From Neoroseomonas lacus (lineage in GTDB: Bacteria; Pseudomonadota; Alphaproteobacteria; Acetobacterales; Acetobacteraceae), in the NCBI RefSeq assembly GCF_014644535.1, contig NZ_BMKW01000004.1:248001-312000 (forward strand): DNA of 64,000 nucleotides. The letters run 5' to 3'. The translations under genes and the position numbers were made by a program. The notes below the pieces were generated by a model. That model saw only the letters and a list, made by a program, of their open reading frames with translations. It did not search any database and had not been told where the DNA came from. Below, piece by piece: positions 1-64,000 of the stretch. Within the stretch, counting starts at the first letter, position 1. The number at the start of each line of letters is the position of its first letter.

Positions 1-345
1 GTCGCGCGGCCCGGTGGTGCGCGGGTCGGGCGTGGAGGTGGTGTAGCCGATCAATGCCGGGTCATAGCCGGTGAAGCGCAACGCCTTGCCCAGATTCATG
101 TGCCGCGCATCGAGTGGCACCGTGTTCTGCACGGCGCGATGGTTCATCAGATACTGGCCGGTCAGGAGCGAGGCGCGCGCCGGCCCGCAGGGCACCGCGG
201 TCGTCACATGGTTGCGGAAGGTCACGCCCTCGCGGCACAGCCTGTCGAGATTGGGCGTCCGCAGCCATGTCGCGCCCAGATGCGGGACGAAGTCCGCCCG
301 CCACTGATCGACCACGATGAGCAATACGTTCCGTCGTCCCGCCAT
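1..345 (-). CDS. Sulfatase / phosphonate monoester hydrolase family protein, N-terminal part
   Basis: The gene starts at 345 and runs off the left edge, leaving about 115 residues. It opens with the alkaline-phosphatase-superfamily metal motif (VVDQWR, residues about 11-16). It carries a CGPAR signature around residue 52, matching the CxPxR motif in which Cys is converted to formylglycine in type I sulfatases and phosphonate monoester hydrolases. The enzyme would hydrolyse a sulfate or phosphate/phosphonate ester. No signal peptide is visible, so it is probably cytoplasmic. It diverges from the SDR gene at 525 across 179 bp. The metal ligands and specificity residues further on lie outside the window, so the substrate cannot be called. 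Confidence 0.85.
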   Translation of the reverse strand, partial: MAGRRNVLLIVVDQWRADFVPHLGATWLRTPNLDRLCREGVTFRNHVTTAVPCGPARASLLTGQYLMNHRAVQNTVPLDARHMNLGKALRFTGYDPALIGYTTSTPDPRTTGPRD

Positions 346-524
346 GCCTTCAGCCCCCAACAGTGGCGGCGGGTTAACCCAGGCTGGCGACGATGCGATG
401 ACGACTGTGTTGCGATCCTGTGATGGCGGGCCCGCGCGGCGGCCGGCGTATGGATGACCACCACGCTTGCCCGTAAACGGCTTCCGACGCACCCTGCCCG
501 GGCCCGAAGGGCTGGAGGAAACGC

Positions 525-1277
525 ATGGAACTCAAAGGCGCAGTCGCCCTGGTCACGGGCGGCAATGGCGGACTCGGGCAGCGCATCTGTCATGCCCTGG
601 CGCGCGAAGGCGCTCATATCGCCGTGATGTACGCGGCGAGCCGCGACCAGGCCGAGGCTGTCGCGCGCGACATCGCCGCCACCCATGGCGTGCAGGCCGC
701 CGCCTTCGCCTGCGACATCACCGATGGCGCCGCGGTCACGCAGCTTGTCGCTGGTGTCACCGCCCATTTCGGCCGGCTCGACATCCTGGTGAACGACGCC
801 GCCTTCAACAAGGCGATCCCGTTTCCCGACCTCGATTCGCTGACCGAGGAGGTCTGGCAGAAGATCATGGCGGTCAACCTCACCGGCCCGATGCGGCTGA
901 CCAAGGCGGTCGCCCCAGTGATGAAGGCGCAGGGCCAGGGACGCATCATCAACATCGCCTCGGTTGCCGGGCTGACCCCGACCGGGTCGTCCATCGCCTA
1001 TGCGGTCTCCAAGGCCGGGCTGATTCACCTGACGCGCTGCATGGCGGTCGCCCTCGCCCCCGAGACGCTGGTCAACTGTGTCGCGCCCGGGCTGCTCGAC
1101 GGCACCCGCGCCACCGCCAATCTCCGCCCCGAGCAGGTTCAGAACGCCGCGGGCAATGCCCTGCTGAAGAAGCCGGCGGACAAGGATGACTGCGCCGACA
1201 TGGTCGTCACCATGTGCCGCACCGGCACGATGACCGGCCAGACCGTGGTGATCGACGCCGGCCGCGTCTTCCACTGA
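525..1277 (+). CDS. SDR family NAD(P)-dependent oxidoreductase
   Basis: This is a 250-residue classical short-chain dehydrogenase. The cofactor motif TGGNGGLG lies at residues 11-18. NDAA at 90-93 stands in for the usual NNAG/NAAG. N118, S146, Y159 and K163 fit the catalytic tetrad. The start is supported by GGAGGAA about 5 bases upstream of ATG. It diverges from the sulfatase-like gene and precedes an MFS carrier by 152 bp, so a joint catabolic role is possible but not shown. Substrate unknown; family call secure. Confidence 0.9.
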   Translation: MELKGAVALVTGGNGGLGQRICHALAREGAHIAVMYAASRDQAEAVARDIAATHGVQAAAFACDITDGAAVTQLVAGVTAHFGRLDILVNDAAFNKAIPFPDLDSLTEEVWQKIMAVNLTGPMRLTKAVAPVMKAQGQGRIINIASVAGLTPTGSSIAYAVSKAGLIHLTRCMAVALAPETLVNCVAPGLLDGTRATANLRPEQVQNAAGNALLKKPADKDDCADMVVTMCRTGTMTGQTVVIDAGRVFH

Positions 1278-1429
1278 GAGGTTGTTTGGAAGCGCACCAA
1301 CTGGCGCGTTTCCGTGTCCGGCACCGGCCTGGCCAAACAGGTTCTGACCGCCGCCCCCCGCCCGGCGCATGCCAGACCCGGGCCGGGGAGGCCTTTTCCC
1401 TCACAGCGCGTTAGGCGAAATATTTCTCC

Positions 1430-2680
1430 ATGACCTCGCCCGGACAGACGGTTCAGCGCCTGGACCGGCGCACCCAGACAAATCTGTTCCTGCTCGCCGC
1501 CTGCCAGGCGCTCGGGCAGGCCTGCAACACGATGATGTTCGCGGCGACCGCGCTGTCGATCGTCACCTTCTATCCGGACCGCGACCTGGCGACGCTTCCT
1601 GTCACGCTGCAGCATCTCGGCGTCATGCTCTCGGTCTTCCCCGCCGCGCTGCTGATGCAGCGGCACGGGCGGCGGGTCGGCTTCCGCACCGGCTCCGCCT
1701 TCGGCATGGCCGGCGCGGTGGTGATCGGCACCGGCCTGTACCTCGCGAATTTCTGGATCATGTGTCTGGGCGGGCTGGTGCTCGGCTATGCCGTCGCCAG
1801 CCTGCATCAGTACCGCTTCGCCGCGGTCGAATTGGTGGCCGCACCCTGGCGCGCCAAGGCGATCTCCTGGGTGACGGCGGGCGGTGTCGCCGCGGGCGTG
1901 ATCGGTCCGTCCCTGGTGCGGGTGACCCATGACCAATGGATGCCGATCTATCTCGCCACCTATGCGGCGATGTTCGCGGTGCATGCAACGGTCTTCGTCG
2001 TCGTCTCCTTCATCCGCTTCCCCGCCGTGCCGGTCGGTACCGCGCCGGCCGCCAGCAATACCACCGGCGCGGGCCATATCGCCCCGCCGCGCCCGCTGTT
2101 CGAGATCGCCACCCAGCCCCGCTTCATGGCCGCAGTCATCGCCGCCATGGTCGCCTTTGGCGTGATGTCCTTCCTGATGAGCGCCTCGCCGCTCGCCATC
2201 GTCGCCTGCGGCCTGCCGCATGCGGAAGCGCATTGGGTGATCTTCCTGCATGTGATGGGCATGTTCGTGCCGGCCTTCTTCACCGGCAGCCTGATCATGC
2301 GCTTCGGCACCACCCCGGTGATGCTGGCGGGCATCGCGCTGTTCGCCCTCGGCGTGGTGGCGGGCCTCGGCGGGCTGGATGCGTGGAATTTCCGCATCGC
2401 GCTGATGCTGAACGGGGTGGGGTGGAACTTCCTCTTCGTGGGCGCGACGACGCTGGTGACCACCTGCTACCGGCCGAATGAGCGCGGCAAGTCCCAGGCG
2501 ATGAACGACTTCCTCGTATTCGGCACCACGGCGACGGCGTCCTTCCTGGCCGGCTTCCTGCAGGAGCGGCTGGGCTGGTTCACGCTGAACTGGTTCTCGG
2601 TGCTGCTGTTGGTGGTGGCGTTGGGCGCGGTCGGGTGGCTCTGGGTGCAGGAAAGGCGGCCGGCCGCCGCGACGGCCTGA
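1430..2680 (+). CDS. MFS transporter
   Basis: This is a 416-residue integral membrane protein with about 12 hydrophobic segments. A central hydrophilic loop around residues 200-225 separates two six-helix halves, as in the major facilitator superfamily. A basic RHGRR stretch near residue 82 resembles the conserved MFS loop 2-3 motif. The final residues are cytoplasmic and basic. It stands alone, ending 34 bp before the converging iolE stop. The neighbouring SDR and inositol genes suggest import or export of a polyol or organic acid, but the sequence does not fix the substrate. The start has only a weak AGGCGA-like ribosome site. Confidence 0.85.
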   Translation: MTSPGQTVQRLDRRTQTNLFLLAACQALGQACNTMMFAATALSIVTFYPDRDLATLPVTLQHLGVMLSVFPAALLMQRHGRRVGFRTGSAFGMAGAVVIGTGLYLANFWIMCLGGLVLGYAVASLHQYRFAAVELVAAPWRAKAISWVTAGGVAAGVIGPSLVRVTHDQWMPIYLATYAAMFAVHATVFVVVSFIRFPAVPVGTAPAASNTTGAGHIAPPRPLFEIATQPRFMAAVIAAMVAFGVMSFLMSASPLAIVACGLPHAEAHWVIFLHVMGMFVPAFFTGSLIMRFGTTPVMLAGIALFALGVVAGLGGLDAWNFRIALMLNGVGWNFLFVGATTLVTTCYRPNERGKSQAMNDFLVFGTTATASFLAGFLQERLGWFTLNWFSVLLLVVALGAVGWLWVQERRPAAATA

Positions 2681-2714
2681 ACCGGCTCTCCTCGCAGGCG
2701 CGGGCTCCGACCCG

Positions 2715-3605
2715 CTACCGCGTGAAGGCGCGCGCCGCCAGCGCCGCCGCGTGGTCATGGCCCAGCCGCGCATAGGTGAGGGGGTGCGCCTTCGCCGGGT
2801 CCTGTTCGGCCTCCACTACCAGCCAGCCGGCATAGCCACCTTCCGCCAGCACGCCGAACACCGTGGCGAAATCCACCGCGCCATCGCCGGGCACGGTGAA
2901 GACGCCTTCCAGCACGGCGGCCAGGAAGGGCAGGTCCTGCCGCAGCGCCGCCGCCATCGTTGCCGCCCGCACATCCTTGCAATGCACATGCGCGACGCGC
3001 CCGACATGGCGCCGCGCGGCCCGGAGCGGATCGCCGCCGGCATAGGCCAGGTGCCCGGTGTCGAGCAGCAGTCCGACTTCCGGCCCGGTCTCGGCCATCA
3101 AGCGGTCGATCTCGGCCTCCGATTGAACCACGGTGCCCATATGGTGGTGGTAGGCGAGACGCAGCCCGCGCGAGGACATGCGCTGCGCCATCTCCGTCAT
3201 GCGCGGGGCCAGCACCGCCCAATCGGCATCGCTCAGCACCGGGCGGTGCGACAGCGGCGTCGTCCGCTCGCCATGGATGGCGCGCGAGACCTCGGCAAAG
3301 ACGCAGGCGCCGCAGCCCATCGCCTGCAACAGCGCGAGATGCGGTTCGGCCGCCGACATCTCGGCATCCACATCGCGTTCCAGCAGCCGCGACCCATACC
3401 AGCCCGACGCCAGCGCCAGCCCGTGCCGCGCGAGGATCGGCCCCAGCGTCGCCGCGTCGCGGGGGAATTTGTTGCCCAGTTCCACCCCCGCGAAGCCGGC
3501 CTGCTTCGCCTCGGCGAGACACGTCTCCAGCGGCGTCTCCGCGCCCAGTTCGGGCATGTCGTCATTGGTCCAGGTCAGCGGATTGATGGCGAGGCGGATG
3601 CTCAT
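2715..3605 (-). CDS. iolE: Sugar-phosphate isomerase/epimerase family protein, probable inosose dehydratase
   Basis: This 296-residue TIM-barrel protein belongs to the xylose-isomerase-like family that includes IolE, which dehydrates scyllo-inosose to the trione used by IolD. Likely metal ligands are visible: D182 and H185 (LDTGHL), H206 and H208 (HVHCKD, with D211) and E265 (VVEAE). The opening residues, through INPLTW, resemble the IolE start. The gene begins one base after the iolD stop codon, so the two are co-transcribed and probably translationally coupled. The iolD linkage makes IolE the best reading; a related isomerase/epimerase role is the alternative. Confidence 0.85.
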   Translation of the reverse strand: MSIRLAINPLTWTNDDMPELGAETPLETCLAEAKQAGFAGVELGNKFPRDAATLGPILARHGLALASGWYGSRLLERDVDAEMSAAEPHLALLQAMGCGACVFAEVSRAIHGERTTPLSHRPVLSDADWAVLAPRMTEMAQRMSSRGLRLAYHHHMGTVVQSEAEIDRLMAETGPEVGLLLDTGHLAYAGGDPLRAARRHVGRVAHVHCKDVRAATMAAALRQDLPFLAAVLEGVFTVPGDGAVDFATVFGVLAEGGYAGWLVVEAEQDPAKAHPLTYARLGHDHAAALAARAFTR

Positions 3606-3606
3606 C

Positions 3607-5439
3607 TCAGGCTCCGAGGCGCTGGCGCGCGCGATTGGTCTCGTATTCGGCGCGGGCGCGTTTCTGCGCGGCGTCGCGCGGGGCGGCGGTCACCGGCACG
3701 TCCCACCAGGCGCCGCCCTCCTGGGTCGAGGATTGCGGGTCGGTTGCCACCACCAGCACGGTGGTGCGTCTCGCGCGCAAGGCGCGGGGCAGGGCGGCTT
3801 CGAGCCCGGCAATGCCGTCCACGGCGACAGCGTCCGCACCGAGGCTTGCCGCATGGGCAGCGAAATCAATGGGCGGCGCGGCATCGGCCAGCAGGTTGTT
3901 GAACGGCGCCCCGCCGGTGCCGCGTTGCAGCCGGTTGATGCAGCCGAAGCCGCGATTGTCGAGCAGCACGATGGTCAGCTTCGCCCCCATCGCCACCGAG
4001 GTCGCGATCTCGCTGTTCATCATCAGATACGATCCGTCGCCGACCATCACGACGACCTCGCGCTTCGGCATGGCCAGCTTCGCGCCGAGCCCGCCGGCGA
4101 TCTCGTATCCCATGCAGGAGAAGCCATATTCGAGGTGGTAGGACGCCGCATCGGTGGCCCGCCACAGCTTGTGCAATTCCCCCGGCAGCCCGCCGGCAGC
4201 GCAGACGACGATGCCATCGCGCGGCATGGCGCGGTTCACCGCACCCAACACCTGCGCATCGCTTGGCACCACGCCCGGCTTCGGTGCGGCGGTGATGCGG
4301 TCGACGACACTTGCCCAGCGCGCAGTGGCCGTCGCGGCGCGCTGCATCCAGCCACCTGGCGCTGTCCAGCCTTCCAGCGCGGCACCGAGCGCCGCCAACC
4401 CGCGCGCGGCATCGGCGACCAGCGGCAATGCGCCATGCTTGGCCGCATCGAAGCCCGCGACATTCAGCCCTACCAGCCATGCCTGTCCAAACAGCGCCCG
4501 CGACCCGGAGGTGAAATCCTGCAACCGCGTGCCGATGGCGAGCACGAGATCCGCCTTCGCCGCCAGCGCATTCGCCGCCGCCGATCCGGTCACGCCGATC
4601 GCGCCTGCATTGTGCGCATGGTCCCAGGCCAGACTGCCCTTGCCGGCCTGGGTTTCCGCGACCGGAATGCCATGCGCATCGGCGAAACGCGCGAGCGCCA
4701 CCTCGGCACCGGCATATTTCACGCCACCCCCGGCGATGATCAGCGGGCGCTTCGCGCGGCGGATCGCCTCGGCGGCCTCGGTCAATTCACGCGCATCCGG
4801 TTCCGGCGCGCGGAAGCGATGCAGGCGCGGGCGGAAGAATACGGCCGGCCAATTGAAGGCCTCGGTCTGCACATCCTGCGGGAAGGCGATGGTCGCGGGA
4901 CCGCATTCCGCCGGATCGGTCAGCACGCGCAGCGCGGCGGGCAGGCTGGCGAGCAGCTGCTCAGGCCGCATGATGCGGTCGAAGAAGCGCGAGACCGGGC
5001 GGAAGCAATCATTCGCCGTCACGGTCGCATCGCCGAAGCATTCGACCTGCTGCAACACCGGGTCCGGCCGCCGGTCGGCGAACACGTCGCCTGGCAGAAA
5101 CAGCACCGGCAGTCGGTTCACATGCGCGACCGCCGCCGCCGTGACCATATTCGTCGCCCCCGGCCCAACCGAGGACGTGCAGGCCATCATCCGTCGCCGC
5201 GCATGGGTCTTGGCATAGGCGATGGCGGCATGTGCCATGGCCTGCTCGTTATGTGCGCGGAAGGTCGGAAGCCGCTTGCCGGCGGCCTGCAAGGCCGGTC
5301 CCAGCCCCGCGACGTTGCCATGCCCGAAAATGGCAAAGACGCCGCCAAACAGCGGCAGGCGGTTTCCGTCGATCTCGGTCTCCTGGGCCGCCAGGAATCG
5401 GATCGTCGCCTCGGCCGCGGTGAGGCGGATGGTCGCCAT
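3607..5439 (-). CDS. iolD: 3D-(3,5/4)-trihydroxycyclohexane-1,2-dione acylhydrolase
   Basis: This is a 610-residue thiamine-diphosphate enzyme, the usual size for IolD. IolD opens the six-membered trione ring to 5-deoxy-glucuronate in inositol catabolism. The catalytic Glu is E65 in a HNEQ context. The ThDP-binding GDGS motif with a downstream Asn lies around residue 465, within a segment beginning VVMVGDGSYL. The start chosen is the ATG at 5439, giving MATIRLTAAEA and preceded by a GGGGGAAA-type ribosome site. The same frame is open further upstream, but that stretch lies in the divergent promoter region and overlaps iolG. The gene heads the minus-strand iolD-iolE unit, divergent from iolG across 82 bp. 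Confidence 0.9.
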   Translation of the reverse strand: MATIRLTAAEATIRFLAAQETEIDGNRLPLFGGVFAIFGHGNVAGLGPALQAAGKRLPTFRAHNEQAMAHAAIAYAKTHARRRMMACTSSVGPGATNMVTAAAVAHVNRLPVLFLPGDVFADRRPDPVLQQVECFGDATVTANDCFRPVSRFFDRIMRPEQLLASLPAALRVLTDPAECGPATIAFPQDVQTEAFNWPAVFFRPRLHRFRAPEPDARELTEAAEAIRRAKRPLIIAGGGVKYAGAEVALARFADAHGIPVAETQAGKGSLAWDHAHNAGAIGVTGSAAANALAAKADLVLAIGTRLQDFTSGSRALFGQAWLVGLNVAGFDAAKHGALPLVADAARGLAALGAALEGWTAPGGWMQRAATATARWASVVDRITAAPKPGVVPSDAQVLGAVNRAMPRDGIVVCAAGGLPGELHKLWRATDAASYHLEYGFSCMGYEIAGGLGAKLAMPKREVVVMVGDGSYLMMNSEIATSVAMGAKLTIVLLDNRGFGCINRLQRGTGGAPFNNLLADAAPPIDFAAHAASLGADAVAVDGIAGLEAALPRALRARRTTVLVVATDPQSSTQEGGAWWDVPVTAAPRDAAQKRARAEYETNRARQRLGA

Positions 5440-5521
5440 GACGTTTCCCCCGAGGATTTGACGGCGTCGTAGTGTTACGGATGGATGGAGAGGGCCACAA
5501 GCGGCCCCTCGAGGGAACGCC
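5440..5521. promoter_or_regulatory. Divergent iolD / iolG regulatory region
   Basis: This 82-bp gap lies between the start codons of iolD (minus) and iolG (plus), so it must hold both promoters or their control sites. It contains an imperfect hairpin-like sequence, GAGGGCC-ACAAGC-GGCCCCTC, at about 5492-5512, just upstream of the iolG ribosome site. This could be an operator or a transcript structure. I could not recognise -35/-10 elements with confidence. No IolR-type or LacI-type regulator gene is adjacent. Confidence 0.4.
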
Positions 5522-6520
5522 ATGCTCGTCTTCGCGCAATTCGGTGCCGGCCGGATCGGGGCCATCCACGCCGCCAACCTGGCGGCCAGCGGCGGGGCGC
5601 GCCTCGCCCATGTGGTCGATGTGCATGAAGCGGCGGCCGCCTCGCTCGCCGCCCGCCACGGCGCCGAATCCTCGGATGCGTTGACTGCCCTGCGGGACCC
5701 GGCGGTGGGCGCGGTGATCATCGCCTCCTCCACCGACACCCATGCGGATCTCGTCATCGCCGCCGCCAAGGCCGGCAAGGCGATCTTCTGCGAAAAGCCG
5801 ATCGACCTGTCGCTGGCGCGGGTGGACCAGGCGATCGCCGCCGTCCAGGCCGCCGGCGTGCCGATGCTGGTCGGCTTCAACCGCCGCTTCGACCCGAGTT
5901 TCGCCGAATTGCACCGCCGCATCCGCACCGGCGCGATCGGCGTGGTGGAGCAGGTGGTCATCACCAGCCGCGACCCCGGCCTCCCGCCGGTCGAATACCT
6001 CCGGGTCTCCGGCGGCCAGTTCCGCGACATGACCATCCATGACTTCGACATGGCACGCTGGATGTTGGGGGAAGAGCCGGTCGAGGTCTTCGCCTATGGC
6101 GCGGCCCTCGTGGACCCCGCAGTCGCCGCGGTCGGCGACACCGACTCCTGCATGGTGCTGCTGCGCACCGCCTCCGGCCGCATGGCGCATATCAACAATT
6201 CCCGCCGTGCCTCCTACGGCTATGACCAGCGGGTCGAGGTGCATGGCAGCCTCGGCCGCCTGATGGCCGGCAACCGAGTGCCCACCACCGTCGAACAGGC
6301 CGATGCGCAATCGGACAGCCGCGAGAAGCCGTTGCATTTCTTCCTCGAACGCTACGCCGATGCCTATCGCCTCGAGCTCGCCGCCTTCATCGAGGCGGTG
6401 ACGCACGGCACGCCCGTGCCGGTCGGCGCGCAGGATGGCCGCCAGGCACTGATGCTTGCCGAGGCCGCGCTGCGCTCCCTGCGCGACAACCGCCCCGTCA
6501 AGGTGAGCGAGGTCGCATGA
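5522..6520 (+). CDS. iolG: Inositol 2-dehydrogenase (Gfo/Idh/MocA family)
   Basis: This 332-residue NAD-dependent dehydrogenase would oxidise myo-inositol (or an isomer) to 2-keto-inositol, the first step before IolE. The Rossmann motif GAGRIG is at residues 8-13 and EKP at 91-93 gives the catalytic Lys (K92). GGQFRDMTIHDFD at about 164-176 supplies D169 and H173. This K/D/H arrangement matches the IolG family. It is the first gene of a plus-strand series. Its stop overlaps the following SDR start by 4 bases (ATGA), implying translational coupling. A scyllo-inositol dehydrogenase role is possible. Confidence 0.9.
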   Translation: MLVFAQFGAGRIGAIHAANLAASGGARLAHVVDVHEAAAASLAARHGAESSDALTALRDPAVGAVIIASSTDTHADLVIAAAKAGKAIFCEKPIDLSLARVDQAIAAVQAAGVPMLVGFNRRFDPSFAELHRRIRTGAIGVVEQVVITSRDPGLPPVEYLRVSGGQFRDMTIHDFDMARWMLGEEPVEVFAYGAALVDPAVAAVGDTDSCMVLLRTASGRMAHINNSRRASYGYDQRVEVHGSLGRLMAGNRVPTTVEQADAQSDSREKPLHFFLERYADAYRLELAAFIEAVTHGTPVPVGAQDGRQALMLAEAALRSLRDNRPVKVSEVA

Positions 6521-7299
6521 GCGCGCTGCCGAAGGTGTCGCTGGAAGGCCGCGTGGTGCTGGTCACCGGCGGCACCCAGGGTATCGGCGAGGGCATCGCC
6601 CGTGCCGCCGCCGAGGCTGGAGCAGCGGGCATCTGCATCACCGGGCGCGACGCGGCGCGTGGCGCGCGTGTCGCCAACACGCTTGGCGCAAAGGCGTGCT
6701 TCATCGCCGCCGACCTCGCCGATGCCACGGCCACCGCCCGCATCGTCCAGCAGGCCGAAGCCGCCCTCGGCCCCGTCGATGCGCTGGTCAACGCGGCGGG
6801 CCTGACCGATCGCGGCACCATCACCGACACACCTATCGAATTGTGGGACCGGCTCTTCGCGGTGAATGCCCGCGCGCCCTTCATCCTGACCCAGGCGGTC
6901 GCGCGGCGGCTCAAGGCGCTCGGGCGGCCCGGTGCCATCGTCAATGTCATCACCATGTCGAGCTATGGCGGCCAGCCCTTCCTGACCGCCTATGCTGCCT
7001 CCAAGGGCGCGTTGGCGACGCTGACGAAGAACACCGCCCACGGCCTGCGCGCCGACCGCATCCGGGTGAACGGCATCAATCTTGGCTGGGCGGATACGCC
7101 GGGCGAGCACGCGATCCAGGCGCGCGACGGCAATCCGTCCGACTGGCTGGAGCGCGCCGCGCCCGCGCAACCCTTCGGCCGGCTGATCGAACCGCGCGAC
7201 GTCGCGGGCCTGGCGGTCTATCTGCTGTCCGACGCCGCGGCGATGATGACCGGCGCCTTGATCGACTTCGACCAGAACGTGATGGGAGCCTATGGATGA
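6517..7299 (+). CDS. SDR family oxidoreductase in inositol locus
   Basis: This is a 260-residue short-chain dehydrogenase with the cofactor motif TGGTQGIG at 17-24 and NAAG at 92-95. Its active-site segment includes S148/S149, Y159 and K163 (YAASK). It overlaps iolG by 4 bases and the inositol monophosphatase gene by 4 bases, so it is embedded in the inositol unit. It may oxidise an inositol isomer, an inosose or a related polyol. The exact substrate is unknown; all standard catalytic residues are present. Confidence 0.9.
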   Translation: MSALPKVSLEGRVVLVTGGTQGIGEGIARAAAEAGAAGICITGRDAARGARVANTLGAKACFIAADLADATATARIVQQAEAALGPVDALVNAAGLTDRGTITDTPIELWDRLFAVNARAPFILTQAVARRLKALGRPGAIVNVITMSSYGGQPFLTAYAASKGALATLTKNTAHGLRADRIRVNGINLGWADTPGEHAIQARDGNPSDWLERAAPAQPFGRLIEPRDVAGLAVYLLSDAAAMMTGALIDFDQNVMGAYG

Positions 7300-8072
7300 A
7301 TGACCTCGCCCGCCGCCGTGACGCGGCCGCCGCCATCGCCATCGAGGCCGCCGTCCTCGCCGCGCGCCTGCGGTCCGAAGGCGGCGGCGTCGCCAGCCTC
7401 AAGGGCGCGCAGGACTTCATCACCGAGGCCGATGGCGCCACCGAGCGCTTCATCCGTTCCCGTCTGGAGCAGGATTTTCCGGGCGAAGCGATTCTCGGCG
7501 AGGAGATGGGCGGTGCGGTGGATGGCACCGGCCCGCTCTGGGTGCTCGACCCGATCGACGGCACCTCGAACTTTGCGCGCGGCGGCGACCGCTGGTGCGT
7601 CTCGATCGGCCTGGTCATCGGCAATCGCGCGGTGGCCGGTGCCATCGCCCGCCACGCGCCGGCCGAGATCTTCGCCGCCGCCGAGGGCTTCGGCGCCACG
7701 TTGAACGGCGCGCCGATCCAGGCCGCGCCGACCACCGATATCGGCCGCGCCATCATCGAATGCGGGTGGTCGCTGCGCCTGCCGATCGCGGTGTTTCATC
7801 GCATGGCGGCCGATGTCACCGCGCTCGGCGGTGGTGTGCGCACCGGCGGGTCGGGCGCGCTCGGCCTGGTGGAGAGCGCGGCCGGGCGCCTCGATGCCTA
7901 TCTCGAACGCCACATCAATTCCTGGGACGCGGCGGCGGCCATCGTCATCGCCCGCGAGGCCGGCTGTTGGACCAACGGTTTCGACAGCGGCGACTGGCTG
8001 GCGCGCGGCAATCCGATCGGCGTCGGCGCCCCGGCGCTCGCCGCGCAACTCGCCGCCCTGCTGGAGGCTTGA
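7296..8072 (+). CDS. Inositol monophosphatase family protein
   Basis: This is a 258-residue member of the lithium-sensitive IMPase family (SuhB-like). The metal-binding motifs are intact: GEE at 68-70, DPIDGTSNF at 85-93 (D85, D88) and WDAAA at 210-214 (D211). These match the Glu/Asp set of inositol-1-phosphatase. The start ATG at 7296 overlaps the preceding SDR stop. An open frame extends much further upstream, but that is antisense-like shadow of the SDR and the family begins here. Next to iolG, and followed by an importer of the sugar-phosphate type, it probably frees inositol (or a similar polyol) from its phosphate ester. Related family activities are not excluded. Confidence 0.9.
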   Translation: MNDLARRRDAAAAIAIEAAVLAARLRSEGGGVASLKGAQDFITEADGATERFIRSRLEQDFPGEAILGEEMGGAVDGTGPLWVLDPIDGTSNFARGGDRWCVSIGLVIGNRAVAGAIARHAPAEIFAAAEGFGATLNGAPIQAAPTTDIGRAIIECGWSLRLPIAVFHRMAADVTALGGGVRTGGSGALGLVESAAGRLDAYLERHINSWDAAAAIVIAREAGCWTNGFDSGDWLARGNPIGVGAPALAAQLAALLEA

Positions 8073-8152
8073 ACCGACGGCGCGGACAGGGCGTAATCGA
8101 ACATCATAATCGGACCGGGGCACCAAGCCCTGGCCGTGGGAGGATTACCGCC

Positions 8153-9181
8153 ATGGCGCTCCGTCGTACCTTCATGCTTGCTGCCGTCGCCTTCTCCACG
8201 CTGCTGCCCGGGGCGGCCCGCGCGCAGGGCAACCTCACCGTCTATTGCTCGGTGCAGGAGGAGTGGTGCCGTCCCATGATGGCCGCCTTCGAACGCGCCA
8301 CCGGCATCCGCGTCGCCATGACACGCAAATCCTCCGGCGAAACCCTGACGCAGATCCGCGCCGAGGCCGCCAACCCGCGCGGCGATGTCTGGTGGGGTGG
8401 CACCGGCGACCCGCACATGCAGGCCGGGCAGGAAAACCTGACCGAGGAATACCGCTCCCCGCGCCTGGCCGAGTTGCAGCCCTGGGCAGTGCGGCAGGCC
8501 GAACAGGCGCGGTTCCGCACCGTCGGCATCTATGCCGGTGCACTCGGCTATTCCTACAACACCACCGAATTGCAGCGCCGCCGCATCGCCGCGCCGCGCT
8601 GCTGGGCGGATCTCACGAAGCCGGAGTTCCGTGGCGAGGTGCAGGTCGCCGACCCGAACACCTCAGGCACCTCCTACACCATGCTCGCGACATTGGTGCA
8701 GCTCATGGGTGAGGAGCCGGCCTTCACCTACCTCACCGCGCTGCACCGCAACGTCAACCAGTATACGCGCTCGGGCGCGGCACCCGCGCGGGCCGCGGCG
8801 ACAGGGGAAACGCTGGTCGGCATCACCTTCCTGCATGACGCGGTGACGCAGAAGGTCAACGGCGCGCCGGTCGAGATCGTCGCTCCTTGCGAAGGCACCG
8901 GCTACGAGATCGGCTCCATGTCCATCATCCGCGGCGCGCGCAACATGGAGAATGCCCGCCGCTTCTACGACTGGGCGCTGAGCCCCGAGGCGCAGGCGAT
9001 CGCCGCCACCGCCAATTCCTTCCAATTGCCGTCGAACCGCGCCTCGCCCATCCCGCCCCAGGCGCCGCGCTTCGAGGATGTCCGCCTCATCGACTACGAC
9101 TTCGCCCGCTGGGGCTCTGCGGAGGTCCGCACCCAGCTGCTGCAACGTTGGGACCGTGAGGTGCGCGCCGGCGCTCGCTGA
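8153..9181 (+). CDS. ABC transporter periplasmic substrate-binding protein (FbpA/AfuA family)
   Basis: This 342-residue exported binding protein has a signal peptide of about 24 residues ending ARAQ. It has the extracellular solute-binding fold of the Fe3+/AfuA group: an LTVYCS-type first strand and an ADP-style GDVWWGGTGDPH stretch near residue 80. The start is fixed by GGGAGGA 8 bases upstream of ATG. The adjacent tyrosine pair used by FbpA-type proteins for ferric iron is not present anywhere in the sequence. Together with the IMPase and iolG upstream, this suggests a phosphorylated polyol or sugar as ligand. That is inference. The gene starts 80 bp after the IMPase gene. Confidence 0.85.
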   Translation: MALRRTFMLAAVAFSTLLPGAARAQGNLTVYCSVQEEWCRPMMAAFERATGIRVAMTRKSSGETLTQIRAEAANPRGDVWWGGTGDPHMQAGQENLTEEYRSPRLAELQPWAVRQAEQARFRTVGIYAGALGYSYNTTELQRRRIAAPRCWADLTKPEFRGEVQVADPNTSGTSYTMLATLVQLMGEEPAFTYLTALHRNVNQYTRSGAAPARAAATGETLVGITFLHDAVTQKVNGAPVEIVAPCEGTGYEIGSMSIIRGARNMENARRFYDWALSPEAQAIAATANSFQLPSNRASPIPPQAPRFEDVRLIDYDFARWGSAEVRTQLLQRWDREVRAGAR

Positions 9182-9187
9182 CCGGCC

Positions 9188-11332
9188 ATGGGGGCATTGA
9201 TGCTCGGGCGCGGCGCGCTCCTCGCCGCGCTGGCCGGGCTGCTGCTGGCACCCTGGTACGGGCTGGAGAACGGCGTCGAGGACCTGGCGTCTTGGCCCGC
9301 CGGCGTGGCGGCGCCGCTGGTGGCGTTGTTGCTCGGCGGCGATCGCTGGTGGCTCTGGCCCGTGGTGGGGCTGGTGGCGCTCCCTGTACCGGCACTGTTG
9401 GCCGGGCGAGCGCCGGGGCGACTGCTCGCCTGGTGTGGCCTGGCGATCATGGCGCTGGTCTTCGCGCAGGGCTACGCCATTGGGCTTCACGGCGCCGCGT
9501 TGCCGCTGCTCGGCACGCTGCCGCCGCAGGCGGCGCTGGGCTGGGGCGGCTCCTTGGTCGTGGGTGGCGGCATCGGGCTGCTCGCCGCCGGCTTCGCGGC
9601 GCAGGGGCGCTTCGGCGGCGATGCCTTCATCGCCTTGCTGGTGACGGGCAGCGCGGGGCTGCTGCTGCTGTTTGTCTTCGTCCCGCTCGCCACCATCCTG
9701 GCGGCGGCCGTGTTGGACGAAGGCCACTTCGCCCCCGGCGCGCTGATCCGTCGGCTGAGCGCGCCGGAAGCCTGGAGCCTCGCCTGTCTCAGCACTCACC
9801 AGGGCTGCGGCGTGGTGTGGAACACGACGCTGCTGGCGAGTTTGACGGCGACGCTGTCCACACTGATCGGCCTCGCCTTCGCGCTGCTGTCCACGCGCGG
9901 CCAAGTGCGGGCGCAGCCGGCCTTCCGGGCGATGACGATTTTGCCGCTGATCACGCCGCCCTTCGTCGTCTCGCTGGCGCTGATCGTGTTGTTCGGCCGC
10001 ACCGGGCTGTTGACGACGGCCTTGTGGGACTGGTTCGACATCCCGCGCAGCCGCTGGATCTATGGCCTGCCCGGCGTGCTGCTGGCGCAGGTGCTGGCGC
10101 AGGCGCCGATCGCCTTCGTGCTGCTGGAAGGGGCCGTCCGCGCCATCGGCCCGTCGCTGGAGGAAGCCGCCTCGACCATGGGCGCGCGTCGCTTCACCGT
10201 GTTCCGCACCGTGACCTGGCCGCTGCTGCGCCCGGCGCTGGCTGCCTGCCTGCTGCTCGCCTTTGTCGAGAGCCTCGCGGATTTCGGCAATCCGCTCGTG
10301 TTGGGCGGCGACTTCGACGTGTTGTCGACGCGCATCTTCTTCGCCATTGCCGGCGCGCGGAACGACCCGGGGCGGGCGGCGGCGCTCGCCTTGCTATTGC
10401 TGGCGCTGACCTTCGGCGCCTTCGCGCTGCAGGCCTTGTGGCTTGGGCGGCGGAAGTACACGACCGTCACCGGCAAGGGAGATTCCGGCGTGGCGGCGCC
10501 GTTGCCGCGCGGGCTGAAATTTGCCTGTGGCGCCGTCGCCTGGCCGTGGATGATCTTCACCGCAGCGGTCTACGGCATCATCCTGGTCGGTGGCTTCGTG
10601 CGCGACATCGGGCGCGGCGACATGTCCTTCACCTGGCGCCACTTCCTCACCGGCTTCGAGGTGGAATGGCTAGACGGCCCGGCCTTCCGCGGGTCGGCCT
10701 GGGACAGCCTGTTCACCACCATCGAGGTCGCGGCGATCTCGGCGCCGCTGACGGCGGGCCTCGGCATCCTGCTCGCCTGGCTGCTGGCGCGGCAGGCCTT
10801 CCCGGGGCGGCGGACGCTGGAATTCATGACCATGCTGTCCTTCGCCATTCCCGGCACGGTGGTCGGCGTCTCCTACATCATGGCCTTCAACCTGCCGCCG
10901 GTGGAACTGACCGGCACCATGCTGATCCTCGTCATCTGCTTCGTGTTCCGCAACCTGCCGGTCGGCGTACGCGGCGGCATCGCGGCGCTGGCGCAGATCG
11001 ACAAATCGCTCGACGAGGCCTCGGCCACCATGGGCGGCAGCGCCCTGCAGACGCTGCGCCGCGTCGTGCTGCCGCTGCTGCGCCCGGCCATCGTCGCCGC
11101 GCTGGCCTTCAGCTTCGTGCATGCGATGACAGCGGTCTCGGCGGTGATCTTCCTGGTCTCGGCACGGCACAACCTCGCCACGGTCTACATCGTCGGGCGG
11201 GTGGAGGCAGGGGAGATGGCGCTCGCCATCGCCTATTCAACCGTGCTGATCGTGGTGATGCTGGTGGTGGTGCTGGGCATCGAGAAACTGGTCGGGCGCG
11301 CGCAGATCGGGCGGCGGGTGGTGGGGGCATGA
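9188..11332 (+). CDS. ABC transporter permease, duplicated (FbpB/AfuB type)
   Basis: This 714-residue inner-membrane permease has two fused binding-protein-dependent transport domains. Each carries an EAA loop for docking the ATPase: LEEAASTMGARR at about 320-350 and LDEASATMGGSA at about 604-634. About 200 extra N-terminal residues with several hydrophobic segments precede the first domain. This makes it longer than simple FbpB proteins and more like the long AfuB-type permeases. It starts 6 bases after the binding-protein stop. The ATPase gene follows only after a 457-bp gap carrying an inverted-repeat element. Confidence 0.9.
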   Translation: MGALMLGRGALLAALAGLLLAPWYGLENGVEDLASWPAGVAAPLVALLLGGDRWWLWPVVGLVALPVPALLAGRAPGRLLAWCGLAIMALVFAQGYAIGLHGAALPLLGTLPPQAALGWGGSLVVGGGIGLLAAGFAAQGRFGGDAFIALLVTGSAGLLLLFVFVPLATILAAAVLDEGHFAPGALIRRLSAPEAWSLACLSTHQGCGVVWNTTLLASLTATLSTLIGLAFALLSTRGQVRAQPAFRAMTILPLITPPFVVSLALIVLFGRTGLLTTALWDWFDIPRSRWIYGLPGVLLAQVLAQAPIAFVLLEGAVRAIGPSLEEAASTMGARRFTVFRTVTWPLLRPALAACLLLAFVESLADFGNPLVLGGDFDVLSTRIFFAIAGARNDPGRAAALALLLLALTFGAFALQALWLGRRKYTTVTGKGDSGVAAPLPRGLKFACGAVAWPWMIFTAAVYGIILVGGFVRDIGRGDMSFTWRHFLTGFEVEWLDGPAFRGSAWDSLFTTIEVAAISAPLTAGLGILLAWLLARQAFPGRRTLEFMTMLSFAIPGTVVGVSYIMAFNLPPVELTGTMLILVICFVFRNLPVGVRGGIAALAQIDKSLDEASATMGGSALQTLRRVVLPLLRPAIVAALAFSFVHAMTAVSAVIFLVSARHNLATVYIVGRVEAGEMALAIAYSTVLIVVMLVVVLGIEKLVGRAQIGRRVVGA

Positions 11333-11349
11333 GCCGCGGCGAGCGCGCG

Positions 11350-11411
11350 GAGAGGGGCGCCGCCCCTCTCCGGACCTCACCCCGCCAAAGGCCTAAGGGC
11401 CTCTGGACACC
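11350..11411 (+). repeat. Left arm of inverted-repeat element
   Basis: Positions 11385-11411 are a perfect 27-bp inverted copy of 11641-11667. The similarity extends imperfectly to about 60 bp. The outer end (11350-11370) folds into a perfect 9-bp GAGAGGGGC/GCCCCTCTC hairpin with a 3-base loop. It begins 18 bp after the permease stop. No T-run follows on the plus strand, so it is not a classic terminator. Confidence 0.85.
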
Positions 11412-11640
11412 TCGACCTGGCGTTGGGCAGGTGAGGCATCCCGGCCCGTATCTGGCGTGTCGGGCACGGGAGCGGGTTTCGGCGTCGATGCTGACAATGC
11501 GGCGCAGCGCCAATCAATGGCATGCGGAAGACCCAAGGCCCTTGGAAGCCGGTACTTGTTATGGGCCATTGCAGGCGGGATCGGAGCCCAACGCGGCTTT
11601 TGTTCTCGGCGACAATCTGCCGCGCCCGTCACCAAGTATT

Positions 11641-11700
11641 GGTGTCCAGAGGCCCTTAGGCCTTTGGTGGGGGAGGTCCGGAGGGGGCAAAGCCCTCTCC
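11641..11700 (-). repeat. Right arm of inverted-repeat element
   Basis: Positions 11641-11667 are the exact reverse complement of 11385-11411. The outer part, 11680-11700, forms a GGAGGGGGC-AAA-GCCCTCTCC hairpin with one G-T pair, the counterpart of the left-arm hairpin. Both arms therefore have the same layout: hairpin outside, conserved 27-mer inside. Confidence 0.85.
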
Positions 11701-11789
11701 GGTTCCAGCGCGCTGCACGATCTTCGCGCGCATGGGGCGACGCCCCTCCGGCCTTCTCCGCACCCGCGCCGCCACAGGACGCCCCGCCC

Positions 11790-12827
11790 ATGACCGCCGC
11801 CGCCATCCGCTTCACCGGCGTCACCAAGGCTTTCGGCCTGGTCCGCGCGGTCGACGACATCACCTTCGACCTGCCGCAGGGCGCCCTGGTCACGCTGCTC
11901 GGTCCCTCCGGCTGCGGCAAGACGACGACGCTGCGGCTTGTCGCCGGCCTCGAACTGCCAACGGCCGGCCGGATCGAGATCGAGGGTCGCGACGTCACCC
12001 GCCTGGCCGCCGCGGAACGGCGCATCGCCATGGTGTTCCAATCCTATGCGCTGTTCCCGCATATGAACGTGCTGGAGAACGTCTCCTACGGCCTCGTCGT
12101 CGGCGGCGCGCGGCGCCAGACGGCGGAGACGGAGGCGACAGCGATGCTCAAGACGCTTGGCCTGGAAGGCTTGGGTGCGCGACTGCCGGCGGAGCTCTCG
12201 GGCGGCCAGCAGCAGCGCGTCGCCGTCGCGCGTGCGCTGGTGCTGCGTCCACAGGTGCTGCTGTTCGACGAACCGCTGTCCAACCTGGACGCACGTCTGC
12301 GCCGGCGCGTGCGGGAAGATATCCGCGACTTGCAGAAGCGCCTTGGCCTGTCGGTCGTCTACGTCACGCATGACCAGCAGGAAGCGCTTGCCGTCTCCGA
12401 CCTCGTCGTGGTGATGCGCGATGGCCGTATCGCGCAGAAGGGCACGCCGACCGAACTCTACGAAGACCCGGCGGACGCCTTCATCGCCGACTTCATGGGG
12501 GAGGCGAATGTGCTGGCCGGGGAGGTCCTCGCTCCCGGCCGGATCGCGGTCGGCGGCGCAGTACTGGAGACGGCAATGCGCGCGCATCCTGCCGGTGCCG
12601 CCAACCTTGCCGTGCGGCCGGAATCGATCCGCCTGACCGCGCCGGAGGAGGCCGGTGGCCTGCCCGGTCGCGTGCAGCGCGCCGCCTTCCTGGGCCAGAC
12701 GCGCGAATATGAGGTGGAGACCGCCGCCGGCATGCTGTTTGTCGTCACCCCCGCGGCGGCCTCGGCCTGGGGCGAAGGCGCCGCCGTCGCCTGCCGGATG
12801 GACCGGGTGATCCCGCTGCGGGGCTGA
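11790..12827 (+). CDS. ABC transporter ATP-binding protein (FbpC/AfuC type)
   Basis: This 345-residue ATPase would energise the importer formed with the two preceding gene products. Walker A GPSGCGKTT is at 38-46, the Q-loop is in FQSYALFP, the signature is LSGGQQQR and Walker B is LLFDEPLSNLDA. The H-loop is in VTHDQQEA. A C-terminal TOBE-like regulatory domain follows from about residue 240. The start at 11790 has a modest CAGGA site and coincides with the family start. It ends immediately against the converging haemoglobin gene. Whether it shares a transcript with the permease depends on the 457-bp element between them. Confidence 0.9.
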   Translation: MTAAAIRFTGVTKAFGLVRAVDDITFDLPQGALVTLLGPSGCGKTTTLRLVAGLELPTAGRIEIEGRDVTRLAAAERRIAMVFQSYALFPHMNVLENVSYGLVVGGARRQTAETEATAMLKTLGLEGLGARLPAELSGGQQQRVAVARALVLRPQVLLFDEPLSNLDARLRRRVREDIRDLQKRLGLSVVYVTHDQQEALAVSDLVVVMRDGRIAQKGTPTELYEDPADAFIADFMGEANVLAGEVLAPGRIAVGGAVLETAMRAHPAGAANLAVRPESIRLTAPEEAGGLPGRVQRAAFLGQTREYEVETAAGMLFVVTPAAASAWGEGAAVACRMDRVIPLRG

Positions 12828-13268
12828 TCAGGCGCGCGCCGGCAGCGTCAGCGGGATCAACCCCATCTCCAGGCTGCGGGCAATGCGCTGCGCGCGTTCG
12901 GTCATGTGTGCCGCGCCCGCGGCGGTGAAATGCGCGCGCGCCGTCTCGGTGAACAGCGCCAGCCAACGGGTGAAATGCGCGGGCGTCAGCGCCAGGTGAC
13001 GATGCGCCTGCATCGGCTGGCCGTGATAGTTGCCGGTCATCAGCGCGACGGAGGACCAGAAGCGCAGGATCGTCGCGATATGCGCCTCCCAATCCGGCAC
13101 CGCGGCAAAGGCGGGGCCGAGCAGCGCGTCATGGCGGGCCGCGCCGTAGAATTCACGCAGGAAGGCCTCGATGAGGGCCGGATTCAATCCAGTGCGGGCC
13201 ATCACCTCGGCGGTCAGGGCGGCGCGTCGTTCGGGGCCTTCGGGGATCGGCTCGCTCGGCTGCATCAT
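12828..13268 (-). CDS. Group III truncated haemoglobin
   Basis: This is a 146-residue globin of the group III truncated family. Recognisable positions are Y41 (B10-type, in EFYGAARHD), the GNYHGQP stretch at 79-85, H89 as likely proximal haem ligand, and W102 (HFTRWLALF). Such proteins bind O2 or NO and are linked to NO or oxygen handling. Two ATG codons are adjacent; the first, at 13268, sits 6 bases after GGAG and is used here. It is divergent from an NsrR-like regulator, which supports an NO-related role. An open frame runs far upstream but is only shadow of other genes. Confidence 0.85.
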   Translation of the reverse strand: MMQPSEPIPEGPERRAALTAEVMARTGLNPALIEAFLREFYGAARHDALLGPAFAAVPDWEAHIATILRFWSSVALMTGNYHGQPMQAHRHLALTPAHFTRWLALFTETARAHFTAAGAAHMTERAQRIARSLEMGLIPLTLPARA

Positions 13269-13288
13269 GGATTCTCCGGTGGCGGTTC

Positions 13289-13316
13289 CGTATCCCGGCA
13301 ATTGTGGTGTGGTCAA
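13289..13316 (-). promoter_or_regulatory. Candidate sigma70 promoter for truncated haemoglobin gene
   Basis: On the minus strand TTGACC (13316-13311) and GATACG (13294-13289) are separated by 16 bp. This places transcription start about 15 bases before the haemoglobin ATG. The -10 match is weak. The region also abuts the start of the divergent Rrf2-type regulator, so it is a natural place for its operator. Confidence 0.3.
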
Positions 13317-13794
13317 TACCAATTCAGCGAAACCACGATCCTGCGCCTTCTCGCCGCCACCGATATCGACCTGCGTATGCTGATGCGCCTCGGCGCCGAA
13401 CCCGACCGACGGCGCAGCACCGAGAACCTCGCCCAGGCGGTCGGCGTACCGCGCAACCACGTCCAGAAGATCATCCAGGACCTTGCCGAGGCTGGCTTGG
13501 TGCGGACCCGGCGCCGGCGCCGGCGGCGGTGTCGCGCTGGCCATGGCGCCGGCGACGCTCAGCCTCGGCGCGGTGGTGCGCCGCTTCGAGGCCGGCCAGG
13601 CCCTGGTCGGCTGCTTTCGCCCCGATGGCGGCGCCTGCTGCCTCTCCCCCGATTGCCGGCTGAAGGGCATGTTGTGGCAGGCGCGCGAGGCGTTCCTGGC
13701 GCGGCTCGACGCGACGACCCTGGCCGATTGCCGGCCCCCGCCTGCCGCCTCAGCCCGCCGCGTGGTATCGCGCAGGCAGACGCAGGAGGAACGC
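13302..13794 (+). pseudogene. Rrf2/NsrR-like transcriptional regulator, frameshifted
   Basis: Two frames together give an Rrf2-family protein. The first frame (to about 13514) encodes the winged helix, with LMRLGAEPDRRRST, NHVQKIIQDLAEAGLVRTRR. The second (from about 13516) encodes GAGGGVALAM, LGAVVRRFE and the Fe-S cysteine region CFRPDGGACCLSPDC, ending TTLADC. One extra base in the CCGGCGCCGGCGCCGG run would explain the switch; it could be a real mutation or a sequence error. The start is unclear: no ATG is well placed, and TTG at 13302 is one option. In the second frame no stop occurs before the downstream SDR. Family function would be NO or iron-sulfur sensing. Confidence 0.65.
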
Positions 13795-14550
13795 ATGGCC
13801 GGAACACTCGCAGGCAAGGTCGCGCTGGTGACAGGCGCGGGCAAGAATATCGGGCGCGCCATCGCGCTGACGTTGGCGCGCGACGGCGCGACGGTGGTCG
13901 TCAACGGCCGCGCCGACGCCGCGGCGATCGAGGCTGTGGCCGACGAGATCCGCGCGGCGGGCGGCCAGGCGAGCGCGCTGCTCGCCGATGTCTCGCAGGA
14001 GGACGCGGTGGTGGCCATGGCAGCCGAGATCGTCCGCCGGCATAGCGGCATCGACATCCTGGTCTGCAATGCCGGACTGCGGCGGCAGACCTCATTCCTC
14101 GACATGTCGTTGGCCGAGTGGCGCGAAATCCTGTCCGTCGCGCTGGACGGCGCCTTCATCCTTGCCCGCGCCTTCGCACCGCAGATGATCGCGCGCGGCG
14201 GCGGCTCGATCGTCGCGCTGTCGGGCATCTCGACGCATGTCGGCACGCCGAACCGGGCGCATGTCTCAGCGTCCAAATCCGGGCTGGAGGGGCTGATGCG
14301 CGCGCTGGCGGTGGAACTCGGCCCACAGGGCATCCGCGCCAATTGCGTGGCACCCGGCGCGGTGGACACGACGCGCGGGGCGAGTGCCGGCGCGATGCCG
14401 CAGACCCTCGGCCGCGACCAGGGCATCCCGCAACGCCGCAAGGCAAGCGTGCAGGAGATTGCCGATGTGGTGCGCCTGCTGGCGGGCCCGGAGGGCGGCT
14501 ACGTGACCGGCCAGACCATCCATGTGAATGGCGGGGCCTTCCTGACCTGA
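13795..14550 (+). CDS. SDR family protein lacking the catalytic tyrosine
   Basis: This is a 251-residue short-chain dehydrogenase-fold protein. The cofactor motif TGAGKNIG is at 13-20, CNAG at 91-94, S143 in ALSGIS and K161 in SASK. The position normally holding the active-site Tyr is V157 (AHVSASK), so the standard catalytic mechanism is doubtful. The start ATG follows a strong AGGAGGA at 13784-13790. The same frame is open upstream into the frameshifted regulator, but the ribosome site and family length favour 13795. The gene converges on the TetR gene. Confidence 0.85.
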   Translation: MAGTLAGKVALVTGAGKNIGRAIALTLARDGATVVVNGRADAAAIEAVADEIRAAGGQASALLADVSQEDAVVAMAAEIVRRHSGIDILVCNAGLRRQTSFLDMSLAEWREILSVALDGAFILARAFAPQMIARGGGSIVALSGISTHVGTPNRAHVSASKSGLEGLMRALAVELGPQGIRANCVAPGAVDTTRGASAGAMPQTLGRDQGIPQRRKASVQEIADVVRLLAGPEGGYVTGQTIHVNGGAFLT

Positions 14551-14644
14551 CGGCGATACGCCGCCGCGACGGCATCTCGCGCAGGGTGCCCGGGCATCAC
14601 CGGTGGCGGCGTGCCGTGCGCAGCTGTCGGTGGCCCGCCGAACG

Positions 14645-15292
14645 TCACGAAGCGGCCGCACAGCCGCCTAGAAAGCGCGCCACCGCGGACTCGATGACCG
14701 GGTGATGGTCGTCGGGCGTGGGCAGGCGATAGATGAAGCGGCGGATGCCGATATAGACGATGCCGCCATGGAGGTTCCACATATCCTCCATGGCCGGGCG
14801 ATGCCCGCCCAGCGCCGCTGCGATCTCATCGGCCATGGGCGCGAGCAGCTTGTCGCCCACATGGCCGAGGTAGCGCTGGTTCAGCGCATCGCCCGCGAGC
14901 CCGGCCCACATGAAGATGCGCATCCATTCATAGGTGAAGATCGCCGCCGTATACTGCTGGTAGAATCGGCAGATGCGCTCGGCCAGCGGCACGCGACGAT
15001 CGCGCAGTTCCTTGAGCCATCGCGGGTCAAGGCGGCCGAGATAGATGCGCTCGAACACCGCTTCCGTCAGTTCCGCCTTGCTCGCGAAATACTTGTAGAG
15101 CAGCGCCTGCGTCACGCCGGCACGGCGCGCCAGGTCGCGGGTCGTGCCGGCGAAGCCGACCTCAGCGAACCAGGCGACGGCGGCACACAGGATCTGCTCC
15201 CGCCGCGCCTCCGGGCCGAGGCGACGCCGCTTTGGTGGCGCGATTCCGTCCAAGCCGAGCCTTCCTTCGATCACCGTGCTTGACACGATCAT
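14645..15292 (-). CDS. TetR/AcrR family transcriptional regulator
   Basis: This is a 215-residue repressor-type protein. The N-terminal helix-turn-helix spans about residues 28-72 and contains the TetR pattern ILCAAVAWFAEVGFAGTTRD followed by LARRAGVTQALLYKYF. The rest is a helical ligand-binding domain without further recognisable motifs. It is divergent from the molybdenum hydroxylase genes across 69 bp and probably controls them and itself. The first residues, before about 20, could be optional if a later start is used, but no better start codon is obvious. Confidence 0.9.
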   Translation of the reverse strand: MIVSSTVIEGRLGLDGIAPPKRRRLGPEARREQILCAAVAWFAEVGFAGTTRDLARRAGVTQALLYKYFASKAELTEAVFERIYLGRLDPRWLKELRDRRVPLAERICRFYQQYTAAIFTYEWMRIFMWAGLAGDALNQRYLGHVGDKLLAPMADEIAAALGGHRPAMEDMWNLHGGIVYIGIRRFIYRLPTPDDHHPVIESAVARFLGGCAAAS

Positions 15293-15306
15293 GGGCTTCG
15301 GTGATC
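15269..15306. promoter_or_regulatory. Inverted repeat, candidate TetR operator
   Basis: GATCACCG at 15269-15276 and CGGTGATC at 15299-15306 form an 8-bp perfect inverted repeat with a 22-bp spacer. The spacer contains a TTGACA hexamer (15280-15285) that could be a -35 element for the plus-strand operon. The left half lies inside the first codons of the TetR gene. The position suits auto- and cross-regulation, but it is only a sequence pattern. Confidence 0.35.
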
Positions 15307-15361
15307 AAACGATCAACAAGCGACGGCGCCGCTCGAAGGCTTCGTCAGGGAGACGTTCCGG

Positions 15362-16237
15362 ATGAAATGGCCGGCAATAGGTTATGCGCGGGCGACAAGC
15401 CTCGACGAGCTGTGGCGCCTCCAGGCCGAGCACGGCGCCGCGGCGCAGCTGCTCGCCGGCGGCCAGACGCTGCTCGCGACACTCGCCTTCCGGCTGTCTG
15501 ACCCGAAGATCCTGCTGGACATCACGCGCATCGCGGCACTGCGCGGAATCGCCGTCCAGGACGGTGTCCTGCGCATCGGCGCGCTGACGCGTCATGCCGA
15601 GCTGGGGCGCGATCCGTTGGTGGCGCAGCACGCCCCGCTGCTGGCCGAGGCGGCGCCGCTGATCGCCCATCCCGCCATTCGCAATCGCGGCACGATCGGC
15701 GGTAGCCTGGCCTATGCCGACCCGGCGGCGGAACTGCCGGCCTGTGTCGTGGCGCTTGGTGCGACCATCGTCGCGGTGTCGCCGCGCGGGGAGCGTCGGG
15801 TCCCGGCCGAGGCCTTCTTCACCGGCCTGCTGCAGACCGCGTTGGCGCCGGACGAGATCATCGCCGCGGTGGAAATCCCCGGCACGCAACCGACGACGCG
15901 CAGCAGGATCATCGAAGTAGCGCGGCGCTCTGGCGATTATGCGATGGCGGGGCTGGCAGCGCGCTTGTCTCTCAATGCCGAGGGGCGGGTAACCTCGCCT
16001 CGGCTCGTCTTCTTTGGCGTTGGCAGCGGCCCCGTGCTGGCGGCGCGTGCCGGCGCGGCATTGGATGGATGGGTGCTGGATTCCGCCGCCATTGCCGCGG
16101 CACAAGCCGCGCTGGCGGAGGACCTCGACCCACCGGCCGACATGCACGGGCCGCCTGAGATGAAACGCCATCTGGCGCGCGTGCTTACGTTCCGCGCCTT
16201 GTCACCCCTCCTGCGGGCCTCGGAGGTCGCGGAATGA
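15362..16237 (+). CDS. Molybdenum hydroxylase FAD-binding subunit (CoxM/CutM-like)
   Basis: This is a 291-residue medium subunit of a xanthine dehydrogenase-family enzyme. FAD-binding signatures are AGGQTLLA near residue 31 and TIGGSLAYADPAAELP near 110. A C-terminal CO-dehydrogenase flavoprotein domain follows. It passes electrons from the Fe-S subunit to FAD and on to an acceptor. It is the first gene of the unit and overlaps the Fe-S subunit gene by 4 bases. The GGATGAAATGG context gives a minimal ribosome site (CGGA). Confidence 0.9.
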   Translation: MKWPAIGYARATSLDELWRLQAEHGAAAQLLAGGQTLLATLAFRLSDPKILLDITRIAALRGIAVQDGVLRIGALTRHAELGRDPLVAQHAPLLAEAAPLIAHPAIRNRGTIGGSLAYADPAAELPACVVALGATIVAVSPRGERRVPAEAFFTGLLQTALAPDEIIAAVEIPGTQPTTRSRIIEVARRSGDYAMAGLAARLSLNAEGRVTSPRLVFFGVGSGPVLAARAGAALDGWVLDSAAIAAAQAALAEDLDPPADMHGPPEMKRHLARVLTFRALSPLLRASEVAE

Positions 16238-16719
16238 GTGCGCGCATCGACATCACCCTGATGGTGAATGGGGAACGCGTGTCGCGCAGCGTCGAGGCGC
16301 GGCGGCACCTGATCGACTTCCTGCGGCTCGACCTTGGCCTGACCGGCTCGCATGCCGGCTGCGAGCATGGCGTGTGCGGCGCCTGCACGGTGCGGGTGGA
16401 TGGCGAGATCGTCCGCGGTTGCCTGGTGCTGGCTGCAAGCCTCGATGGTGCCGAGGTGACGACGATCGAGGGCCTGACCGACAGTGCCGAGGTTGCCGAT
16501 CTGCAGGATGCTTTCGTCGCCTGCAACGCTGCGCAATGCGGCTTCTGTTCCCCCGGGATGGTGATGGCGGCGGCCGACATCCTGCGCCATCATCCCACCG
16601 CGACGCGGGAGGAGATCCGCGAGCATCTCTCCGGCAATTACTGTCGCTGCACGGGCTACCAGGCGATCGTTGACGCGGTGGAGCAGACGCTGGCGACGCG
16701 ACGGGAGGACAGGCGATGA
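16234..16719 (+). CDS. Molybdenum hydroxylase [2Fe-2S] subunit (CoxS-like)
   Basis: This 161-residue small subunit carries two [2Fe-2S] clusters. The plant-ferredoxin-type cluster uses C43, C48, C51 and C63. The second uses C102, C105, C137 and C139 (CGFC and CRC). All eight ligands are present. It overlaps both neighbours by 4 bases, so the three subunits should be made in step. Length and motif order match the small subunits of CO dehydrogenase, nicotinate and isoquinoline dehydrogenases. Confidence 0.95.
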   Translation: MSARIDITLMVNGERVSRSVEARRHLIDFLRLDLGLTGSHAGCEHGVCGACTVRVDGEIVRGCLVLAASLDGAEVTTIEGLTDSAEVADLQDAFVACNAAQCGFCSPGMVMAAADILRHHPTATREEIREHLSGNYCRCTGYQAIVDAVEQTLATRREDRR

Positions 16720-19112
16720 ACGAGATCCGGACCGCGGACAGTCTCGGCCTCTCGCGCGAGGATTTGCCGAATTCCTATATCGGCCGCTCGGTGCCGCGGC
16801 CCAACCTGCCCAAGCTGGTGCAGGGCCGCGCGACCTACACCGATGACGTGGTGCTGCCGCGCATGCTGCACGCGGCCTTCTATCGCAGCCCGCATGCGCA
16901 TGCGCGCATCCTCTCCATCGACAGCGCGGCGGCGATGCTGGTGCCGGGCGTTGTGCGCGTCTTCACCGGTGCAGACATCGCCAAGGTCTGCGACCCGTGG
17001 GTCGCCGTGCTGGCGCATCTGAAGGGCATGAAGTCGGCGCCGCAATACGCGCTGCCGCTCGATCGCGCGACCTGGCAGGGCGAAGCGCTGGTCGCCGTCG
17101 TCGCCGACAGCCGTGCGGCCGCCGAGGACGGCGTCGCCGCGCTGGAGGTGACCTTCGACCCCTTGCCGGCGCAGACGGATATGGCGACCGCACTGGCCCC
17201 AGGCGCGGTGGTGATCCATCCCGAACTCGGCGACAACCTGGCCTTTCAGCGCACCGCCGTGCAGGGCGATGTCGAGGCGGCCTTCGCCTCGGCGCATAAG
17301 GTGGTGGAGGCGCGTTTCGTCAGCGCGCGGCATACCGGCGTGACACTCGAACCACGCTCGATCATCGCCGATTTCAGCCGGGCCGATGACACGCTGACCG
17401 TGCATCTCGCCACCCAGGCGCCGCACATGATCCAGAGCGTCCTCGCCACGCAGCTGCACCTGGAGGAGGGCAGGGTGCGCGTCATCTGCAAGGATGTCGG
17501 CGGGTCCTTCGGCATCAAGGTGCATGTCTATCCCGATGAAGTCGCGGTCGCTGCCATCTCGCGCATTCTCGGCCGACCGGTGAAGTTCATCGCCGACCGC
17601 TTCGAAAGCTTCGGCTCGGACATCCATGCGCGCGACCACGTCATCACCGGACGCATCGGCGTGGATGCACAGGGCAAGATCCTCGCATTCGACATCGACG
17701 ACCTGACAGGGATCGGCCCCTATTCTGTCTATCCGCGCACCAGCGCGGTCGAGGGCAACCAGGTCGTCAACCTTTGCGGCGGCCCCTACGATTTCGCGAA
17801 TTACCGCTGCAGCACCACGGTTGTGCTGCAGAACAAGGTGCCGACCTGCCAATACCGTGCGGTCGGCCACCCGATCGCCACGGCGGTGACCGAAGGGTTG
17901 GTGGACATGGCGGCGCATGCGATCGGCATGGACCCGATCGAAATGCGCCGGCGCAATATGTTGCGCGACGACGCCTACCCCTACACCTCCCCGGCCGGCA
18001 TGCGTTTTGAGGGGCTGTCGCATCACGCCTCGCTCGCGAAGCTGTTGGAGTTGGTGCCGGTCGACCGCATCCGCGCCGACCAGACCGCGAAGCGCCACAA
18101 GGGCGTCTACCGCGGCCTGGGCTTCGCTGCCTTCATCGAGCTGACCAACCCCTCGCCCTTCATGTACGGCATCGGCGGCGCGCGCATCTCGGCGCAGGAT
18201 GGCGCCACGGTGCGCATGGACCCGGATGGCTCGGTCGTCGTCGCCTCCGGCGTGACGGAGCAGGGGCAGGGGACGGAGACCATCCTCGCCCAGATCGTCG
18301 CCCACGGCGTCGGCGTCGCAGTCAACAAGGTGCGCGTCGTCACCGGCGACACGCAGAACACCCCTTATGGCGGCGGCACCTGGGCCTGCCGCGGCGCCGG
18401 CATCGGCGGCGAGGCCGCGCTGCAATCGGCCATCGCGCTGAAGGACCAGATCCTGCACGTCGCCGGCACCATGCTGCAGGCGAGCCCAGCCACGCTCGAC
18501 ATCATGCTTGGCGAGGTGGTGGACAAGACGACGGGCACGCCCCGCATCAGCCTCGCCGAGATTGGCCGCGTCGTCTATTTCCGCGGCGACACGCTGCCCA
18601 AGGACCTGCCGCGCGAATTCGTCCAGACGCGCCACTACATCACCAAGGAATACCCCTTCGCCTTCACCAACGGCATCCAGGCCTGCTGGGTCGAGGTGGA
18701 TACCGCGACCGGCATGGTGAAGGTGCTCGAACATTGGTGCGTCGAGGATTGCGGTCGCGTGATCAACCCGATGCTGGTGGATGAACAGGTCCGTGGCGGC
18801 ATCGTGCAGGGGCTCGGCGGCGCGCTCTACGAACACTGCGTCTATGACGAGCAGGGCAATCTGCTGACCACCACCATGGCCGACTACCTGGTGCCGATGG
18901 CGGCCGAGATGCCCGAGATCCATGTCGGCCACGTCGAGACGCCGACCAAGGAAAGCCTGCTTGGTGCCAAGGGGGCCGGCGAGGCTGGCACGGCCGGCGC
19001 GCCGGGCGCGCTGATGAATGCGATCAACGACGCGCTGCGCCCGCTCGGCGCGGTGGTGACGGAACAGCCTTTCACCCCGGCACGCATTCTGCGTGCGCTG
19101 GATGCGATCTGA
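16716..19112 (+). CDS. Molybdenum hydroxylase large, molybdopterin-binding subunit (CoxL-like)
   Basis: This is a 798-residue catalytic subunit of the xanthine dehydrogenase family. It has the N-terminal a/b hammerhead, about residues 25-140, followed by the molybdopterin-binding domain. The active-site Glu is E756 in a KGAGEAGT motif. At the loop where form I CO dehydrogenases carry AYxCSFR and many others AYRGAG, this protein has QYRAVGHP (379-386), so it is not a form I CO dehydrogenase. It likely hydroxylates an organic substrate such as an aromatic N-heterocycle or aldehyde. The TRAP transporter 26 bp downstream probably imports that substrate. Confidence 0.9.
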   Translation: MNEIRTADSLGLSREDLPNSYIGRSVPRPNLPKLVQGRATYTDDVVLPRMLHAAFYRSPHAHARILSIDSAAAMLVPGVVRVFTGADIAKVCDPWVAVLAHLKGMKSAPQYALPLDRATWQGEALVAVVADSRAAAEDGVAALEVTFDPLPAQTDMATALAPGAVVIHPELGDNLAFQRTAVQGDVEAAFASAHKVVEARFVSARHTGVTLEPRSIIADFSRADDTLTVHLATQAPHMIQSVLATQLHLEEGRVRVICKDVGGSFGIKVHVYPDEVAVAAISRILGRPVKFIADRFESFGSDIHARDHVITGRIGVDAQGKILAFDIDDLTGIGPYSVYPRTSAVEGNQVVNLCGGPYDFANYRCSTTVVLQNKVPTCQYRAVGHPIATAVTEGLVDMAAHAIGMDPIEMRRRNMLRDDAYPYTSPAGMRFEGLSHHASLAKLLELVPVDRIRADQTAKRHKGVYRGLGFAAFIELTNPSPFMYGIGGARISAQDGATVRMDPDGSVVVASGVTEQGQGTETILAQIVAHGVGVAVNKVRVVTGDTQNTPYGGGTWACRGAGIGGEAALQSAIALKDQILHVAGTMLQASPATLDIMLGEVVDKTTGTPRISLAEIGRVVYFRGDTLPKDLPREFVQTRHYITKEYPFAFTNGIQACWVEVDTATGMVKVLEHWCVEDCGRVINPMLVDEQVRGGIVQGLGGALYEHCVYDEQGNLLTTTMADYLVPMAAEMPEIHVGHVETPTKESLLGAKGAGEAGTAGAPGALMNAINDALRPLGAVVTEQPFTPARILRALDAI

Positions 19113-19138
19113 ATAGAATCCCTGGGAGGAACAACAAC

Positions 19139-20203
19139 ATGATCACACCTCGCCGCAGCCTGCTGGTTGGTGCCTCCGCGCTGCCGCTTTTCTCGATCCG
19201 CGCGCAGGCGCAGTCGACGCTGAATATCACCATCGCCTCCAGCCACCCGGTTGCGGTGTTTTGGGTCGCCATGATGAAGAACGTGTTCCAGCCGGAGGTG
19301 GACAAGCTGCTCCGCGACAATGGCAACACGCACAAGATCAATTGGCGTGAAGCCTATGGCGGCACACTCTACCGCTTCCAGGACACGATGGAGGCGGTGC
19401 GCGACAATATCACCGACATCGGCTACGTCGGCACGCTCTGGGAAGGCAGCACCATGCCGCTTCAGAACGTAACCTATTTCACGCCCTTCGCCACCGGCGA
19501 CCACGGCCTTGTGGCGAACACCTTCGAACGGATGAACGAGACTGTCCCCGCCATCCGACAGAACTGGGAAGGGCTCAATATGATCCCCTTCACCTCCTAC
19601 ATCACCGACAGCTACCACCTGTGGACGAATTTTCCGGTGAATTCGGTGGCCGACCTGCGCAACCGGAAGATCTCCGCGCCGGGCACCTCGGCCAACTGGC
19701 TGCAGGGCACCGGCGCGACGCCGGTCGATGGCGCACTGACCACCTACTACACCGACATCCAGACCGGCGTGTCGGAAGGCGCCCTGTCCTTCTTCGTAGG
19801 CATCCTGCCAACGCGCGTCTATGAAGTCGCGAAGTACATCACCAAGGTGGATATCGGTGCGATGTATGTCGGCGGCATCGCGGCCAACCGCCAGCGCTAC
19901 AGCCGTTGGCCGGAACCGGTGCGCCAGGCAATGGTGACGGCGGGCAAGACCACGACGCAGCGCCACATCGAGGACGTCTCCCAGCGCATCGCCGCCGCGG
20001 AACGCGAGATGGTATCGAAGGGCGCGGTGATCTCCACGCTGCCGGCGGCCGACCGTGCGCGCTGGATCAGCGGCCTGCCCAACATCGCCAAGACCTGGGT
20101 CGACAGTTCCGGCCCGGCAGCGCCCGATGTGCTGCGTGCTTATTTCGCCGCGATCCGCGCCGCGGGTCAGACCCCGGGCCGCAACTGGGACCAGGAAGTC
20201 TGA
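19139..20203 (+). CDS. TRAP transporter substrate-binding protein (DctP family)
   Basis: This 354-residue periplasmic binding protein has a signal peptide of about 24 residues ending RAQA. The RR pair near the start (TPRRSLL) could allow Tat export. Typical DctP features are the ITIASSHP first strand and the DLRNRKIS segment near 175, where TRAP binding proteins place the ligand-binding Arg. The start is supported by GGGAGGA 9 bases upstream. It follows the molybdenum hydroxylase subunits and precedes both TRAP membrane genes. Ligand class (organic acid, probably aromatic or heterocyclic) is inferred from the operon. Confidence 0.9.
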   Translation: MITPRRSLLVGASALPLFSIRAQAQSTLNITIASSHPVAVFWVAMMKNVFQPEVDKLLRDNGNTHKINWREAYGGTLYRFQDTMEAVRDNITDIGYVGTLWEGSTMPLQNVTYFTPFATGDHGLVANTFERMNETVPAIRQNWEGLNMIPFTSYITDSYHLWTNFPVNSVADLRNRKISAPGTSANWLQGTGATPVDGALTTYYTDIQTGVSEGALSFFVGILPTRVYEVAKYITKVDIGAMYVGGIAANRQRYSRWPEPVRQAMVTAGKTTTQRHIEDVSQRIAAAEREMVSKGAVISTLPAADRARWISGLPNIAKTWVDSSGPAAPDVLRAYFAAIRAAGQTPGRNWDQEV

Positions 20204-20224
20204 AGACCGCGGGAGGGCGCCGCT

Positions 20225-20782
20225 ATGACCGATGACGTGGACATGGTGGCGCTCGACGCCGACGCGCCACCGCAAGGATTTGACCCGGTTCGGATGCTGC
20301 TCGATGGCCTCGCCGCCATCGGCACCATCTGGACCTTCGCGCTGATGCTGCTGATCTGCGCCGACGTGATCGGGCGGTCCTTCCTCAATGCGCCGATCAC
20401 CGGCGTGTCGGAGATTGCCGCGCATTCCGTCGTCGGCATCATCTTCCTGCAACTCGGCGCGACCATCTACCATCGTCGCATGACGCGGGCCGATTTCCTG
20501 ATCAACCACATCACCCGCCGCCTGCCCGGTCTTGGTCGGTTGCTGGAGGCGCTCTTCATGCTGACCGGCGCCGTGACCATGGCCTTCGTCGCGCAGGCGG
20601 GCTGGCCGGGCCTGTGGAACTCTATCGATCTGCACGAGTTCTTCGGCGTGCAGGGCGTCTTCACCATCCCGACCTGGCCGATCCGCGCGTTGATCGTGCT
20701 CGGCGGTGCCACGGGCGCGCTCGCCTATGCCATGCTCGTGTTGGTCGAGGCGCGGCAGTTGATTACCGGAAGGGTGGCCTGA
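20225..20782 (+). CDS. dctQ: TRAP transporter small permease (DctQ family)
   Basis: This 185-residue membrane protein has four predicted transmembrane segments after a short polar N-terminus. It matches the DctQ subunit, which pairs with the large permease. A GGGAGG site precedes the ATG. It lies 21 bp after the binding-protein gene and 5 bp before the dctM start. Confidence 0.9.
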   Translation: MTDDVDMVALDADAPPQGFDPVRMLLDGLAAIGTIWTFALMLLICADVIGRSFLNAPITGVSEIAAHSVVGIIFLQLGATIYHRRMTRADFLINHITRRLPGLGRLLEALFMLTGAVTMAFVAQAGWPGLWNSIDLHEFFGVQGVFTIPTWPIRALIVLGGATGALAYAMLVLVEARQLITGRVA

Positions 20783-20787
20783 CCTTC

Positions 20788-22107
20788 ATGGATGATATCA
20801 CCCTCGGCTTCACACTGATCGGCGCCATGGTGGGGCTGATCCTGCTCGGCCTGCCGATCGGCATCACGCTGATCTCCTCGGCCGCCGTCGGCGTCTGGCT
20901 GATTCGCGACAATCCGGCACTCGCCTTCCGCTTTACCGCGATGGCGACCTATTCTGGCATCCAGGACTACCTGTTCGCCACCATTCCGCTCTTCGTGCTG
21001 ATGGGGCTGCTCGTCAGCATCTCGAATGTCGGCAAGGACACCTTCGAGGTGGCGCAGGTGCTGACGCGGCGCGTGCGCGGCGGCCTCGGCATGGCAACCG
21101 TCGGTGCCAATGCGGTCTTCGCCGCGGTGACGGGCGTGTCCATCGCCTCGGCCGCCGTCTTCACCAAGGTCGCGGTGCCCGAGATGACGCGCCACGGCTA
21201 TACAGCGCGCTTCGCAACCGGCACCGTCGCGGGCTCGTCCATCCTCGGCATGCTCATCCCGCCCTCGCTGTTGATGATCGTCTATGGCGTGCTGGCGGAG
21301 GTCTCGATCGGGCGGATGTTCATCGCCGGCATCATCCCCGGCGTCATCATCGCCCTCGGCTTCGCCGTGACGATCTTCGTGGCGGCAACCTTCTTCCCCC
21401 GTTGGATCTATGACGACGCGGCCGCGGCACAGGCGATCAGCGAACGCGTGATGCCGGTCAGCGAAATGATCACGAAGGCCGTGCCGATCATGGCCCTGGT
21501 CGTGTTGATCCTGGGTGGACTCTACGGTGGCTTCTTCACGCCGACGGAGGCGGGCGCCGTCGGTGCCGCAGGCGCGCTCGTCATCGCGCTGATGCGTCGG
21601 CAACTCGGCTGGGCGCGCTTCTGGCGCGTGCTGAAGGAAACCGGCCTCGTCTCGGCCTCCATCCTCTTCCTGCTGATCGCCGCCGGCCTCTACTCGCGCA
21701 TGCTCTCGATGGCCGGCATTCCGCAGGCGATAGGCGATATGGTCGAGCATCTCGGCCTCGGCCCCTATGGATTTCTCGCGTCCTTCGTCGCGATCGTGCT
21801 GCTGATGGGCATGATCCTCGACAGCACCTCGATCCTGCTGATCATGGTGCCGATCGGCACGCCCATCGCGCAGGCGATGGGTTTCGACCTGATCCATTTC
21901 GGCATTGTTGTCATCATCGCCGTCGAGATGGGGCTGCTGACGCCGCCCTTCGGCATCTCGGTGTTCACCGTGAAGGCGACGCTGGCAGACCCACGCATCA
22001 GCATCGAGACGGTCTTCGCCGGCTCGCTGCCCTATGTCGCTGTGATGGGCCTCGCTCTTGTGGTGATCGCGCTGGTGCCCGAATTGGCAACGGCGCTGGT
22101 GCGCTGA
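20788..22107 (+). CDS. dctM: TRAP transporter large permease (DctM family)
   Basis: This is a 439-residue polytopic protein of the sodium-driven DctM/Iontra superfamily with about 12 membrane segments. It shows the family phrases MLIPPSLLMIVYG, FFTPTEAGAVGA and LLTPPFGI. The start ATG is at 20788, five bases after the dctQ stop; a longer in-frame reading that begins inside dctQ is shadow. It completes the transporter and ends exactly where the converging dioxygenase gene ends. Confidence 0.9.
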   Translation: MDDITLGFTLIGAMVGLILLGLPIGITLISSAAVGVWLIRDNPALAFRFTAMATYSGIQDYLFATIPLFVLMGLLVSISNVGKDTFEVAQVLTRRVRGGLGMATVGANAVFAAVTGVSIASAAVFTKVAVPEMTRHGYTARFATGTVAGSSILGMLIPPSLLMIVYGVLAEVSIGRMFIAGIIPGVIIALGFAVTIFVAATFFPRWIYDDAAAAQAISERVMPVSEMITKAVPIMALVVLILGGLYGGFFTPTEAGAVGAAGALVIALMRRQLGWARFWRVLKETGLVSASILFLLIAAGLYSRMLSMAGIPQAIGDMVEHLGLGPYGFLASFVAIVLLMGMILDSTSILLIMVPIGTPIAQAMGFDLIHFGIVVIIAVEMGLLTPPFGISVFTVKATLADPRISIETVFAGSLPYVAVMGLALVVIALVPELATALVR

Positions 22108-22974
22108 TCAGCCGGCGGCGCGAGCCAACGCGAAGTCATAAGTAAATTGCCGCCAGGGTTCGGCCATGGTGCGGCCTTCCGGCGCCGGGCCTGGCGGCCG
22201 GAGCACGAAGGGCCGTACCAGCGCCTCCTTCACCCCGAACACCGCGTCGCTGTCCAAGTACGGGTCGCCATCGGCGAATACATGCGTCACCAGCGTTTCG
22301 TAGCCCGGGGCCGCGATCATGAAATGCACATGCGCCGGGCGCATCGGGTGGCGGCCTGTCGCCTTGAGCATCTCGCCGACCGGGCCATCGGTCGGCACCG
22401 GATAGGCGGCGGGCGTCACCGTCCAGAAATGGTAGCGCCCTTCGGCATCGGTACGGAAGCGCGCGCGCAGTTCCGGCGCTTCGCCGGTCGGACGTTGCAC
22501 ATCGTAGAAACCCTCCGCATCCGATTGCCAGACATCCACGACGGCATTGGCCAGCGGCGCCCCGTTGGCCGAGGTCACTCGTCCCGATACATGCAGGCGG
22601 TCGCCGCTGGCAGTCGTGGCGAGTTCGGTCCCGAGCGGCAGTTCTGGCGGATTGTCGACATAGAACGGCCCGAGCACCGTCGTCGGCGTCGCGCCGCCGG
22701 CAACGCGGTGGTTGATGGCGTCGACGAGCATCGAGACGCCGAGCGTGTCGGACAGCAGGATGAACTCCTGCCTGACATCGTCGCACTTGTGGCCCGTGCG
22801 CGTCAGGAAGGTGATCGCCGCCTGCCATTCCTCGAAGCTCGGCTCCACGTCGCGGATGAAGGCATGCAGGTGGCGAACCAAACTCTGCATCACTTGCCGC
22901 AGGCGCGGATCCGGCGTTTCACCGAATCGCTTCACCACGGCATCCGTCAGGCTGGCCTCGTCGAATTCGCGCAT
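22108..22974 (-). CDS. Intradiol ring-cleavage dioxygenase (hydroxyquinol/catechol 1,2-dioxygenase type)
   Basis: This is a 288-residue non-haem Fe(III) dioxygenase. All four iron ligands are visible: Y157 (WQSDAEGFY), Y191 (AYPVP), H215 and H217 (RPAHVHF). An N-terminal helical dimerisation domain, about residues 1-95, is present as in catechol and hydroxyquinol 1,2-dioxygenases. The overall pattern, including the N-terminal EEW-AI-FL region, looks closest to hydroxyquinol 1,2-dioxygenase. It would open an aromatic diol ring to a muconate or maleylacetate. It converges on the TRAP operon and is not co-transcribed with it, but a shared aromatic-degradation theme is plausible. Confidence 0.85.
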   Translation of the reverse strand: MREFDEASLTDAVVKRFGETPDPRLRQVMQSLVRHLHAFIRDVEPSFEEWQAAITFLTRTGHKCDDVRQEFILLSDTLGVSMLVDAINHRVAGGATPTTVLGPFYVDNPPELPLGTELATTASGDRLHVSGRVTSANGAPLANAVVDVWQSDAEGFYDVQRPTGEAPELRARFRTDAEGRYHFWTVTPAAYPVPTDGPVGEMLKATGRHPMRPAHVHFMIAAPGYETLVTHVFADGDPYLDSDAVFGVKEALVRPFVLRPPGPAPEGRTMAEPWRQFTYDFALARAAG

Positions 22975-23072
22975 CCGGGCGTCCCCACCTGGGTTTATGG
23001 GGTAAATGTGCCGCAGTCCCCGCCGCAGTGGAAGCGGGTCCGCGGGGTGCCACCATCAGGTCACAGCTGTGC

Positions 23073-24902
23073 CTATGGCGGCAGGATGATCGGAACCAAC
23101 AGCACGCAGACGAGCATCGCGACGACGGTGAAGGGAACGCCGATCTTGATGAAGTCGCTGAAGCTGTAGTTGCCTGGCCCAACCACCAGCGTGTTCACCG
23201 GCGACGATACCGGCGTCATGAAGGCCGCCGACGCCGCCAGCGCCACGATCATTGCGAAGGGGTAGGGCGACGACCCGACATCCTTGGCGACGGCGAGCGC
23301 CACCGGCGCCATCAACACCGCCGTTGCCGTGTTCGAGATGAAAAGCCCCAGCAATGCCGTAATGACGAAGATCACCCCCAGCAACACGCGCGGCGATGCC
23401 GCCCCGGCCAATGACAGGACGGCATCGGCGGCGAGGTCCACACCGCCAGTGCGCTGCAGCGCGATCGAGAACGGCAACATGCCCACGATCAGCACCAGCG
23501 TCTTCCAGGAGATGGAGCGATACGCGCTGTCGAGATCGACGCATCGCGCGAGGCCCATCAGCAGGCAGCCGATCAGCGCCGCATGGACGTTGGAGACCCA
23601 GCCGCTGATCATCAGCCCGACCGTCAGCGCCAGGATCGCCACGGCCTGCGGCACGCGTCCGGCTGCCGGCAGCAGATCGGCGTGTTCCGCCGGCAGGTTC
23701 AGCACAACCAACAGGCGATGATCTGCCTGCAATTTACGGATATCCGACCAGAACCCCGTCAGCAGCAGCGTATCACCAGCCTTGAGCTTCTCCTCCAGCA
23801 GCTCCAGGCCCACGACCTCCTGCCGATGACGCAGGCCGATGACCGTCAGGCGGTGTTCTGCGCGGATGCGGGCCTCCAACACGGTCGTGCCCACCAGGGG
23901 AGAGTCGGGAGGGACTATCGCCTCAATCATCCCGATCTCCTGCGAGCGATCGAGGAAATAGTCGCCATCAACCAGTGGCAGGGCAGCGACGCGGAATTCC
24001 TGCCGCAGCGCTTCCATGCGCTCGGGCGCGACGCGCACATCCAGCAGCAGCACGTCACCGGAGCCCAGTTCGGTCGTCGCGCTCGGGCGGATGACATCGG
24101 TGGCGAAGCGGCGCTGCCGTTCGATGGCGAGGATGTTCACGCCTTCTTTGCGCAGCGACAGCCGATCAAGGCGCTGACCGACCAGTGGCGAGTCAGCACC
24201 GATGCGCACGCGGAAGGCGCGGTCCTTGAGGCCATAGGCCGTCACCCAGTCGCGCAGGCTTGGCGCGCGGTGGCTGTCGGTACCGGGCGGACGGCGGTCC
24301 GGCAGAAGGCGGCGCGCGAACAGCATATAGCCGATGGCCAGCACCAGGATCGGCACGCCGAAGGGCGTGAAGGCAAAGAAGTTGAAGCCGGCATGCCCCT
24401 GGCGAACGAGTTCCGCGCTGACCACCAGGTTCGGCGCCGTCGCCACCAAGGTCATCATGCCGCTGATCAGCGCCGAGACGGAGAGCGGCATCATCAGCTG
24501 GCTCGGCGCCGCGCCATTGTTCTGGCAGATGCGCAGCACGACGGGAATGAAGATTGCCACGACGGCCGTCGAGCTCATGAAGGCGCCGAGCCCCGCGCCG
24601 GTGATCATCAGCAGCACCAGCATCCGGGTCTCGCTGTTGCCCGCCCTGGCGTTCAGCATGTCGCCGAGGCGCTGCGCCGTGCCGGTGCGCACCAGGCCCT
24701 CGCCGACGACGAACAGCGCGGCGAGCAGCACGATGGACGGGTCGGCGAAGCCCGCGATCGCTTCATTGATGGTCAGCACGCCGGTGAAAGGCAGCAGCAC
24801 CATCATCAGCAGCCCGACGGCATCCATGCGCGGCCTGTTCATGATGAACATGGCGATCGCCGCGCCAAGCAGGCCGAGCACGAGGAGGAGTTGCGTGGTC
24901 AT
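23073..24902 (-). CDS. SLC13/DASS-type anion symporter with RCK_C domains
   Basis: This 609-residue membrane protein consists of two transmembrane halves (about residues 1-200 and 400-609). Between them lie two soluble regulatory domains of the TrkA_C/RCK_C type (about 210-385). Halves of this sort transport sulfate, phosphate or di/tricarboxylates with sodium. The phrases FMSSTAVVAIFIPV and LFISNTATAVLMAP are the paired family signatures with SNT-type anion-binding loops. The start chosen is 24902 (MTTQLLLVLG), because the upstream in-frame extension overlaps marC and is polar. Substrate not determined. Confidence 0.85.
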   Translation of the reverse strand: MTTQLLLVLGLLGAAIAMFIMNRPRMDAVGLLMMVLLPFTGVLTINEAIAGFADPSIVLLAALFVVGEGLVRTGTAQRLGDMLNARAGNSETRMLVLLMITGAGLGAFMSSTAVVAIFIPVVLRICQNNGAAPSQLMMPLSVSALISGMMTLVATAPNLVVSAELVRQGHAGFNFFAFTPFGVPILVLAIGYMLFARRLLPDRRPPGTDSHRAPSLRDWVTAYGLKDRAFRVRIGADSPLVGQRLDRLSLRKEGVNILAIERQRRFATDVIRPSATTELGSGDVLLLDVRVAPERMEALRQEFRVAALPLVDGDYFLDRSQEIGMIEAIVPPDSPLVGTTVLEARIRAEHRLTVIGLRHRQEVVGLELLEEKLKAGDTLLLTGFWSDIRKLQADHRLLVVLNLPAEHADLLPAAGRVPQAVAILALTVGLMISGWVSNVHAALIGCLLMGLARCVDLDSAYRSISWKTLVLIVGMLPFSIALQRTGGVDLAADAVLSLAGAASPRVLLGVIFVITALLGLFISNTATAVLMAPVALAVAKDVGSSPYPFAMIVALAASAAFMTPVSSPVNTLVVGPGNYSFSDFIKIGVPFTVVAMLVCVLLVPIILPP

Positions 24903-24927
24903 GTCTGCACCATCGGATGCGGCATCG

Positions 24928-25605
24928 TCAGCTGCGCCCCGCGAGGAGTGGGCGGAGCGCATCGGATGCCCCGGTCAGGATGATCTGCACGCCGATGCAC
25001 AGCAGCAGGAAGGCGGTCAGCTTGGTCGCGATCAGCGTGCCCTGTGTGCCGATGCGCCGGGCGATGGCTTCGGCATAGGCATAGGCGAGCCAGACGCAGG
25101 CGGCCACCGAGGCGGCTACCATCAGCGCGGAAAGGGCACTGACCAGCAGGACGTCCTGGGACCCACCGGATCGTTCGGCGCCAAGGGCGATCGCCGCGGC
25201 GATGGAACCCGGCCCGGTGGTCAGCGGCAGGGTCAGCGGGAAGAAGGCCATGCGCTCGATCGGCGCCGTGTCCATCGCGGTGGGCGCCGCCGTGCTTGTC
25301 GGCTCCGCGCGCAGCATGGTCCAGCCCGCGGCGGCGACGGCCAGCCCGCCCCCGATGCGCAGCGCCTCCAGCGAGATGCCGAAGAAGGACAGCACACGCG
25401 AGCCGAGGAACATCGCCACGATCAGCACGATGAAGGAATTGATGCCGATCTGCCGTGCCAGCCGCGCACGCTCGCGCTGCGTCAGCCAGCGCGTCATGTC
25501 GTGGAAGACAAAGGCAATGCCGAACGGGTTGATGATGCTCAGCATCGTCGAGAAGCCGAACAACCACAGCGAGATCAGCTTGGCGATGAGGAAGCCGTCG
25601 ATCAT
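24928..25605 (-). CDS. MarC family integral membrane protein
   Basis: This 225-residue protein has six predicted membrane helices and the MarC-family features STMLSIINPFG near the start and PLTLPLTTGPGSI near the middle. Despite the name, the family's function is unsettled. It is not established as an antibiotic resistance determinant. It lies 25 bp upstream of the SLC13-type gene and 13 bp after the exported hypothetical protein, so the three are probably one transcript. Confidence 0.85.
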   Translation of the reverse strand: MIDGFLIAKLISLWLFGFSTMLSIINPFGIAFVFHDMTRWLTQRERARLARQIGINSFIVLIVAMFLGSRVLSFFGISLEALRIGGGLAVAAAGWTMLRAEPTSTAAPTAMDTAPIERMAFFPLTLPLTTGPGSIAAAIALGAERSGGSQDVLLVSALSALMVAASVAACVWLAYAYAEAIARRIGTQGTLIATKLTAFLLLCIGVQIILTGASDALRPLLAGRS

Positions 25606-25618
25606 CGACGCCGGCCGC

Positions 25619-26080
25619 TCAGCGCAATTCGATGGTCACCCCGGCATCGTTGAAGCGGAACTGCCCGCCGCTGCGGTCCGTGCGCAGCCGCAACTCCACG
25701 CCGGCGGCATTGCGCAACCAGCGCGTCTCCGGGCCGGTCTGCCCCTCGACACGCTGGCGCGAGGTGACTTCCTCGGTGTAGCGGCCGGCGAAATCCTGCA
25801 ATCGGCGTAGACCGAACACCTCCCCGCGCGCCGAGAGTGAGGCGACGCCCACGCTGCCGAATTCGATTCCGCGCACGGTGAAACGATGCTCCTCGCCGCG
25901 GAAATGCAACCGGCCGCCGCCGATCGAGGCGCCAACCGCCAGCACACCGACGCGCACCTGCTCGATCTCGACCGAGGCGTCGGGGTTGGGGTCCGGCCGG
26001 TTGCGTTGTGCATGAGCAGGCGCGGCCACGCCAAGCGCGGCCATCGCAGTCCATGCAACGATCAGGCGACGTCTCGTCAA
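25619..26080 (-). CDS. Exported hypothetical protein
   Basis: I do not recognise this family. With a TTG start at 26080, preceded by GGAG at 7 bases, the product is 153 residues. It then has a good Sec-type signal peptide (basic TRRRL, hydrophobic core, cleavage after AHA). An ATG at 26131 in the same frame would give 170 residues, but it would push the signal inward behind a polar leader, so TTG is preferred. The mature part is small, rich in Gly, Arg and beta-prone residues (VRVGVLAVGASIGGG, FRGEEHRFTVRGIEFGSVG), and has no Cys. A periplasmic beta-rich protein is likely; function unknown. Confidence 0.65.
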   Translation of the reverse strand: MTRRRLIVAWTAMAALGVAAPAHAQRNRPDPNPDASVEIEQVRVGVLAVGASIGGGRLHFRGEEHRFTVRGIEFGSVGVASLSARGEVFGLRRLQDFAGRYTEEVTSRQRVEGQTGPETRWLRNAAGVELRLRTDRSGGQFRFNDAGVTIELR

Positions 26081-26236
26081 ACCGCCACTCCACCCCCAAC
26101 ATTCCCCGCCGTCGGGCCGGTGCGGGGGCACGGGCGCCCGGCGAGGCTCGTCGCTTATGCACGATCGCCGCGCCCGCGTCGCCCCTGGCGCGTGGCGGCG
26201 GGGTGTGGGCGGGGCCGGGCGCGCCGCCGCCCGCCA

Positions 26237-27772
26237 TTACAGGCCCCAAGGCAGGGCGAGCAGATGCCATCCCGCCAGGAAGGCCGTCCAGACCACCGAA
26301 ATCACCAGCACATAGGGCAGCATCAGCGCGATGACCGTGCCGACGCCGGCATCCTTCTGGTACTTGATGGCGAAGGTCACGATCATCGCGAAATAGGCGT
26401 TGAGCGGCGTGATCGAATTCATCGGGCTGTCCCCGACGCGATAGGCCGCCAGCACCGCCTCCGGCTCGATGCCGAGCTGCATCAGCAGCGGCACGAAGAT
26501 CGGCGCGAAGATCGCCCATTTGGCGATGGCGGCCGTGATGATCAGGTCGAGCACGAAGACCACCACCACGAAGCCGACCAGCAGCCACAGCGCATCGAGG
26601 TTCATCTGCTGCAGGATGCGCGCAAGCGAAACGGCGGCGAGCGTCGCCATGTTCGTGTAGTTGAAATAGGCAATGAACTGGCTGATCACCAGCAACAGCA
26701 GGATCAGCCCCGCCAGCCCGGCAATGGCCTTCTGCATAGCGCCGATGACGTCATTCGACCCCTTCATCGTCCCTGCGCCGATGCCATAGGCCGCGCCGCA
26801 GACCAGGAAGATCAGCGCGATCGACACGATCAGGCTGTTCATGAAGGGCGAGGCGCCGATGATCGCCCCGGTCTCCGGATTGCGCAGCGGCGCCCCCGGC
26901 GGCAGCGTCAGCAGGGCGAGAAAGGCGAAGACCGCGAGCATGCCGAACAGCGCATAGCGCAGCCCGCGATGCTCCTCATCCGACAGCCCGGTCTCCCCCG
27001 GCACCTGGTAGTCGCCGGTATAGGGGCCGAGGCGCGGTTCGATGACCCGCTCGGTGATGACGCTGATCAGGATGGTCAGCAGCACCACCGAACCCATCGA
27101 GAACCAGACATTGGCAGCCAGGTCGATCGACCGGTTCGGGTTCACCAACCGGATCGCGTCATTGGTGATCTCGGTCAGGATGCCATCGACCGGCACGATC
27201 AGCACATTGACCAGGAAGGCCGAGGCCACCGCCGCGAAGGCCGCCGCCAGCCCCGCCAGCGGGTGCCGCCCGACACTGATGAAGGCCGCCGCCGCCAGCG
27301 GGATCAACACCAGGTAGCCCGCATCGGCCGCGATGGAGGAGAGGATGCCGACGAACACCAGGATATAGGTCAGCGCCTTGGGCGGCGCGATGACGACCAG
27401 CTTGCGGATCAGCGCCTTGACCAACCCGGCTTCCTCGGCGACGCCGACGCCGACCATGGCGACGATGATCACGCCGACCGCGTTGAAGTTCATGAAGTTC
27501 TGCACGAGGCCGGTGAACATGAACCGGATGCCGTCGACCGTCAGCAGGCTGCGCGCAGCGGTGCTGGCCGTCTCGATCTCGTGCGTGACGGGGTTGTAGG
27601 CCTGGTAGGTGACATGTGCCCCCAGTGCCCCCAGCACCGCCGAGAGCACGATGACGATGCCGATCAGATAGACGAAGATCATCACCGGATGCGGCACGCG
27701 GTTGCCCACGCGCTCCACCGCGTCCAGTACCTTCTGCATCGCGGTCTTCGACGGTTCGGCGATGACGGTCAT
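26237..27772 (-). CDS. AbgT family transporter
   Basis: This 511-residue inner-membrane protein of the AbgT family has about 12 membrane segments. Its size and N-terminal VERVGNRVPHPVMIF segment fit the family, as does the C-terminal GDSPMNSITPLNAYF motif. Known members import p-aminobenzoyl-glutamate or export antimetabolites using the proton gradient. The start at 27772 is preceded by GAGG. It lies 10 bp downstream of an M20 dipeptidase gene. This matches the abgA/abgB-abgT logic of uptake followed by peptide-bond cleavage, though here a single dipeptidase-type enzyme is present. Confidence 0.9.
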   Translation of the reverse strand: MTVIAEPSKTAMQKVLDAVERVGNRVPHPVMIFVYLIGIVIVLSAVLGALGAHVTYQAYNPVTHEIETASTAARSLLTVDGIRFMFTGLVQNFMNFNAVGVIIVAMVGVGVAEEAGLVKALIRKLVVIAPPKALTYILVFVGILSSIAADAGYLVLIPLAAAAFISVGRHPLAGLAAAFAAVASAFLVNVLIVPVDGILTEITNDAIRLVNPNRSIDLAANVWFSMGSVVLLTILISVITERVIEPRLGPYTGDYQVPGETGLSDEEHRGLRYALFGMLAVFAFLALLTLPPGAPLRNPETGAIIGASPFMNSLIVSIALIFLVCGAAYGIGAGTMKGSNDVIGAMQKAIAGLAGLILLLLVISQFIAYFNYTNMATLAAVSLARILQQMNLDALWLLVGFVVVVFVLDLIITAAIAKWAIFAPIFVPLLMQLGIEPEAVLAAYRVGDSPMNSITPLNAYFAMIVTFAIKYQKDAGVGTVIALMLPYVLVISVVWTAFLAGWHLLALPWGL

Positions 27773-27782
27773 GGCTGATGCC

Positions 27783-29165
27783 TCACTGCGCCAAGGCGTG
27801 CAGGATGCGCGCCCAGGACCGCATGCCCTTGCGGAAGGAATGCAGGTTGTATTTCTCGTTCGGGCTGTGGATGCGGTCATCCTCCAGCGCGAAGCCTGTC
27901 AGCATCACATCCATCCCAAGTGCCTTCTTCAATTCGGCGGTCACCGGGATCGACCCGCCGCCACCGATGAAGACCGCCGGCTTGCCCCATTCGGCGGTCA
28001 GCGCGTCGCGTGACTTGGTGAAGGCGGCGTCCTCGATCGGGAAGCGGATGGCGCTGCCCGACCCGTGCTCGATGAACTCAACCTTGCAGTCGGCCGGGAT
28101 GCGGGCGCGGACGAAATCGCGGAAGGCGGCGCGGACCTTGTGCGGGTCCTGGTCGAACACCAACCGGAAGGAGATCTTGGCCGAGGCCACCGACGGGATC
28201 ACCGTCTTGAACCCGGCACCCTGATACCCGCCGCCCATGCCGTTCACTTCGCAGGTCGGGCGCGACCAGGTCATCTCCAGCACCGAGCGGCCCTTCTCGC
28301 CGGCCGGCACCGACAGGCCGATCGCACCCAGGAAGGCGCCCGCGTCGAAATTCAGGCTGTCCCATTGCTGCTTCAGCGCCTCGGGCAGTTCCGGCACGCC
28401 GTCATAGAAGCCGGGCAGGGTGACGCGCCCATTGGCGTCGCGCAGATCGGCGATGATGCGCGCCAGCACATGGTTCGGGTTCGCCGCCGCCGAGCCATAG
28501 AAGCCCGAGTGCAGGTCGCGATCCGCGGCGGTGATGATGATCTCCTCCCCGCACAATCCGCGCAACATGGTCTGGATGGCGGGCGTGGCCGCGTCCCACA
28601 TGTTGGTGTCGCAGATCAGGCCGATATCGGCCTTCAGCTCGGCGGCGTTGTCCTTCAGGAAGGGCGGCAGGTTCACGCCGCCCGATTCCTCCTCGCCCTC
28701 CAGCAGAACGGTCACCGGGATGGGCAGGCTGCCGGTCACGTCCTTCCAGGCGCGACACGCCTCGATGAAGGTCATCACCTGGCCCTTGTCATCCGAGGCG
28801 CCGCGCCCGCGGATCACCTTGCTGCCATCCGCACGCGTCTCGATGCGCGGCTCGAAGGGGTCGTGCTCCCACAATGCCAGCGGGTCGACCGGCTGCACGT
28901 CATAATGCCCGTAGAACAGCGCCGAGGGCCCGGTCGCGCTGCGGTCATGCGCGACCACGATCGGGTGACCCGGTGTGGTGCGGGCCTCGGCGGTGAAGCC
29001 GATCGAGGCGAGATCCGCCGCATGCCAATCCGCGCAAGTCTTGCACTCGGCGGCATAGGCAGGATCGGTCGAGATCGACTTGATGCGCAGCACCGCGAAG
29101 AGGCGATCAAGCGCCGCATCGGCATTCGCATCGATGCGGGCAAGGACGGCGTCCAGGTCATTCAT
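27783..29165 (-). CDS. M20 family metallopeptidase (dipeptidase)
   Basis: This is a 460-residue zinc-dependent peptidase of the M20 dipeptidase group. Visible active-site segments are GHYDVQP at 86-92 (H87, D89), RGASDDKGQ at 121-129 (D125/D126), EGEEESGG at 156-163 and a C-terminal IHSPNEKYNL with another metal His. The insertion domain for dimerisation occupies the middle. It is cytoplasmic and would cleave a dipeptide or aminoacyl-glutamate delivered by the AbgT-family carrier encoded 10 bp downstream. Confidence 0.9.
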   Translation of the reverse strand: MNDLDAVLARIDANADAALDRLFAVLRIKSISTDPAYAAECKTCADWHAADLASIGFTAEARTTPGHPIVVAHDRSATGPSALFYGHYDVQPVDPLALWEHDPFEPRIETRADGSKVIRGRGASDDKGQVMTFIEACRAWKDVTGSLPIPVTVLLEGEEESGGVNLPPFLKDNAAELKADIGLICDTNMWDAATPAIQTMLRGLCGEEIIITAADRDLHSGFYGSAAANPNHVLARIIADLRDANGRVTLPGFYDGVPELPEALKQQWDSLNFDAGAFLGAIGLSVPAGEKGRSVLEMTWSRPTCEVNGMGGGYQGAGFKTVIPSVASAKISFRLVFDQDPHKVRAAFRDFVRARIPADCKVEFIEHGSGSAIRFPIEDAAFTKSRDALTAEWGKPAVFIGGGGSIPVTAELKKALGMDVMLTGFALEDDRIHSPNEKYNLHSFRKGMRSWARILHALAQ

Positions 29166-29357
29166 GGCATGTCCGGGGGTATGAGGTCAGTGATCGTACC
29201 GCGCGAAGCAACACGTCCGGCTGGCGAGGCGTGGTGCCCGCGCCGCCGACGCGTTGCGGCTGAGCCCGCGGCGCTCCGTGGGCGTCCGGGCCCGGCCAAG
29301 GTCCCAAGGGCTTGACATCCCTCGTATACGTCGCGCCTTGACTGCCGGTCCCGCTCA

Positions 29358-31106
29358 TCAGAAGCGCGCAATCGCAGCGAACAGGACGCGGTTCGCAATG
29401 CCATGGCCGGCGCCGGCCGACCCGGCCGCGCTCGCCCCGCCATACAGGTCGCGCCGGGTGAACAGGTATTCGACCCCCAGGTCGAGCCAGCCACTGCCGA
29501 AGGTGCCGTTGCGGACCTCGGCAAATGGGCTCCAGATCAGATTGGCGAAGACCTGCTGGTAGTCACGGTTCAGCGAAGTGGCCGAGGCCGACCCCGGCGC
29601 GAAGCCCAGCGCGTAGGACGGATAGTCGTTGCGCGCATAGGAATAGGCGAAGTTGCTGCGCACCTGTGTCGTCCAGAAGCGCCGATAGGCGACCGTCGCC
29701 CCATAGGATTCGATGGCGTCGAGGCTGGGGGAATCGACCCCCGGCAGCCCCAGATTGGTCAGCGCATCCTGCCCCGAGGTCTGGCCGGCGAAATACCGCC
29801 CGATGCCCTGGCCGTAGAAAGCCATGATCGCGAGGTCATCCTGCCCGAACGCCTCGGATGCCAGCCGCATCGGCAGCCGCACCATGCCGGCGAACCCCCA
29901 GGCCGGCGTGGTATCCGAGACAGTCGGCGTCGCCGCCGTACCGGCGGTGCGGATCTCGATCTGCCGCAACAACCCGCGCAACCCGACCTCCACCCCATCC
30001 TGCCGCCAGGCCAGCCGCGCCAGCAGATCGGGCACCGAACTGAAGGCCGGGCTCGCGCCGCCCTGCAGATTCGTCGTCGGCGTGAACACGCCGGCCGCCG
30101 AGGTGTAGGTCGTCTCCGGCGCCTCCAGCGAGACCATGCCGGTCAGCCCCTCGGCCAGCCGCGCGGTTAGCCGGATCTGCGCCTGGCGCACGAAGGATTG
30201 GTTGAGGTTGGTGGCATCGATCAGCGTCTCGAAGACGCCCTCGTTCCACAGGCTGTTGGCCTGGCCGGCCAGGACGCGGAACCGCTCGTCGCCGAGCTCG
30301 CCCCAAGCCTGGCGCAACCGGAACACGGCATTGCTGCTGCCCGCCGCACCACCGCCGAAATCGCCCTCGAGCCGCGTCTCCAGCGTACCCCAGCCGGTCA
30401 GCGAGCGCGTGTCGATGCCGAAACGGCTGAACCGCGCGGTCATCGCGAAATCGCCGCCCTGCTGGTCCGCCGGGCTGTCGCTCAGCGGGATGGTCTGCGG
30501 TGGCGGCGCATCGGTCTGGTTGCGTGGGCCGAGATCGTAGTAGCCGGTCAGCTTCGCGAAGCCATACAGGCGGACCTGTGTCTCCGTCCCCGGCACCCGG
30601 AAGGCGACCCCCGGCAGGTCGGATCGCAAGGCCTCCTCGGTCGCGAAGTCGCGGCCCATCGGATCGGGCGGATCAAGTCCCGGCACGCTGGCGGTGAGCG
30701 CCGATGCGGCCGCCGGGGTGGCGGCGAGCGCCTGTTGCGCCGCCCGAGCCTCGGCCGCCGCGGCCCGGGCTTCGGCGGCGGCGGCGCGGGCTTCGGCTTG
30801 CGCTGTCGTCGCTGCCGGCGCGGACGCCGCGGCCCTGGCCGACGCGCTGCGAGCCGGCGCCGGGCTGGCCACCGGCCGCGCGGCCGTCGCGGCGCGCGCT
30901 TCGAGCTGTTCCAGCCGATGGCGCATCTCATCCAGCTGACGGCGAAGCTCGGCAATCGTGGCGGCGTCGCTGGCCGACACCTGTGCCGCGGCGGGCGCTG
31001 AGCAGACCGAGATACCAAAGGCGCCGATCAACGCCAGGCGTCGGCCGCCGCGCATCACGGCATGCGGGCAATGTCGTTCGCGCAAAGTTGTCGCCCCGAT
31101 CACCAT
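29358..31106 (-). CDS. Outer-membrane porin with N-terminal coiled coil (DcaP-like)
   Basis: This is a 582-residue exported protein that ends in aromatic F (AAIARF), typical of outer-membrane barrels. A signal peptide ends near residue 42 (APAAAQ). A short coiled coil follows (LRRQLDEMRHRLEQLEAR) and then an Ala-rich repeat (EARAAAA units, about 90-125). The barrel, from about residue 170, contains many alternating strands and VRLYGFAKL, matching the DcaP-like porin group. The start at 31106 follows GGAGGAG; an ATG at 31139 is possible but lies upstream of that site. It precedes the M20/AbgT genes by 192 bp on the same strand and may feed them. Confidence 0.8.
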   Translation of the reverse strand: MVIGATTLRERHCPHAVMRGGRRLALIGAFGISVCSAPAAAQVSASDAATIAELRRQLDEMRHRLEQLEARAATAARPVASPAPARSASARAAASAPAATTAQAEARAAAAEARAAAAEARAAQQALAATPAAASALTASVPGLDPPDPMGRDFATEEALRSDLPGVAFRVPGTETQVRLYGFAKLTGYYDLGPRNQTDAPPPQTIPLSDSPADQQGGDFAMTARFSRFGIDTRSLTGWGTLETRLEGDFGGGAAGSSNAVFRLRQAWGELGDERFRVLAGQANSLWNEGVFETLIDATNLNQSFVRQAQIRLTARLAEGLTGMVSLEAPETTYTSAAGVFTPTTNLQGGASPAFSSVPDLLARLAWRQDGVEVGLRGLLRQIEIRTAGTAATPTVSDTTPAWGFAGMVRLPMRLASEAFGQDDLAIMAFYGQGIGRYFAGQTSGQDALTNLGLPGVDSPSLDAIESYGATVAYRRFWTTQVRSNFAYSYARNDYPSYALGFAPGSASATSLNRDYQQVFANLIWSPFAEVRNGTFGSGWLDLGVEYLFTRRDLYGGASAAGSAGAGHGIANRVLFAAIARF

Positions 31107-31569
31107 CAGCCGCCGTTCTCCTCCCATTTTCCGATACAATGACGGTACGAGTGGCCTTCCCGCGACAACAAGATGGTACCGATGCCGAAGCTGTGCTCAG
31201 CGTCCCTTCCGGACCGCTTCCGTTCGCCACCGGCGGCCGGCCGTCGGCCTGGGACGCATGGTGCAGGGCAGGGATGGGCGGCCAATGACGGGGTGCGGCA
31301 ACCGAACTAGATCAGGTCCGAATCAGGCTCGACCTGCCGACCGGGTGACCATGGCCGCAACGACGACGACCCGTACCGCCTTGCGGGAGCCGGCGCGACC
31401 GCATGTCGCCACAGCGCCGGCGCCGCCAGGTGGCCACGCGCGCGGCAACCTTCGCGATGCATGGATCGGCAATCCGGGGCACACTGCCGCTCCAGGTTCC
31501 AATCCTGTCCGGCCTGCTCCACGTTTCGGCTCGACGCATGTCTCCCGCCAACAGTTTTCGGATACCGCC
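31107..31569. other. Divergent intergenic region between porin and RND efflux genes
   Basis: This 463-bp gap must contain promoters for the porin (minus) and the RND-Mrp unit (plus). Short open frames cross it on both strands, but none has a ribosome site plus recognisable protein features. I found no convincing -35/-10 pair, long repeat or hairpin. The plus-strand ATG at 31570 lacks an obvious purine-rich ribosome site. Confidence 0.4.
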
Positions 31570-32679
31570 ATGCCGCCTCGCCCGCTCAGGCTCTCATCGC
31601 TCCGGTTGCCGGCCCGGGGCATGCTTGTCGCGCTGCTGCCCCTGCTGGTCGCCGGCTGCGACGGCGGCACGCCCGCCCCGCAGGCGGAAATCCGCCCGGT
31701 CCGTGTCGTCTCCGTCGAGCGCCAGGCGGGCGGCGCGGTCGTCTCCCTGACCGGCACGGTCCAGGCGGAGACCGAGGTGAACCTCGCCTTCCGCATCGAC
31801 GGCCGGATGGTCGAACGCATGGTCAATGTCGGCGACGTGGTGCATGCCGGCCAGATCGTCGCGCGGCTCAATCCCGAGAATGAGGAAAACGGCCTGCGTG
31901 CGGCCCGCGCCCAGCTCGCCGCCGCCCGCGCCCAGTTCACCGAGGCCGCCAACAACTACTGGCGCCAATCCGAATTGCTGCGCGATGGCTGGACCACCCG
32001 GGTCCGCTACGACCAGGCGGCGCAGGCGCGCCAGACGGCGCAATCGGCCGTGGATGCCGCCGAGGCGCAGGTCGGTCTTGCCGAAACGCGGCTCGGCTAC
32101 ACCGAACTGGTCAGCGACGTGAATGGCCGCGTCACCGCCCGCGGCGCCGAACCCGGCGAGGTGGTGCAGCCCGGCCGCATGATCGTGCAGGTGGCGCGTG
32201 ACGAAGGCCGCGACGCCGTCTTCGACGTGCCGGCCACGCTCAAGGATCAGGCCCCGGCCAATCCCGTCATCGACATCGTGCTGACCACGGACACCTCGGT
32301 CCATACCACGGGGCGCGTGCGCGAAGTGGCACCGCGCGCCGACGCGGTGACCGGCACCTTCCAGGTGCGCGTCGGCCTGGCCGATCCGCCCCCGGCGATG
32401 CGCCTCGGCTCGACGGTAACCGGCCGGCTGACGCTGGGCTCCAGCGCGGGCTTCTCGATTCCCGCCTCGGCGCTGACGCGAGCCGACCACCAACCAGCGG
32501 TCTGGGTGGTCGACCCGCGCAGCGAGACGGTCGCCCTGCGCACCGTCGAACTGGTGCGCCACGACCCCGGCCATGTCGTCATCGGCTCGGGGCTCGAGAA
32601 TGGTGAGATCGTCGTGACGGCGGGCGTGCAAGCCTTGCGGCCCGGCCAGAAGGTGCGTCTGCTCGGCGGCGCGCGATGA
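31570..32679 (+). CDS. RND efflux periplasmic adaptor lipoprotein (HlyD/MFP family)
   Basis: This is a 369-residue membrane-fusion protein. The lipobox LVAGC ends at C30, so it is lipid-anchored in the inner membrane. After a beta-barrel/lipoyl half (VNLAFRIDGRMVERMVNVGDVV), a helical hairpin (about residues 105-170) precedes the second lipoyl half and the beta-barrel. It bridges the RND pump to an outer-membrane channel. No outer-membrane channel gene is adjacent. It overlaps the pump gene by 4 bases. Confidence 0.9.
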   Translation: MPPRPLRLSSLRLPARGMLVALLPLLVAGCDGGTPAPQAEIRPVRVVSVERQAGGAVVSLTGTVQAETEVNLAFRIDGRMVERMVNVGDVVHAGQIVARLNPENEENGLRAARAQLAAARAQFTEAANNYWRQSELLRDGWTTRVRYDQAAQARQTAQSAVDAAEAQVGLAETRLGYTELVSDVNGRVTARGAEPGEVVQPGRMIVQVARDEGRDAVFDVPATLKDQAPANPVIDIVLTTDTSVHTTGRVREVAPRADAVTGTFQVRVGLADPPPAMRLGSTVTGRLTLGSSAGFSIPASALTRADHQPAVWVVDPRSETVALRTVELVRHDPGHVVIGSGLENGEIVVTAGVQALRPGQKVRLLGGAR

Positions 32680-35600
32680 TCGGGCCCAATCTGTCGGAAT
32701 GGGCGATCGGACGGCGCTCGCTCGTTATCTATTTCATGATCGTCGCGCTGCTCGCCGGCGGCTTCGTCTTCTTCAAGCTCGGCCGCAACGAGGACCCCGC
32801 CTTCACCTTCCGCACCATGATCGTCTCCGCCGTCTGGCCGGGGGCGACGATCGAGGAAACCCTCCAGCAGGTGACCGAACGGCTGGAGCGCACGCTGCAG
32901 GAGACGCCGAATCTCGAACGGCTGCGCTCCTACACCGTGCCCGGCCAGACGACGATCTTCGTCGACCTGAAGGGTGCGACGCCGCCCGCCGTGGTGCCGG
33001 ACATGTGGTACCAGGTGCGCCGGCGCGTCGCCGACATGCGCCACACCCTGCCGCAGGGCGTCGTCGGTCCCTTCTTCAACGATGATTTCGGCGACACCTT
33101 CGGCATCATCTACGGCTTCACCGCCGACGGCTTCTCCCAGCGCGAATTGCGCGACTACGTCGAGGCAGCGCGATCACGCCTGCTGCTGGTGCCCGATGTC
33201 TCGAAGGTCGAGATCCTCGGCGCGCAGGATGAGCGCATCTACATCGAGTTCTCGACCGAACGTCTGGCGGGCCTCGGCATCAATCGCGGCGCGCTGATCG
33301 CCGCCCTGCAGGCCCAGAACCTGGTGCGACCGGCCGGTCTGGTCGAGACCGGGCAGGAACGCCTGGCGGTGCGCGTCTCCGGCGCCTTCGAGAACGAACA
33401 GGACATCCGCAACGTCAATTTCATCGTGGGGGACCGCATCTTCCGCCTCGGCGACATCGCCGAGGTGCGCCGCGGTACCGCCGACCCGCCGCAGCCGATG
33501 TTCCGCGTCAATGGCCAGCCAGCGATCGGCCTCGCCGTCGCGATGCGTGACTCGGGCGACATCCTCGCCCTCGGCCGCAACATCAAGGCGGCGATGGACG
33601 AGATCCGCGCAGGCCTGCCCATCGGCATCGAACCCATCCTGGTCGCCGACCAGGCGGTGACGGTCGATGAGGCGATCGGCGACTTCACCGAAAGCCTGTG
33701 GCAAGCGATCCTGATCATCATGGCGGCGTCCTTCGTCGCCCTGGGCATGCGCGCCGGCTCGGTGGTGGCACTGTCCATCCCGCTGACGCTCGCCATCGTC
33801 TTCCCGCTGATGTCGGTCTTCGGCATCGACCTCCAGCGCATCTCGCTCGGCGCGCTGATCATCGCCCTGACGTTGCTGGTCGATGACGCGATGACGACGA
33901 TCGACGCCATGATCCGCCGTCTCGCCGCCGGCGACAGCAAGCCCAAGGCGGCGACCTTCGCCTATTCCTCCCTGGCCTCCTCCATGCTGACCGGCACGCT
34001 GGTCACCATCGCCGGCTTCGTGCCGATCGGCTTCGCTCGTTCCTCGGCCGGCGAATACACCTTCTCGATCTTCGCCGTCGTCGGCATCGCGCTGATCGTG
34101 TCCTGGTTCGTCGCGGTGATCTTCGCACCGCTGCTCGGCATGGCGATCCTCAAGGCGCCGAAGCCGCAGGCGGAACCAGACAAGCCAGGCGCCATCCTGC
34201 GCGCCTACACGCGCTTCCTGACCATGGCGATGCGTGCGAAGTGGATCACCATCGGCTTCACGATCGTCATGTTCGGCGTCGCGATCTTCGCCATGCAGTT
34301 CGTGCCGCGGCAGTTCTTCCCCTCCTCCGACCGCACCGAATTGCTGGTCGAGGTATCATTGCCGCAGAACGCCTCCATCTTCGCCAGCGAGGAGGCAGCC
34401 AGGCGCCTCGATGCCGCGCTGGCCGCCGACCCGGATGTCGAGCGTTGGTCCACCTATGTCGGCCGTGGCGCGATCCGCTTCTACCTGCCGCTCAATGTGC
34501 AGCTGGCGCTGCCCTTCTTCTCCCAGGCGGTCGTGGTCGCCAAGGACCTGCCGGGCCGCGAGCGCCTGCATCGGCGCCTCGAAACCCTGCTGGCGGAGGA
34601 ATTCCCCGCCGCCGTCTCGCGCGTCTATCCGCTCGAACTCGGCCCGCCGGTCGGCTGGCCGCTGCAATACCGGGTGAACGGACCGGACGTCGAACGCGTG
34701 CGCGAAATCGCCCAGGACGTCGCCAAGCTGCTCGCGGACACGCCCGGCACCCGCCACGTCCACTTCGACTGGATGGAACCCGCCCGCCAGCTTCGCGTGC
34801 AGGTGGACCAGGATGAGGCGCGACGCCTTGGCCTGTCCTCCGCCCAGGTATCGGCGGCGATCAACGCCTCGCTCACCGGCTCCACCGTCACCCAGCTGCG
34901 CGACGACATCTACCTGATCGACGTCGTTGCCCGCGCCACCGCCGATGAGCGCCTGTCGCTCGACACACTGCGCTCCCTGCAGATCTCGCTGCCGGGCGGG
35001 CGCACCGTGGCGCTGACGCAGCTCGCCACCTTCGGCTATGCACAGGAATTCCCGCTGATCTGGCGGCGTGACCGCGTGCCGACGCTGACCGTGCGCGCCG
35101 ACGTCAATCAGGGCGTGCTGCCGGATACCGTGGTCGCCGCACTGCAACCGCGCATCGACGCGCTGAACGCCACGCTGGCGCGTCCCTATCGCGTCGACCT
35201 CGGCGGCATCGCTGAGGAAAGCGCCGACAGCCAGGCCTCGGTCATCGCCGTGGTGCCGATGATGCTACTCATCATGCTCACGCTGCTGATGTTCCAGCTC
35301 AAGTCCTTCCGGCGGCTCGGGCTGGTGCTGGCCTTGCTGCCGCTCGGCATCATCGGCGTGGTGCTGGCGCTGCTGGTGTTCAACCGGCCGCTCGGCTTCG
35401 TCGCCATCCTCGGCATCCTGTCGCTGCTCGGCATGATCGCGAAGAACGCCATCATCCTGATCATCCAGATCGACACCGACCGCGCCGAAGGCAAGAACGT
35501 CCGGGACGCCGTGGTCACCGCCGCCTCCTCGCGCCTGCGCCCGATGCTGCTGACCGCGGTCTCGACCGTGCTCGGCCTGATCCCGATCGCGCCCACGGTG

Positions 35601-35735
35601 TTCTGGGGCCCGATGGCCTTCGCCATCATGGGCGGGCTGATGGTCGCCACCTTGCTGACGCTGGTCTTCCTGCCGACGCTCTACGTCGCCGTCTTCGACA
35701 GGAAGCCGCCAGAGGCGCCGGCCCCGGCGGGCTGA
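32676..35735 (+). CDS. RND family efflux transporter, inner-membrane pump
   Basis: This 1019-residue AcrB/MexB-like pump has the standard architecture of 12 membrane helices and two large periplasmic loops. The proton-relay aspartates of TM4 are D403 and D404 (LLVDDAM). The pattern NEDPAFTFRTM near residue 39 replaces the hydrophobe-amphiphile pump's YPxIapP and is common in a divergent RND group. It is followed one base later by mrpE, so the pump is expressed together with a cation/proton antiporter. Substrate unknown. Confidence 0.9.
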   Translation: MIGPNLSEWAIGRRSLVIYFMIVALLAGGFVFFKLGRNEDPAFTFRTMIVSAVWPGATIEETLQQVTERLERTLQETPNLERLRSYTVPGQTTIFVDLKGATPPAVVPDMWYQVRRRVADMRHTLPQGVVGPFFNDDFGDTFGIIYGFTADGFSQRELRDYVEAARSRLLLVPDVSKVEILGAQDERIYIEFSTERLAGLGINRGALIAALQAQNLVRPAGLVETGQERLAVRVSGAFENEQDIRNVNFIVGDRIFRLGDIAEVRRGTADPPQPMFRVNGQPAIGLAVAMRDSGDILALGRNIKAAMDEIRAGLPIGIEPILVADQAVTVDEAIGDFTESLWQAILIIMAASFVALGMRAGSVVALSIPLTLAIVFPLMSVFGIDLQRISLGALIIALTLLVDDAMTTIDAMIRRLAAGDSKPKAATFAYSSLASSMLTGTLVTIAGFVPIGFARSSAGEYTFSIFAVVGIALIVSWFVAVIFAPLLGMAILKAPKPQAEPDKPGAILRAYTRFLTMAMRAKWITIGFTIVMFGVAIFAMQFVPRQFFPSSDRTELLVEVSLPQNASIFASEEAARRLDAALAADPDVERWSTYVGRGAIRFYLPLNVQLALPFFSQAVVVAKDLPGRERLHRRLETLLAEEFPAAVSRVYPLELGPPVGWPLQYRVNGPDVERVREIAQDVAKLLADTPGTRHVHFDWMEPARQLRVQVDQDEARRLGLSSAQVSAAINASLTGSTVTQLRDDIYLIDVVARATADERLSLDTLRSLQISLPGGRTVALTQLATFGYAQEFPLIWRRDRVPTLTVRADVNQGVLPDTVVAALQPRIDALNATLARPYRVDLGGIAEESADSQASVIAVVPMMLLIMLTLLMFQLKSFRRLGLVLALLPLGIIGVVLALLVFNRPLGFVAILGILSLLGMIAKNAIILIIQIDTDRAEGKNVRDAVVTAASSRLRPMLLTAVSTVLGLIPIAPTVFWGPMAFAIMGGLMVATLLTLVFLPTLYVAVFDRKPPEAPAPAG

Positions 35736-35736
35736 C

Positions 35737-36210
35737 ATGGCGGGACCAGCCGTCTTCCGCTTCGCGCTGCTGCTGCTGCTCTGGTTCGTCGTGGCCGGTG
35801 TCACGGCGGACGGCGCGGCGGTGGGCGCGGCGGCGGCGCTGCTGGCCAGCTGGGCCAGCCTTCACCTGATGCCGCCCACCCGCGACTGGCCCCGCCCCGC
35901 CGCCCTGGCGCGGCTGTTGCTGCGCTTCCCCTGGCAGGCGCTGCGGGCGGGGACCGAGGTTGCGCTGATCGCCCTCGATCCGCGCCGCCGGCCATCCCCC
36001 GCGACCATCGCCTGGATGCCCCGCCTGCCGCCGGGTGGCGCGCTCGACGCCTTCCTGGCCTATGCCAGCCTGCTGCCCGGCACCTTGCCAGCGGGCGAGA
36101 TAGCGGATGGAGCTATCGCCATCCATGCGCTGGATGCCAGCACGGACATCGCCGCCGCCATGACGATGGAGGAGGCACGCTTCACCCACGCCTTCGGTCT
36201 CGATGCCTGA
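35737..36210 (+). CDS. mrpE: Mrp-type Na+/H+ antiporter subunit E
   Basis: This is a 157-residue MrpE/MnhE subunit. It has two or three N-terminal membrane helices and then a conserved soluble C-terminal part. The ALDPRRRPSPATIAWMP and YASLLPGTLPAGE stretches are typical of MrpE. The start lies one base after the RND pump stop, and the end overlaps mrpF by 8 bases. It is the first of seven contiguous antiporter genes. Confidence 0.85.
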   Translation: MAGPAVFRFALLLLLWFVVAGVTADGAAVGAAAALLASWASLHLMPPTRDWPRPAALARLLLRFPWQALRAGTEVALIALDPRRRPSPATIAWMPRLPPGGALDAFLAYASLLPGTLPAGEIADGAIAIHALDASTDIAAAMTMEEARFTHAFGLDA

Positions 36211-36481
36211 GTTCCTGCTGGCCGCCGCATTGCTGGTCTTCCTCACCGTGGCCGTGGGCCTGGTGCGGGTGCTGCGCGGCCCGTCGGAAGCCGACCGCAT
36301 CATGGCGGCGCAATTGTTGGGCACCGGGGGCATCGCCACGCTGCTGCTGGTCGGCCAGGCGACGGCGATGCCGGCGCTGACCGACGTGGCGCTGATCCTC
36401 GCGCTGCTCGCCGCCTTCGCCTCCGTGGCCATGGCGCGGACCGCCCCGTCGCGCGAGGACGAACAGGAGCCGCCCGCGTGA
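36203..36481 (+). CDS. mrpF: Mrp-type antiporter subunit F
   Basis: This 92-residue protein has three membrane helices. The VLRGPSEADRIMAAQLLG segment between helices 1 and 2 is the conserved MrpF loop. It overlaps mrpE by 8 bases and mrpG by 4 bases. Confidence 0.85.
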   Translation: MPEFLLAAALLVFLTVAVGLVRVLRGPSEADRIMAAQLLGTGGIATLLLVGQATAMPALTDVALILALLAAFASVAMARTAPSREDEQEPPA

Positions 36482-36771
36482 CCCTGCTCGTCGATGCCTT
36501 CACCATCCTGGCGGTGCTCGCCGGGCTGGTGTTCTTCATTGCCGGCACCACCGGCCTGCTGCGCTTCCCCGATACGGCGAGCCGGCTGCACGCCTTGACC
36601 AAGGCCGATCACCTCGGCCTTGGCCTGATCGTCCTTGGCCTGCTGCCGCGCGCCGCCGGAATCGACGGTGCGCTGCGCCTGCTGGCCATCTGGGGCCTGG
36701 TGCTGCTGTCGAGCGCGGCGGTCGGGCCGATGATCGCGCGTCTCGCCCGCCTGCGGCGGCCCGGCGAATGA
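36478..36771 (+). CDS. mrpG: Mrp-type antiporter subunit G
   Basis: This 97-residue, three-helix membrane protein carries the MrpG signature GLLRFPDTASRLHALTKAD in the first loop. The GTG start at 36478 overlaps the mrpF stop, and its own stop overlaps the next gene by 4 bases. Confidence 0.85.
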   Translation: MTLLVDAFTILAVLAGLVFFIAGTTGLLRFPDTASRLHALTKADHLGLGLIVLGLLPRAAGIDGALRLLAIWGLVLLSSAAVGPMIARLARLRRPGE

Positions 36772-37703
36772 TCGCGGACCTGCTGCTGGTCGCGGCGATG
36801 CTCATCGTCGCCCTGGCGAGCATGCTGGCGCGCCAGGCCTTCACCGCCGTCGCCCTGTTCATCGCCTACGGGTTGCTGCTGACGCTGGCCTGGGTGCGTC
36901 TCGCCGCCGTGGACGTGGCGATGACCGAGGCGGCGATCGGCGCCGGGCTGTCCGGCGTGTTGCTGCTGGGCGCGGTCCGACGCCTGGCGACCCAGGCGTC
37001 ACCGCCACCCGAGCAACCCCCGGGCCCCGCCATGACGCTGCTGATCGCCCTGGGCTGCGCCGCGCTCGCCGCGGCGCTCGGCGCGGTGGTCCTGCTGCTG
37101 CCCAACCCGGCGCCGAGCCTCGCCGCGCCGGTCGCCGCCAACCTGCCGGCCACCGACCTCGGCAATCCCGTCACCGGCGTGCTGATGTCCTTCCGCGCGC
37201 TCGACACGCTGCTGGAATCCGCGGTGGTGCTGCTCGCGGTCGTCTGCGTCTGGGCGCTGACGCCCGAGGGCGGCTGGGGCGGCGTCCCCGGCGCGGCGCA
37301 GCCGGTGCAGCGCGATGGCCCGCTCGCCCTGCTTGCGCGCGCGCTGCCGCCGCTCGGCATTGTCATCGCCATGCATATCCTCTGGGTCGGCGCCGATGCG
37401 CCCGGCGGCAAGTTCCAGGCGGCGGCCATCCTCGCCGCAATGTGGCTGCTGCCCTGGATGGCCGGTCTCGTCACGCCGCCGCCCATCGCGGCACGCTGGC
37501 TGCGTTGGACCATCGCGATCGGTCCGGTGGTGTTCATCGCCATCGGCCTGGCCGGCGCTGTGATCGAGGGCGCCTTCCTGGCCTACCCGCCCGGCTGGGC
37601 GAAGCCGCTGATCCTCATCATCGAATTCATCCTGACCGCCTCCATCGCGGTGGCCCTCGCCCTCCTGGTGATCGGCACACCAGACACGGCGCAACGCCGA
37701 TGA
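36768..37703 (+). CDS. mrpB: Mrp-type antiporter subunit B fused to a DUF4040 (MbhD-like) domain
   Basis: This is a 311-residue membrane protein joining two units. The first, about residues 1-80, is DUF4040-like, with AVDVAMTEAAIGAGLSGVLL, the part normally found at the C-terminus of MrpA. The middle (NPVTGVLMSFRALDTLLESAVVLLA) and the C-terminal half (ILWVGADAPGGKFQAAAI) correspond to the MbhE/MnhB region. Such a fusion supplies the MrpA C-terminal part in operons that have no full-length MrpA. It overlaps both neighbouring genes by 4 bases. Confidence 0.8.
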   Translation: MIADLLLVAAMLIVALASMLARQAFTAVALFIAYGLLLTLAWVRLAAVDVAMTEAAIGAGLSGVLLLGAVRRLATQASPPPEQPPGPAMTLLIALGCAALAAALGAVVLLLPNPAPSLAAPVAANLPATDLGNPVTGVLMSFRALDTLLESAVVLLAVVCVWALTPEGGWGGVPGAAQPVQRDGPLALLARALPPLGIVIAMHILWVGADAPGGKFQAAAILAAMWLLPWMAGLVTPPPIAARWLRWTIAIGPVVFIAIGLAGAVIEGAFLAYPPGWAKPLILIIEFILTASIAVALALLVIGTPDTAQRR

Positions 37704-37990
37704 CCAGTGCGACGCTGTTCGGCCTGGCGGGCGCCGCGCTGGTCGGCATCGGCCTGTTCGGCATGCTGGTGCGCACCGATCCGCTGCTGCGCATCCTCTG
37801 CTTCAACCTGCTCGGCGGCGGCGTCTTTCTGGTGTTCGGCGCGGTGGCGCGGCGAGGCGCAGGGGCGGGCTTCGGCGGTGACCCGGTGCCGCAGGCGATC
37901 ATCCTGACCGGCCTCGTCGTCGCCTTCGCCGCGACGGCGCTCGCCGTCGCGCTGGTGCTGCGCCTCGCCAGCGCCGAGGACAAGCGCTGA
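37700..37990 (+). CDS. mrpC: Mrp-type antiporter subunit C (NuoK-like)
   Basis: This is a 96-residue protein with three membrane helices and the NuoK/MrpC hallmark GGDPVPQAIILTGLVVAFA near its third helix. The ATG at 37700 overlaps the previous stop by 4 bases, and the final base of its stop is the first base of the mrpD ATG. Confidence 0.85.
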   Translation: MTSATLFGLAGAALVGIGLFGMLVRTDPLLRILCFNLLGGGVFLVFGAVARRGAGAGFGGDPVPQAIILTGLVVAFAATALAVALVLRLASAEDKR

Positions 37991-39471
37991 TGGGCATGCT
38001 GCCGATGCTCGCGGTGATGCTGCCGGTGCTGGCAATGGTCGCCGCCGTGCCGCTCGGCGCGCGCGGCGCGGAACGGCTGACGCTGGCCGTGCTGCCGATC
38101 GGCCTCGCCCTGTCCATCGTCATCGCCGTGATCGTGCAACTCACCCAGGCACCCATCCTGTACCATCTGGGCCATTGGGCACCGCCGCTCGGCATCGCCT
38201 TCCGCGCCGACGGCCTCTCGGCGGCGATGCTGGTGACGACAGCGATCGTCGTCGCCGCCGTCGCCATCTTCGCCCGCGCCGATTTCGGCACCGCCTCGGG
38301 CGCGCCGGAACGCCGCCAGGCCTTCGCCTTCTGGCCGCTGCTGCTCGCGCTCTGGGCCGCGATCAACCTGCTGCTGGTCGCGAACGACCTATTCACCCTC
38401 TATGTCGGGCTGGAATTGCTGACCTTCGCCGCGATGCCGCTGGTCTGCCTCGATGGCAGCCGCGCGACGCTCGAAGCCGCGCTGCGCTACCTGATGTTCG
38501 CCCTCCTCGGCTCGGTGCTCTACCTGCTCGGCGTCGCCCTGATCTACGGCGCCGCCGGCACGCTCGACATCGTCCTGCTGCGCGAACGCGTCACCGCCGA
38601 CCCGCCCGTCATCCTCGCCATCGCGGTGATGACGGCGGGGCTGCTCGCCAAGACCGCGCTGCTGCCGCTGCATCTGTGGCTGCCGCCCGCCCATGCCGGT
38701 GCGCCGGCGGCGGCCAGCGCCATCCTCTCCGCCCTGGTGGTGAAGGGCTCCTTCATCCTGCTGCTGCGGCTGTGGTTCGGCGTCATGGCGGCCGTGCCGC
38801 TGCCGGACGCCGCACAGATCCTCGCCGGGCTCGGCGCGACGGCCATCCTGCTCGGCTCCGTCGCGGCACTGCGCGAGACGCGGCTCAAGCTGCTGGTCGC
38901 CTATTCCACCGTGGCGCAGATCGGCTACCTGTTCCTGATGTTCCCGCTGCTCGCCGCGGTCCCCGGCGTCAGCGACATCGCCGCCAAGGCCTGGACCGGC
39001 GGCGTGGTTCAGGCGGTCTCCCACGCCTTCGCCAAGGCGGCGATGTTCCTCGCCGCCGGCATCATGGCCGCGCGCTTCGGCCATGACCGCATCGCCGAAC
39101 TCGGCGGGGCAGGGCGCGCCATGCCGGTAACGCTGCTGACCTTCGCCCTGGCCGGCCTGTCGCTGATGGGCGTGCCGCCTTCCGGCGGCTTCGCGGCGAA
39201 ATGGCTGCTGCTGAGTGCCGCGATTGGCGCCGGGCAATGGTGGTGGGCGCTGGTCATCCTCGGGGGCGGGCTGCTGACCGGCGGCTATGTCTATCGCGTG
39301 CTCGCGAGCGGCCTGCGCAGCGGCGGCGCGGCGGTGCCGATGTCCACCCCGGTCACCTGGCGGCGGGACGGCATGGCGCTCGGCCTCGCGGTGATCTCGG
39401 TGGCGCTCGGCTTCCTCCCGCTGGCGGCCTTCGGTCTCGTGCAGGTCGGCCAGCTGGACCTCGCGCCATGA
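37990..39471 (+). CDS. mrpD: Mrp-type antiporter subunit D (proton-translocating, NuoN/NuoM-like)
   Basis: This is a 493-residue polytopic protein of the NADH-quinone/Mrp antiporter family. The TM5 Glu needed for proton transfer is present as E142 (YVGLELLTF), and the TM7/8 lysines occur in LLAKTALLPLHLWLP and VVKGSF. It is followed with a 4-base overlap by a second, related subunit. The lack of NADH dehydrogenase peripheral genes, together with MrpEFGBC, identifies this as an antiporter rather than complex I. Confidence 0.9.
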   Translation: MGMLPMLAVMLPVLAMVAAVPLGARGAERLTLAVLPIGLALSIVIAVIVQLTQAPILYHLGHWAPPLGIAFRADGLSAAMLVTTAIVVAAVAIFARADFGTASGAPERRQAFAFWPLLLALWAAINLLLVANDLFTLYVGLELLTFAAMPLVCLDGSRATLEAALRYLMFALLGSVLYLLGVALIYGAAGTLDIVLLRERVTADPPVILAIAVMTAGLLAKTALLPLHLWLPPAHAGAPAAASAILSALVVKGSFILLLRLWFGVMAAVPLPDAAQILAGLGATAILLGSVAALRETRLKLLVAYSTVAQIGYLFLMFPLLAAVPGVSDIAAKAWTGGVVQAVSHAFAKAAMFLAAGIMAARFGHDRIAELGGAGRAMPVTLLTFALAGLSLMGVPPSGGFAAKWLLLSAAIGAGQWWWALVILGGGLLTGGYVYRVLASGLRSGGAAVPMSTPVTWRRDGMALGLAVISVALGFLPLAAFGLVQVGQLDLAP

Positions 39472-41075
39472 ACGCCCTGCTGCTGGCGGCGACGCCGCTT
39501 CTCCCGCTGCTGCTGCTGGCGGCGCTCGCCCTGCCGGGACAGCGTCGCCGGGTGCTCGCGCTGCTGTGGCTGGCGCCACTGCCGGGCTTGGCCTGCGCCC
39601 TGGTGGCGGGCGATGGCGAGCCCTTCATCGTCTATGCCCGCGTCCGGCTGACCCTGGCACTCGACCATCCCTCGGCGCTGCTGCTCGGCGCCGCCTCGCT
39701 GCTGTGGTGCGCGGCGTCGGTCTATGTGCGGGCCTATATCGCACGCGACGACCAGGCCCGCTTCGCCGCCTGGTGGCTGCCGACCATGGCCGGCAGCCTG
39801 GGCGTCTTCGTCGCCGGAGACCTCGTCGGCTTCTACTTCTTCTACGCCCTTGCCAGCCTACCGGCGTGGGGGTTGGTGATTCACGACCGGACGCCGCGCG
39901 CCTGGGCGGCGGGCGCCACCTATCTCCTGCTCACGGTGATCGGCGAGGCGGCACTGCTCACCGGCTTCGCCCTGCTGGCCGCCTTCACCCCCGGCAACAG
40001 CCTCGCCATCGCCGATGTGCTGCCCTCGCTCGCCACAGCGCCGCTGCGCGACCTCGCCATCGGTTTCCTGGTGGTCGGCTTCGGCCTGAAGGCCGGGCTG
40101 GTGCCGCTGCACGTCTGGCTGCCGCTGGCGCATCCGGCCGCGCCGATGCCGGCCTCGGCGGTGCTGAGCGGCGCCATCATCAAGGCCGGCATCGTCGGTC
40201 TGATTCGCTTCCTGCCCATCGAGGCAACCCCGGCGGCCTGGGGCGAGGCGCTGGCGGTGCTCGGCTTCGTTACCGCCTTCTGGGGCGTCGCGATCGGCAT
40301 CACCCAGCGCAACCCCAAGACGGTGCTGGCCTATTCCTCGGTCAGCCAGATGGGCGTGGTGGCTGCGGCGATCGGCATGGGGCTGGCGGGTGGCATCGCT
40401 ACGACGCCGGCCTCGGCCGCCTTCTACGCACTGCATCACGTGCTGGCGAAGGGCGCGCTGTTCCTCGCCGTCGGCGTCGCGGCGGTGGCCGGCGGACGGG
40501 CGCGATGGCTGGTGCTCGGCCCAGCCGTGGTTCTCGCCTTGGGCTTCGGCGGCATGCCGCTGACCGGCGGCTGGCTGGCGAAGGAGGCGGTGAAGGCCGA
40601 ACTTGGCGACGGTCTGGCGGGAACGCTTTCGGCGCTGTCGGCTGCCGGTTCCACCCTGCTGATGCTGCATTTCACGCGGCGCCTCGCGGCGGGCCTCGCC
40701 GATGACGCCGCCGCGCGGCCGTCCGGCGGCATGTTGATCCCCTGGCTCGCCTTGGCCGCCGCCTCGATGCTGCTGCCGGCGCTGGCCTTTCCGGACGCCT
40801 GGGCAGGCATCCTCACCCCCGCCGCCCTGGCCAAGGCGCTGTGGCCGGTGCTGATCGGCGCGGTCGCGGTGCTGGCCCTGATGCGCTGGGGGGACCGCGT
40901 CCCCGTCGTGCCTGGCGGCGACGTGATCCATCCGGCGCGCCGCGCGCTCGCCGCCGCCGCACCTCTGGGCGATGCATTGGCGTGGTTCGAGGCCCGCCTG
41001 CGCGCCTGGCCCGCCGCGGGCCTCGCATTGCTGCTGCTGACCACGGCCCTCGGCCTTGTCATGATGGGGCGATGA
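39468..41075 (+). CDS. Second MrpD-like subunit replacing MrpA, TM5 Glu missing
   Basis: This is a 535-residue homologue of MrpD/NuoL-type subunits with about 14 membrane helices. The lysine motifs GLKAGLVPLHVWLPLAHPAAP and AIIKAGIVGL are intact. At the TM5 position where E142 sits in the preceding MrpD, this protein has A127 (FFYALASLP), so a residue usually needed for proton translocation is lost. It takes the place of MrpA, which is not found as a full-length gene here. It overlaps mrpD and the AsmA-family gene by 4 bases each. Confidence 0.8.
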   Translation: MNALLLAATPLLPLLLLAALALPGQRRRVLALLWLAPLPGLACALVAGDGEPFIVYARVRLTLALDHPSALLLGAASLLWCAASVYVRAYIARDDQARFAAWWLPTMAGSLGVFVAGDLVGFYFFYALASLPAWGLVIHDRTPRAWAAGATYLLLTVIGEAALLTGFALLAAFTPGNSLAIADVLPSLATAPLRDLAIGFLVVGFGLKAGLVPLHVWLPLAHPAAPMPASAVLSGAIIKAGIVGLIRFLPIEATPAAWGEALAVLGFVTAFWGVAIGITQRNPKTVLAYSSVSQMGVVAAAIGMGLAGGIATTPASAAFYALHHVLAKGALFLAVGVAAVAGGRARWLVLGPAVVLALGFGGMPLTGGWLAKEAVKAELGDGLAGTLSALSAAGSTLLMLHFTRRLAAGLADDAAARPSGGMLIPWLALAAASMLLPALAFPDAWAGILTPAALAKALWPVLIGAVAVLALMRWGDRVPVVPGGDVIHPARRALAAAAPLGDALAWFEARLRAWPAAGLALLLLTTALGLVMMGR

Positions 41076-43489
41076 AGCGAGGCCTTCGCATCATTGCCCT
41101 GACCCTGTTCGGCCTGGTCCTGCTGGCCGGCGCGGCGACCATCGGCCTGCAGGTGGCCATCGGGCGCGGCAGCTGGTCGGGCGAAATCGACACGGCGCTG
41201 GAGCGCGCCACCGGCCGCACCGTCACCCATGGCGCGGTCTCGGTCCGGTTCGGGCTGCGGCCACGCATCGCCATGGCCGATGCCACCATCGCCAATATTC
41301 CGGGCGGATCACTGCCGGAATTCGCCCGCATCGGCCGGCTCGAGGTGACACTCGAATTACTGCCGCTGCTCGCCGGCCGCGTCGAGATCGACAGCCTGCT
41401 GCTCGCCGATGCCGACATCATCCTCGAGCGCGATGCCGAGGGTCGCGGCAACTGGCGTTTCGGCGCCGGTGGCGGCGCCACCGCGGCCGGCGGACTGAGC
41501 ATCGCTGCGGTCGATATCGAATCCTCCCGCATCCGACTGCCGGGGCAGCCGATCTCGACCATCGACGTCCAATCGCTGCGCCTGGCGCGCGACGAGCCCC
41601 AGGATCCGCTCGCCCTCGATGGCAACATCCGCCTCGATGGCGAGGCGCTGACCATCGCCGCCCATCTCGGCCCCGAGGCCGACGGTGCGATGCCGCTACA
41701 GGCCACCATCGAGGGCGACGGCCTGCGCGTCTCGTTGCACGGCGCCTTGCCGCGCGGCATGGCCGACCCCGGCTGGTCCCTGGCGGTGGAGGCCTCGGCC
41801 GACGCCGCCGCCGCGCAGCGCCTGGCCCCCCGCTTCGGCGAGACCCTACCGCCAGTGGCGTCGGTGAACCTCACGGCGCATATCGGCCCCGGCGCACCGA
41901 TGCCAACGGTCTCCGCGCTGACCCTGCGCATCGGCGCGACCGACCTCGCCACGCTGCTGCCGGGCCTGCGCCTGGCCCAGGCCGAGTTGCGCGCCGCTAA
42001 CTTCGACGCGCCGGCCACGATCGCCGCCCATGGCCATCGCGGCACGGCCGATCTCGCTTTGGCCGCGACGCTGCCGTCGCTCCGCCGGCTCGCGGCCTGG
42101 ACGGCGGAAGAGACGATGCCGGTCGAGGCGGTGCTGACCTCCGGCCGGGCACGCCTTGCGCTGTCCGGCCCGGTGCGGCGCGATGCCGACCTCGCCGCCT
42201 CGGTCTTCGAGGCGCGGTTGACGGCGCCCGATTTTGCCTTGCTCGGACCGATACTCGGCGCGGATCTGCCGCGCGTCACGGGGGTGACCGCCCAGGCGCG
42301 GCTCGGCGGCCTTTTCACCCGCGAACTGCGCCTCGATTCGCTGACGGTCAGCGCCGATGCGCTGGAGATGACCGGCGATCTCGCCATCACCCTCGCACCG
42401 CGCCTCGCCTTTCGCGGCGGGCTGGCGGCACGGCGCATCGACCTCGACGCGCTGGGCGGTGGCGCCTCCGCGCCGCGCCAGCGTGCCGCGACGCGGATGA
42501 TCCCGGACATCCCGCTGCCGCTCGACACGCTGCGCGGCGCCGATGCGGCGCTGCGCCTCTCGGCGACGCAACTGGTCGCCGGCGGCACCACCTGGCGCGA
42601 TGCGAGCAGCACTGTGGTGCTGACCAATGGCCGCCTGGTGCTCGACCCACTGCAGGTCACCACGCCCGGCGGTGCCGTCGGCGGCCGGGCCGTGCTCGAC
42701 GCCGCCGCGCAGCCGCCACGCGTCGAACTGCGCCTCAACAGCCGCGGGCGCGGGCTGGATCTCGCCGCGCTGCGCCGCGCCTTCGGCGTGCCGGCGGGCT
42801 TCGATGGCAGCGCCGAACTGGCCATCGACCTGCGCGGGCAGGGCGCCACGAGCCGCGCGGTCGCTGCCAGCTTGTCGGGGCAGGCGGGCGTCGCGATGGT
42901 CGGCGGCCGCTTCACCGGCGCCACCGCACTGCGCATCGGGCCGGATCTCGCCCGCCTCCTGCTGCCGCGCGGCACGCCGGCCGGCGGGGTGACCTTGCGC
43001 TGCCTAGCGCTGCGCCTGTCGGCCGACCAGGGTGTGGCGCAGAGCGAGGCCATGCTGATGGAAGGCGATTTCGGCCGCATCGACGGCAATATCGCCATCA
43101 ACCTGCGCGACGAGACGGTCGCGGCCCGGCTGTTGCCCGATATCAGCCTGATGGGGGTGACGGTGCGTGCCCCGGTCGTCATCGGCGGCACGATGGCGGA
43201 GCCGCGCATCGGCGTGGAACCGGGCGCCGCCCTGGCACGCGTCCTCGGCGACACGGTGGCGAACCGCCTGTGGCGCAGCAGCACGATGGAATTCCTGCGC
43301 GACGCCACCGGCAGCGGGCCGGCGGGCGGCGCCTGCGGCCCGGCGCTGACGCTGGCGCGGCTCGGGCGCGCGGGCCCGATGCCCGCCCCCGGGGCGACGC
43401 CCATCCCGCTGATCCCACGCGAAATTCAGGGCACCGCGCAGGATGTCGTGCGCGGCATTGGCGGGCTGCTCGGCGGGCGGCGCCGCTAG
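41072..43489 (+). CDS. AsmA family protein
   Basis: This is an 805-residue protein with one N-terminal membrane anchor (about residues 5-30). A long periplasmic region follows, beginning with an AsmA domain (VTHGAVSVRFGLRPRIAMADATIAN) and ending with an AsmA C-terminal-like segment. AsmA/TamB/YhdP-like proteins are thought to help lipid movement or outer-membrane biogenesis. It overlaps the antiporter operon by 4 bases (ATGA) and so appears to be its last gene. Confidence 0.85.
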   Translation: MKRGLRIIALTLFGLVLLAGAATIGLQVAIGRGSWSGEIDTALERATGRTVTHGAVSVRFGLRPRIAMADATIANIPGGSLPEFARIGRLEVTLELLPLLAGRVEIDSLLLADADIILERDAEGRGNWRFGAGGGATAAGGLSIAAVDIESSRIRLPGQPISTIDVQSLRLARDEPQDPLALDGNIRLDGEALTIAAHLGPEADGAMPLQATIEGDGLRVSLHGALPRGMADPGWSLAVEASADAAAAQRLAPRFGETLPPVASVNLTAHIGPGAPMPTVSALTLRIGATDLATLLPGLRLAQAELRAANFDAPATIAAHGHRGTADLALAATLPSLRRLAAWTAEETMPVEAVLTSGRARLALSGPVRRDADLAASVFEARLTAPDFALLGPILGADLPRVTGVTAQARLGGLFTRELRLDSLTVSADALEMTGDLAITLAPRLAFRGGLAARRIDLDALGGGASAPRQRAATRMIPDIPLPLDTLRGADAALRLSATQLVAGGTTWRDASSTVVLTNGRLVLDPLQVTTPGGAVGGRAVLDAAAQPPRVELRLNSRGRGLDLAALRRAFGVPAGFDGSAELAIDLRGQGATSRAVAASLSGQAGVAMVGGRFTGATALRIGPDLARLLLPRGTPAGGVTLRCLALRLSADQGVAQSEAMLMEGDFGRIDGNIAINLRDETVAARLLPDISLMGVTVRAPVVIGGTMAEPRIGVEPGAALARVLGDTVANRLWRSSTMEFLRDATGSGPAGGACGPALTLARLGRAGPMPAPGATPIPLIPREIQGTAQDVVRGIGGLLGGRRR

Positions 43490-43573
43490 AGCGGATCCTG
43501 ATCAGATGAAGATGCCAGCAACAAGGATTGGCCAGAAAGGGTTCCGTGAGCCAGGTCGAACGAAAGACCCTCA
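43488..43573 (+). repeat. Dispersed hairpin repeat, copy A
   Basis: This is related to copy B at 47422-47520, in the same orientation. Shared parts are GAGCGGATCCTGATCAG, GTGAAG-TGC-like text, and TTCCGTGAGCC followed by GAACG. The 3' half can fold, with AGGGT (43538-43542) pairing with ACCCT (43567-43571). Compared with B it lacks about 18 bases, the right half of a palindrome. It fills the gap between the AsmA stop and the converging asparaginase stop. Confidence 0.65.
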
Positions 43574-43577
43574 CGCC

Positions 43578-44561
43578 CTATTCGTAGGGTGCGAAGGCGT
43601 CGGCCACCGCTGCCCGCCCCCCGCCATGGCGTAGCGCAAGCCCCAGCAACAGCCGCGCCTTCAACCCCGACAGCGTCCCGCCGGGGATGGCGCCGCGCCG
43701 GATCAGGTCGATCTCGCCGCCCGCATAGCCGTAGGTTTCGCTGAAGACCGGCCCACTCGCGCAGCGTGAGGCGAGCACCGCCGGCATCCGCGTCGCAAGC
43801 GCCCCGACCGCCTCCGCGGCCTCGGCCGGCACATGGCCGCTGCCCATGCCCTGGATGACCGCGCCGGCATAGCCGAGCCCCGGCAGCGCGGCCAGCAGCC
43901 GCCCATCATCGCCCATCGCCCAGTTTACCAGCGCGACCGGCAGCGGTGCGCCGGCCTCCGCGCGGAACACCGGGCAGCGCCCCACGCGGGCAAGCACGCG
44001 CACCCGGTCCTCCGCCACCAGGCCGAGCGGCCCGGCCATCGGCGAGGTGAAGGCCGAGGGCAGCGCCGTGTGCGATTTCTGCACGAAGCGCGCCGCATGA
44101 ATGGTGTCGTTCAACACCGCCAGCGTACCGAGCCCACGCGCCGCGTCACTCGCCGCGACGCGCGCGGCGGCGAGCAGGTTCGCCGGCCCATCCGCCCCGG
44201 GTGCCGCCGCGCCCCGCATCGCGCCGGTGACCACCACCGGCTTGTCCCCGGCGACCAGCAGGTCGAGCAGGAAGGCCGATTCCTCGATCGTGTCGGTGCC
44301 CTGGATGACCACCGCGCCATCCACGCCCGCTGCGAAACCCGCCGTGATGCGCCGCGCGACATCGACCAGATGCGCCGGCGTCAGCGATGGGCTGGGCAGG
44401 CGCGCGGGGCTCTCCGCCTCGATCTCGGCGACGGTGGCGAGTTCCGGCACCGAGGCCACCAACTCCGCCGCGCCGAGCTTCGGCGCAATGCCGCCCTCCG
44501 CCAAGGGCACCATGGTGATGGTGCCGCCCAACGAGAGCAGCAGCAGACGCTTTCCGCTCAC
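43578..44561 (-). CDS. L-asparaginase
   Basis: This is a 327-residue asparaginase of the bacterial type I/II family, converting asparagine to aspartate and ammonia. The first catalytic Thr is T14 (SLGGTIT); the second centre is Q87-G88-T89-D90 (IQGTDTIEES); the Lys lies in FVQKSHT. The start is GTG at 44561, overlapping the MFS stop as GTGA, so it is coupled to the transporter gene. A longer open frame upstream is shadow of the MFS gene. No signal peptide is visible, indicating a cytoplasmic enzyme. It is the last gene of a glutaminase-MFS-asparaginase unit. Confidence 0.9.
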   Translation of the reverse strand: MSGKRLLLLSLGGTITMVPLAEGGIAPKLGAAELVASVPELATVAEIEAESPARLPSPSLTPAHLVDVARRITAGFAAGVDGAVVIQGTDTIEESAFLLDLLVAGDKPVVVTGAMRGAAAPGADGPANLLAAARVAASDAARGLGTLAVLNDTIHAARFVQKSHTALPSAFTSPMAGPLGLVAEDRVRVLARVGRCPVFRAEAGAPLPVALVNWAMGDDGRLLAALPGLGYAGAVIQGMGSGHVPAEAAEAVGALATRMPAVLASRCASGPVFSETYGYAGGEIDLIRRGAIPGGTLSGLKARLLLGLALRHGGGRAAVADAFAPYE

Positions 44562-46186
44562 GCCTTGCCCCCACGCGGCGTGATGCCGTCGGGGATCTCG
44601 CCGGGCCTGTACCCCGGCAGCCGCCCGGCCGGGATGATCGCCAGCGCGGCGAACAGCGCCATCAGCAACAGCCCGATCTTCAGCGCCTGCAATCGCGCCT
44701 CGGCGTTGACGCGCACTGCCTCGATGACCTGCTCCGGCGCCGCGCCGGTGCGTTCCATGATGCCGAGCAGCCGGTCGTTGCTGACGAAGTTGATGCTGTC
44801 GAGGTCGATCTGCGAAACCACCGCCGGCGGCAGAAGCGGATTCTCGGCAATCCGGACCACGATCCCGGCCGAGAGCAGCCCGACCAGCAGCGCGCCCGCC
44901 ACCGCGGTGCCGACGCCGGCCGCGAGGTTCTGCGTGGTGCCGCGCAGCGAGCCGACGTCGCCCGCCAGTTCCTTTGGCGCGGCGGTCACCAGCACGTTGA
45001 ACACCAGCGTCACCAGCGCGCCCTGGCCGATGCCGAAGGTGATCAGGCCGAACATCACCGGCACCGCCGACCAATCGTTGCGCACCACCCAGGCGAGCCA
45101 CAGCAGCGCCACCGCGCACAGAATGAAACCGCCCTGCGCGATGCGTCGCGGCGTCACCTTGTCGTACAGCTTCACCACCAGCATGGCGGTGAAGAACACC
45201 GTCAGGTTGAACGGCATCATGGCGATCGCCGTCTCGATCGGCGAGCGCCCCTGCACGATCTGGATGTAGAGCGGGACTGAGAAGTTCAGCATCGCCTCGA
45301 GCCCGACCACGGTGAACATCGCGTAGACCGCTGCGCGTTCGCGCCCGGAGGTGATGACGGACAGGTCGAGCAGCGGCGTGCCGCCGCGCGCGGTGACGCG
45401 CCGGCACCAGGCGATGAAGGTCTGCAGCAGGATGGCGCCCACCACGATCATGATCGGCGCCGGGGAGAGGCCGAACACGTCGAAGGGCGCGCCCGGCCGC
45501 GCGACGCCGAGGCCCCAGCGGTTCAAATTGTTGAAGCCGAACACGATCATGATGATCGCCGCCGCCGCCAGCACCACGCCGACCAGGTCGATCTTCACCT
45601 CGGGCCGCGCCGCCTCGGGCTTCAGCTTGAAGGACAGCCAGAACACCACCACGGACGCCACCACCAGGATGCCGAAGACCGGCCGCCAGCCGATGAAGGT
45701 GCCGAGCATGCCGCCGATCAGGAACGCGCTGACCCCCGCCGCCGCCCGCGCCGATCCGAGCGCGCCCACCGCCGTCGCCTGCTGCGCGCCGCGATAGTGA
45801 TGGGCGATCAGCGCCACCAGCGCCGGCACGATCACCGCCGCCGCGAGGCCAGCCAGCAACTGGGCCGACAGCATCACGGGCGCGGCCGGCGCCATCACCA
45901 TCAGCACCTGCGCGACGGCGAACATGCCAATGACCACACGGAACACCTGCGTGGACCCGAAGCGTTGCACCAGCTTGGCCCCCAGCATCACGAAGCCGGC
46001 GACGGAGAGCGAATACATCACGATGCCGGTGGCGATCGTGGTGGGCGGCACGCCGAAGCTCGCCACCATGCCTGACAGCGAGACCGGCAGGGCCGCGACA
46101 TTGAACGACATCAGCATCTGGCCGAGCGCGATGGCGATCATCGGCACCCAGGATTCCCGCTGTTCGGCGGCGCTTGTGCTGCTCAT
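44558..46186 (-). CDS. MFS transporter, DHA2-like
   Basis: This 542-residue polytopic protein has about 14 membrane segments, as in the DHA2 drug:H+ antiporter group. Its first half contains the loop with GAKLVQRFGS. A long central loop precedes the second half, and a hydrophilic stretch with IDLDSINFVSND near 455-475 is unusual for a simple carrier. It lies between glutaminase and asparaginase genes, so amino-acid or amide traffic is an alternative to drug export. The 4-base overlap with asparaginase suggests coupling. Start at 46186; the glutaminase stop is 26 bp upstream. Confidence 0.85.
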   Translation of the reverse strand: MSSTSAAEQRESWVPMIAIALGQMLMSFNVAALPVSLSGMVASFGVPPTTIATGIVMYSLSVAGFVMLGAKLVQRFGSTQVFRVVIGMFAVAQVLMVMAPAAPVMLSAQLLAGLAAAVIVPALVALIAHHYRGAQQATAVGALGSARAAAGVSAFLIGGMLGTFIGWRPVFGILVVASVVVFWLSFKLKPEAARPEVKIDLVGVVLAAAAIIMIVFGFNNLNRWGLGVARPGAPFDVFGLSPAPIMIVVGAILLQTFIAWCRRVTARGGTPLLDLSVITSGRERAAVYAMFTVVGLEAMLNFSVPLYIQIVQGRSPIETAIAMMPFNLTVFFTAMLVVKLYDKVTPRRIAQGGFILCAVALLWLAWVVRNDWSAVPVMFGLITFGIGQGALVTLVFNVLVTAAPKELAGDVGSLRGTTQNLAAGVGTAVAGALLVGLLSAGIVVRIAENPLLPPAVVSQIDLDSINFVSNDRLLGIMERTGAAPEQVIEAVRVNAEARLQALKIGLLLMALFAALAIIPAGRLPGYRPGEIPDGITPRGGKA

Positions 46187-46212
46187 GGTTCGTGTTCCCC
46201 CCCGGTGCCGGT

Positions 46213-47217
46213 TCAGGCCGCCGGCTTTGATGCGAAAAGATTGAGGCCGAGCCGCTCCGACAGGAAGCGCGTCGCCAACTGCCCGCGCACGCTGTTGCCC
46301 GCAGCATCGAGCGGCGGGGAGAACACGCCGAGCCCACCCTTGCCCGGCGCCGTCGTCACCAGCCCCCCGGCGACGCCACTTTTCCCCGGCAGCCCGACCT
46401 CATAGAGCCAGTCGCCGGACTGCTCGTACAGCCCGGCGGTCGCCATCACCGCCAACACGCGCCGACAGCGATCCTCATCGACGACGCGTTCCCTCGTCAC
46501 CGGATTCACCCCGCCATCGGCGAGCGTCGCCCCCATCACCGCGAGGTCACGCGCGGTGACGTTCAGCGCGCATTGTCGGGTGTAGATATCGGTGGCGTCA
46601 TCGGGGTCGGAATACATCCGCTCATAGCCCAGCAGCAGCCGCGCGATGCCCTGGTTGCGCTGGTTGGTCGCTGCCTCGGATTCATAGACATCGTGGTCCA
46701 TCGCCAGCTCGCGCCCGGCGAAGCGCGACAGCCCCTCGCGGATGAAGCTCCAGCGCGCCTCGGCATTGGCGCCCGGGGCCAGCGAGGTCGTCGCGATCGC
46801 CCCGGCATTGACCATCGGGTTCATCGTGCGGTCGGCGTTCAGCTCGATCGCCATGACGGAATTGAACGGCAGGCCGGTGGCATTGACGCCGATGCTCGCC
46901 CGCGCGCGCCCGCCACCCAGCGCCTGGCACACCAGCGCGAAGACGAAGGGCTTGGAGATCGACTGGATCGAGAATTCGCGGTCAGTGTCGCCCACTGCGT
47001 GGATGCCGCCATCGACATCGGCGACGCAGATGCCGAACCACTCGGCCGAGGCCTTGGCCAATGCGGGGATGTAGTCGGCGACCTTGCCCTCGCTGACGTC
47101 GCGATAGCGATCCCAGGCTTCCTGCACCAGGGTGTCGACGGCCGGGTCGGGCGGCAGGTGGCCCGTCGAGACCGTGGCCGGGCCAATGGCTTCGTCATTG
47201 TGCAGGCGATCATGCAT
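46213..47217 (-). CDS. glsA: Glutaminase
   Basis: This is a 334-residue serine-dependent glutaminase converting glutamine to glutamate and ammonia. It belongs to the beta-lactamase-like GlsA family. The catalytic SxxK is S86/K89 (QSISKPF); NPMVNAGAI and YTRQCALN are further family signatures. It is cytoplasmic. The start at 47217 is preceded by GGGAGG about 10 bases upstream. It heads the minus-strand unit with the MFS carrier and L-asparaginase. Confidence 0.95.
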   Translation of the reverse strand: MHDRLHNDEAIGPATVSTGHLPPDPAVDTLVQEAWDRYRDVSEGKVADYIPALAKASAEWFGICVADVDGGIHAVGDTDREFSIQSISKPFVFALVCQALGGGRARASIGVNATGLPFNSVMAIELNADRTMNPMVNAGAIATTSLAPGANAEARWSFIREGLSRFAGRELAMDHDVYESEAATNQRNQGIARLLLGYERMYSDPDDATDIYTRQCALNVTARDLAVMGATLADGGVNPVTRERVVDEDRCRRVLAVMATAGLYEQSGDWLYEVGLPGKSGVAGGLVTTAPGKGGLGVFSPPLDAAGNSVRGQLATRFLSERLGLNLFASKPAA

Positions 47218-47286
47218 GGCGCGCGCCTCCCGGTCTCGATTCTACCCTGTCCGACAGTGGCACAGGCGCGATGCGACCTAGCGCCC

Positions 47287-47305
47287 AAAAAACCGAACAG
47301 TCCGG
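47287..47305 (-). terminator. Candidate intrinsic terminator for pqiABC
   Basis: On the minus strand a short stem (CCGGA-CTG-TTCGG, one G-T pair; 47305-47293) is followed directly by six T residues (47292-47287). It lies about 220 bases after the pqiC stop, upstream of glsA. The stem is short, so efficiency is uncertain. Confidence 0.4.
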
Positions 47306-47421
47306 GCGACCATGCCGATGCCGCGGCCAACCACGCTAGGTGCCGCGAAGCCCCGCGGCACGGGTCCAGAATCCCGCCCCTGGACGAAGCGTTCCAATCT
47401 GGCCGGGTGCGACGCCCATCG

Positions 47422-47520
47422 GAGCAGATCCCGGTCAGGTGGAATCACGTGATCGGGTGAAGGTGCTCGCGAAACCAAGATATCGAGAGGGGCTTCCGTG
47501 AGCCGCAGCGAACGGAAGCC
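47422..47520 (+). repeat. Dispersed hairpin repeat, copy B
   Basis: The 5' half is an imperfect palindrome: CCCGGTCAGGTG (47430-47441), GAAT, then CACGTGATCGGG (47446-47457), 10 of 12 positions paired. The 3' half is a perfect 9-bp stem, GGCTTCCGT (47491-47499) with ACGGAAGCC (47512-47520). It ends three bases from the pqiC stop. Copy A sits equally close to the asparaginase stop. The unit resembles REP-like elements. Confidence 0.7.
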
Positions 47521-47523
47521 GCG

Positions 47524-48096
47524 TCAGGGCGCGAGGATTGCCGCCACGGAATCCGCGAGCCGCCCTGCCGCCACGCTGGCCGCCGCGACGAAGGCCGAGA
47601 CTTCGTCGCCGATGACGGGCGTGGTCAGCGTCTCGGTCCGCGCCACCTCGCGCCGGCGCGGCTCGCGCAGCGTGACGGCGAGCTGCGCGGTCATCACCAG
47701 GGTGCGCGGATCGGGCTGCCCCAGGCGCTGGAGGTTGACCTCCACCGTCGCCTCCGGCGTCACCGAGATGGCGCCGCCGGTGGCGAAGACGTTCGAATTC
47801 GGCAGGCGCTGCGCCAGATTCTCCACCAGCACGCGCGTCATCATGCTGTCGAGGCTTTCGCCCCACCAGTCATTGCCGGAGACGGACAGGCGGTAGTCAT
47901 CCACCGAGCGTACGATCTGCACGCGGTCGAGGTAACGCGCGAGCGAGACCGCCCGCACCGCGACATTCCGCGGCCCACCCCGGCGCGGCGTGCCAGGGGC
48001 CGGCAGCAGCGCATAGAGCAAAGGCTCTGTCGAGCGGCAGGCGGCCAGCAGGCCGAGGGCGGCGAGCGATGCGGCATCGCGACGGCGGATGGTCAT
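47524..48096 (-). CDS. pqiC: PqiC family lipoprotein
   Basis: This is a 190-residue outer-membrane lipoprotein of the PqiC/ABC-type transport auxiliary family. The lipobox LLAAC ends at C20. The mature part starts LYALLPAPGTP and contains the VAVRAVSLARYLDR strand typical of the family. It works with PqiB to link the MCE bridge to the outer membrane. The gene follows pqiB by 4 bp on the minus strand. Confidence 0.85.
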   Translation of the reverse strand: MTIRRRDAASLAALGLLAACRSTEPLLYALLPAPGTPRRGGPRNVAVRAVSLARYLDRVQIVRSVDDYRLSVSGNDWWGESLDSMMTRVLVENLAQRLPNSNVFATGGAISVTPEATVEVNLQRLGQPDPRTLVMTAQLAVTLREPRRREVARTETLTTPVIGDEVSAFVAAASVAAGRLADSVAAILAP

Positions 48097-48100
48097 ACGG

Positions 48101-49792
48101 TCATGGCCCTTGCGTCGAGCGGCCCCGGATCAGTGATTCCGGGTTGCGGTTGAGCTGGTCCACCAGGCTGCGCAGCGAGCGCGCGGCGACGGTGATCTGT
48201 TCGAGCATGCGTTCGAGGTCGCGCTGGAATTGCGAGTCCTCGCCATAGCCACGGTTCGCCGAGGCCACCAGCCGGTTCGCCTGGACCACCGTGGCGTTCA
48301 AGTTCGCCATCATCTGCGGCAGGCCGCGCAGGGCCGGCTGGGCGGCGGCGTCGATATGGCGGATCATCTCCTCCGCTGCGGTCAGCGTGGAGTTGAGTCC
48401 GGCGAGGGATTGCCGCAGCTCCGGCCCGCGGATCAGCTCGTTCACTCCCGCGACGGTGCTGTCGACATTGCGGCCGATATCCGCCCAGGGCATGCCCTCG
48501 ATGCTCGTCAGCACGCGGTTCACGCCTTCCATGATCGAGGCGAATTGCCCGGGCACCGACGGCATCACGATGACATTGCCCTGCATCGTGATCTCGGCCG
48601 GCGGCGGATTCTCGATCATCTCCAGCGCGATCTGCTGCTGGCCGGTGATCAGGTTGGAGCTCATCAGCCGCGCCCGCATCCCCTGCTGGACCAACAGGCG
48701 CGCATTCTCGAGCGCCGTGCGGCCCTGCGCATTGATCGACCCGGCGACGCGTTCGGGCTCGATCTCGTAGCGCACCGGTACGCGCAAACGCTGGGTGGTG
48801 GCATCATAGACGAGGTCGTAGCCGAGCACTTCGCCGATGCGCACGCCCTGGAAGGTGACCGGCGCACCTGGCGCGAGGCCTGAGATGGAATCGGTGAAAT
48901 ACGACACCACGGGCACACGGCGCGTGATGGCGGCGCTGTTGGCCGCGTCCTGCGTGGCATAGAGACGGAAGGTCGCGTCATTCTGTATCTGGCGGCCATT
49001 CCGGGCGGCCTCGGGCGTCTCGAAGGCGATGCCGCCGAGAAGCAGTGCACGCAGCGATTCGACCTGCAGCTGGATCCCCTCCGCGCCCATCTTCACCGAG
49101 ACGCCCGATGCGTTCCAGAAGCGCGACCCTTCGCGCACATAGCGGTCGAAGGGGGCGCGGATGAAGGCATGGATGGTGACGCTCTCGGCCATGTCCGAGA
49201 GGTCCCAGCCCATCACCTGGCCGACGTCGAGGTCGCGGTAGAAGATCGGCGAGCCCAGGCTGATCGAGCCGATCCGGTCGGCGCGCAGCAGAATGCTGCG
49301 CCCCGGCTCCTCGGCCGTCAGCAGCGGCGGGTCCTCGAGGCCGATGAAGTGGCGCGTATGCTCGCCACTCGCGGTGAGCGCCGGCGCCATCTGGATGTAG
49401 GACCCCGACAGCAGCGTATCGAGCCCCGAGATGCTGCCGGCGAACAGCCGCGGCTTCACTACCCAGAAGCGAGTGTTTTCGGTCAGCAGCGGTTCGGCCG
49501 CGCGCGTGGTGCGCACCGTCATGGTGACGTGCTGGAGGTCCTGCGACAGGACGATCTCCTGCACCGTGCCCATCACGACGTCGCGATAGCGCAGCTGCGA
49601 CTGGCCGGCGGTCAACCCTTCCGCGCCCCTGAAAGTGATGGTGATTGTCGGGCCGCGCTGCGAATAGGTGTGCCACACAAGGAAGCCGGCGATCAGCACC
49701 GTGACGATCGGGATTGCCCAGATCGGCGAAAGGCGCCGGCTGCGCCCGACCTTGGCCGTGGTGACCCGCGCTTCGGGATGGTCGAGTACCAT
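48101..49792 (-). CDS. pqiB: PqiB family MCE-domain lipid transport protein
   Basis: This is a 563-residue inner-membrane-anchored protein with one helix (about residues 23-42). Three MCE domains follow, the first beginning ITFRGAEGLTAGQSQLRYRDVVMGTV, and then a long C-terminal alpha-helical needle. It forms a tunnel for phospholipid transport across the periplasm. The start at 49792 overlaps the pqiA stop as ATGA; the open frame further upstream is shadow of pqiA. Length is close to the E. coli protein. Confidence 0.9.
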   Translation of the reverse strand: MVLDHPEARVTTAKVGRSRRLSPIWAIPIVTVLIAGFLVWHTYSQRGPTITITFRGAEGLTAGQSQLRYRDVVMGTVQEIVLSQDLQHVTMTVRTTRAAEPLLTENTRFWVVKPRLFAGSISGLDTLLSGSYIQMAPALTASGEHTRHFIGLEDPPLLTAEEPGRSILLRADRIGSISLGSPIFYRDLDVGQVMGWDLSDMAESVTIHAFIRAPFDRYVREGSRFWNASGVSVKMGAEGIQLQVESLRALLLGGIAFETPEAARNGRQIQNDATFRLYATQDAANSAAITRRVPVVSYFTDSISGLAPGAPVTFQGVRIGEVLGYDLVYDATTQRLRVPVRYEIEPERVAGSINAQGRTALENARLLVQQGMRARLMSSNLITGQQQIALEMIENPPPAEITMQGNVIVMPSVPGQFASIMEGVNRVLTSIEGMPWADIGRNVDSTVAGVNELIRGPELRQSLAGLNSTLTAAEEMIRHIDAAAQPALRGLPQMMANLNATVVQANRLVASANRGYGEDSQFQRDLERMLEQITVAARSLRSLVDQLNRNPESLIRGRSTQGP

Positions 49793-51120
49793 CAATGTGC
49801 CTCCCCGCGCCTGTGCGGATTCTCGCCCGCCGTATCCCACATCAGCCGCGGATCGAAACCCTCGGCGGCGAGCATGGTCAGGATGACCACCCCGCAGAAG
49901 GCGATCGCGCCCATGCCGGGCTCGATGCTGACCACGTCGCCGAACCGAACCAGGGCCACCAGGATGGTCTCCATGAAGATGTCGATCATCGACCAGCGGC
50001 CGATGGCATTCACCGCGAAATACAACTTCGTGCGATCGCGCAGCCGGTGCGTCCAGCCCAGCTGCGTCGAGACCAGCAGCAGCAGAAGCCCGGCGATCTT
50101 GAGCATCGGTACGGCCACCGAGGCGAAGAACACCAGCGCCGCGAGCGGCCACATCCCACCATCGAGCAATTCGACGACACCGCCGAGGATGGTGCTGGGC
50201 TCGCCGGAACCGAGCTGGATGAATTGCAGCACCGGATAGACATTGGCCGGCACGTACAGGATCGCCGCCGCGATCAGCAGCGCCCAGGCGCGCGACACAG
50301 CATTGGGCTTGCGCGCATGCAGCGCGCTGCCGCAGCGCGGGCAATGGTCATCATGGTCATGCGGCAGGCTGACCAGGCCGCAGGTATGACACGACAGCGC
50401 GCCATCCGCCGGCCCGGACAGAGCCGTCGCGGCATGGTCGATATCGCCATGCGGGACGCCGCGGCGTTCCATCTCGTCCCACACAGCCTGGCGGTCGAGC
50501 ACCGCCTCGGCGGCGATCATGGTCAGCATCAGCAGCGCCATGGCGTAGAGGGCGACGCCGATCTCGATATGCACGAGGTCGATCAGCTTGGTGTAGGCGA
50601 CCAGCACGCCGAGCAGGAACACCTCGACCATCGACCACGGCCGCAGGTGTTCGACCAGCGCATAGACCCGGCGGATATGGCGTGGCGGGCGAGACAGCCG
50701 CAGCCCGACCAGCACATAGACCATGGCCGAAAGCTTCGCGATCGGCGCGACGACGGTGGTGAACATCACCACGATGGTCAGTTCCCACAACCCGCTGCGG
50801 CCCATGTCGATCGGCCCGCTGAACAAGCTGGCGTCGCGCACCATGCCGGCCGTGCTGACGGTCATCAGCGTCATCAGGCAGGCCACGGCGAAGATCGACA
50901 GCGCGGCGATGTTCAACGCCAGCGCGCGCCCGAGCGGGTCGACGCGCGCGCGGCGCAGCACCGCATCGCAGCGGATGCAGCGCGCCGCCTCACCCGGCAG
51001 CAGGGAAGGCAGCTTCTGGAACTGTCCGCAGCTCGCGCATTCGCACAGCCGCCCGGCGGTGCGCCAGGCCTCACGGGCGCCCGCCAAGGCGGTATCGGCG
51101 GTCGGGGCGGCGAGGGTCAT
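49792..51120 (-). CDS. pqiA: PqiA family integral membrane protein
   Basis: This is a 442-residue membrane protein with two tandem PqiA domains. Each begins with a zinc-ribbon-like cysteine set: C28/C31 with C48/C51, and CHTC with CPRC at about residues 243-262. Each has four membrane helices. It partners PqiB in lipid transport and envelope stress protection. The ATG at 51120 is chosen over 51156 because AAGG lies 7 bases before it and family proteins start close to the first cysteines. Confidence 0.85.
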   Translation of the reverse strand: MTLAAPTADTALAGAREAWRTAGRLCECASCGQFQKLPSLLPGEAARCIRCDAVLRRARVDPLGRALALNIAALSIFAVACLMTLMTVSTAGMVRDASLFSGPIDMGRSGLWELTIVVMFTTVVAPIAKLSAMVYVLVGLRLSRPPRHIRRVYALVEHLRPWSMVEVFLLGVLVAYTKLIDLVHIEIGVALYAMALLMLTMIAAEAVLDRQAVWDEMERRGVPHGDIDHAATALSGPADGALSCHTCGLVSLPHDHDDHCPRCGSALHARKPNAVSRAWALLIAAAILYVPANVYPVLQFIQLGSGEPSTILGGVVELLDGGMWPLAALVFFASVAVPMLKIAGLLLLLVSTQLGWTHRLRDRTKLYFAVNAIGRWSMIDIFMETILVALVRFGDVVSIEPGMGAIAFCGVVILTMLAAEGFDPRLMWDTAGENPHRRGEAH

Positions 51121-51175
51121 GGACAGCCTTGTACCCTTTCCTGGCGCCCACACCATGCCAGAAGTCTATCCGAAA

Positions 51176-51835
51176 TCAGCCCGGCGGCGTGCCGGCCGCG
51201 CGGCGCAGCGCGAGGCCGACCGCGGCAGGCACCGGTTCGATGATCGGCACCGGCAGTCGCGGCCGCAACGCCGCCGCCGCCGCCGCCAACGGCCCGCCGC
51301 CGATGATCACGGCATCCGGCGCGGCCTCAGCCATGGCGCGGCGGATCGTCGCCTCCAACGCGTCCTCGAGCCGGCCGGGATCCGCCATCAGCGCGCCGGC
51401 ATCACCTGCGGTCAGCCAGGTTCCGGCGAAGGCGGCGCCGTGGCCATAGGCCGCCGCGCGGGCGCCAATGGCCTCAACGAGCAGCGGCGTGGTGGTGACG
51501 ATGGCGAAGCGGCCATGCGAGGCCGCTTCGGCCATCGCCGCCTCGGCGATGCCGGTGACCGGCAGCGAGGTCAGCGCGCGCGTGGCGGCGAGCCCCGGAT
51601 CGCCGAAGGCAGCGACGATCACGCCGGCATAGGGCGCGAGGTCGGCCGCTGCGACCAGCGCCTGCACCGCCGTCGCCGCGGCTGCGAGCATCGTAGCGTC
51701 CAGGATCAGCGACGCACCGGTGGCGGCGGTGGCGCCCTCGATGGTCACGCCCGCCGGTGCAGCGCCCTGGGCGATGCCGATCATCAGCGCGGTGGTCGCG
51801 GCATTGGTGTTGGGGTTCACGAGCAGCAGCCGCAT
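51176..51835 (-). CDS. Asp/Glu/hydantoin racemase-fold protein without cysteine
   Basis: This is a 219-residue protein of the aspartate/glutamate/hydantoin racemase superfamily, opening with the typical LLLVNPNTN. Where hydantoin racemases carry their catalytic cysteines, it has A76 (VAAFGDPGL) and G180 (IIGGGPLA). The whole protein contains no Cys. A two-base cysteine racemisation is therefore excluded, and a different activity or a binding role is likely. The start is supported by AGGAG at 5 bases. It is divergent from another member of the superfamily at 51968. Confidence 0.8.
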   Translation of the reverse strand: MRLLLVNPNTNAATTALMIGIAQGAAPAGVTIEGATAATGASLILDATMLAAAATAVQALVAAADLAPYAGVIVAAFGDPGLAATRALTSLPVTGIAEAAMAEAASHGRFAIVTTTPLLVEAIGARAAAYGHGAAFAGTWLTAGDAGALMADPGRLEDALEATIRRAMAEAAPDAVIIGGGPLAAAAAALRPRLPVPIIEPVPAAVGLALRRAAGTPPG

Positions 51836-51967
51836 GGCATCTCCTGCGAGGCCGCCGCGCGGCCCCGGTTCAAGGCGGTACGACGACAGCCTATCCAACC
51901 GCGCGGTGTCGCGGCCAGCGCCGCGCCATGCCATCCTCCCCCCAACGCGAGACGGAGGCGCACCCGC

Positions 51968-52687
51968 ATGACCACCTGCCCAGCGATTGGCAGCATCACG
52001 CCATCCTCCAACCGTGTCGTGGAACGCACGCTGGCCGGCATTCTTCGCCACCTGCCGGGCATCGATTCCTGCATCGCCCGGATCCCCTACTACGGCGACG
52101 GCCTTGGCCAGCCGAAGGACGGCTATGACGCCGAGGCCTATCGGCACGCCGCCTGGACCCTCGGCCATGCGGAGGTCGGCGCGGTGTGTTGGAACGGCAC
52201 GCGCGGCGCAGGCTTCGGCCTCGATGCCGACCGCGCGCTGGTGCGGCTGATGGCCGAAGCGGCGGGCTGCCCGGCGACGACGGCGTCGCTTGCGACGGTG
52301 CAATTGCTCGATGCCATGGGCGCGCGGCGTATCGGCATCGTCACGCCTGGCGATGCGGCCTATGCGGCGCAGGCCGCGCGCGGATTGGGGCGAGACCTCG
52401 CCGGGCTGCGCGCGCTCGGCCTGACCAACAACCATGACGCCTCCCTGGTGCCGACCGCGCGGATCATCGCGCTGGCGCGCGAGGTCGCCGCCGAGGCAAC
52501 GCCCGACGCCATCCTGCTGTGGAGCACCAACCTGTTCGGGCTTGATGCCATGGCGACGCTCGAAGCCGAGCTGGGCATCCCGGTGATCGATTCCGCCGCC
52601 GCCGGCGTCTGGGGCTGTCTGCGCGCGATCGGGGCAGACATGGCGCCCGCCACACCTCTCGGCCGGATTTTCGCGCTGGCCGCCTGA
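51968..52687 (+). CDS. Maleate isomerase / arylmalonate decarboxylase-like protein
   Basis: This is a 239-residue member of the Asp/Glu-racemase superfamily, closest in pattern to maleate cis-trans isomerase and arylmalonate decarboxylase. The first active-site Cys is kept (C74, GAVCWNGT), but the second is Ser (S186 in LWSTNLFG, where CTN is usual). Maleate isomerase uses both; arylmalonate decarboxylase uses the second one only. This combination is the reverse of that of the decarboxylase, so activity is uncertain. It precedes the catabolic operon at 52754 by 66 bp and may belong to it. Confidence 0.75.
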   Translation: MTTCPAIGSITPSSNRVVERTLAGILRHLPGIDSCIARIPYYGDGLGQPKDGYDAEAYRHAAWTLGHAEVGAVCWNGTRGAGFGLDADRALVRLMAEAAGCPATTASLATVQLLDAMGARRIGIVTPGDAAYAAQAARGLGRDLAGLRALGLTNNHDASLVPTARIIALAREVAAEATPDAILLWSTNLFGLDAMATLEAELGIPVIDSAAAGVWGCLRAIGADMAPATPLGRIFALAA

Positions 52688-52753
52688 CGCCGCTGGCCTC
52701 TCTGGTCGGAACCGATCCGCCGCCCTAGGCTTCTCCCCGGGAAGGAAGTCCGA

Positions 52754-53539
52754 ATGAAATGGCAAGGCGGCGGCTGGGACCTCGAGGTCCTGGTGAACGG
52801 CTATCCGGGCAAGGCATATCCGCATGGCGGTCTCGGCTGGAGCACGGTGGTGCTCCTGCGCGGGCATGGCCGCATCGTCGTGCTCGACGGCGGCGGCTAT
52901 GGGCTGCGCAATGTCCTGCGGGCCCAGCTGAAGGATCGCGGCATCGCCACCGGCGACGTCACCGACCTGCTGCTGAGCCACGCGCATCATGACCATTCGG
53001 TGAACTGGCCGATGTTCCGCGAGGCGCGCATCCATATCGGGCGCAAGGAACTCGCCTGGGCGCTCGGCGTGCCCTGGGGCGAGACCGCGGTGCCGGAACA
53101 CGCGATCGAGGCATTGTCGCGCTGGCCGACGCTGCAACTGATGGATGCGGGGCAGGAAGTGCTGCCCGGCATCACCGCGCATCTCGCGCCCGGCCACACG
53201 CCGGGGCACCTGATCTTCGTCATCGCCGGGGACGGGCAGGACTGCGTGCTGCTGCAGGATGCCGTGAAGAACCGCGTCGAACTCACCACGCGCAACACCG
53301 ACATGACCTACGACCCCGCCATCAGCCGCGCGACGATCGAGATGGTGTGGGCGATCTGCCGCGCCCGTCCCGGCGTCCTGCTGATCCCCGGCCACGACCT
53401 GCCCATGACGGTCGAGAACGGCGTGCCGCGCCCCATCGGCCAGCATCAGGCGACGATCCGCGGCTGGTTCGGCGCGACGCTCGACGAAACGACGCGCTTC
53501 GACCTCGCGCCCGCGGAGACAGGAGGAACCACCCCATGA
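52754..53539 (+). CDS. MBL-fold metallo-hydrolase
   Basis: This is a 261-residue metallo-beta-lactamase-fold hydrolase with the zinc motif HAHHDH at 76-81, plus a GHTPGH His near 157 and a GHD near the end. It is cytoplasmic. Likely reactions are lactone or thioester hydrolysis; it has no beta-lactamase-type exported signal. GGAAGG precedes the ATG. It overlaps the aldolase/adducin gene by 4 bases, making it the first gene of a five-gene operon. Confidence 0.85.
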   Translation: MKWQGGGWDLEVLVNGYPGKAYPHGGLGWSTVVLLRGHGRIVVLDGGGYGLRNVLRAQLKDRGIATGDVTDLLLSHAHHDHSVNWPMFREARIHIGRKELAWALGVPWGETAVPEHAIEALSRWPTLQLMDAGQEVLPGITAHLAPGHTPGHLIFVIAGDGQDCVLLQDAVKNRVELTTRNTDMTYDPAISRATIEMVWAICRARPGVLLIPGHDLPMTVENGVPRPIGQHQATIRGWFGATLDETTRFDLAPAETGGTTP

Positions 53540-54318
53540 CCCACGCTTCCGCGCTATCCATCGCCCCGATCCAGTCCTCCGTCAGCGCGGCCGAATGGCA
53601 GGCGCGGGTCGACCTCGCCGCCTGCTACCGGCTGTGCGACCGGTACGGCATGTCGGACATGATCTACACCCACATCACGGCGCGCGTGCCGGATGCGCCG
53701 GGGCAGTTCCTGATCAATCCGAACGGCATGCTGTTCAGCGAGATCACCGCCTCCTCCTTGCTGAAGGTGACCGAGGATGGCGAGCTGCTGTATCGCCCTG
53801 ACCTGCCCTACGGATTGCATCCGGCCGGCTTCACCATCCACTCGGCGATCTATCGCGCGCGGCCTGATGCGGCATCGGCGATGCACACCCACACCATCGC
53901 CGGCATGGCGGTCAGCGCTCTGAAATGCGGGCTGCTGCCGCTGACCCAGACGGCGACGCGCTTTTGCGGCCGCATCGCCTACCATGACTTCCGCGGCCCC
54001 GAGCGCGACCCTTCCGAACGCGATCTTCTGGCGCAATCCCTCGGCGCATTGAACTACTGCATCCTGCGCAACCACGGCTTGCTGACCGTCGGCGCGAGCG
54101 TCTCGGAAGCCTTCATCGCCATGTGGGGCCTGGAACGCGCCTGCCAGGCGCAACTCGCCGCGATGGCCTGCAACACCCCGCTGGAGATGCCGAGCGAGGA
54201 GGTCGTCGAGAAGTCCTGCTCGATGTACGCGCCCGGCAACTCGCGCACCTATGGCCCGCTGGAATGGCAGGGCCTGCTGCGCATGCTCGACCGTACCGAC
54301 CCCGGCTTCCGCGACTGA
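53536..54318 (+). CDS. Class II aldolase/adducin family protein
   Basis: This 260-residue protein has the class II aldolase fold. Metal-binding histidines H117 and H119 (MHTHT) and H180 (RNHGLL) are visible, and the NPNGMLFSEITASSL segment near 60-75 is typical of the adducin-like group. Family members cleave or decarboxylate sugar acids. An AGGAGG sits before the ATG, inside the preceding gene. It is part of an operon with a CMD-type protein and a beta-hydroxyacid dehydrogenase, suggesting breakdown of a hydroxy-acid or sugar-acid. Confidence 0.85.
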   Translation: MTHASALSIAPIQSSVSAAEWQARVDLAACYRLCDRYGMSDMIYTHITARVPDAPGQFLINPNGMLFSEITASSLLKVTEDGELLYRPDLPYGLHPAGFTIHSAIYRARPDAASAMHTHTIAGMAVSALKCGLLPLTQTATRFCGRIAYHDFRGPERDPSERDLLAQSLGALNYCILRNHGLLTVGASVSEAFIAMWGLERACQAQLAAMACNTPLEMPSEEVVEKSCSMYAPGNSRTYGPLEWQGLLRMLDRTDPGFRD

Positions 54319-54335
54319 CCCACAGGAGACCCCCC

Positions 54336-54671
54336 ATGGCCTATTCCCCGGCGGCCCGTCGCGAACGGATCAACCCGCATTTCCCCAAGCTGGTCGAGAT
54401 GACCCGCGACTATGTCTACGCCGATGTCTGGGAACGCTCGGCATTGTCCAAGCGCGACCGCAGCCTGGTGACCATTGCCGCGCTGACCGCGCTCGGCTGG
54501 CGCGACCAGCTTGAAGGCCATATCGGCCGCGGCCTCACCAACGGCCTGACGCGCGAGGAAATCTCCGAGGCCATCACCCACCTCGCGCTGTATTCCGGCT
54601 GGCCTTCGGCGATGACCGCCGCCCATGTGGCGACCGATGTCTTCGACGCCGAAGACCAGGAGAAGGGCTGA
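54336..54671 (+). CDS. Carboxymuconolactone decarboxylase family protein
   Basis: This is a 111-residue CMD-family protein. The RDRSLVTIAALTALG core and LEGHIGRGLTNGLTREEI-type helices match gamma-carboxymuconolactone decarboxylase-like proteins. No CxxC pair (as in AhpD peroxidases) is present, so a decarboxylase-like or lactone-handling role is more likely than a redox role. ACAGGAG precedes its ATG. It lies 17 bp after the aldolase gene and 4 bp before the dehydrogenase gene. Confidence 0.85.
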   Translation: MAYSPAARRERINPHFPKLVEMTRDYVYADVWERSALSKRDRSLVTIAALTALGWRDQLEGHIGRGLTNGLTREEISEAITHLALYSGWPSAMTAAHVATDVFDAEDQEKG

Positions 54672-54675
54672 CATC

Positions 54676-55602
54676 ATGAAGGTAGGATTCATCGGCCTCG
54701 GCACCATGGGCGCCTTCATGGCGGCCAATCTGCAGAAGGCCGGCCATGAGCTGGTAATCAACGATGTCCGCCGCGAGGCAGGCGCCAATCGTCTTTCGTC
54801 CGGCGCCATCTGGGCCGACACGCCGAAAGCGGTGGCCGAGCAGAGCGAGATCATCTTCACCTCGCTGCCCGGCCCGAAGGAGGTCGAGCACGTCGTCTTC
54901 GGCCCGGACGGCATCGTGGCCGGGGTGAAGCCAGGCACAGCGTATTTCGATCTGTCCACCAATGCCCAGTCGCTGGTGCGTCGCTTCGCCGAGGCGCTCG
55001 CCGAAAAGGGCGCCTTCGGCTTCGACGCGCCGGTCAGCGGCGGTCCAAAGGGCGCTGAAAGCGGCAAGCTCGCCATCTGGGTCGGCGGCGACCGGGCGGT
55101 GTATGATCGTTTCAAACCGGTCCTCGACGATTTCGGCGACCAGGCGCGCTACATCGGTCCGATCGGCACCGCGACCGTCGCCAAGCTGGTCCACAACATG
55201 TCCGGCTACGCCGTGCAGACGGCGATGGCGGAAGCCTTCTCGATGGGCGTGAAGGCGGGGATGGACCCGCTCGCCCTGTGGGCGGCCGTGCGGCAGGGGG
55301 CCTATGGCCGCCGGCGGGCCTTCGACCGCCTTGCCGACCAGTTCCTGGTCGACAATTACGACCCGCCCTCCTTCACGCTGAAGGGCGCGCACAAGGACGT
55401 CTCCCTCGCCGTCAACATGGGCCGCGAACTTGGCGTGCCGATGCGCCTGTGCAACCTCACGCTCGAGGATTTCAACGAGGCGATGAACCGTGGCTGGGAC
55501 AACCTGGACAGCCGCATCCCGATGAAGATGCAGCTCGAGCGCGCCGGTGTGACGATCGCCTGCGATCCGGCAGCGGTGCAGGCAGTGCTCGATGAAGACT
55601 GA
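54676..55602 (+). CDS. NAD(P)-dependent beta-hydroxyacid dehydrogenase (3-hydroxyisobutyrate dehydrogenase family)
   Basis: This is a 308-residue dehydrogenase. The Rossmann motif GLGTMG is at 7-12, the substrate-binding DAPVSGGPKGAESG at 117-130, and the catalytic Lys is K170 (AKLVHNM). It would oxidise a beta-hydroxy acid such as a four-carbon sugar acid, tartronate or 3-hydroxyisobutyrate. It overlaps the next MBL gene by 11 bases. With the class II aldolase it recalls the sugar-acid cassettes that pair such a dehydrogenase with an OtnC-type decarboxylase, but the kinase is missing. Confidence 0.9.
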   Translation: MKVGFIGLGTMGAFMAANLQKAGHELVINDVRREAGANRLSSGAIWADTPKAVAEQSEIIFTSLPGPKEVEHVVFGPDGIVAGVKPGTAYFDLSTNAQSLVRRFAEALAEKGAFGFDAPVSGGPKGAESGKLAIWVGGDRAVYDRFKPVLDDFGDQARYIGPIGTATVAKLVHNMSGYAVQTAMAEAFSMGVKAGMDPLALWAAVRQGAYGRRRAFDRLADQFLVDNYDPPSFTLKGAHKDVSLAVNMGRELGVPMRLCNLTLEDFNEAMNRGWDNLDSRIPMKMQLERAGVTIACDPAAVQAVLDED

Positions 55603-56392
55603 CGCCGTGGCCTACAAGGTCTATGCCCTGCGGTACGCGATGCGCGACGCGCGCCGCGGCGAACATTTCATCGGCGGCGACCCGCATGACGCGCCGATGC
55701 CGATGGACTACTTCGTCTGGGCCATCGTGAATGCCGATCGCACCATCATCCTCGACACCGGCTTCACCGAAGCCGTCGCGGCGAAGCGTAAGCGCACCTG
55801 GTTCCGCTGCCCGGTCGAGAGCCTGTCGCTGCTCGGCATCGATCCCGACAACGTCGAGGATGTGGTGATCTCTCACCTCCACTACGACCACGTCGGCACC
55901 TTCCACAAATTCCCGAAGGCGCGCTTCCACCTGCAGGAAGCCGAGATGCACTACGCCTGCGGCCACTACATGCGCCACCACAAGCTGCGTCATTCCTTCG
56001 AGGTCGAGGACGTCGCTGGCATCATCCGCATGACCTATGCCGACCGCGTCGTGTTCCATGACGGCGACGCGGAACTCGCCCCCGGCATCACGCTGCACTC
56101 CGCACCGGGCCATTCCGCCGGCCTGCAATGCGTGCGCGTCGACACCGAGCGCGGCCAGGTCGTGCTCGCCTCCGACGTCACGCATTTCTACGAGAACATG
56201 GAAACCGGACGACCCTTCACAACCCTGTTCCACCTGGGCGGCATGCTGGATGGCTTCGACCGGCTGCGTGCGCTGGCACCCAGCCCGCGCCACATCATCC
56301 CGGGCCATGACCCGGAGGTGATGCGCCGCTACCCGGCCGTACCGGGGCTGGAAGGCATCGCGGTGGAACTGCACCGCGAGCCCATCGCTTAA
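55592..56392 (+). CDS. MBL-fold metallo-hydrolase (AHL-lactonase-like group)
   Basis: This is a 266-residue zinc hydrolase. HLHYDH at 95-100, a later GHS, SDVTHFYEN and C-terminal GHDPEV fit the N-acyl homoserine lactonase/related lactonase group. It has no signal peptide. It is the last gene of the operon, overlapping the dehydrogenase by 11 bases; its stop codon overlaps the converging glpD stop. A lactonase for a pathway intermediate is likely; quorum quenching cannot be inferred. Confidence 0.85.
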   Translation: MKTDAVAYKVYALRYAMRDARRGEHFIGGDPHDAPMPMDYFVWAIVNADRTIILDTGFTEAVAAKRKRTWFRCPVESLSLLGIDPDNVEDVVISHLHYDHVGTFHKFPKARFHLQEAEMHYACGHYMRHHKLRHSFEVEDVAGIIRMTYADRVVFHDGDAELAPGITLHSAPGHSAGLQCVRVDTERGQVVLASDVTHFYENMETGRPFTTLFHLGGMLDGFDRLRALAPSPRHIIPGHDPEVMRRYPAVPGLEGIAVELHREPIA

Positions 56393-57873
56393 CCCAGGCG
56401 CGCGGTCAGCGCCGCGCGTTCCTCGGCCGTCATATGCAGGCCGAGCTTCGAGCGCCGCCACAGCACATCCTCGGCGGTGCGCGCCCATTCGTGCCGCTGC
56501 ATCCAGGCGAGTTCGCGCTCGGACAGCCCCCCGCCGAGCGGTGCGCCCAGCGCCGCGAGAGACGTCGCGCCGTCGAGCATCAGGTCAAGCTCGGACCCAT
56601 AGGCGCGCACCATCCGCCGCAGCGTCGTCGCCGGCAGCCAGGGGTGGCGACGCGCCGCCTCGGCCTCGAAGCGATCCAGCCCGCCTGGACCGAGATCCCC
56701 GCCCGGCAGCACCGCCGTCGCCGTCCAGGACGCGCCGACCTCGCGACCCGCGGCCTTGGCGATGCGCCCGACCGCTTCCTCCGCCAGCCGGCGATAGGTG
56801 GTGATCTTGCCGCCGAGCACGGAGAGCAGCGGCGCGCCCGCCGCTGCATCCAGTTCCAGCACGTAGTCGCGCGTGACCGATGACGCGTCGGAGGACCCGT
56901 CATCATAGAGCGGCCGCACGCCTGAATAGGTCCAGACGACATCGTCCGGTCGCGGGGCGCGCTTGAACTGCTCGCCCACGGCAGCGCAGAGGTAGTCGAT
57001 CTCCTCCGCCGAGGCGTGCGCCTGCCGCGCATCGCCGTCATAGGGCACGTCTGTGGTGCCGATCAGCGAGAAGGCGCCTTCATACGGGATGACGAAGACG
57101 ACGCGCCGGTCGCCATTCTGCAACAGATAGGCCTGCGCGCCGTCATGCAGCGCAGGGACGATGATGTGGCTGCCCTTGATCAGCCGCACATGGCCGCGCG
57201 GTGTCTGTCCGGCCAAGCCGAAGGCGTCCATCACCCAGGGCCCGGCGGCATTCACCAGCGTGCGGGCGCGCAGCACCTCACGCGAGCCATCGGCCGATTC
57301 CGCCGTCACGTTCCAATGCTCGGCATGGCGGCGCGTGGCGACCATCGCCGTGCGCGTGCGCACCTCCGCCCCGCGTGCCGCCGCGTCGCGTGCGTTGAGC
57401 AGCACCAGCCGCGCATCCTCCACCCAGCAATCCGAATAGGCGAAGGCCTTGGTGATCTGCGGGTCGAGCGGCGCGCCATAGGGATGCGTGCGGCAGTCAA
57501 TTGCCTCATGCGCCGGCAGGCTGACGCGGCGCGCGAGCTGGTCGTACAGGAACAGCCCTGCCCGGATCATCCAGCGCGGTCGCATTTCCGGACGATGCGG
57601 CAACACGAAACGCATCGGCCAGACGATATGCGGCGCGATGCGCAGCATCACCTCGCGTTCGGCCAAGGCTTCGCGCACCAGGCGGAATTCATACTGCTCG
57701 AGGTAGCGCAGCCCGCCATGGATCAGCTTGGTCGAGGAGGAGGAGGTGGCGCTGGCCAGGTCCGCGCGTTCCAGCAGACAGACGGACATGCCGCGCCCGG
57801 CGGCGTCGCGGGCGATCCCGCATCCATTGATGCCGCCGCCCACGACGATGATGTCGAAGGTTTTGCCGTCCAT
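56389..57873 (-). CDS. glpD: Glycerol-3-phosphate dehydrogenase (FAD-dependent)
   Basis: This 494-residue membrane-associated flavoprotein oxidises glycerol-3-phosphate to dihydroxyacetone phosphate and feeds quinones. The FAD motif VVGGGINGCGIARDAAGRG spans 10-28 and SSSSTKLIHGGLRYLEQ lies near 45-60. The C-terminal DAO domain with DLMLDG-type sequence follows. Length is that of aerobic GlpD. GAAGGACAGG precedes the ATG. It is downstream of gltA on the same strand but separated by a terminator, so it has its own promoter. No other glp gene is near. Confidence 0.95.
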   Translation of the reverse strand: MDGKTFDIIVVGGGINGCGIARDAAGRGMSVCLLERADLASATSSSSTKLIHGGLRYLEQYEFRLVREALAEREVMLRIAPHIVWPMRFVLPHRPEMRPRWMIRAGLFLYDQLARRVSLPAHEAIDCRTHPYGAPLDPQITKAFAYSDCWVEDARLVLLNARDAAARGAEVRTRTAMVATRRHAEHWNVTAESADGSREVLRARTLVNAAGPWVMDAFGLAGQTPRGHVRLIKGSHIIVPALHDGAQAYLLQNGDRRVVFVIPYEGAFSLIGTTDVPYDGDARQAHASAEEIDYLCAAVGEQFKRAPRPDDVVWTYSGVRPLYDDGSSDASSVTRDYVLELDAAAGAPLLSVLGGKITTYRRLAEEAVGRIAKAAGREVGASWTATAVLPGGDLGPGGLDRFEAEAARRHPWLPATTLRRMVRAYGSELDLMLDGATSLAALGAPLGGGLSERELAWMQRHEWARTAEDVLWRRSKLGLHMTAEERAALTARLG

Positions 57874-58047
57874 CCTGTCCTTCGCCGTGTCTGTCCTGAC
57901 GGTGATACCAACCCCGCAGCCGCACAGGAACGACTTTCATGCCTTGCCATGCCTGGTCGATTTCGCAGCAATCGCCAGAAGGTGCAGGAAACGGAGCTTC
58001 CCGCCGGGGTGGGCGAGGGGCATGGCCACTCGATCGTCACGTCAACG

Positions 58048-58076
58048 AAAAACCGGCCGAGGTCGCCCCCGGCCGG
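58048..58076 (-). terminator. Rho-independent terminator of gltA
   Basis: On the minus strand a perfect 7-bp stem (CCGGCCG at 58076-58070 with CGGCCGG at 58059-58053) encloses a 10-base loop. Five T residues follow (58052-58048). It lies 27-55 bases after the gltA stop codon. Confidence 0.8.
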
Positions 58077-58102
58077 CGCAATGCTCGATGCGGAAGCGAG
58101 CC

Positions 58103-59410
58103 TCAGCCGCGCTTGTCGACCGGCACGAAGTCGCGCGCCGCGGCGCCCGTATAGATCTGCCGCGGACGCCCGATGCGCTGCGACGGATCCTCGATCAGTT
58201 CCTTCCACTGGCTCACCCAGCCAACGGTGCGTGCCACCGCGAACAGCACGGTGAACATCGAGGTCGGAATGCCCATCGCCTTGAGGATGATGCCCGAATA
58301 GAAATCGACATTCGGATACAGCTTGCGGCTGACGAAATACTCGTCGGTCAGCGCAATCCGTTCCATCTCGATCGCCATGTCCAGCAGCGGCTCGTCCTTG
58401 ATCCCGAGCTCGGCCAGCACTTCGTGGCAGGTTTCCTTCATGATCTTCGCGCGCGGGTCGAAGTTCTTGTAGACCCGGTGGCCGAAGCCCATGAGCTTGG
58501 TGTGGGAGTTCTTGTCCTTCACTTCCTTGATGAAGGCCGGGATGTTCTCCGGCGAACCGATCTCCGCCAACATCTTCAGCACGGCCTCGTTCGCGCCACC
58601 ATGCGCCGGGCCCCACAGCGCGGCGATGCCGGCGGCGATGCAGGCGAAGGGGTTCGCCCCGGTCGAACCGGCCAGCCGCACCGTCGAGGTCGAAGCATTC
58701 TGCTCGTGATCGGCGTGCAGGATCAGGATGCGGTCCATCGCGCGCGACAGGATCGGGTTGTTCACATACTCCTCGGCCGGGACGCCGTTCAGCATGTAGA
58801 GGAAGTTCTCGGCATAGCCGAGGTCGTTGCGCGGATAGAGGAAGGGCTGGCCGATCGAGTACTTGTACGCCCAGGCCGCAATGGTCGGCACCTTGGCGAT
58901 CAGCCGGAAGGCCGCGATGCGGCGCTGCTCCGGATCGTTGATGTTCAGGTTGTCGTGGTAGAAGGCGGCCATCGCGCCGACCACGCCGCACATGATCGCC
59001 ATGGGGTGCGCATCGCGGCGGAAGCCGTTGAAGAAGCTGCGCAGCTGCTCGTGCAGCATGGTGTGGTAGGTGACGCCCTTGTGGAACTCGGCGAACTGCG
59101 CCTTGTTCGGCAGCTCGCCGTTCAGCAGCAGGTAGCAGACCTCGAGGAAGTCCGAATTCTCCGCCAGCTGCTCGATCGGGTAGCCGCGATACAGCAGCAC
59201 GCCCTCATCGCCGTCGATGTAGGTGATGGTGCTCTCGCAGGAGGCCGTGGCGCCATAGCCCGGGTCGAAGGTGAAGATCCCGAGGTCGCCATACAGCTTG
59301 CGGATGTCCGCGACCTGCGGGCCGAGCGTCCCGCCCAGCAGGGGCAGGGTGGTGCTCTTGTTGGAACCCTCAAGCGTGACGGTGATGGAGCCGGTGGCCT
59401 TGCTGGTCAT
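58103..59410 (-). CDS. gltA: Citrate synthase
   Basis: This is a 435-residue type II (hexameric, Gram-negative) citrate synthase, condensing acetyl-CoA and oxaloacetate. The catalytic residues are H270 (WGPAHGG), H311 ([13 protein letters not shown]) and D369 (NVDFYSG). Start GAGGAAG lies about 6 bases before the ATG at 59410. It is a single-gene unit with a candidate promoter upstream and a terminator downstream. Confidence 0.98.
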
Positions 59411-59474
59411 GCAGGAACTTCCTCAACCCGTTCGGCGGCGCGCGCACGGGCGCGTGCCGGTTATGATGCAGCGC

Positions 59475-59502
59475 AAGATAATCCTGTCGGCGGGATTGGC
59501 AA
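59475..59502 (-). promoter_or_regulatory. Candidate sigma70 promoter of gltA
   Basis: On the minus strand TTGCCA (59502-59497) and TATCTT (59480-59475) are spaced by 16 bp, placing the transcription start about 55-60 bases before the gltA ATG. Both hexamers are close to consensus, but it is only a pattern match. Confidence 0.35.
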
Positions 59503-59534
59503 ACCCGGCGGAAAACCGACCGTCGCCGGCCTGG

Positions 59535-60092
59535 TCAATCCCTTCCGTGCCAATCCTGGGGCATGCCGGCGCGGTTCGCCCACAGGCCCCGATCGGCATG
59601 CCGCGCTGTGACTTCGGCGGTGCGCATCGTGCTGCCGGTGGCAATGGCGAAGCCGCCGCCGACCAGCATGCGGCCCAGATCGGCGCCATTCGCCTCGCAT
59701 TGCCCGACGCCACGACCGAACGCGTCACGGCCGACGATCCGGCAGGTCACCGGACGGCCACCGATCAGCCGCATCAGCGCCGCGGCCGAAGCCCCGCCGC
59801 AATCGAAATTCTCGCCATCGGCGCGCCGGCAGATCTCCCCACGCATCGGCGCCGCCATGCCGGCGAGACGGACCACGCGCTCACCGAGCGCGAGCGTCTC
59901 ACCATCGACGATGCGGATATCCGAGGCATCGGCATGCCACTGCCAGTTGGTCGGTCCGGAGCCGAACAGATTGGTCGGCAGCGCGAGGGCAAGCAGCAGG
60001 GGCATCGCCACCGCTGCCGTAACCAACAGGGCCGCGCCCCGCATGCGGGGACGTGTCTTTCGCCCTTTGAAGATGCGACGTCTTTCGAGCAC
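59535..60092 (-). CDS. Thermonuclease-like (SNase-fold) anchored or exported protein
   Basis: This is a 185-residue protein with a hydrophobic helix at about 18-40 (LLVTAAVAMPLLLALALP). A staphylococcal-nuclease-like OB-fold region follows: IRIVDGETLALGERVVRLAGMAAP, then CRIVGRDAFGRGVGQC and LGRMLVGGGFAIA. Classical SNases use Asp/Arg/Glu triads (DGDT, RLxGIDAPE, R). Here the DGET and VRLAGMAAPMRGE forms keep part of this, so nuclease activity is possible but unproven. Four cysteines in the exported part may form disulfides. The gene stands alone. Confidence 0.7.
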   Translation of the reverse strand: MLERRRIFKGRKTRPRMRGAALLVTAAVAMPLLLALALPTNLFGSGPTNWQWHADASDIRIVDGETLALGERVVRLAGMAAPMRGEICRRADGENFDCGGASAAALMRLIGGRPVTCRIVGRDAFGRGVGQCEANGADLGRMLVGGGFAIATGSTMRTAEVTARHADRGLWANRAGMPQDWHGRD

Positions 60093-60205
60093 ACCCGATC
60101 GTTAGACCGACCCGATGGTGGGCCGCAACCGGGCTCGCGAAGGTTTTTCAATTGCAATCCTGCGTTGCGGCGCCGACGGCCTAAACGCTGCCGTAAGAAT
60201 TGCGG

Positions 60206-61795
60206 TTAACCTTCTGACCAGAAACGATCCCGGCCGTGCAACTGCCGCCATGCCTGCAGCGCGTCGCCACGATTTGCCACGACCCGCGCCTCGCTCCAAC
60301 CCTCGATCACGCCGACTGCCCAGGCGCGTCCGCCATCGCCAGGCTTGGCCAGCTTGGCCGCCAGGCCGCGCGCCACCGCGGCGTCATTCGCCAACCCCAG
60401 CCCTTCCTGCAGCGCGGCGACGCGGCGCAGGAAACGCCGGCCCGCCTTGGCGCCGAACACCGGCGCGAAGACCTCAGCCGCATAGCGCAGGCGCTTGCCG
60501 TCGAGCCGCAGCTCATGCAGCGCCTCGGCGGGCAACGCCTCGAAATCCCCGCCGGCACGACGCAGCCTGTGCCAGCGCCGGTCCATCACCGATCGGCCGA
60601 ACTCGGCGACCGGGGCGCCAAGCATCGCCAGCCGCTCCGGTTCCACCCCGTCCCGCCAGGGCCGGGTCAGCAGCATCTCCACCGCATCGATCAGCAGCAG
60701 CCGCCAAGGCGCACCGCCCAGCATGGCCAGGACGGCGGCATAGGCGTCGCGGCGCTGCGCCTCGGCGGCACGGCGCAGCGCGGCGATGCGCTTTTCCTCC
60801 GGGAAGGCGGCCTCGACCTGGCGGATGATGCCGCCGAGGAAGACATCCCAATCCCGCGCCGGGCCCAGCACAGTCAGCACGTCGCGAAACTTGCCGTCGA
60901 GCGTGCGCAGCACGGCGCAATCCGTCGTCGCCCGGAACACCCGGAACACGGAGCGCAGCCGCCGCAGCGCGACGCGCGTCTGGTGCACCGGCTCGGGCGG
61001 CGCGTCCTGCCGGATGCGGGCGGATTGCTGGCGCACCACCTCGACCAGATGGCCCGCGGCGACGAGGAAAGCCTCCTCGGCGGTGGTCGCGGCGGAGGTG
61101 TCAGGGGCGCCCAGGCGATGCGCCCGCGCCGGCAGGCTCATCGCCAGGGCGCGCCCTTCCTCGGCCAGCGCGGCAAGCGGCGGCAGCAAGGGCAGTTCGG
61201 CCGCGATGCCCCGCGCGGCGGCCAGCACCGCCGGCATCGGCCCGCTCAGCGACAGCCGCGCCGCCGCTTTTTCCGTAGCAAGGCTCCGCAGCTTGCCATC
61301 CTGCAGCACTGCCTGCACGGCGCCATGGGGGCTATCCAGCCGGAAGCTCTGTTGGCGGCCGGCGAAGGCGGCGATGGCGGCGAGCGCGTCGCCGCCGGCC
61401 TCCTCGGGCAGTTCGTCAGGCGCCAGGCGCCGCAGCACGGCGGGCGGGCGGGCCGGATGCCAGGTCTCGGTCGCTTCGGGCAGGGTGCGCAGCAGCAGCC
61501 GAGGCCCCCGCGCCGGCGTTTCCACCACCAGCCCCTCGGCGGCGAGCCGGCCATCGGCGGTATCGAACCACATGGTCGAGGTCGTCGCCCCGCGGGCGCG
61601 GCCGCTGCGCAGCGCGGCGATCGCCGGCAAGCGCCGCAGGCGACCTGCCGCCTCGGCCGGCAATTCGAAATCAAGCGTCACGCTGTCCACTGCCACGGTC
61701 ATGGGCGGCGGCGCGACGGGGAGTATGGCAGGTTCGGCGTCAGCCTCCGGCGCGGGCGCCCGGCTACTGCTCGCTGGGCTGGCCTCGCTGGTCAC
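60206..61795 (-). CDS. CHAD domain protein with degenerate CYTH-like N-terminus
   Basis: This is a 529-residue protein. The C-terminal half (about 245-520) is a CHAD domain of conserved histidines and basic helices, beginning VHQTRVALRRLRSVFRVF and with LHELRLDGKRLRYAAEVF. CHAD domains bind polyphosphate. The N-terminal half, about 30-200, resembles a CYTH/triphosphate tunnel domain, but its first motif is LDFEL, not the ExExK used for catalysis, so it is probably inactive. The start is GTG at 61795, overlapping the sixA stop as GTGA. A Pro/Ala-rich leader precedes the CYTH-like part. Confidence 0.8.
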   Translation of the reverse strand: MTSEASPASSSRAPAPEADAEPAILPVAPPPMTVAVDSVTLDFELPAEAAGRLRRLPAIAALRSGRARGATTSTMWFDTADGRLAAEGLVVETPARGPRLLLRTLPEATETWHPARPPAVLRRLAPDELPEEAGGDALAAIAAFAGRQQSFRLDSPHGAVQAVLQDGKLRSLATEKAAARLSLSGPMPAVLAAARGIAAELPLLPPLAALAEEGRALAMSLPARAHRLGAPDTSAATTAEEAFLVAAGHLVEVVRQQSARIRQDAPPEPVHQTRVALRRLRSVFRVFRATTDCAVLRTLDGKFRDVLTVLGPARDWDVFLGGIIRQVEAAFPEEKRIAALRRAAEAQRRDAYAAVLAMLGGAPWRLLLIDAVEMLLTRPWRDGVEPERLAMLGAPVAEFGRSVMDRRWHRLRRAGGDFEALPAEALHELRLDGKRLRYAAEVFAPVFGAKAGRRFLRRVAALQEGLGLANDAAVARGLAAKLAKPGDGGRAWAVGVIEGWSEARVVANRGDALQAWRQLHGRDRFWSEG

Positions 61796-62328
61796 AGCAC
61801 GGTCTCCGGCAGGTCCGCGGGCACCAGGAAGCGCACCAACCGTCCGCCGCCCTCCGCCAGGTCGCGCCAGGGTGTGGCCACGACGAATTCCGCCAGCGAA
61901 CAGGTCGGGAAGCCCTCTGCCATGCGCCGCGCCGCGACCGCCGCGCTGCCCGCCATCGCCGCCGGCCCGGCCAGCGACAGCGCCAGGTCGTGCAGCCCCG
62001 GATTATGGCCGATCAGCAGGACGCTGCGCGCCGTCTCCGGCGACTTCCGCAGCAATTCGAGCAGCCGGGGCCCGGGAGCGAGATAAAGGTCGTCCATCGG
62101 CTCGATCAGCGGGCTGTCGGCGAAGGGCGAGATGGCCTCAAGCGTCTGCAGCGTCCGCCGCGCGGAGGACACCAGCACCACATCGGGCGACAGGCCGAGG
62201 TCGCGCATGGCCGCCGCCATCGCTGTCGCGGCACGTCGCCCGCGCGCATTGAGCGGGCGGGCATGGTCGGGGAGAGACGGGTCGTCCCAGGACGACTTGG
62301 CATGACGCAGGAGGAGGAGCTGACGCAT
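61792..62328 (-). CDS. sixA: SixA-type histidine phosphatase
   Basis: This is a 178-residue member of the histidine phosphatase (RHG) superfamily. The phospho-accepting His is H9 (LLLLRHAKSSW), and the second His is H108 (LIGHNPG). This pattern, with RHAKS instead of RHG, is that of SixA, a protein-histidine phosphatase acting on phosphotransferase or two-component components. Start ATG at 62328 has GAGG just upstream. It overlaps the CHAD gene by 4 bases, so the two are coupled. Confidence 0.85.
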   Translation of the reverse strand: MRQLLLLRHAKSSWDDPSLPDHARPLNARGRRAATAMAAAMRDLGLSPDVVLVSSARRTLQTLEAISPFADSPLIEPMDDLYLAPGPRLLELLRKSPETARSVLLIGHNPGLHDLALSLAGPAAMAGSAAVAARRMAEGFPTCSLAEFVVATPWRDLAEGGGRLVRFLVPADLPETVL

Positions 62329-62440
62329 ATCCTCATCATCTTGCCATGGACCGTCGCCCCTGTCGCGGCTGCCGGCATGACATCTCGCGCATCGCCGATA
62401 CGTCCCCATCTGCGCGTGGCTTGATGGTGGGGGAAGTTTC

Positions 62441-63166
62441 ATGGTGGGAACGATGGTGGTGATCGGTGCGACCGGCGCGGTGGGGGCGGCGCTCGCCCGC
62501 CGTCGCGCGGCGCAGGGCGACCGGCTGGTCCTCGTGGCGCGCGACGGGCAGCGCCTGGCCGCCCTCGCGGCGGAGCTGCCCGGCAGCCTCGCCGTCGCGG
62601 CCGATGCGACCGACCCCGCCGCGCTGCGCGCCGCGCTGGCCGGGGCCGGGCCGGCCATCGACGGCCTCGCTTATTGCGTCGGCTCGATCGCACTGAAGCC
62701 GCTGAAGCGCACGACCGAGGCCGATTTCCTCGACGCCTTCCGGTTGAATGCGCTGGGGGCCGCGATCGCCGTGCAAGCGGCGCAGGAGGCGTTGGTCACC
62801 GCCGGCGGGGCGGTGGTGCTGTTCTCGACCATCGCGGCGCGGGCCGGCTTTCCGAACCATGCCGCCATCGCCGCCGCCAAGGGGGCGGTGGAGGGGCTGA
62901 CCGTTGCCCTCGCGGCCGAACTCGCGCCGGCAGTGCGGGTGAACTGCATCGCCCCCTCCCTGACCCGCAGCGCCATGGCGGCGCCGCTGATCGGCAACTC
63001 GCAAATGGCCGAGGCGATCGCCAGGCAACACCCCATCCCGCGCCTCGGCGAGGGCGCGGATTCCGCCGCGCTGGCGGATTTCCTGCTGTCGGCGGCGGCG
63101 GGCTGGATCACCGGCCAGGTCTTCGCGGTCGATGGCGGGCGGTCCACCGTCCGCACGCGCGGGTGA
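62441..63166 (+). CDS. SDR family protein lacking the catalytic tyrosine
   Basis: This is a 241-residue short-chain dehydrogenase-fold protein with a shortened nucleotide motif, GATGAVG (9-15). K147 of the YxxxK motif is kept, but the Tyr position is I143 (HAAIAAAK). S129/T130 are in FSTIA. NCIAPSLTRS matches the post-active-site loop of the family. GGGGGAAG precedes ATG. It is followed 34 bp later by the photolyase-related gene on the same strand, with which it is probably co-transcribed. It diverges from sixA. Confidence 0.8.
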   Translation: MVGTMVVIGATGAVGAALARRRAAQGDRLVLVARDGQRLAALAAELPGSLAVAADATDPAALRAALAGAGPAIDGLAYCVGSIALKPLKRTTEADFLDAFRLNALGAAIAVQAAQEALVTAGGAVVLFSTIAARAGFPNHAAIAAAKGAVEGLTVALAAELAPAVRVNCIAPSLTRSAMAAPLIGNSQMAEAIARQHPIPRLGEGADSAALADFLLSAAAGWITGQVFAVDGGRSTVRTRG

Positions 63167-63200
63167 CGCGCCGTCACGCGTCGCCGCGGGTGGGGACGCC

Positions 63201-64000
63201 ATGACCGCCGGCTCGATGCGCGTGGTCCTCGGCGACCAATGTGCGCGCGACCTTGCCTCGCTGCGGGACCTCGACCCCGCGCGCGACACGGTGCTGATGA
63301 TGGAGGTGCAGGCGGAATGCACCTATGTGCCCCACCATCCGCAGAAGATCGTGCTGTTCCTCTCGGCGATGCGCCATTTCGCGCGTGCCCTCTCGGCGCG
63401 GGGCGTGCGGGTGGACTACATCCGGCTCGACGACCCGGCGAACACGCAATCCTTCACCGGCGAGGTGCAGCGCGCCGCGCGGCGCCACCGCCCCGTGCGC
63501 ATCGTGGCAACTCATCCGGGCGAATGGCGCGTGTTGCAGGGCATGGAGGGCTGGCAGGACGCCACGGGCGTGCCGGTCGAGATCCGCGAGGACACCCGAT
63601 TCTTCTGTCCGTTGCCGCGCTTCCGCGCCTGGGCGGCAAGGCGCAAGCAATACCGGATGGAGTTCTTCTACCGCGAGATGCGGCGCGAGACCGGGTTGCT
63701 GATGGAAGGCGACGACCCGGTCGGCGGACAATGGAACTACGACGCCGAGAACCGCGCCGCCCTGCCCAAGGGCCTCGTGCCGCCCGCACCGCTGCGTTTC
63801 GCCCCCGACGACATCACCCGCGAGGTCATCGCCCTCGTCGCCGAGCGCTTCGGCGCGCATTTCGGCGATGTGGCGGGTTTCGCCTGGCCGGTCACCGCGA
63901 AGGAGGCGCGCGCCGCGCTCGACGACTTCATTCGCCAACGGCTGCCAAGCTTCGGCGGCTACCAGGACGCCATGGCGGTCGGGCAGCCGACGCTGTTCCA
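63201..64000 (+). CDS. Cryptochrome/photolyase-related protein (FeS-BCP type), 3' end cut off
   Basis: About 266 residues are visible; the gene runs off the right edge. The N-terminal LGDQCARDL stretch, the VQAECTYVPHHPQKIVLFLSAMRHFA-type segment (about 35-60), YIRLDDPANTQ and EDTRFFCP match the deoxyribodipyrimidine photolyase-related family of iron-sulfur bacterial cryptochromes and (6-4) photolyases. The FAD and 4Fe-4S-binding C-terminal half lies outside the window. ATG at 63201 has GGTGGGGA upstream; an in-frame ATG at 63216 is an alternative start. Confidence 0.85.
   Translation, partial: MTAGSMRVVLGDQCARDLASLRDLDPARDTVLMMEVQAECTYVPHHPQKIVLFLSAMRHFARALSARGVRVDYIRLDDPANTQSFTGEVQRAARRHRPVRIVATHPGEWRVLQGMEGWQDATGVPVEIREDTRFFCPLPRFRAWAARRKQYRMEFFYREMRRETGLLMEGDDPVGGQWNYDAENRAALPKGLVPPAPLRFAPDDITREVIALVAERFGAHFGDVAGFAWPVTAKEARAALDDFIRQRLPSFGGYQDAMAVGQPTLF

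Follow-up and report, generated by a model that had tools for sequence, protein, structure and literature searches.

What does an AfuABC-type importer carry when its genes lie beside those of inositol catabolism? The question is raised by a locus of Neoroseomonas lacus in the stretch of 64,000 nucleotides analysed here (the window; contig NZ_BMKW01000004.1, positions 248,001 to 312,000). An earlier note on this DNA had described iolE and iolD divergent from iolG, an SDR gene and an IMPase gene, with an importer following, and had read them as a pathway of import of a phosphorylated inositol or similar compound, dephosphorylation by the IMPase, oxidation by IolG or the SDR, and further breakdown by IolE and IolD. 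The gene set stands at the coordinates claimed for it (Table 1), and the pathway is supported by homology, residues and recurrent linkage, with a ligand that we infer.

Table 1. Features of the locus, numbered from the first base of the window; model scores are in bits, with the cut-off in brackets.
Feature	Position	Strand	Basis or description
iolE, myo-inosose-2 dehydratase	2715..3605	-	TIGR04379, 402 (290)
iolD, trihydroxycyclohexane-1,2-dione hydrolase (ring opening)	3607..5439, start predicted	-	TIGR04377, 907 (715)
82-base intergenic region, iolD/iolG divergent	5440..5521		presumed promoters, from position only
iolG, inositol 2-dehydrogenase	5522..6520	+	TIGR04380, 429 (355)
SDR dehydrogenase	6517..7299	+	PRK06198 subfamily, 348 (240)
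IMPase-family phosphatase	7296..8072	+	Pfam PF00459, 161 (27)
AfuA-family periplasmic binding protein	8153..9181	+	full-length homology to AfuA
AfuB-like fused double permease	9188..11332	+	two BPD_transp_1 stretches in a single 714-aa chain
Inverted-repeat element, permease/ATPase gap	11380..11672		49-nt arms, 84% complementary, 195 nt apart
AfuC-like ABC ATPase	11790..12827	+	ABC_tran and TOBE_2 domains

The inositol enzymes are readily named. IolG, IolE and IolD all exceed curated equivalog cut-offs, the nearest solved structure to IolG is an inositol 2-dehydrogenase (4hkt, E 7.7e-95), and three TPP-enzyme Pfam domains are found in IolD. Because the IolG and SDR genes, and likewise the SDR and IMPase genes, overlap by 4 bases, the three are probably translationally coupled. 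The phosphatase scores under the cut-off of every NCBIfam equivalog that it matches; the top solved structures matching it carry the name inositol-1-monophosphatase, and GEE, DPxDGT and WD, which we take to be the metal-binding motifs of the IMPase family, are invariant among 12 aligned homologues, the window protein included. Identity with HisN was rejected (TIGR02067 score 119 against a cut-off of 275), another gene of the genome scoring 277; this separate HisN and two CysQ genes, all above cut-off, lie elsewhere in the same genome. Enzymes of the IMPase family are promiscuous, and the one in the cluster is predicted to dephosphorylate the imported compound, its presumed substrate.

The AfuA assignment of the binding protein, also made in the earlier note, is borne out by structure and by residues. 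Its closest solved structures are two glucose-6-phosphate (G6P)-binding proteins (44% identity), namely AfuA, of the AfuABC system reported as a hexose and heptose phosphate importer of Actinobacillus pleuropneumoniae (PMC4546632), and VcA0625 (PDB 8x1a), titled a G6P-binding protein. The residues that hold the sugar ring in AfuA, H205, D206, E229 and Q269, the first three of which are described as essential for G6P binding (PMC4546632), are kept in the window protein as H228, D229, E252 and Q291, with H228, D229 and E252 invariant across 10 aligned orthologs. The phosphate contacts S37, T60, S148, G149, T150 and G185 are likewise kept as S61, T84, S171, G172, T173 and G208. In contrast to AfuA, three ligand contacts are changed in the window protein (T11 to Q, G36 to S and I186 to A), and beside them its clade departs from AfuA at two further places (N35 to K/R and S39 to E), neighbouring positions at which one AfuA-like protein from another genome, without nearby IMPase or iol genes, also differs from the clade. 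Across pocket positions 11, 35, 36, 39, 57 and 61 the change relative to AfuA is largely conserved among the linked binding proteins. A precedent for a change of ligand among AfuA relatives is P5PA of the Actinobacillus pyridoxal-5-phosphate importer P5PAB, which belongs to the same family and has similar phosphate contacts; it is reported to have A205 and A228 at the places of AfuA D206 and E229 (PMC8427247), whereas the window protein retains D and E there. The four ring-holding residues are intact in 99 of the 102 binding proteins encoded near an IMPase or iol gene versus 33 of 51 others (all rows retained, the three linked exceptions counted), an association that is not independent of descent on the tree (sign test, median p 0.5) and that we therefore do not take as proof.

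Whether relatives carry the ABC genes unlinked from iolG and the IMPase gene was a check set beforehand, and the linkage was not refuted: an ortholog of the binding protein is present in 9 of 22 genomes of the same genus and lies in the cluster in 9/9, one of them on a short contig without the cluster ends. Among 80 related loci, all from named genomes, an IMPase gene lies within 8 kb of the importer in 65 and an iol gene within 12 kb in 52, while the SDR homologue is present in 46 and adjoins iolG in 43. Gene orders and strands differ among them, the IMPase gene standing upstream, downstream of the ATPase gene, or divergent. In Hyphomicrobiales and Burkholderiales, under another gene order, the importer is still beside the phosphatase and iol genes, and 11 of the loci, from these orders, hold the complete iolBCDEG and IMPase set together with the importer. 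RpiR regulators are seen in some related loci. A cluster-type IMPase is missing from 15 of the 80; in three of these (L101, L102 and L114) no phosphatase was found among the one or two annotated neighbours of each, which comprise a Gfo/Idh/MocA oxidoreductase, an AnmK kinase, an 8-oxoguanine deaminase, a luciferase-like enzyme and a dienelactone hydrolase.

In an evenly drawn set of 387 Alphaproteobacteria that includes the window's genome, IolD is found in 27 of the 31 genomes with the importer (it is missing from 4) versus 34 of the 356 without, although the Fisher value of 1e-20 overstates independence because the genomes are related. An IMPase-family gene lies within 8 kb of the importer in 19/31 and iol genes within 12 kb in 13/31, with neither nearby in 10/31. 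Six IMPase-importer pairs occur in genomes without IolD above cut-off (L086, L105, L115, L116, L120 and L123, some of them MAGs of uncertain completeness), so the partnership with the IMPase may be broader than inositol. One of the six, L120, does carry iolG and an IolC.

We read the cluster as an operon for the use of phosphorylated inositol that imports inositol monophosphate, and put the probability of this reading at roughly 60%. The sequences show which families the proteins belong to, which residues are conserved and that the genes are repeatedly linked, while the ligand, the succession of steps and the phosphatase's substrate are predicted. In the periplasm the AfuA-like protein would bind an inositol monophosphate, with H228, D229, E252 and Q291 gripping its polyhydroxy ring and S61, T84, S171-G172-T173 and S207-G208 its phosphate. 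Passage of the intact compound into the cytoplasm would be the work of the fused permease with the ATPase, and the IMPase-family enzyme would then free the phosphate. Inositol would be converted to inosose by IolG, perhaps with the SDR acting on another isomer, after which IolE would dehydrate the inosose and IolD would open the ring, giving 5-deoxyglucuronate.

Hexose phosphates enter metabolism without a phosphatase, while an inositol phosphate needs dephosphorylation before IolG can act, and this difference bears on the main rival ligand, another polyol or sugar phosphate. The importer would in that case have the cargo of AfuABC, hexose or heptose phosphates, or would accept various sugar and polyol phosphates; the IMPase would serve as a sugar phosphatase of general use, and regulation would be all that the iol genes have in common with the rest. 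Every ring-binding residue of AfuA, whose reported ligands are G6P, F6P, S7P and M6P (PMC4546632), is kept, and both the IMPase-importer pairs in genomes without IolD and the importers with neither partner nearby agree with such a cargo. We nevertheless consider it rather unlikely, given that imported hexose phosphates do not require the phosphatase, that linkage to iolG, iolD and iolE recurs in several gene orders, and that three ligand contacts and two of their neighbours are changed. Glycerophosphoinositol, an inositol polyphosphate or another of the larger inositol derivatives, cut down elsewhere ahead of the IMPase step, shares the linkage evidence with inositol monophosphate and would fit the altered pocket positions, but neither a phosphodiesterase nor a phytase is seen among the annotated neighbours (a minority of all neighbours), and we hold this cargo to be improbable.

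Automatic annotation would make the importer a carrier of ferric iron (FbpABC) or of 2-aminoethylphosphonate (PhnSTU). All belong to a common superfamily, and the nearest NCBIfam models to the importer are PhnS2, PhnU2 and PhnT2 (putative 2-aminoethylphosphonate), but its scores are all below the cut-offs, at 212/393, 259/593 and 360/458 bits respectively. Iron binders rank behind AfuA and VcA0625, much weaker by both sequence and fold comparison, and none of the ten aligned orthologs of the binding protein has an adjacent tyrosine pair (YY), which we take to be the iron-ligating feature of FbpABC ferric importers. Published annotations of alphaproteobacterial genomes call afuABC an iron transporter (PMC9927469, PMC12262181), but the curated cut-offs and the sequence and fold comparisons led us to reject both cargoes, to which we leave hardly any probability.

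If inositol monophosphate is the cargo, its carbon would pass into a pathway that differs from the textbook one. The cluster has IolG, IolE and IolD in common with the iolGEDBC(A/J) myo-inositol module and adds a phosphatase and an SDR, but the lack of IolB and IolC noted earlier for the window extends to the whole genome. No IolB match at E<=1e-3 was found in this genome or in 12 other cluster-bearing Acetobacterales genomes (13/13), while the same search finds IolB in 3/3 genomes of other orders. No IolC of the window's genome is above cut-off (best 152 bits against 300, a protein that scores higher on the KDG-kinase model), and DUF2090, the IolC-type aldolase domain, is absent genome-wide in the 13/13 cluster-bearing Acetobacterales tested. 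A count of 31 of 61 IolD genomes without IolB was set aside, having been made at E<=1e-45, a threshold too strict to pick up a divergent IolB type (~30% identity); at E<=1e-3, 12 of those 31 show some match (two very weak) and 19 none. The ten annotated IolD neighbours in three IolB-less genomes (L186, L187 and L188), which include glycine cleavage genes, peptide-type binding proteins, a 3-hydroxyacyl-CoA dehydrogenase and a trypsin-like protease, offer no candidate substitute for IolB. That IolB and IolC are both lacking suggests an unexplained step after IolD. A wider proposal, that a widespread AfuABC subfamily, at present concealed by iron or aminophosphonate annotations, is a dedicated inositol-monophosphate importer with its own phosphatase and that in Acetobacterales it also feeds a shortened pathway without IolB and IolC, 5-deoxyglucuronate leaving by an undescribed route, is possible but tentative.

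Inositol phosphates are a large store of organic phosphorus in soil, and if our reading is true, a transporter whose common annotation is iron importer would, within this AfuABC subfamily, mark their use as carbon and phosphorus. Among the papers listed, our search of the open-access literature found nothing linking AfuABC or AfuA to inositol, no characterised bacterial inositol-phosphate importer, nothing on point for 5-deoxyglucuronate with iolB or iolD, and no relevant paper on structure 8X1A. Another related system is IbpA-IatA-IatP of Caulobacter, also an ABC importer feeding iol genes and, as reported, the only one through which free myo-inositol enters that organism (PMC2597717), whereas the window cluster carries an IMPase and the predicted ligand of its importer, unlike those of AfuABC and VcA0625, is an inositol phosphate. 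The same Caulobacter paper speculates that an HlyB-family transporter, unrelated to the AfuABC type, might carry inositol phosphates (PMC2597717).

The inverted-repeat element does not belong to the conserved operon. It has no second copy within the window, and its core has no exact match among 241 loci. The gap between permease and ATPase genes that holds it measures 457 bases, whereas 26 Acetobacterales loci have -4 to 64 bases there. Replacement of the ATPase gene in the window was considered and dropped, the protein sharing 75-92% identity with its positional counterpart in most Acetobacterales loci and 66-67% in three (L072, L075 and L079).

The cluster in Neoroseomonas lacus (genome of 6.4 Mb in 73 contigs, 97% complete) consists of two divergent units with an 82-base gap as their common origin: iolD and iolE on the minus strand and, on the plus strand and in this order, iolG, an SDR gene, an IMPase-family gene and the genes for an AfuA-like binding protein, a fused double permease and an ATPase. 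The earlier note's description, with iolE-iolD divergent from iolG-SDR-IMPase and an importer on the same strand, is borne out by the gene coordinates, which include four-base overlaps at the IolG-SDR and SDR-IMPase junctions, and by a profile search in which IolE, IolD and IolG exceed the NCBIfam equivalog cut-offs. The components are individually known, and searches of an open-access library found no description of importer, IMPase and iol genes in combination; two genome papers annotate alphaproteobacterial afuABC genes, not necessarily of the window's subfamily, as an iron transporter (PMC9927469, PMC12262181). Permease and ATPase genes lie 457 bases apart in the window, whereas 26 Acetobacterales loci show a spacing of -4 to 64 bases; the inverted-repeat element found there (see table) has no second copy within the window.

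Coordinates of features beside the cluster and in related loci
Sequence	Position	Strand	Feature
window	11380-11672		inverted-repeat element, ~300 bases, separating permease and ATPase genes
window	12828 to about 13290	-	gene adjoining the cluster; translation, read by eye, resembles truncated haemoglobin
window's genome (L048)	G000:C3:371149-372132		second homologue of the binding protein, distant (36% identity)
L190	14182-18562		permease flanked by two binding proteins
L210	8755-13141		permease flanked by two binding proteins

In the proposed pathway a ring phosphate would be captured in the periplasm, imported and then dephosphorylated, after which IolG would carry out the oxidation, IolE the dehydration and IolD the ring opening. 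The phosphatase is probably the telling component for the inositol-phosphate reading, because hexose phosphates, once imported, feed straight into metabolism and need no dephosphorylation, whereas an inositol phosphate is usable by IolG only after loss of its phosphate. The cluster enzyme retains the GEE, DPxDGT and WD motifs, and it is not the sole candidate for housekeeping roles, since elsewhere in the same genome one HisN and two CysQ genes score above their cut-offs, another protein comes closest to the SuhB/inositol-1-monophosphatase model (score below cut-off) and one further family member is unclassified.

Within the genus, an ortholog of the binding protein (85–91%) occurs in 9 of 22 genomes and lies inside the same cluster in all nine, one of these loci being a 5.3-kb contig that begins within iolD and stops in the permease. 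A scan of named genomes, biased to close relatives (the closest being Neoroseomonas and Roseomonas species), drew mainly on Acetobacterales, Hyphomicrobiales, Rhodospirillales and Burkholderiales; of 203 relatives the best 80 were kept, and of these 80 loci 65 include an IMPase no more than 8 kb from the binding protein and 52 an iol gene no more than 12 kb away; iolB, C, D, E and G occur together with an IMPase in 11. This comparison did not refute the linkage claimed in the earlier note. Gene order varies, from iolB-E-D-C-SDR divergent from iolG-IMPase-importer in a Hyphomicrobiales locus (L083) to iolC-D-E-B-G-G2-IMPase-importer in one from Burkholderiales (L089), and RpiR-type regulators occur in some loci. 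The SDR is present in 46 of these best 80 loci, adjoining iolG in 43; two loci from Burkholderiales lack it and have a second IolG-like protein in its place, and our guess is that the protein at this position serves another inositol isomer. In 38 of the 80 loci the fetched stretch contains no iolD; 36 of these (L081 and L121 were left out) were traced into whole genomes, with IolD over cut-off elsewhere in 25 and not in 11, which brings the examined importer loci or genomes with a known IolD to 67 of 78. Of the 11 without it, six nevertheless keep an IMPase together with the importer.

Because of the bias of the named-genome scan, we turned to an even draw of 387 genomes of Alphaproteobacteria (requested completeness 90%, window's genome included), in which AfuA-family proteins (E<=1e-90) were found in 31, IolD in 61 and both in 27, compared with IolD in 34 of the 356 genomes without the importer (Fisher 1e-20, a value that ignores kinship). 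In the importer loci fetched for these genomes, 19 of the 31 show an IMPase no farther than 8 kb from the importer and 13 an iol gene no farther than 12 kb, and neither is near it in 10; six IMPase-family genes in the 6.4 Mb of the window's genome would place a chance neighbour in a 16-kb stretch in ~2% of cases. The position of the IMPase changes between genomes: it can precede the importer, follow the ATPase gene or be divergent. A further sample of 370 genomes from the class of a Sphaerotilus genome (Gammaproteobacteria in GTDB) gave relatives at E<=1e-70 in seven: four have an IMPase nearby, one of them the centre genome itself, two do not, and one has a weakly scoring fragment where its contig ends.

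IolB, missing from the window, is also without a match (E<=1e-3) in the rest of the genome, and the IolC model, run on this one of the cluster-bearing Acetobacterales genomes, finds nothing over its cut-off there. Neither IolB (E<=1e-3) nor the DUF2090 aldolase domain has a match in any of 13 cluster-bearing Acetobacterales genomes, all with IolD: ten of the same genus including the window's (97–100% complete, a figure for these ten), L058 (Falsiroseomonas), L069 and L071 (Elioraea). The same search found both in three genomes added from other orders. Among 11 inositol users with fitness data, the aldolase has been proposed to be DUF2090, as a fusion with IolC, in nine (PMC9007349). Two sampled genomes of the window's GTDB family (G087, G348) have IolD and IolB without the importer, which makes the gap a feature of the cluster-bearing group rather than of the family as a whole; across the 387-genome sample, an IolB match is lacking in 19 of the 61 genomes with IolD. 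No candidate enzyme for 5-deoxyglucuronate appeared among the few iolD-neighbour proteins annotated. Five loci (L189, L190, L192, L195, L197) carry near iolD a divergent IolB type, ~30% identical to the usual one and below the TIGR04378 cut-off, accompanied in four of the five by an IolC homologue.

The distant relative L048 is accompanied by its own ABC genes, and the 20 kb retrieved there contain neither an IMPase nor an iol gene that passes the thresholds. Up to three AfuA-type binding proteins stand in tandem in L042, L043, L044, L046 and L047, and two copies were seen in L040 and L041, after which comes a single permease and ATPase if the contig is long enough. The copies are not alike in their ring-binding residues (HDEQ, MEEH, HNEQ), and to judge from these sequences the arrays look as if several ligands were served by one transporter. 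In L190 and L210 the first binding protein retains HDEQ and the second has FAEQ instead.
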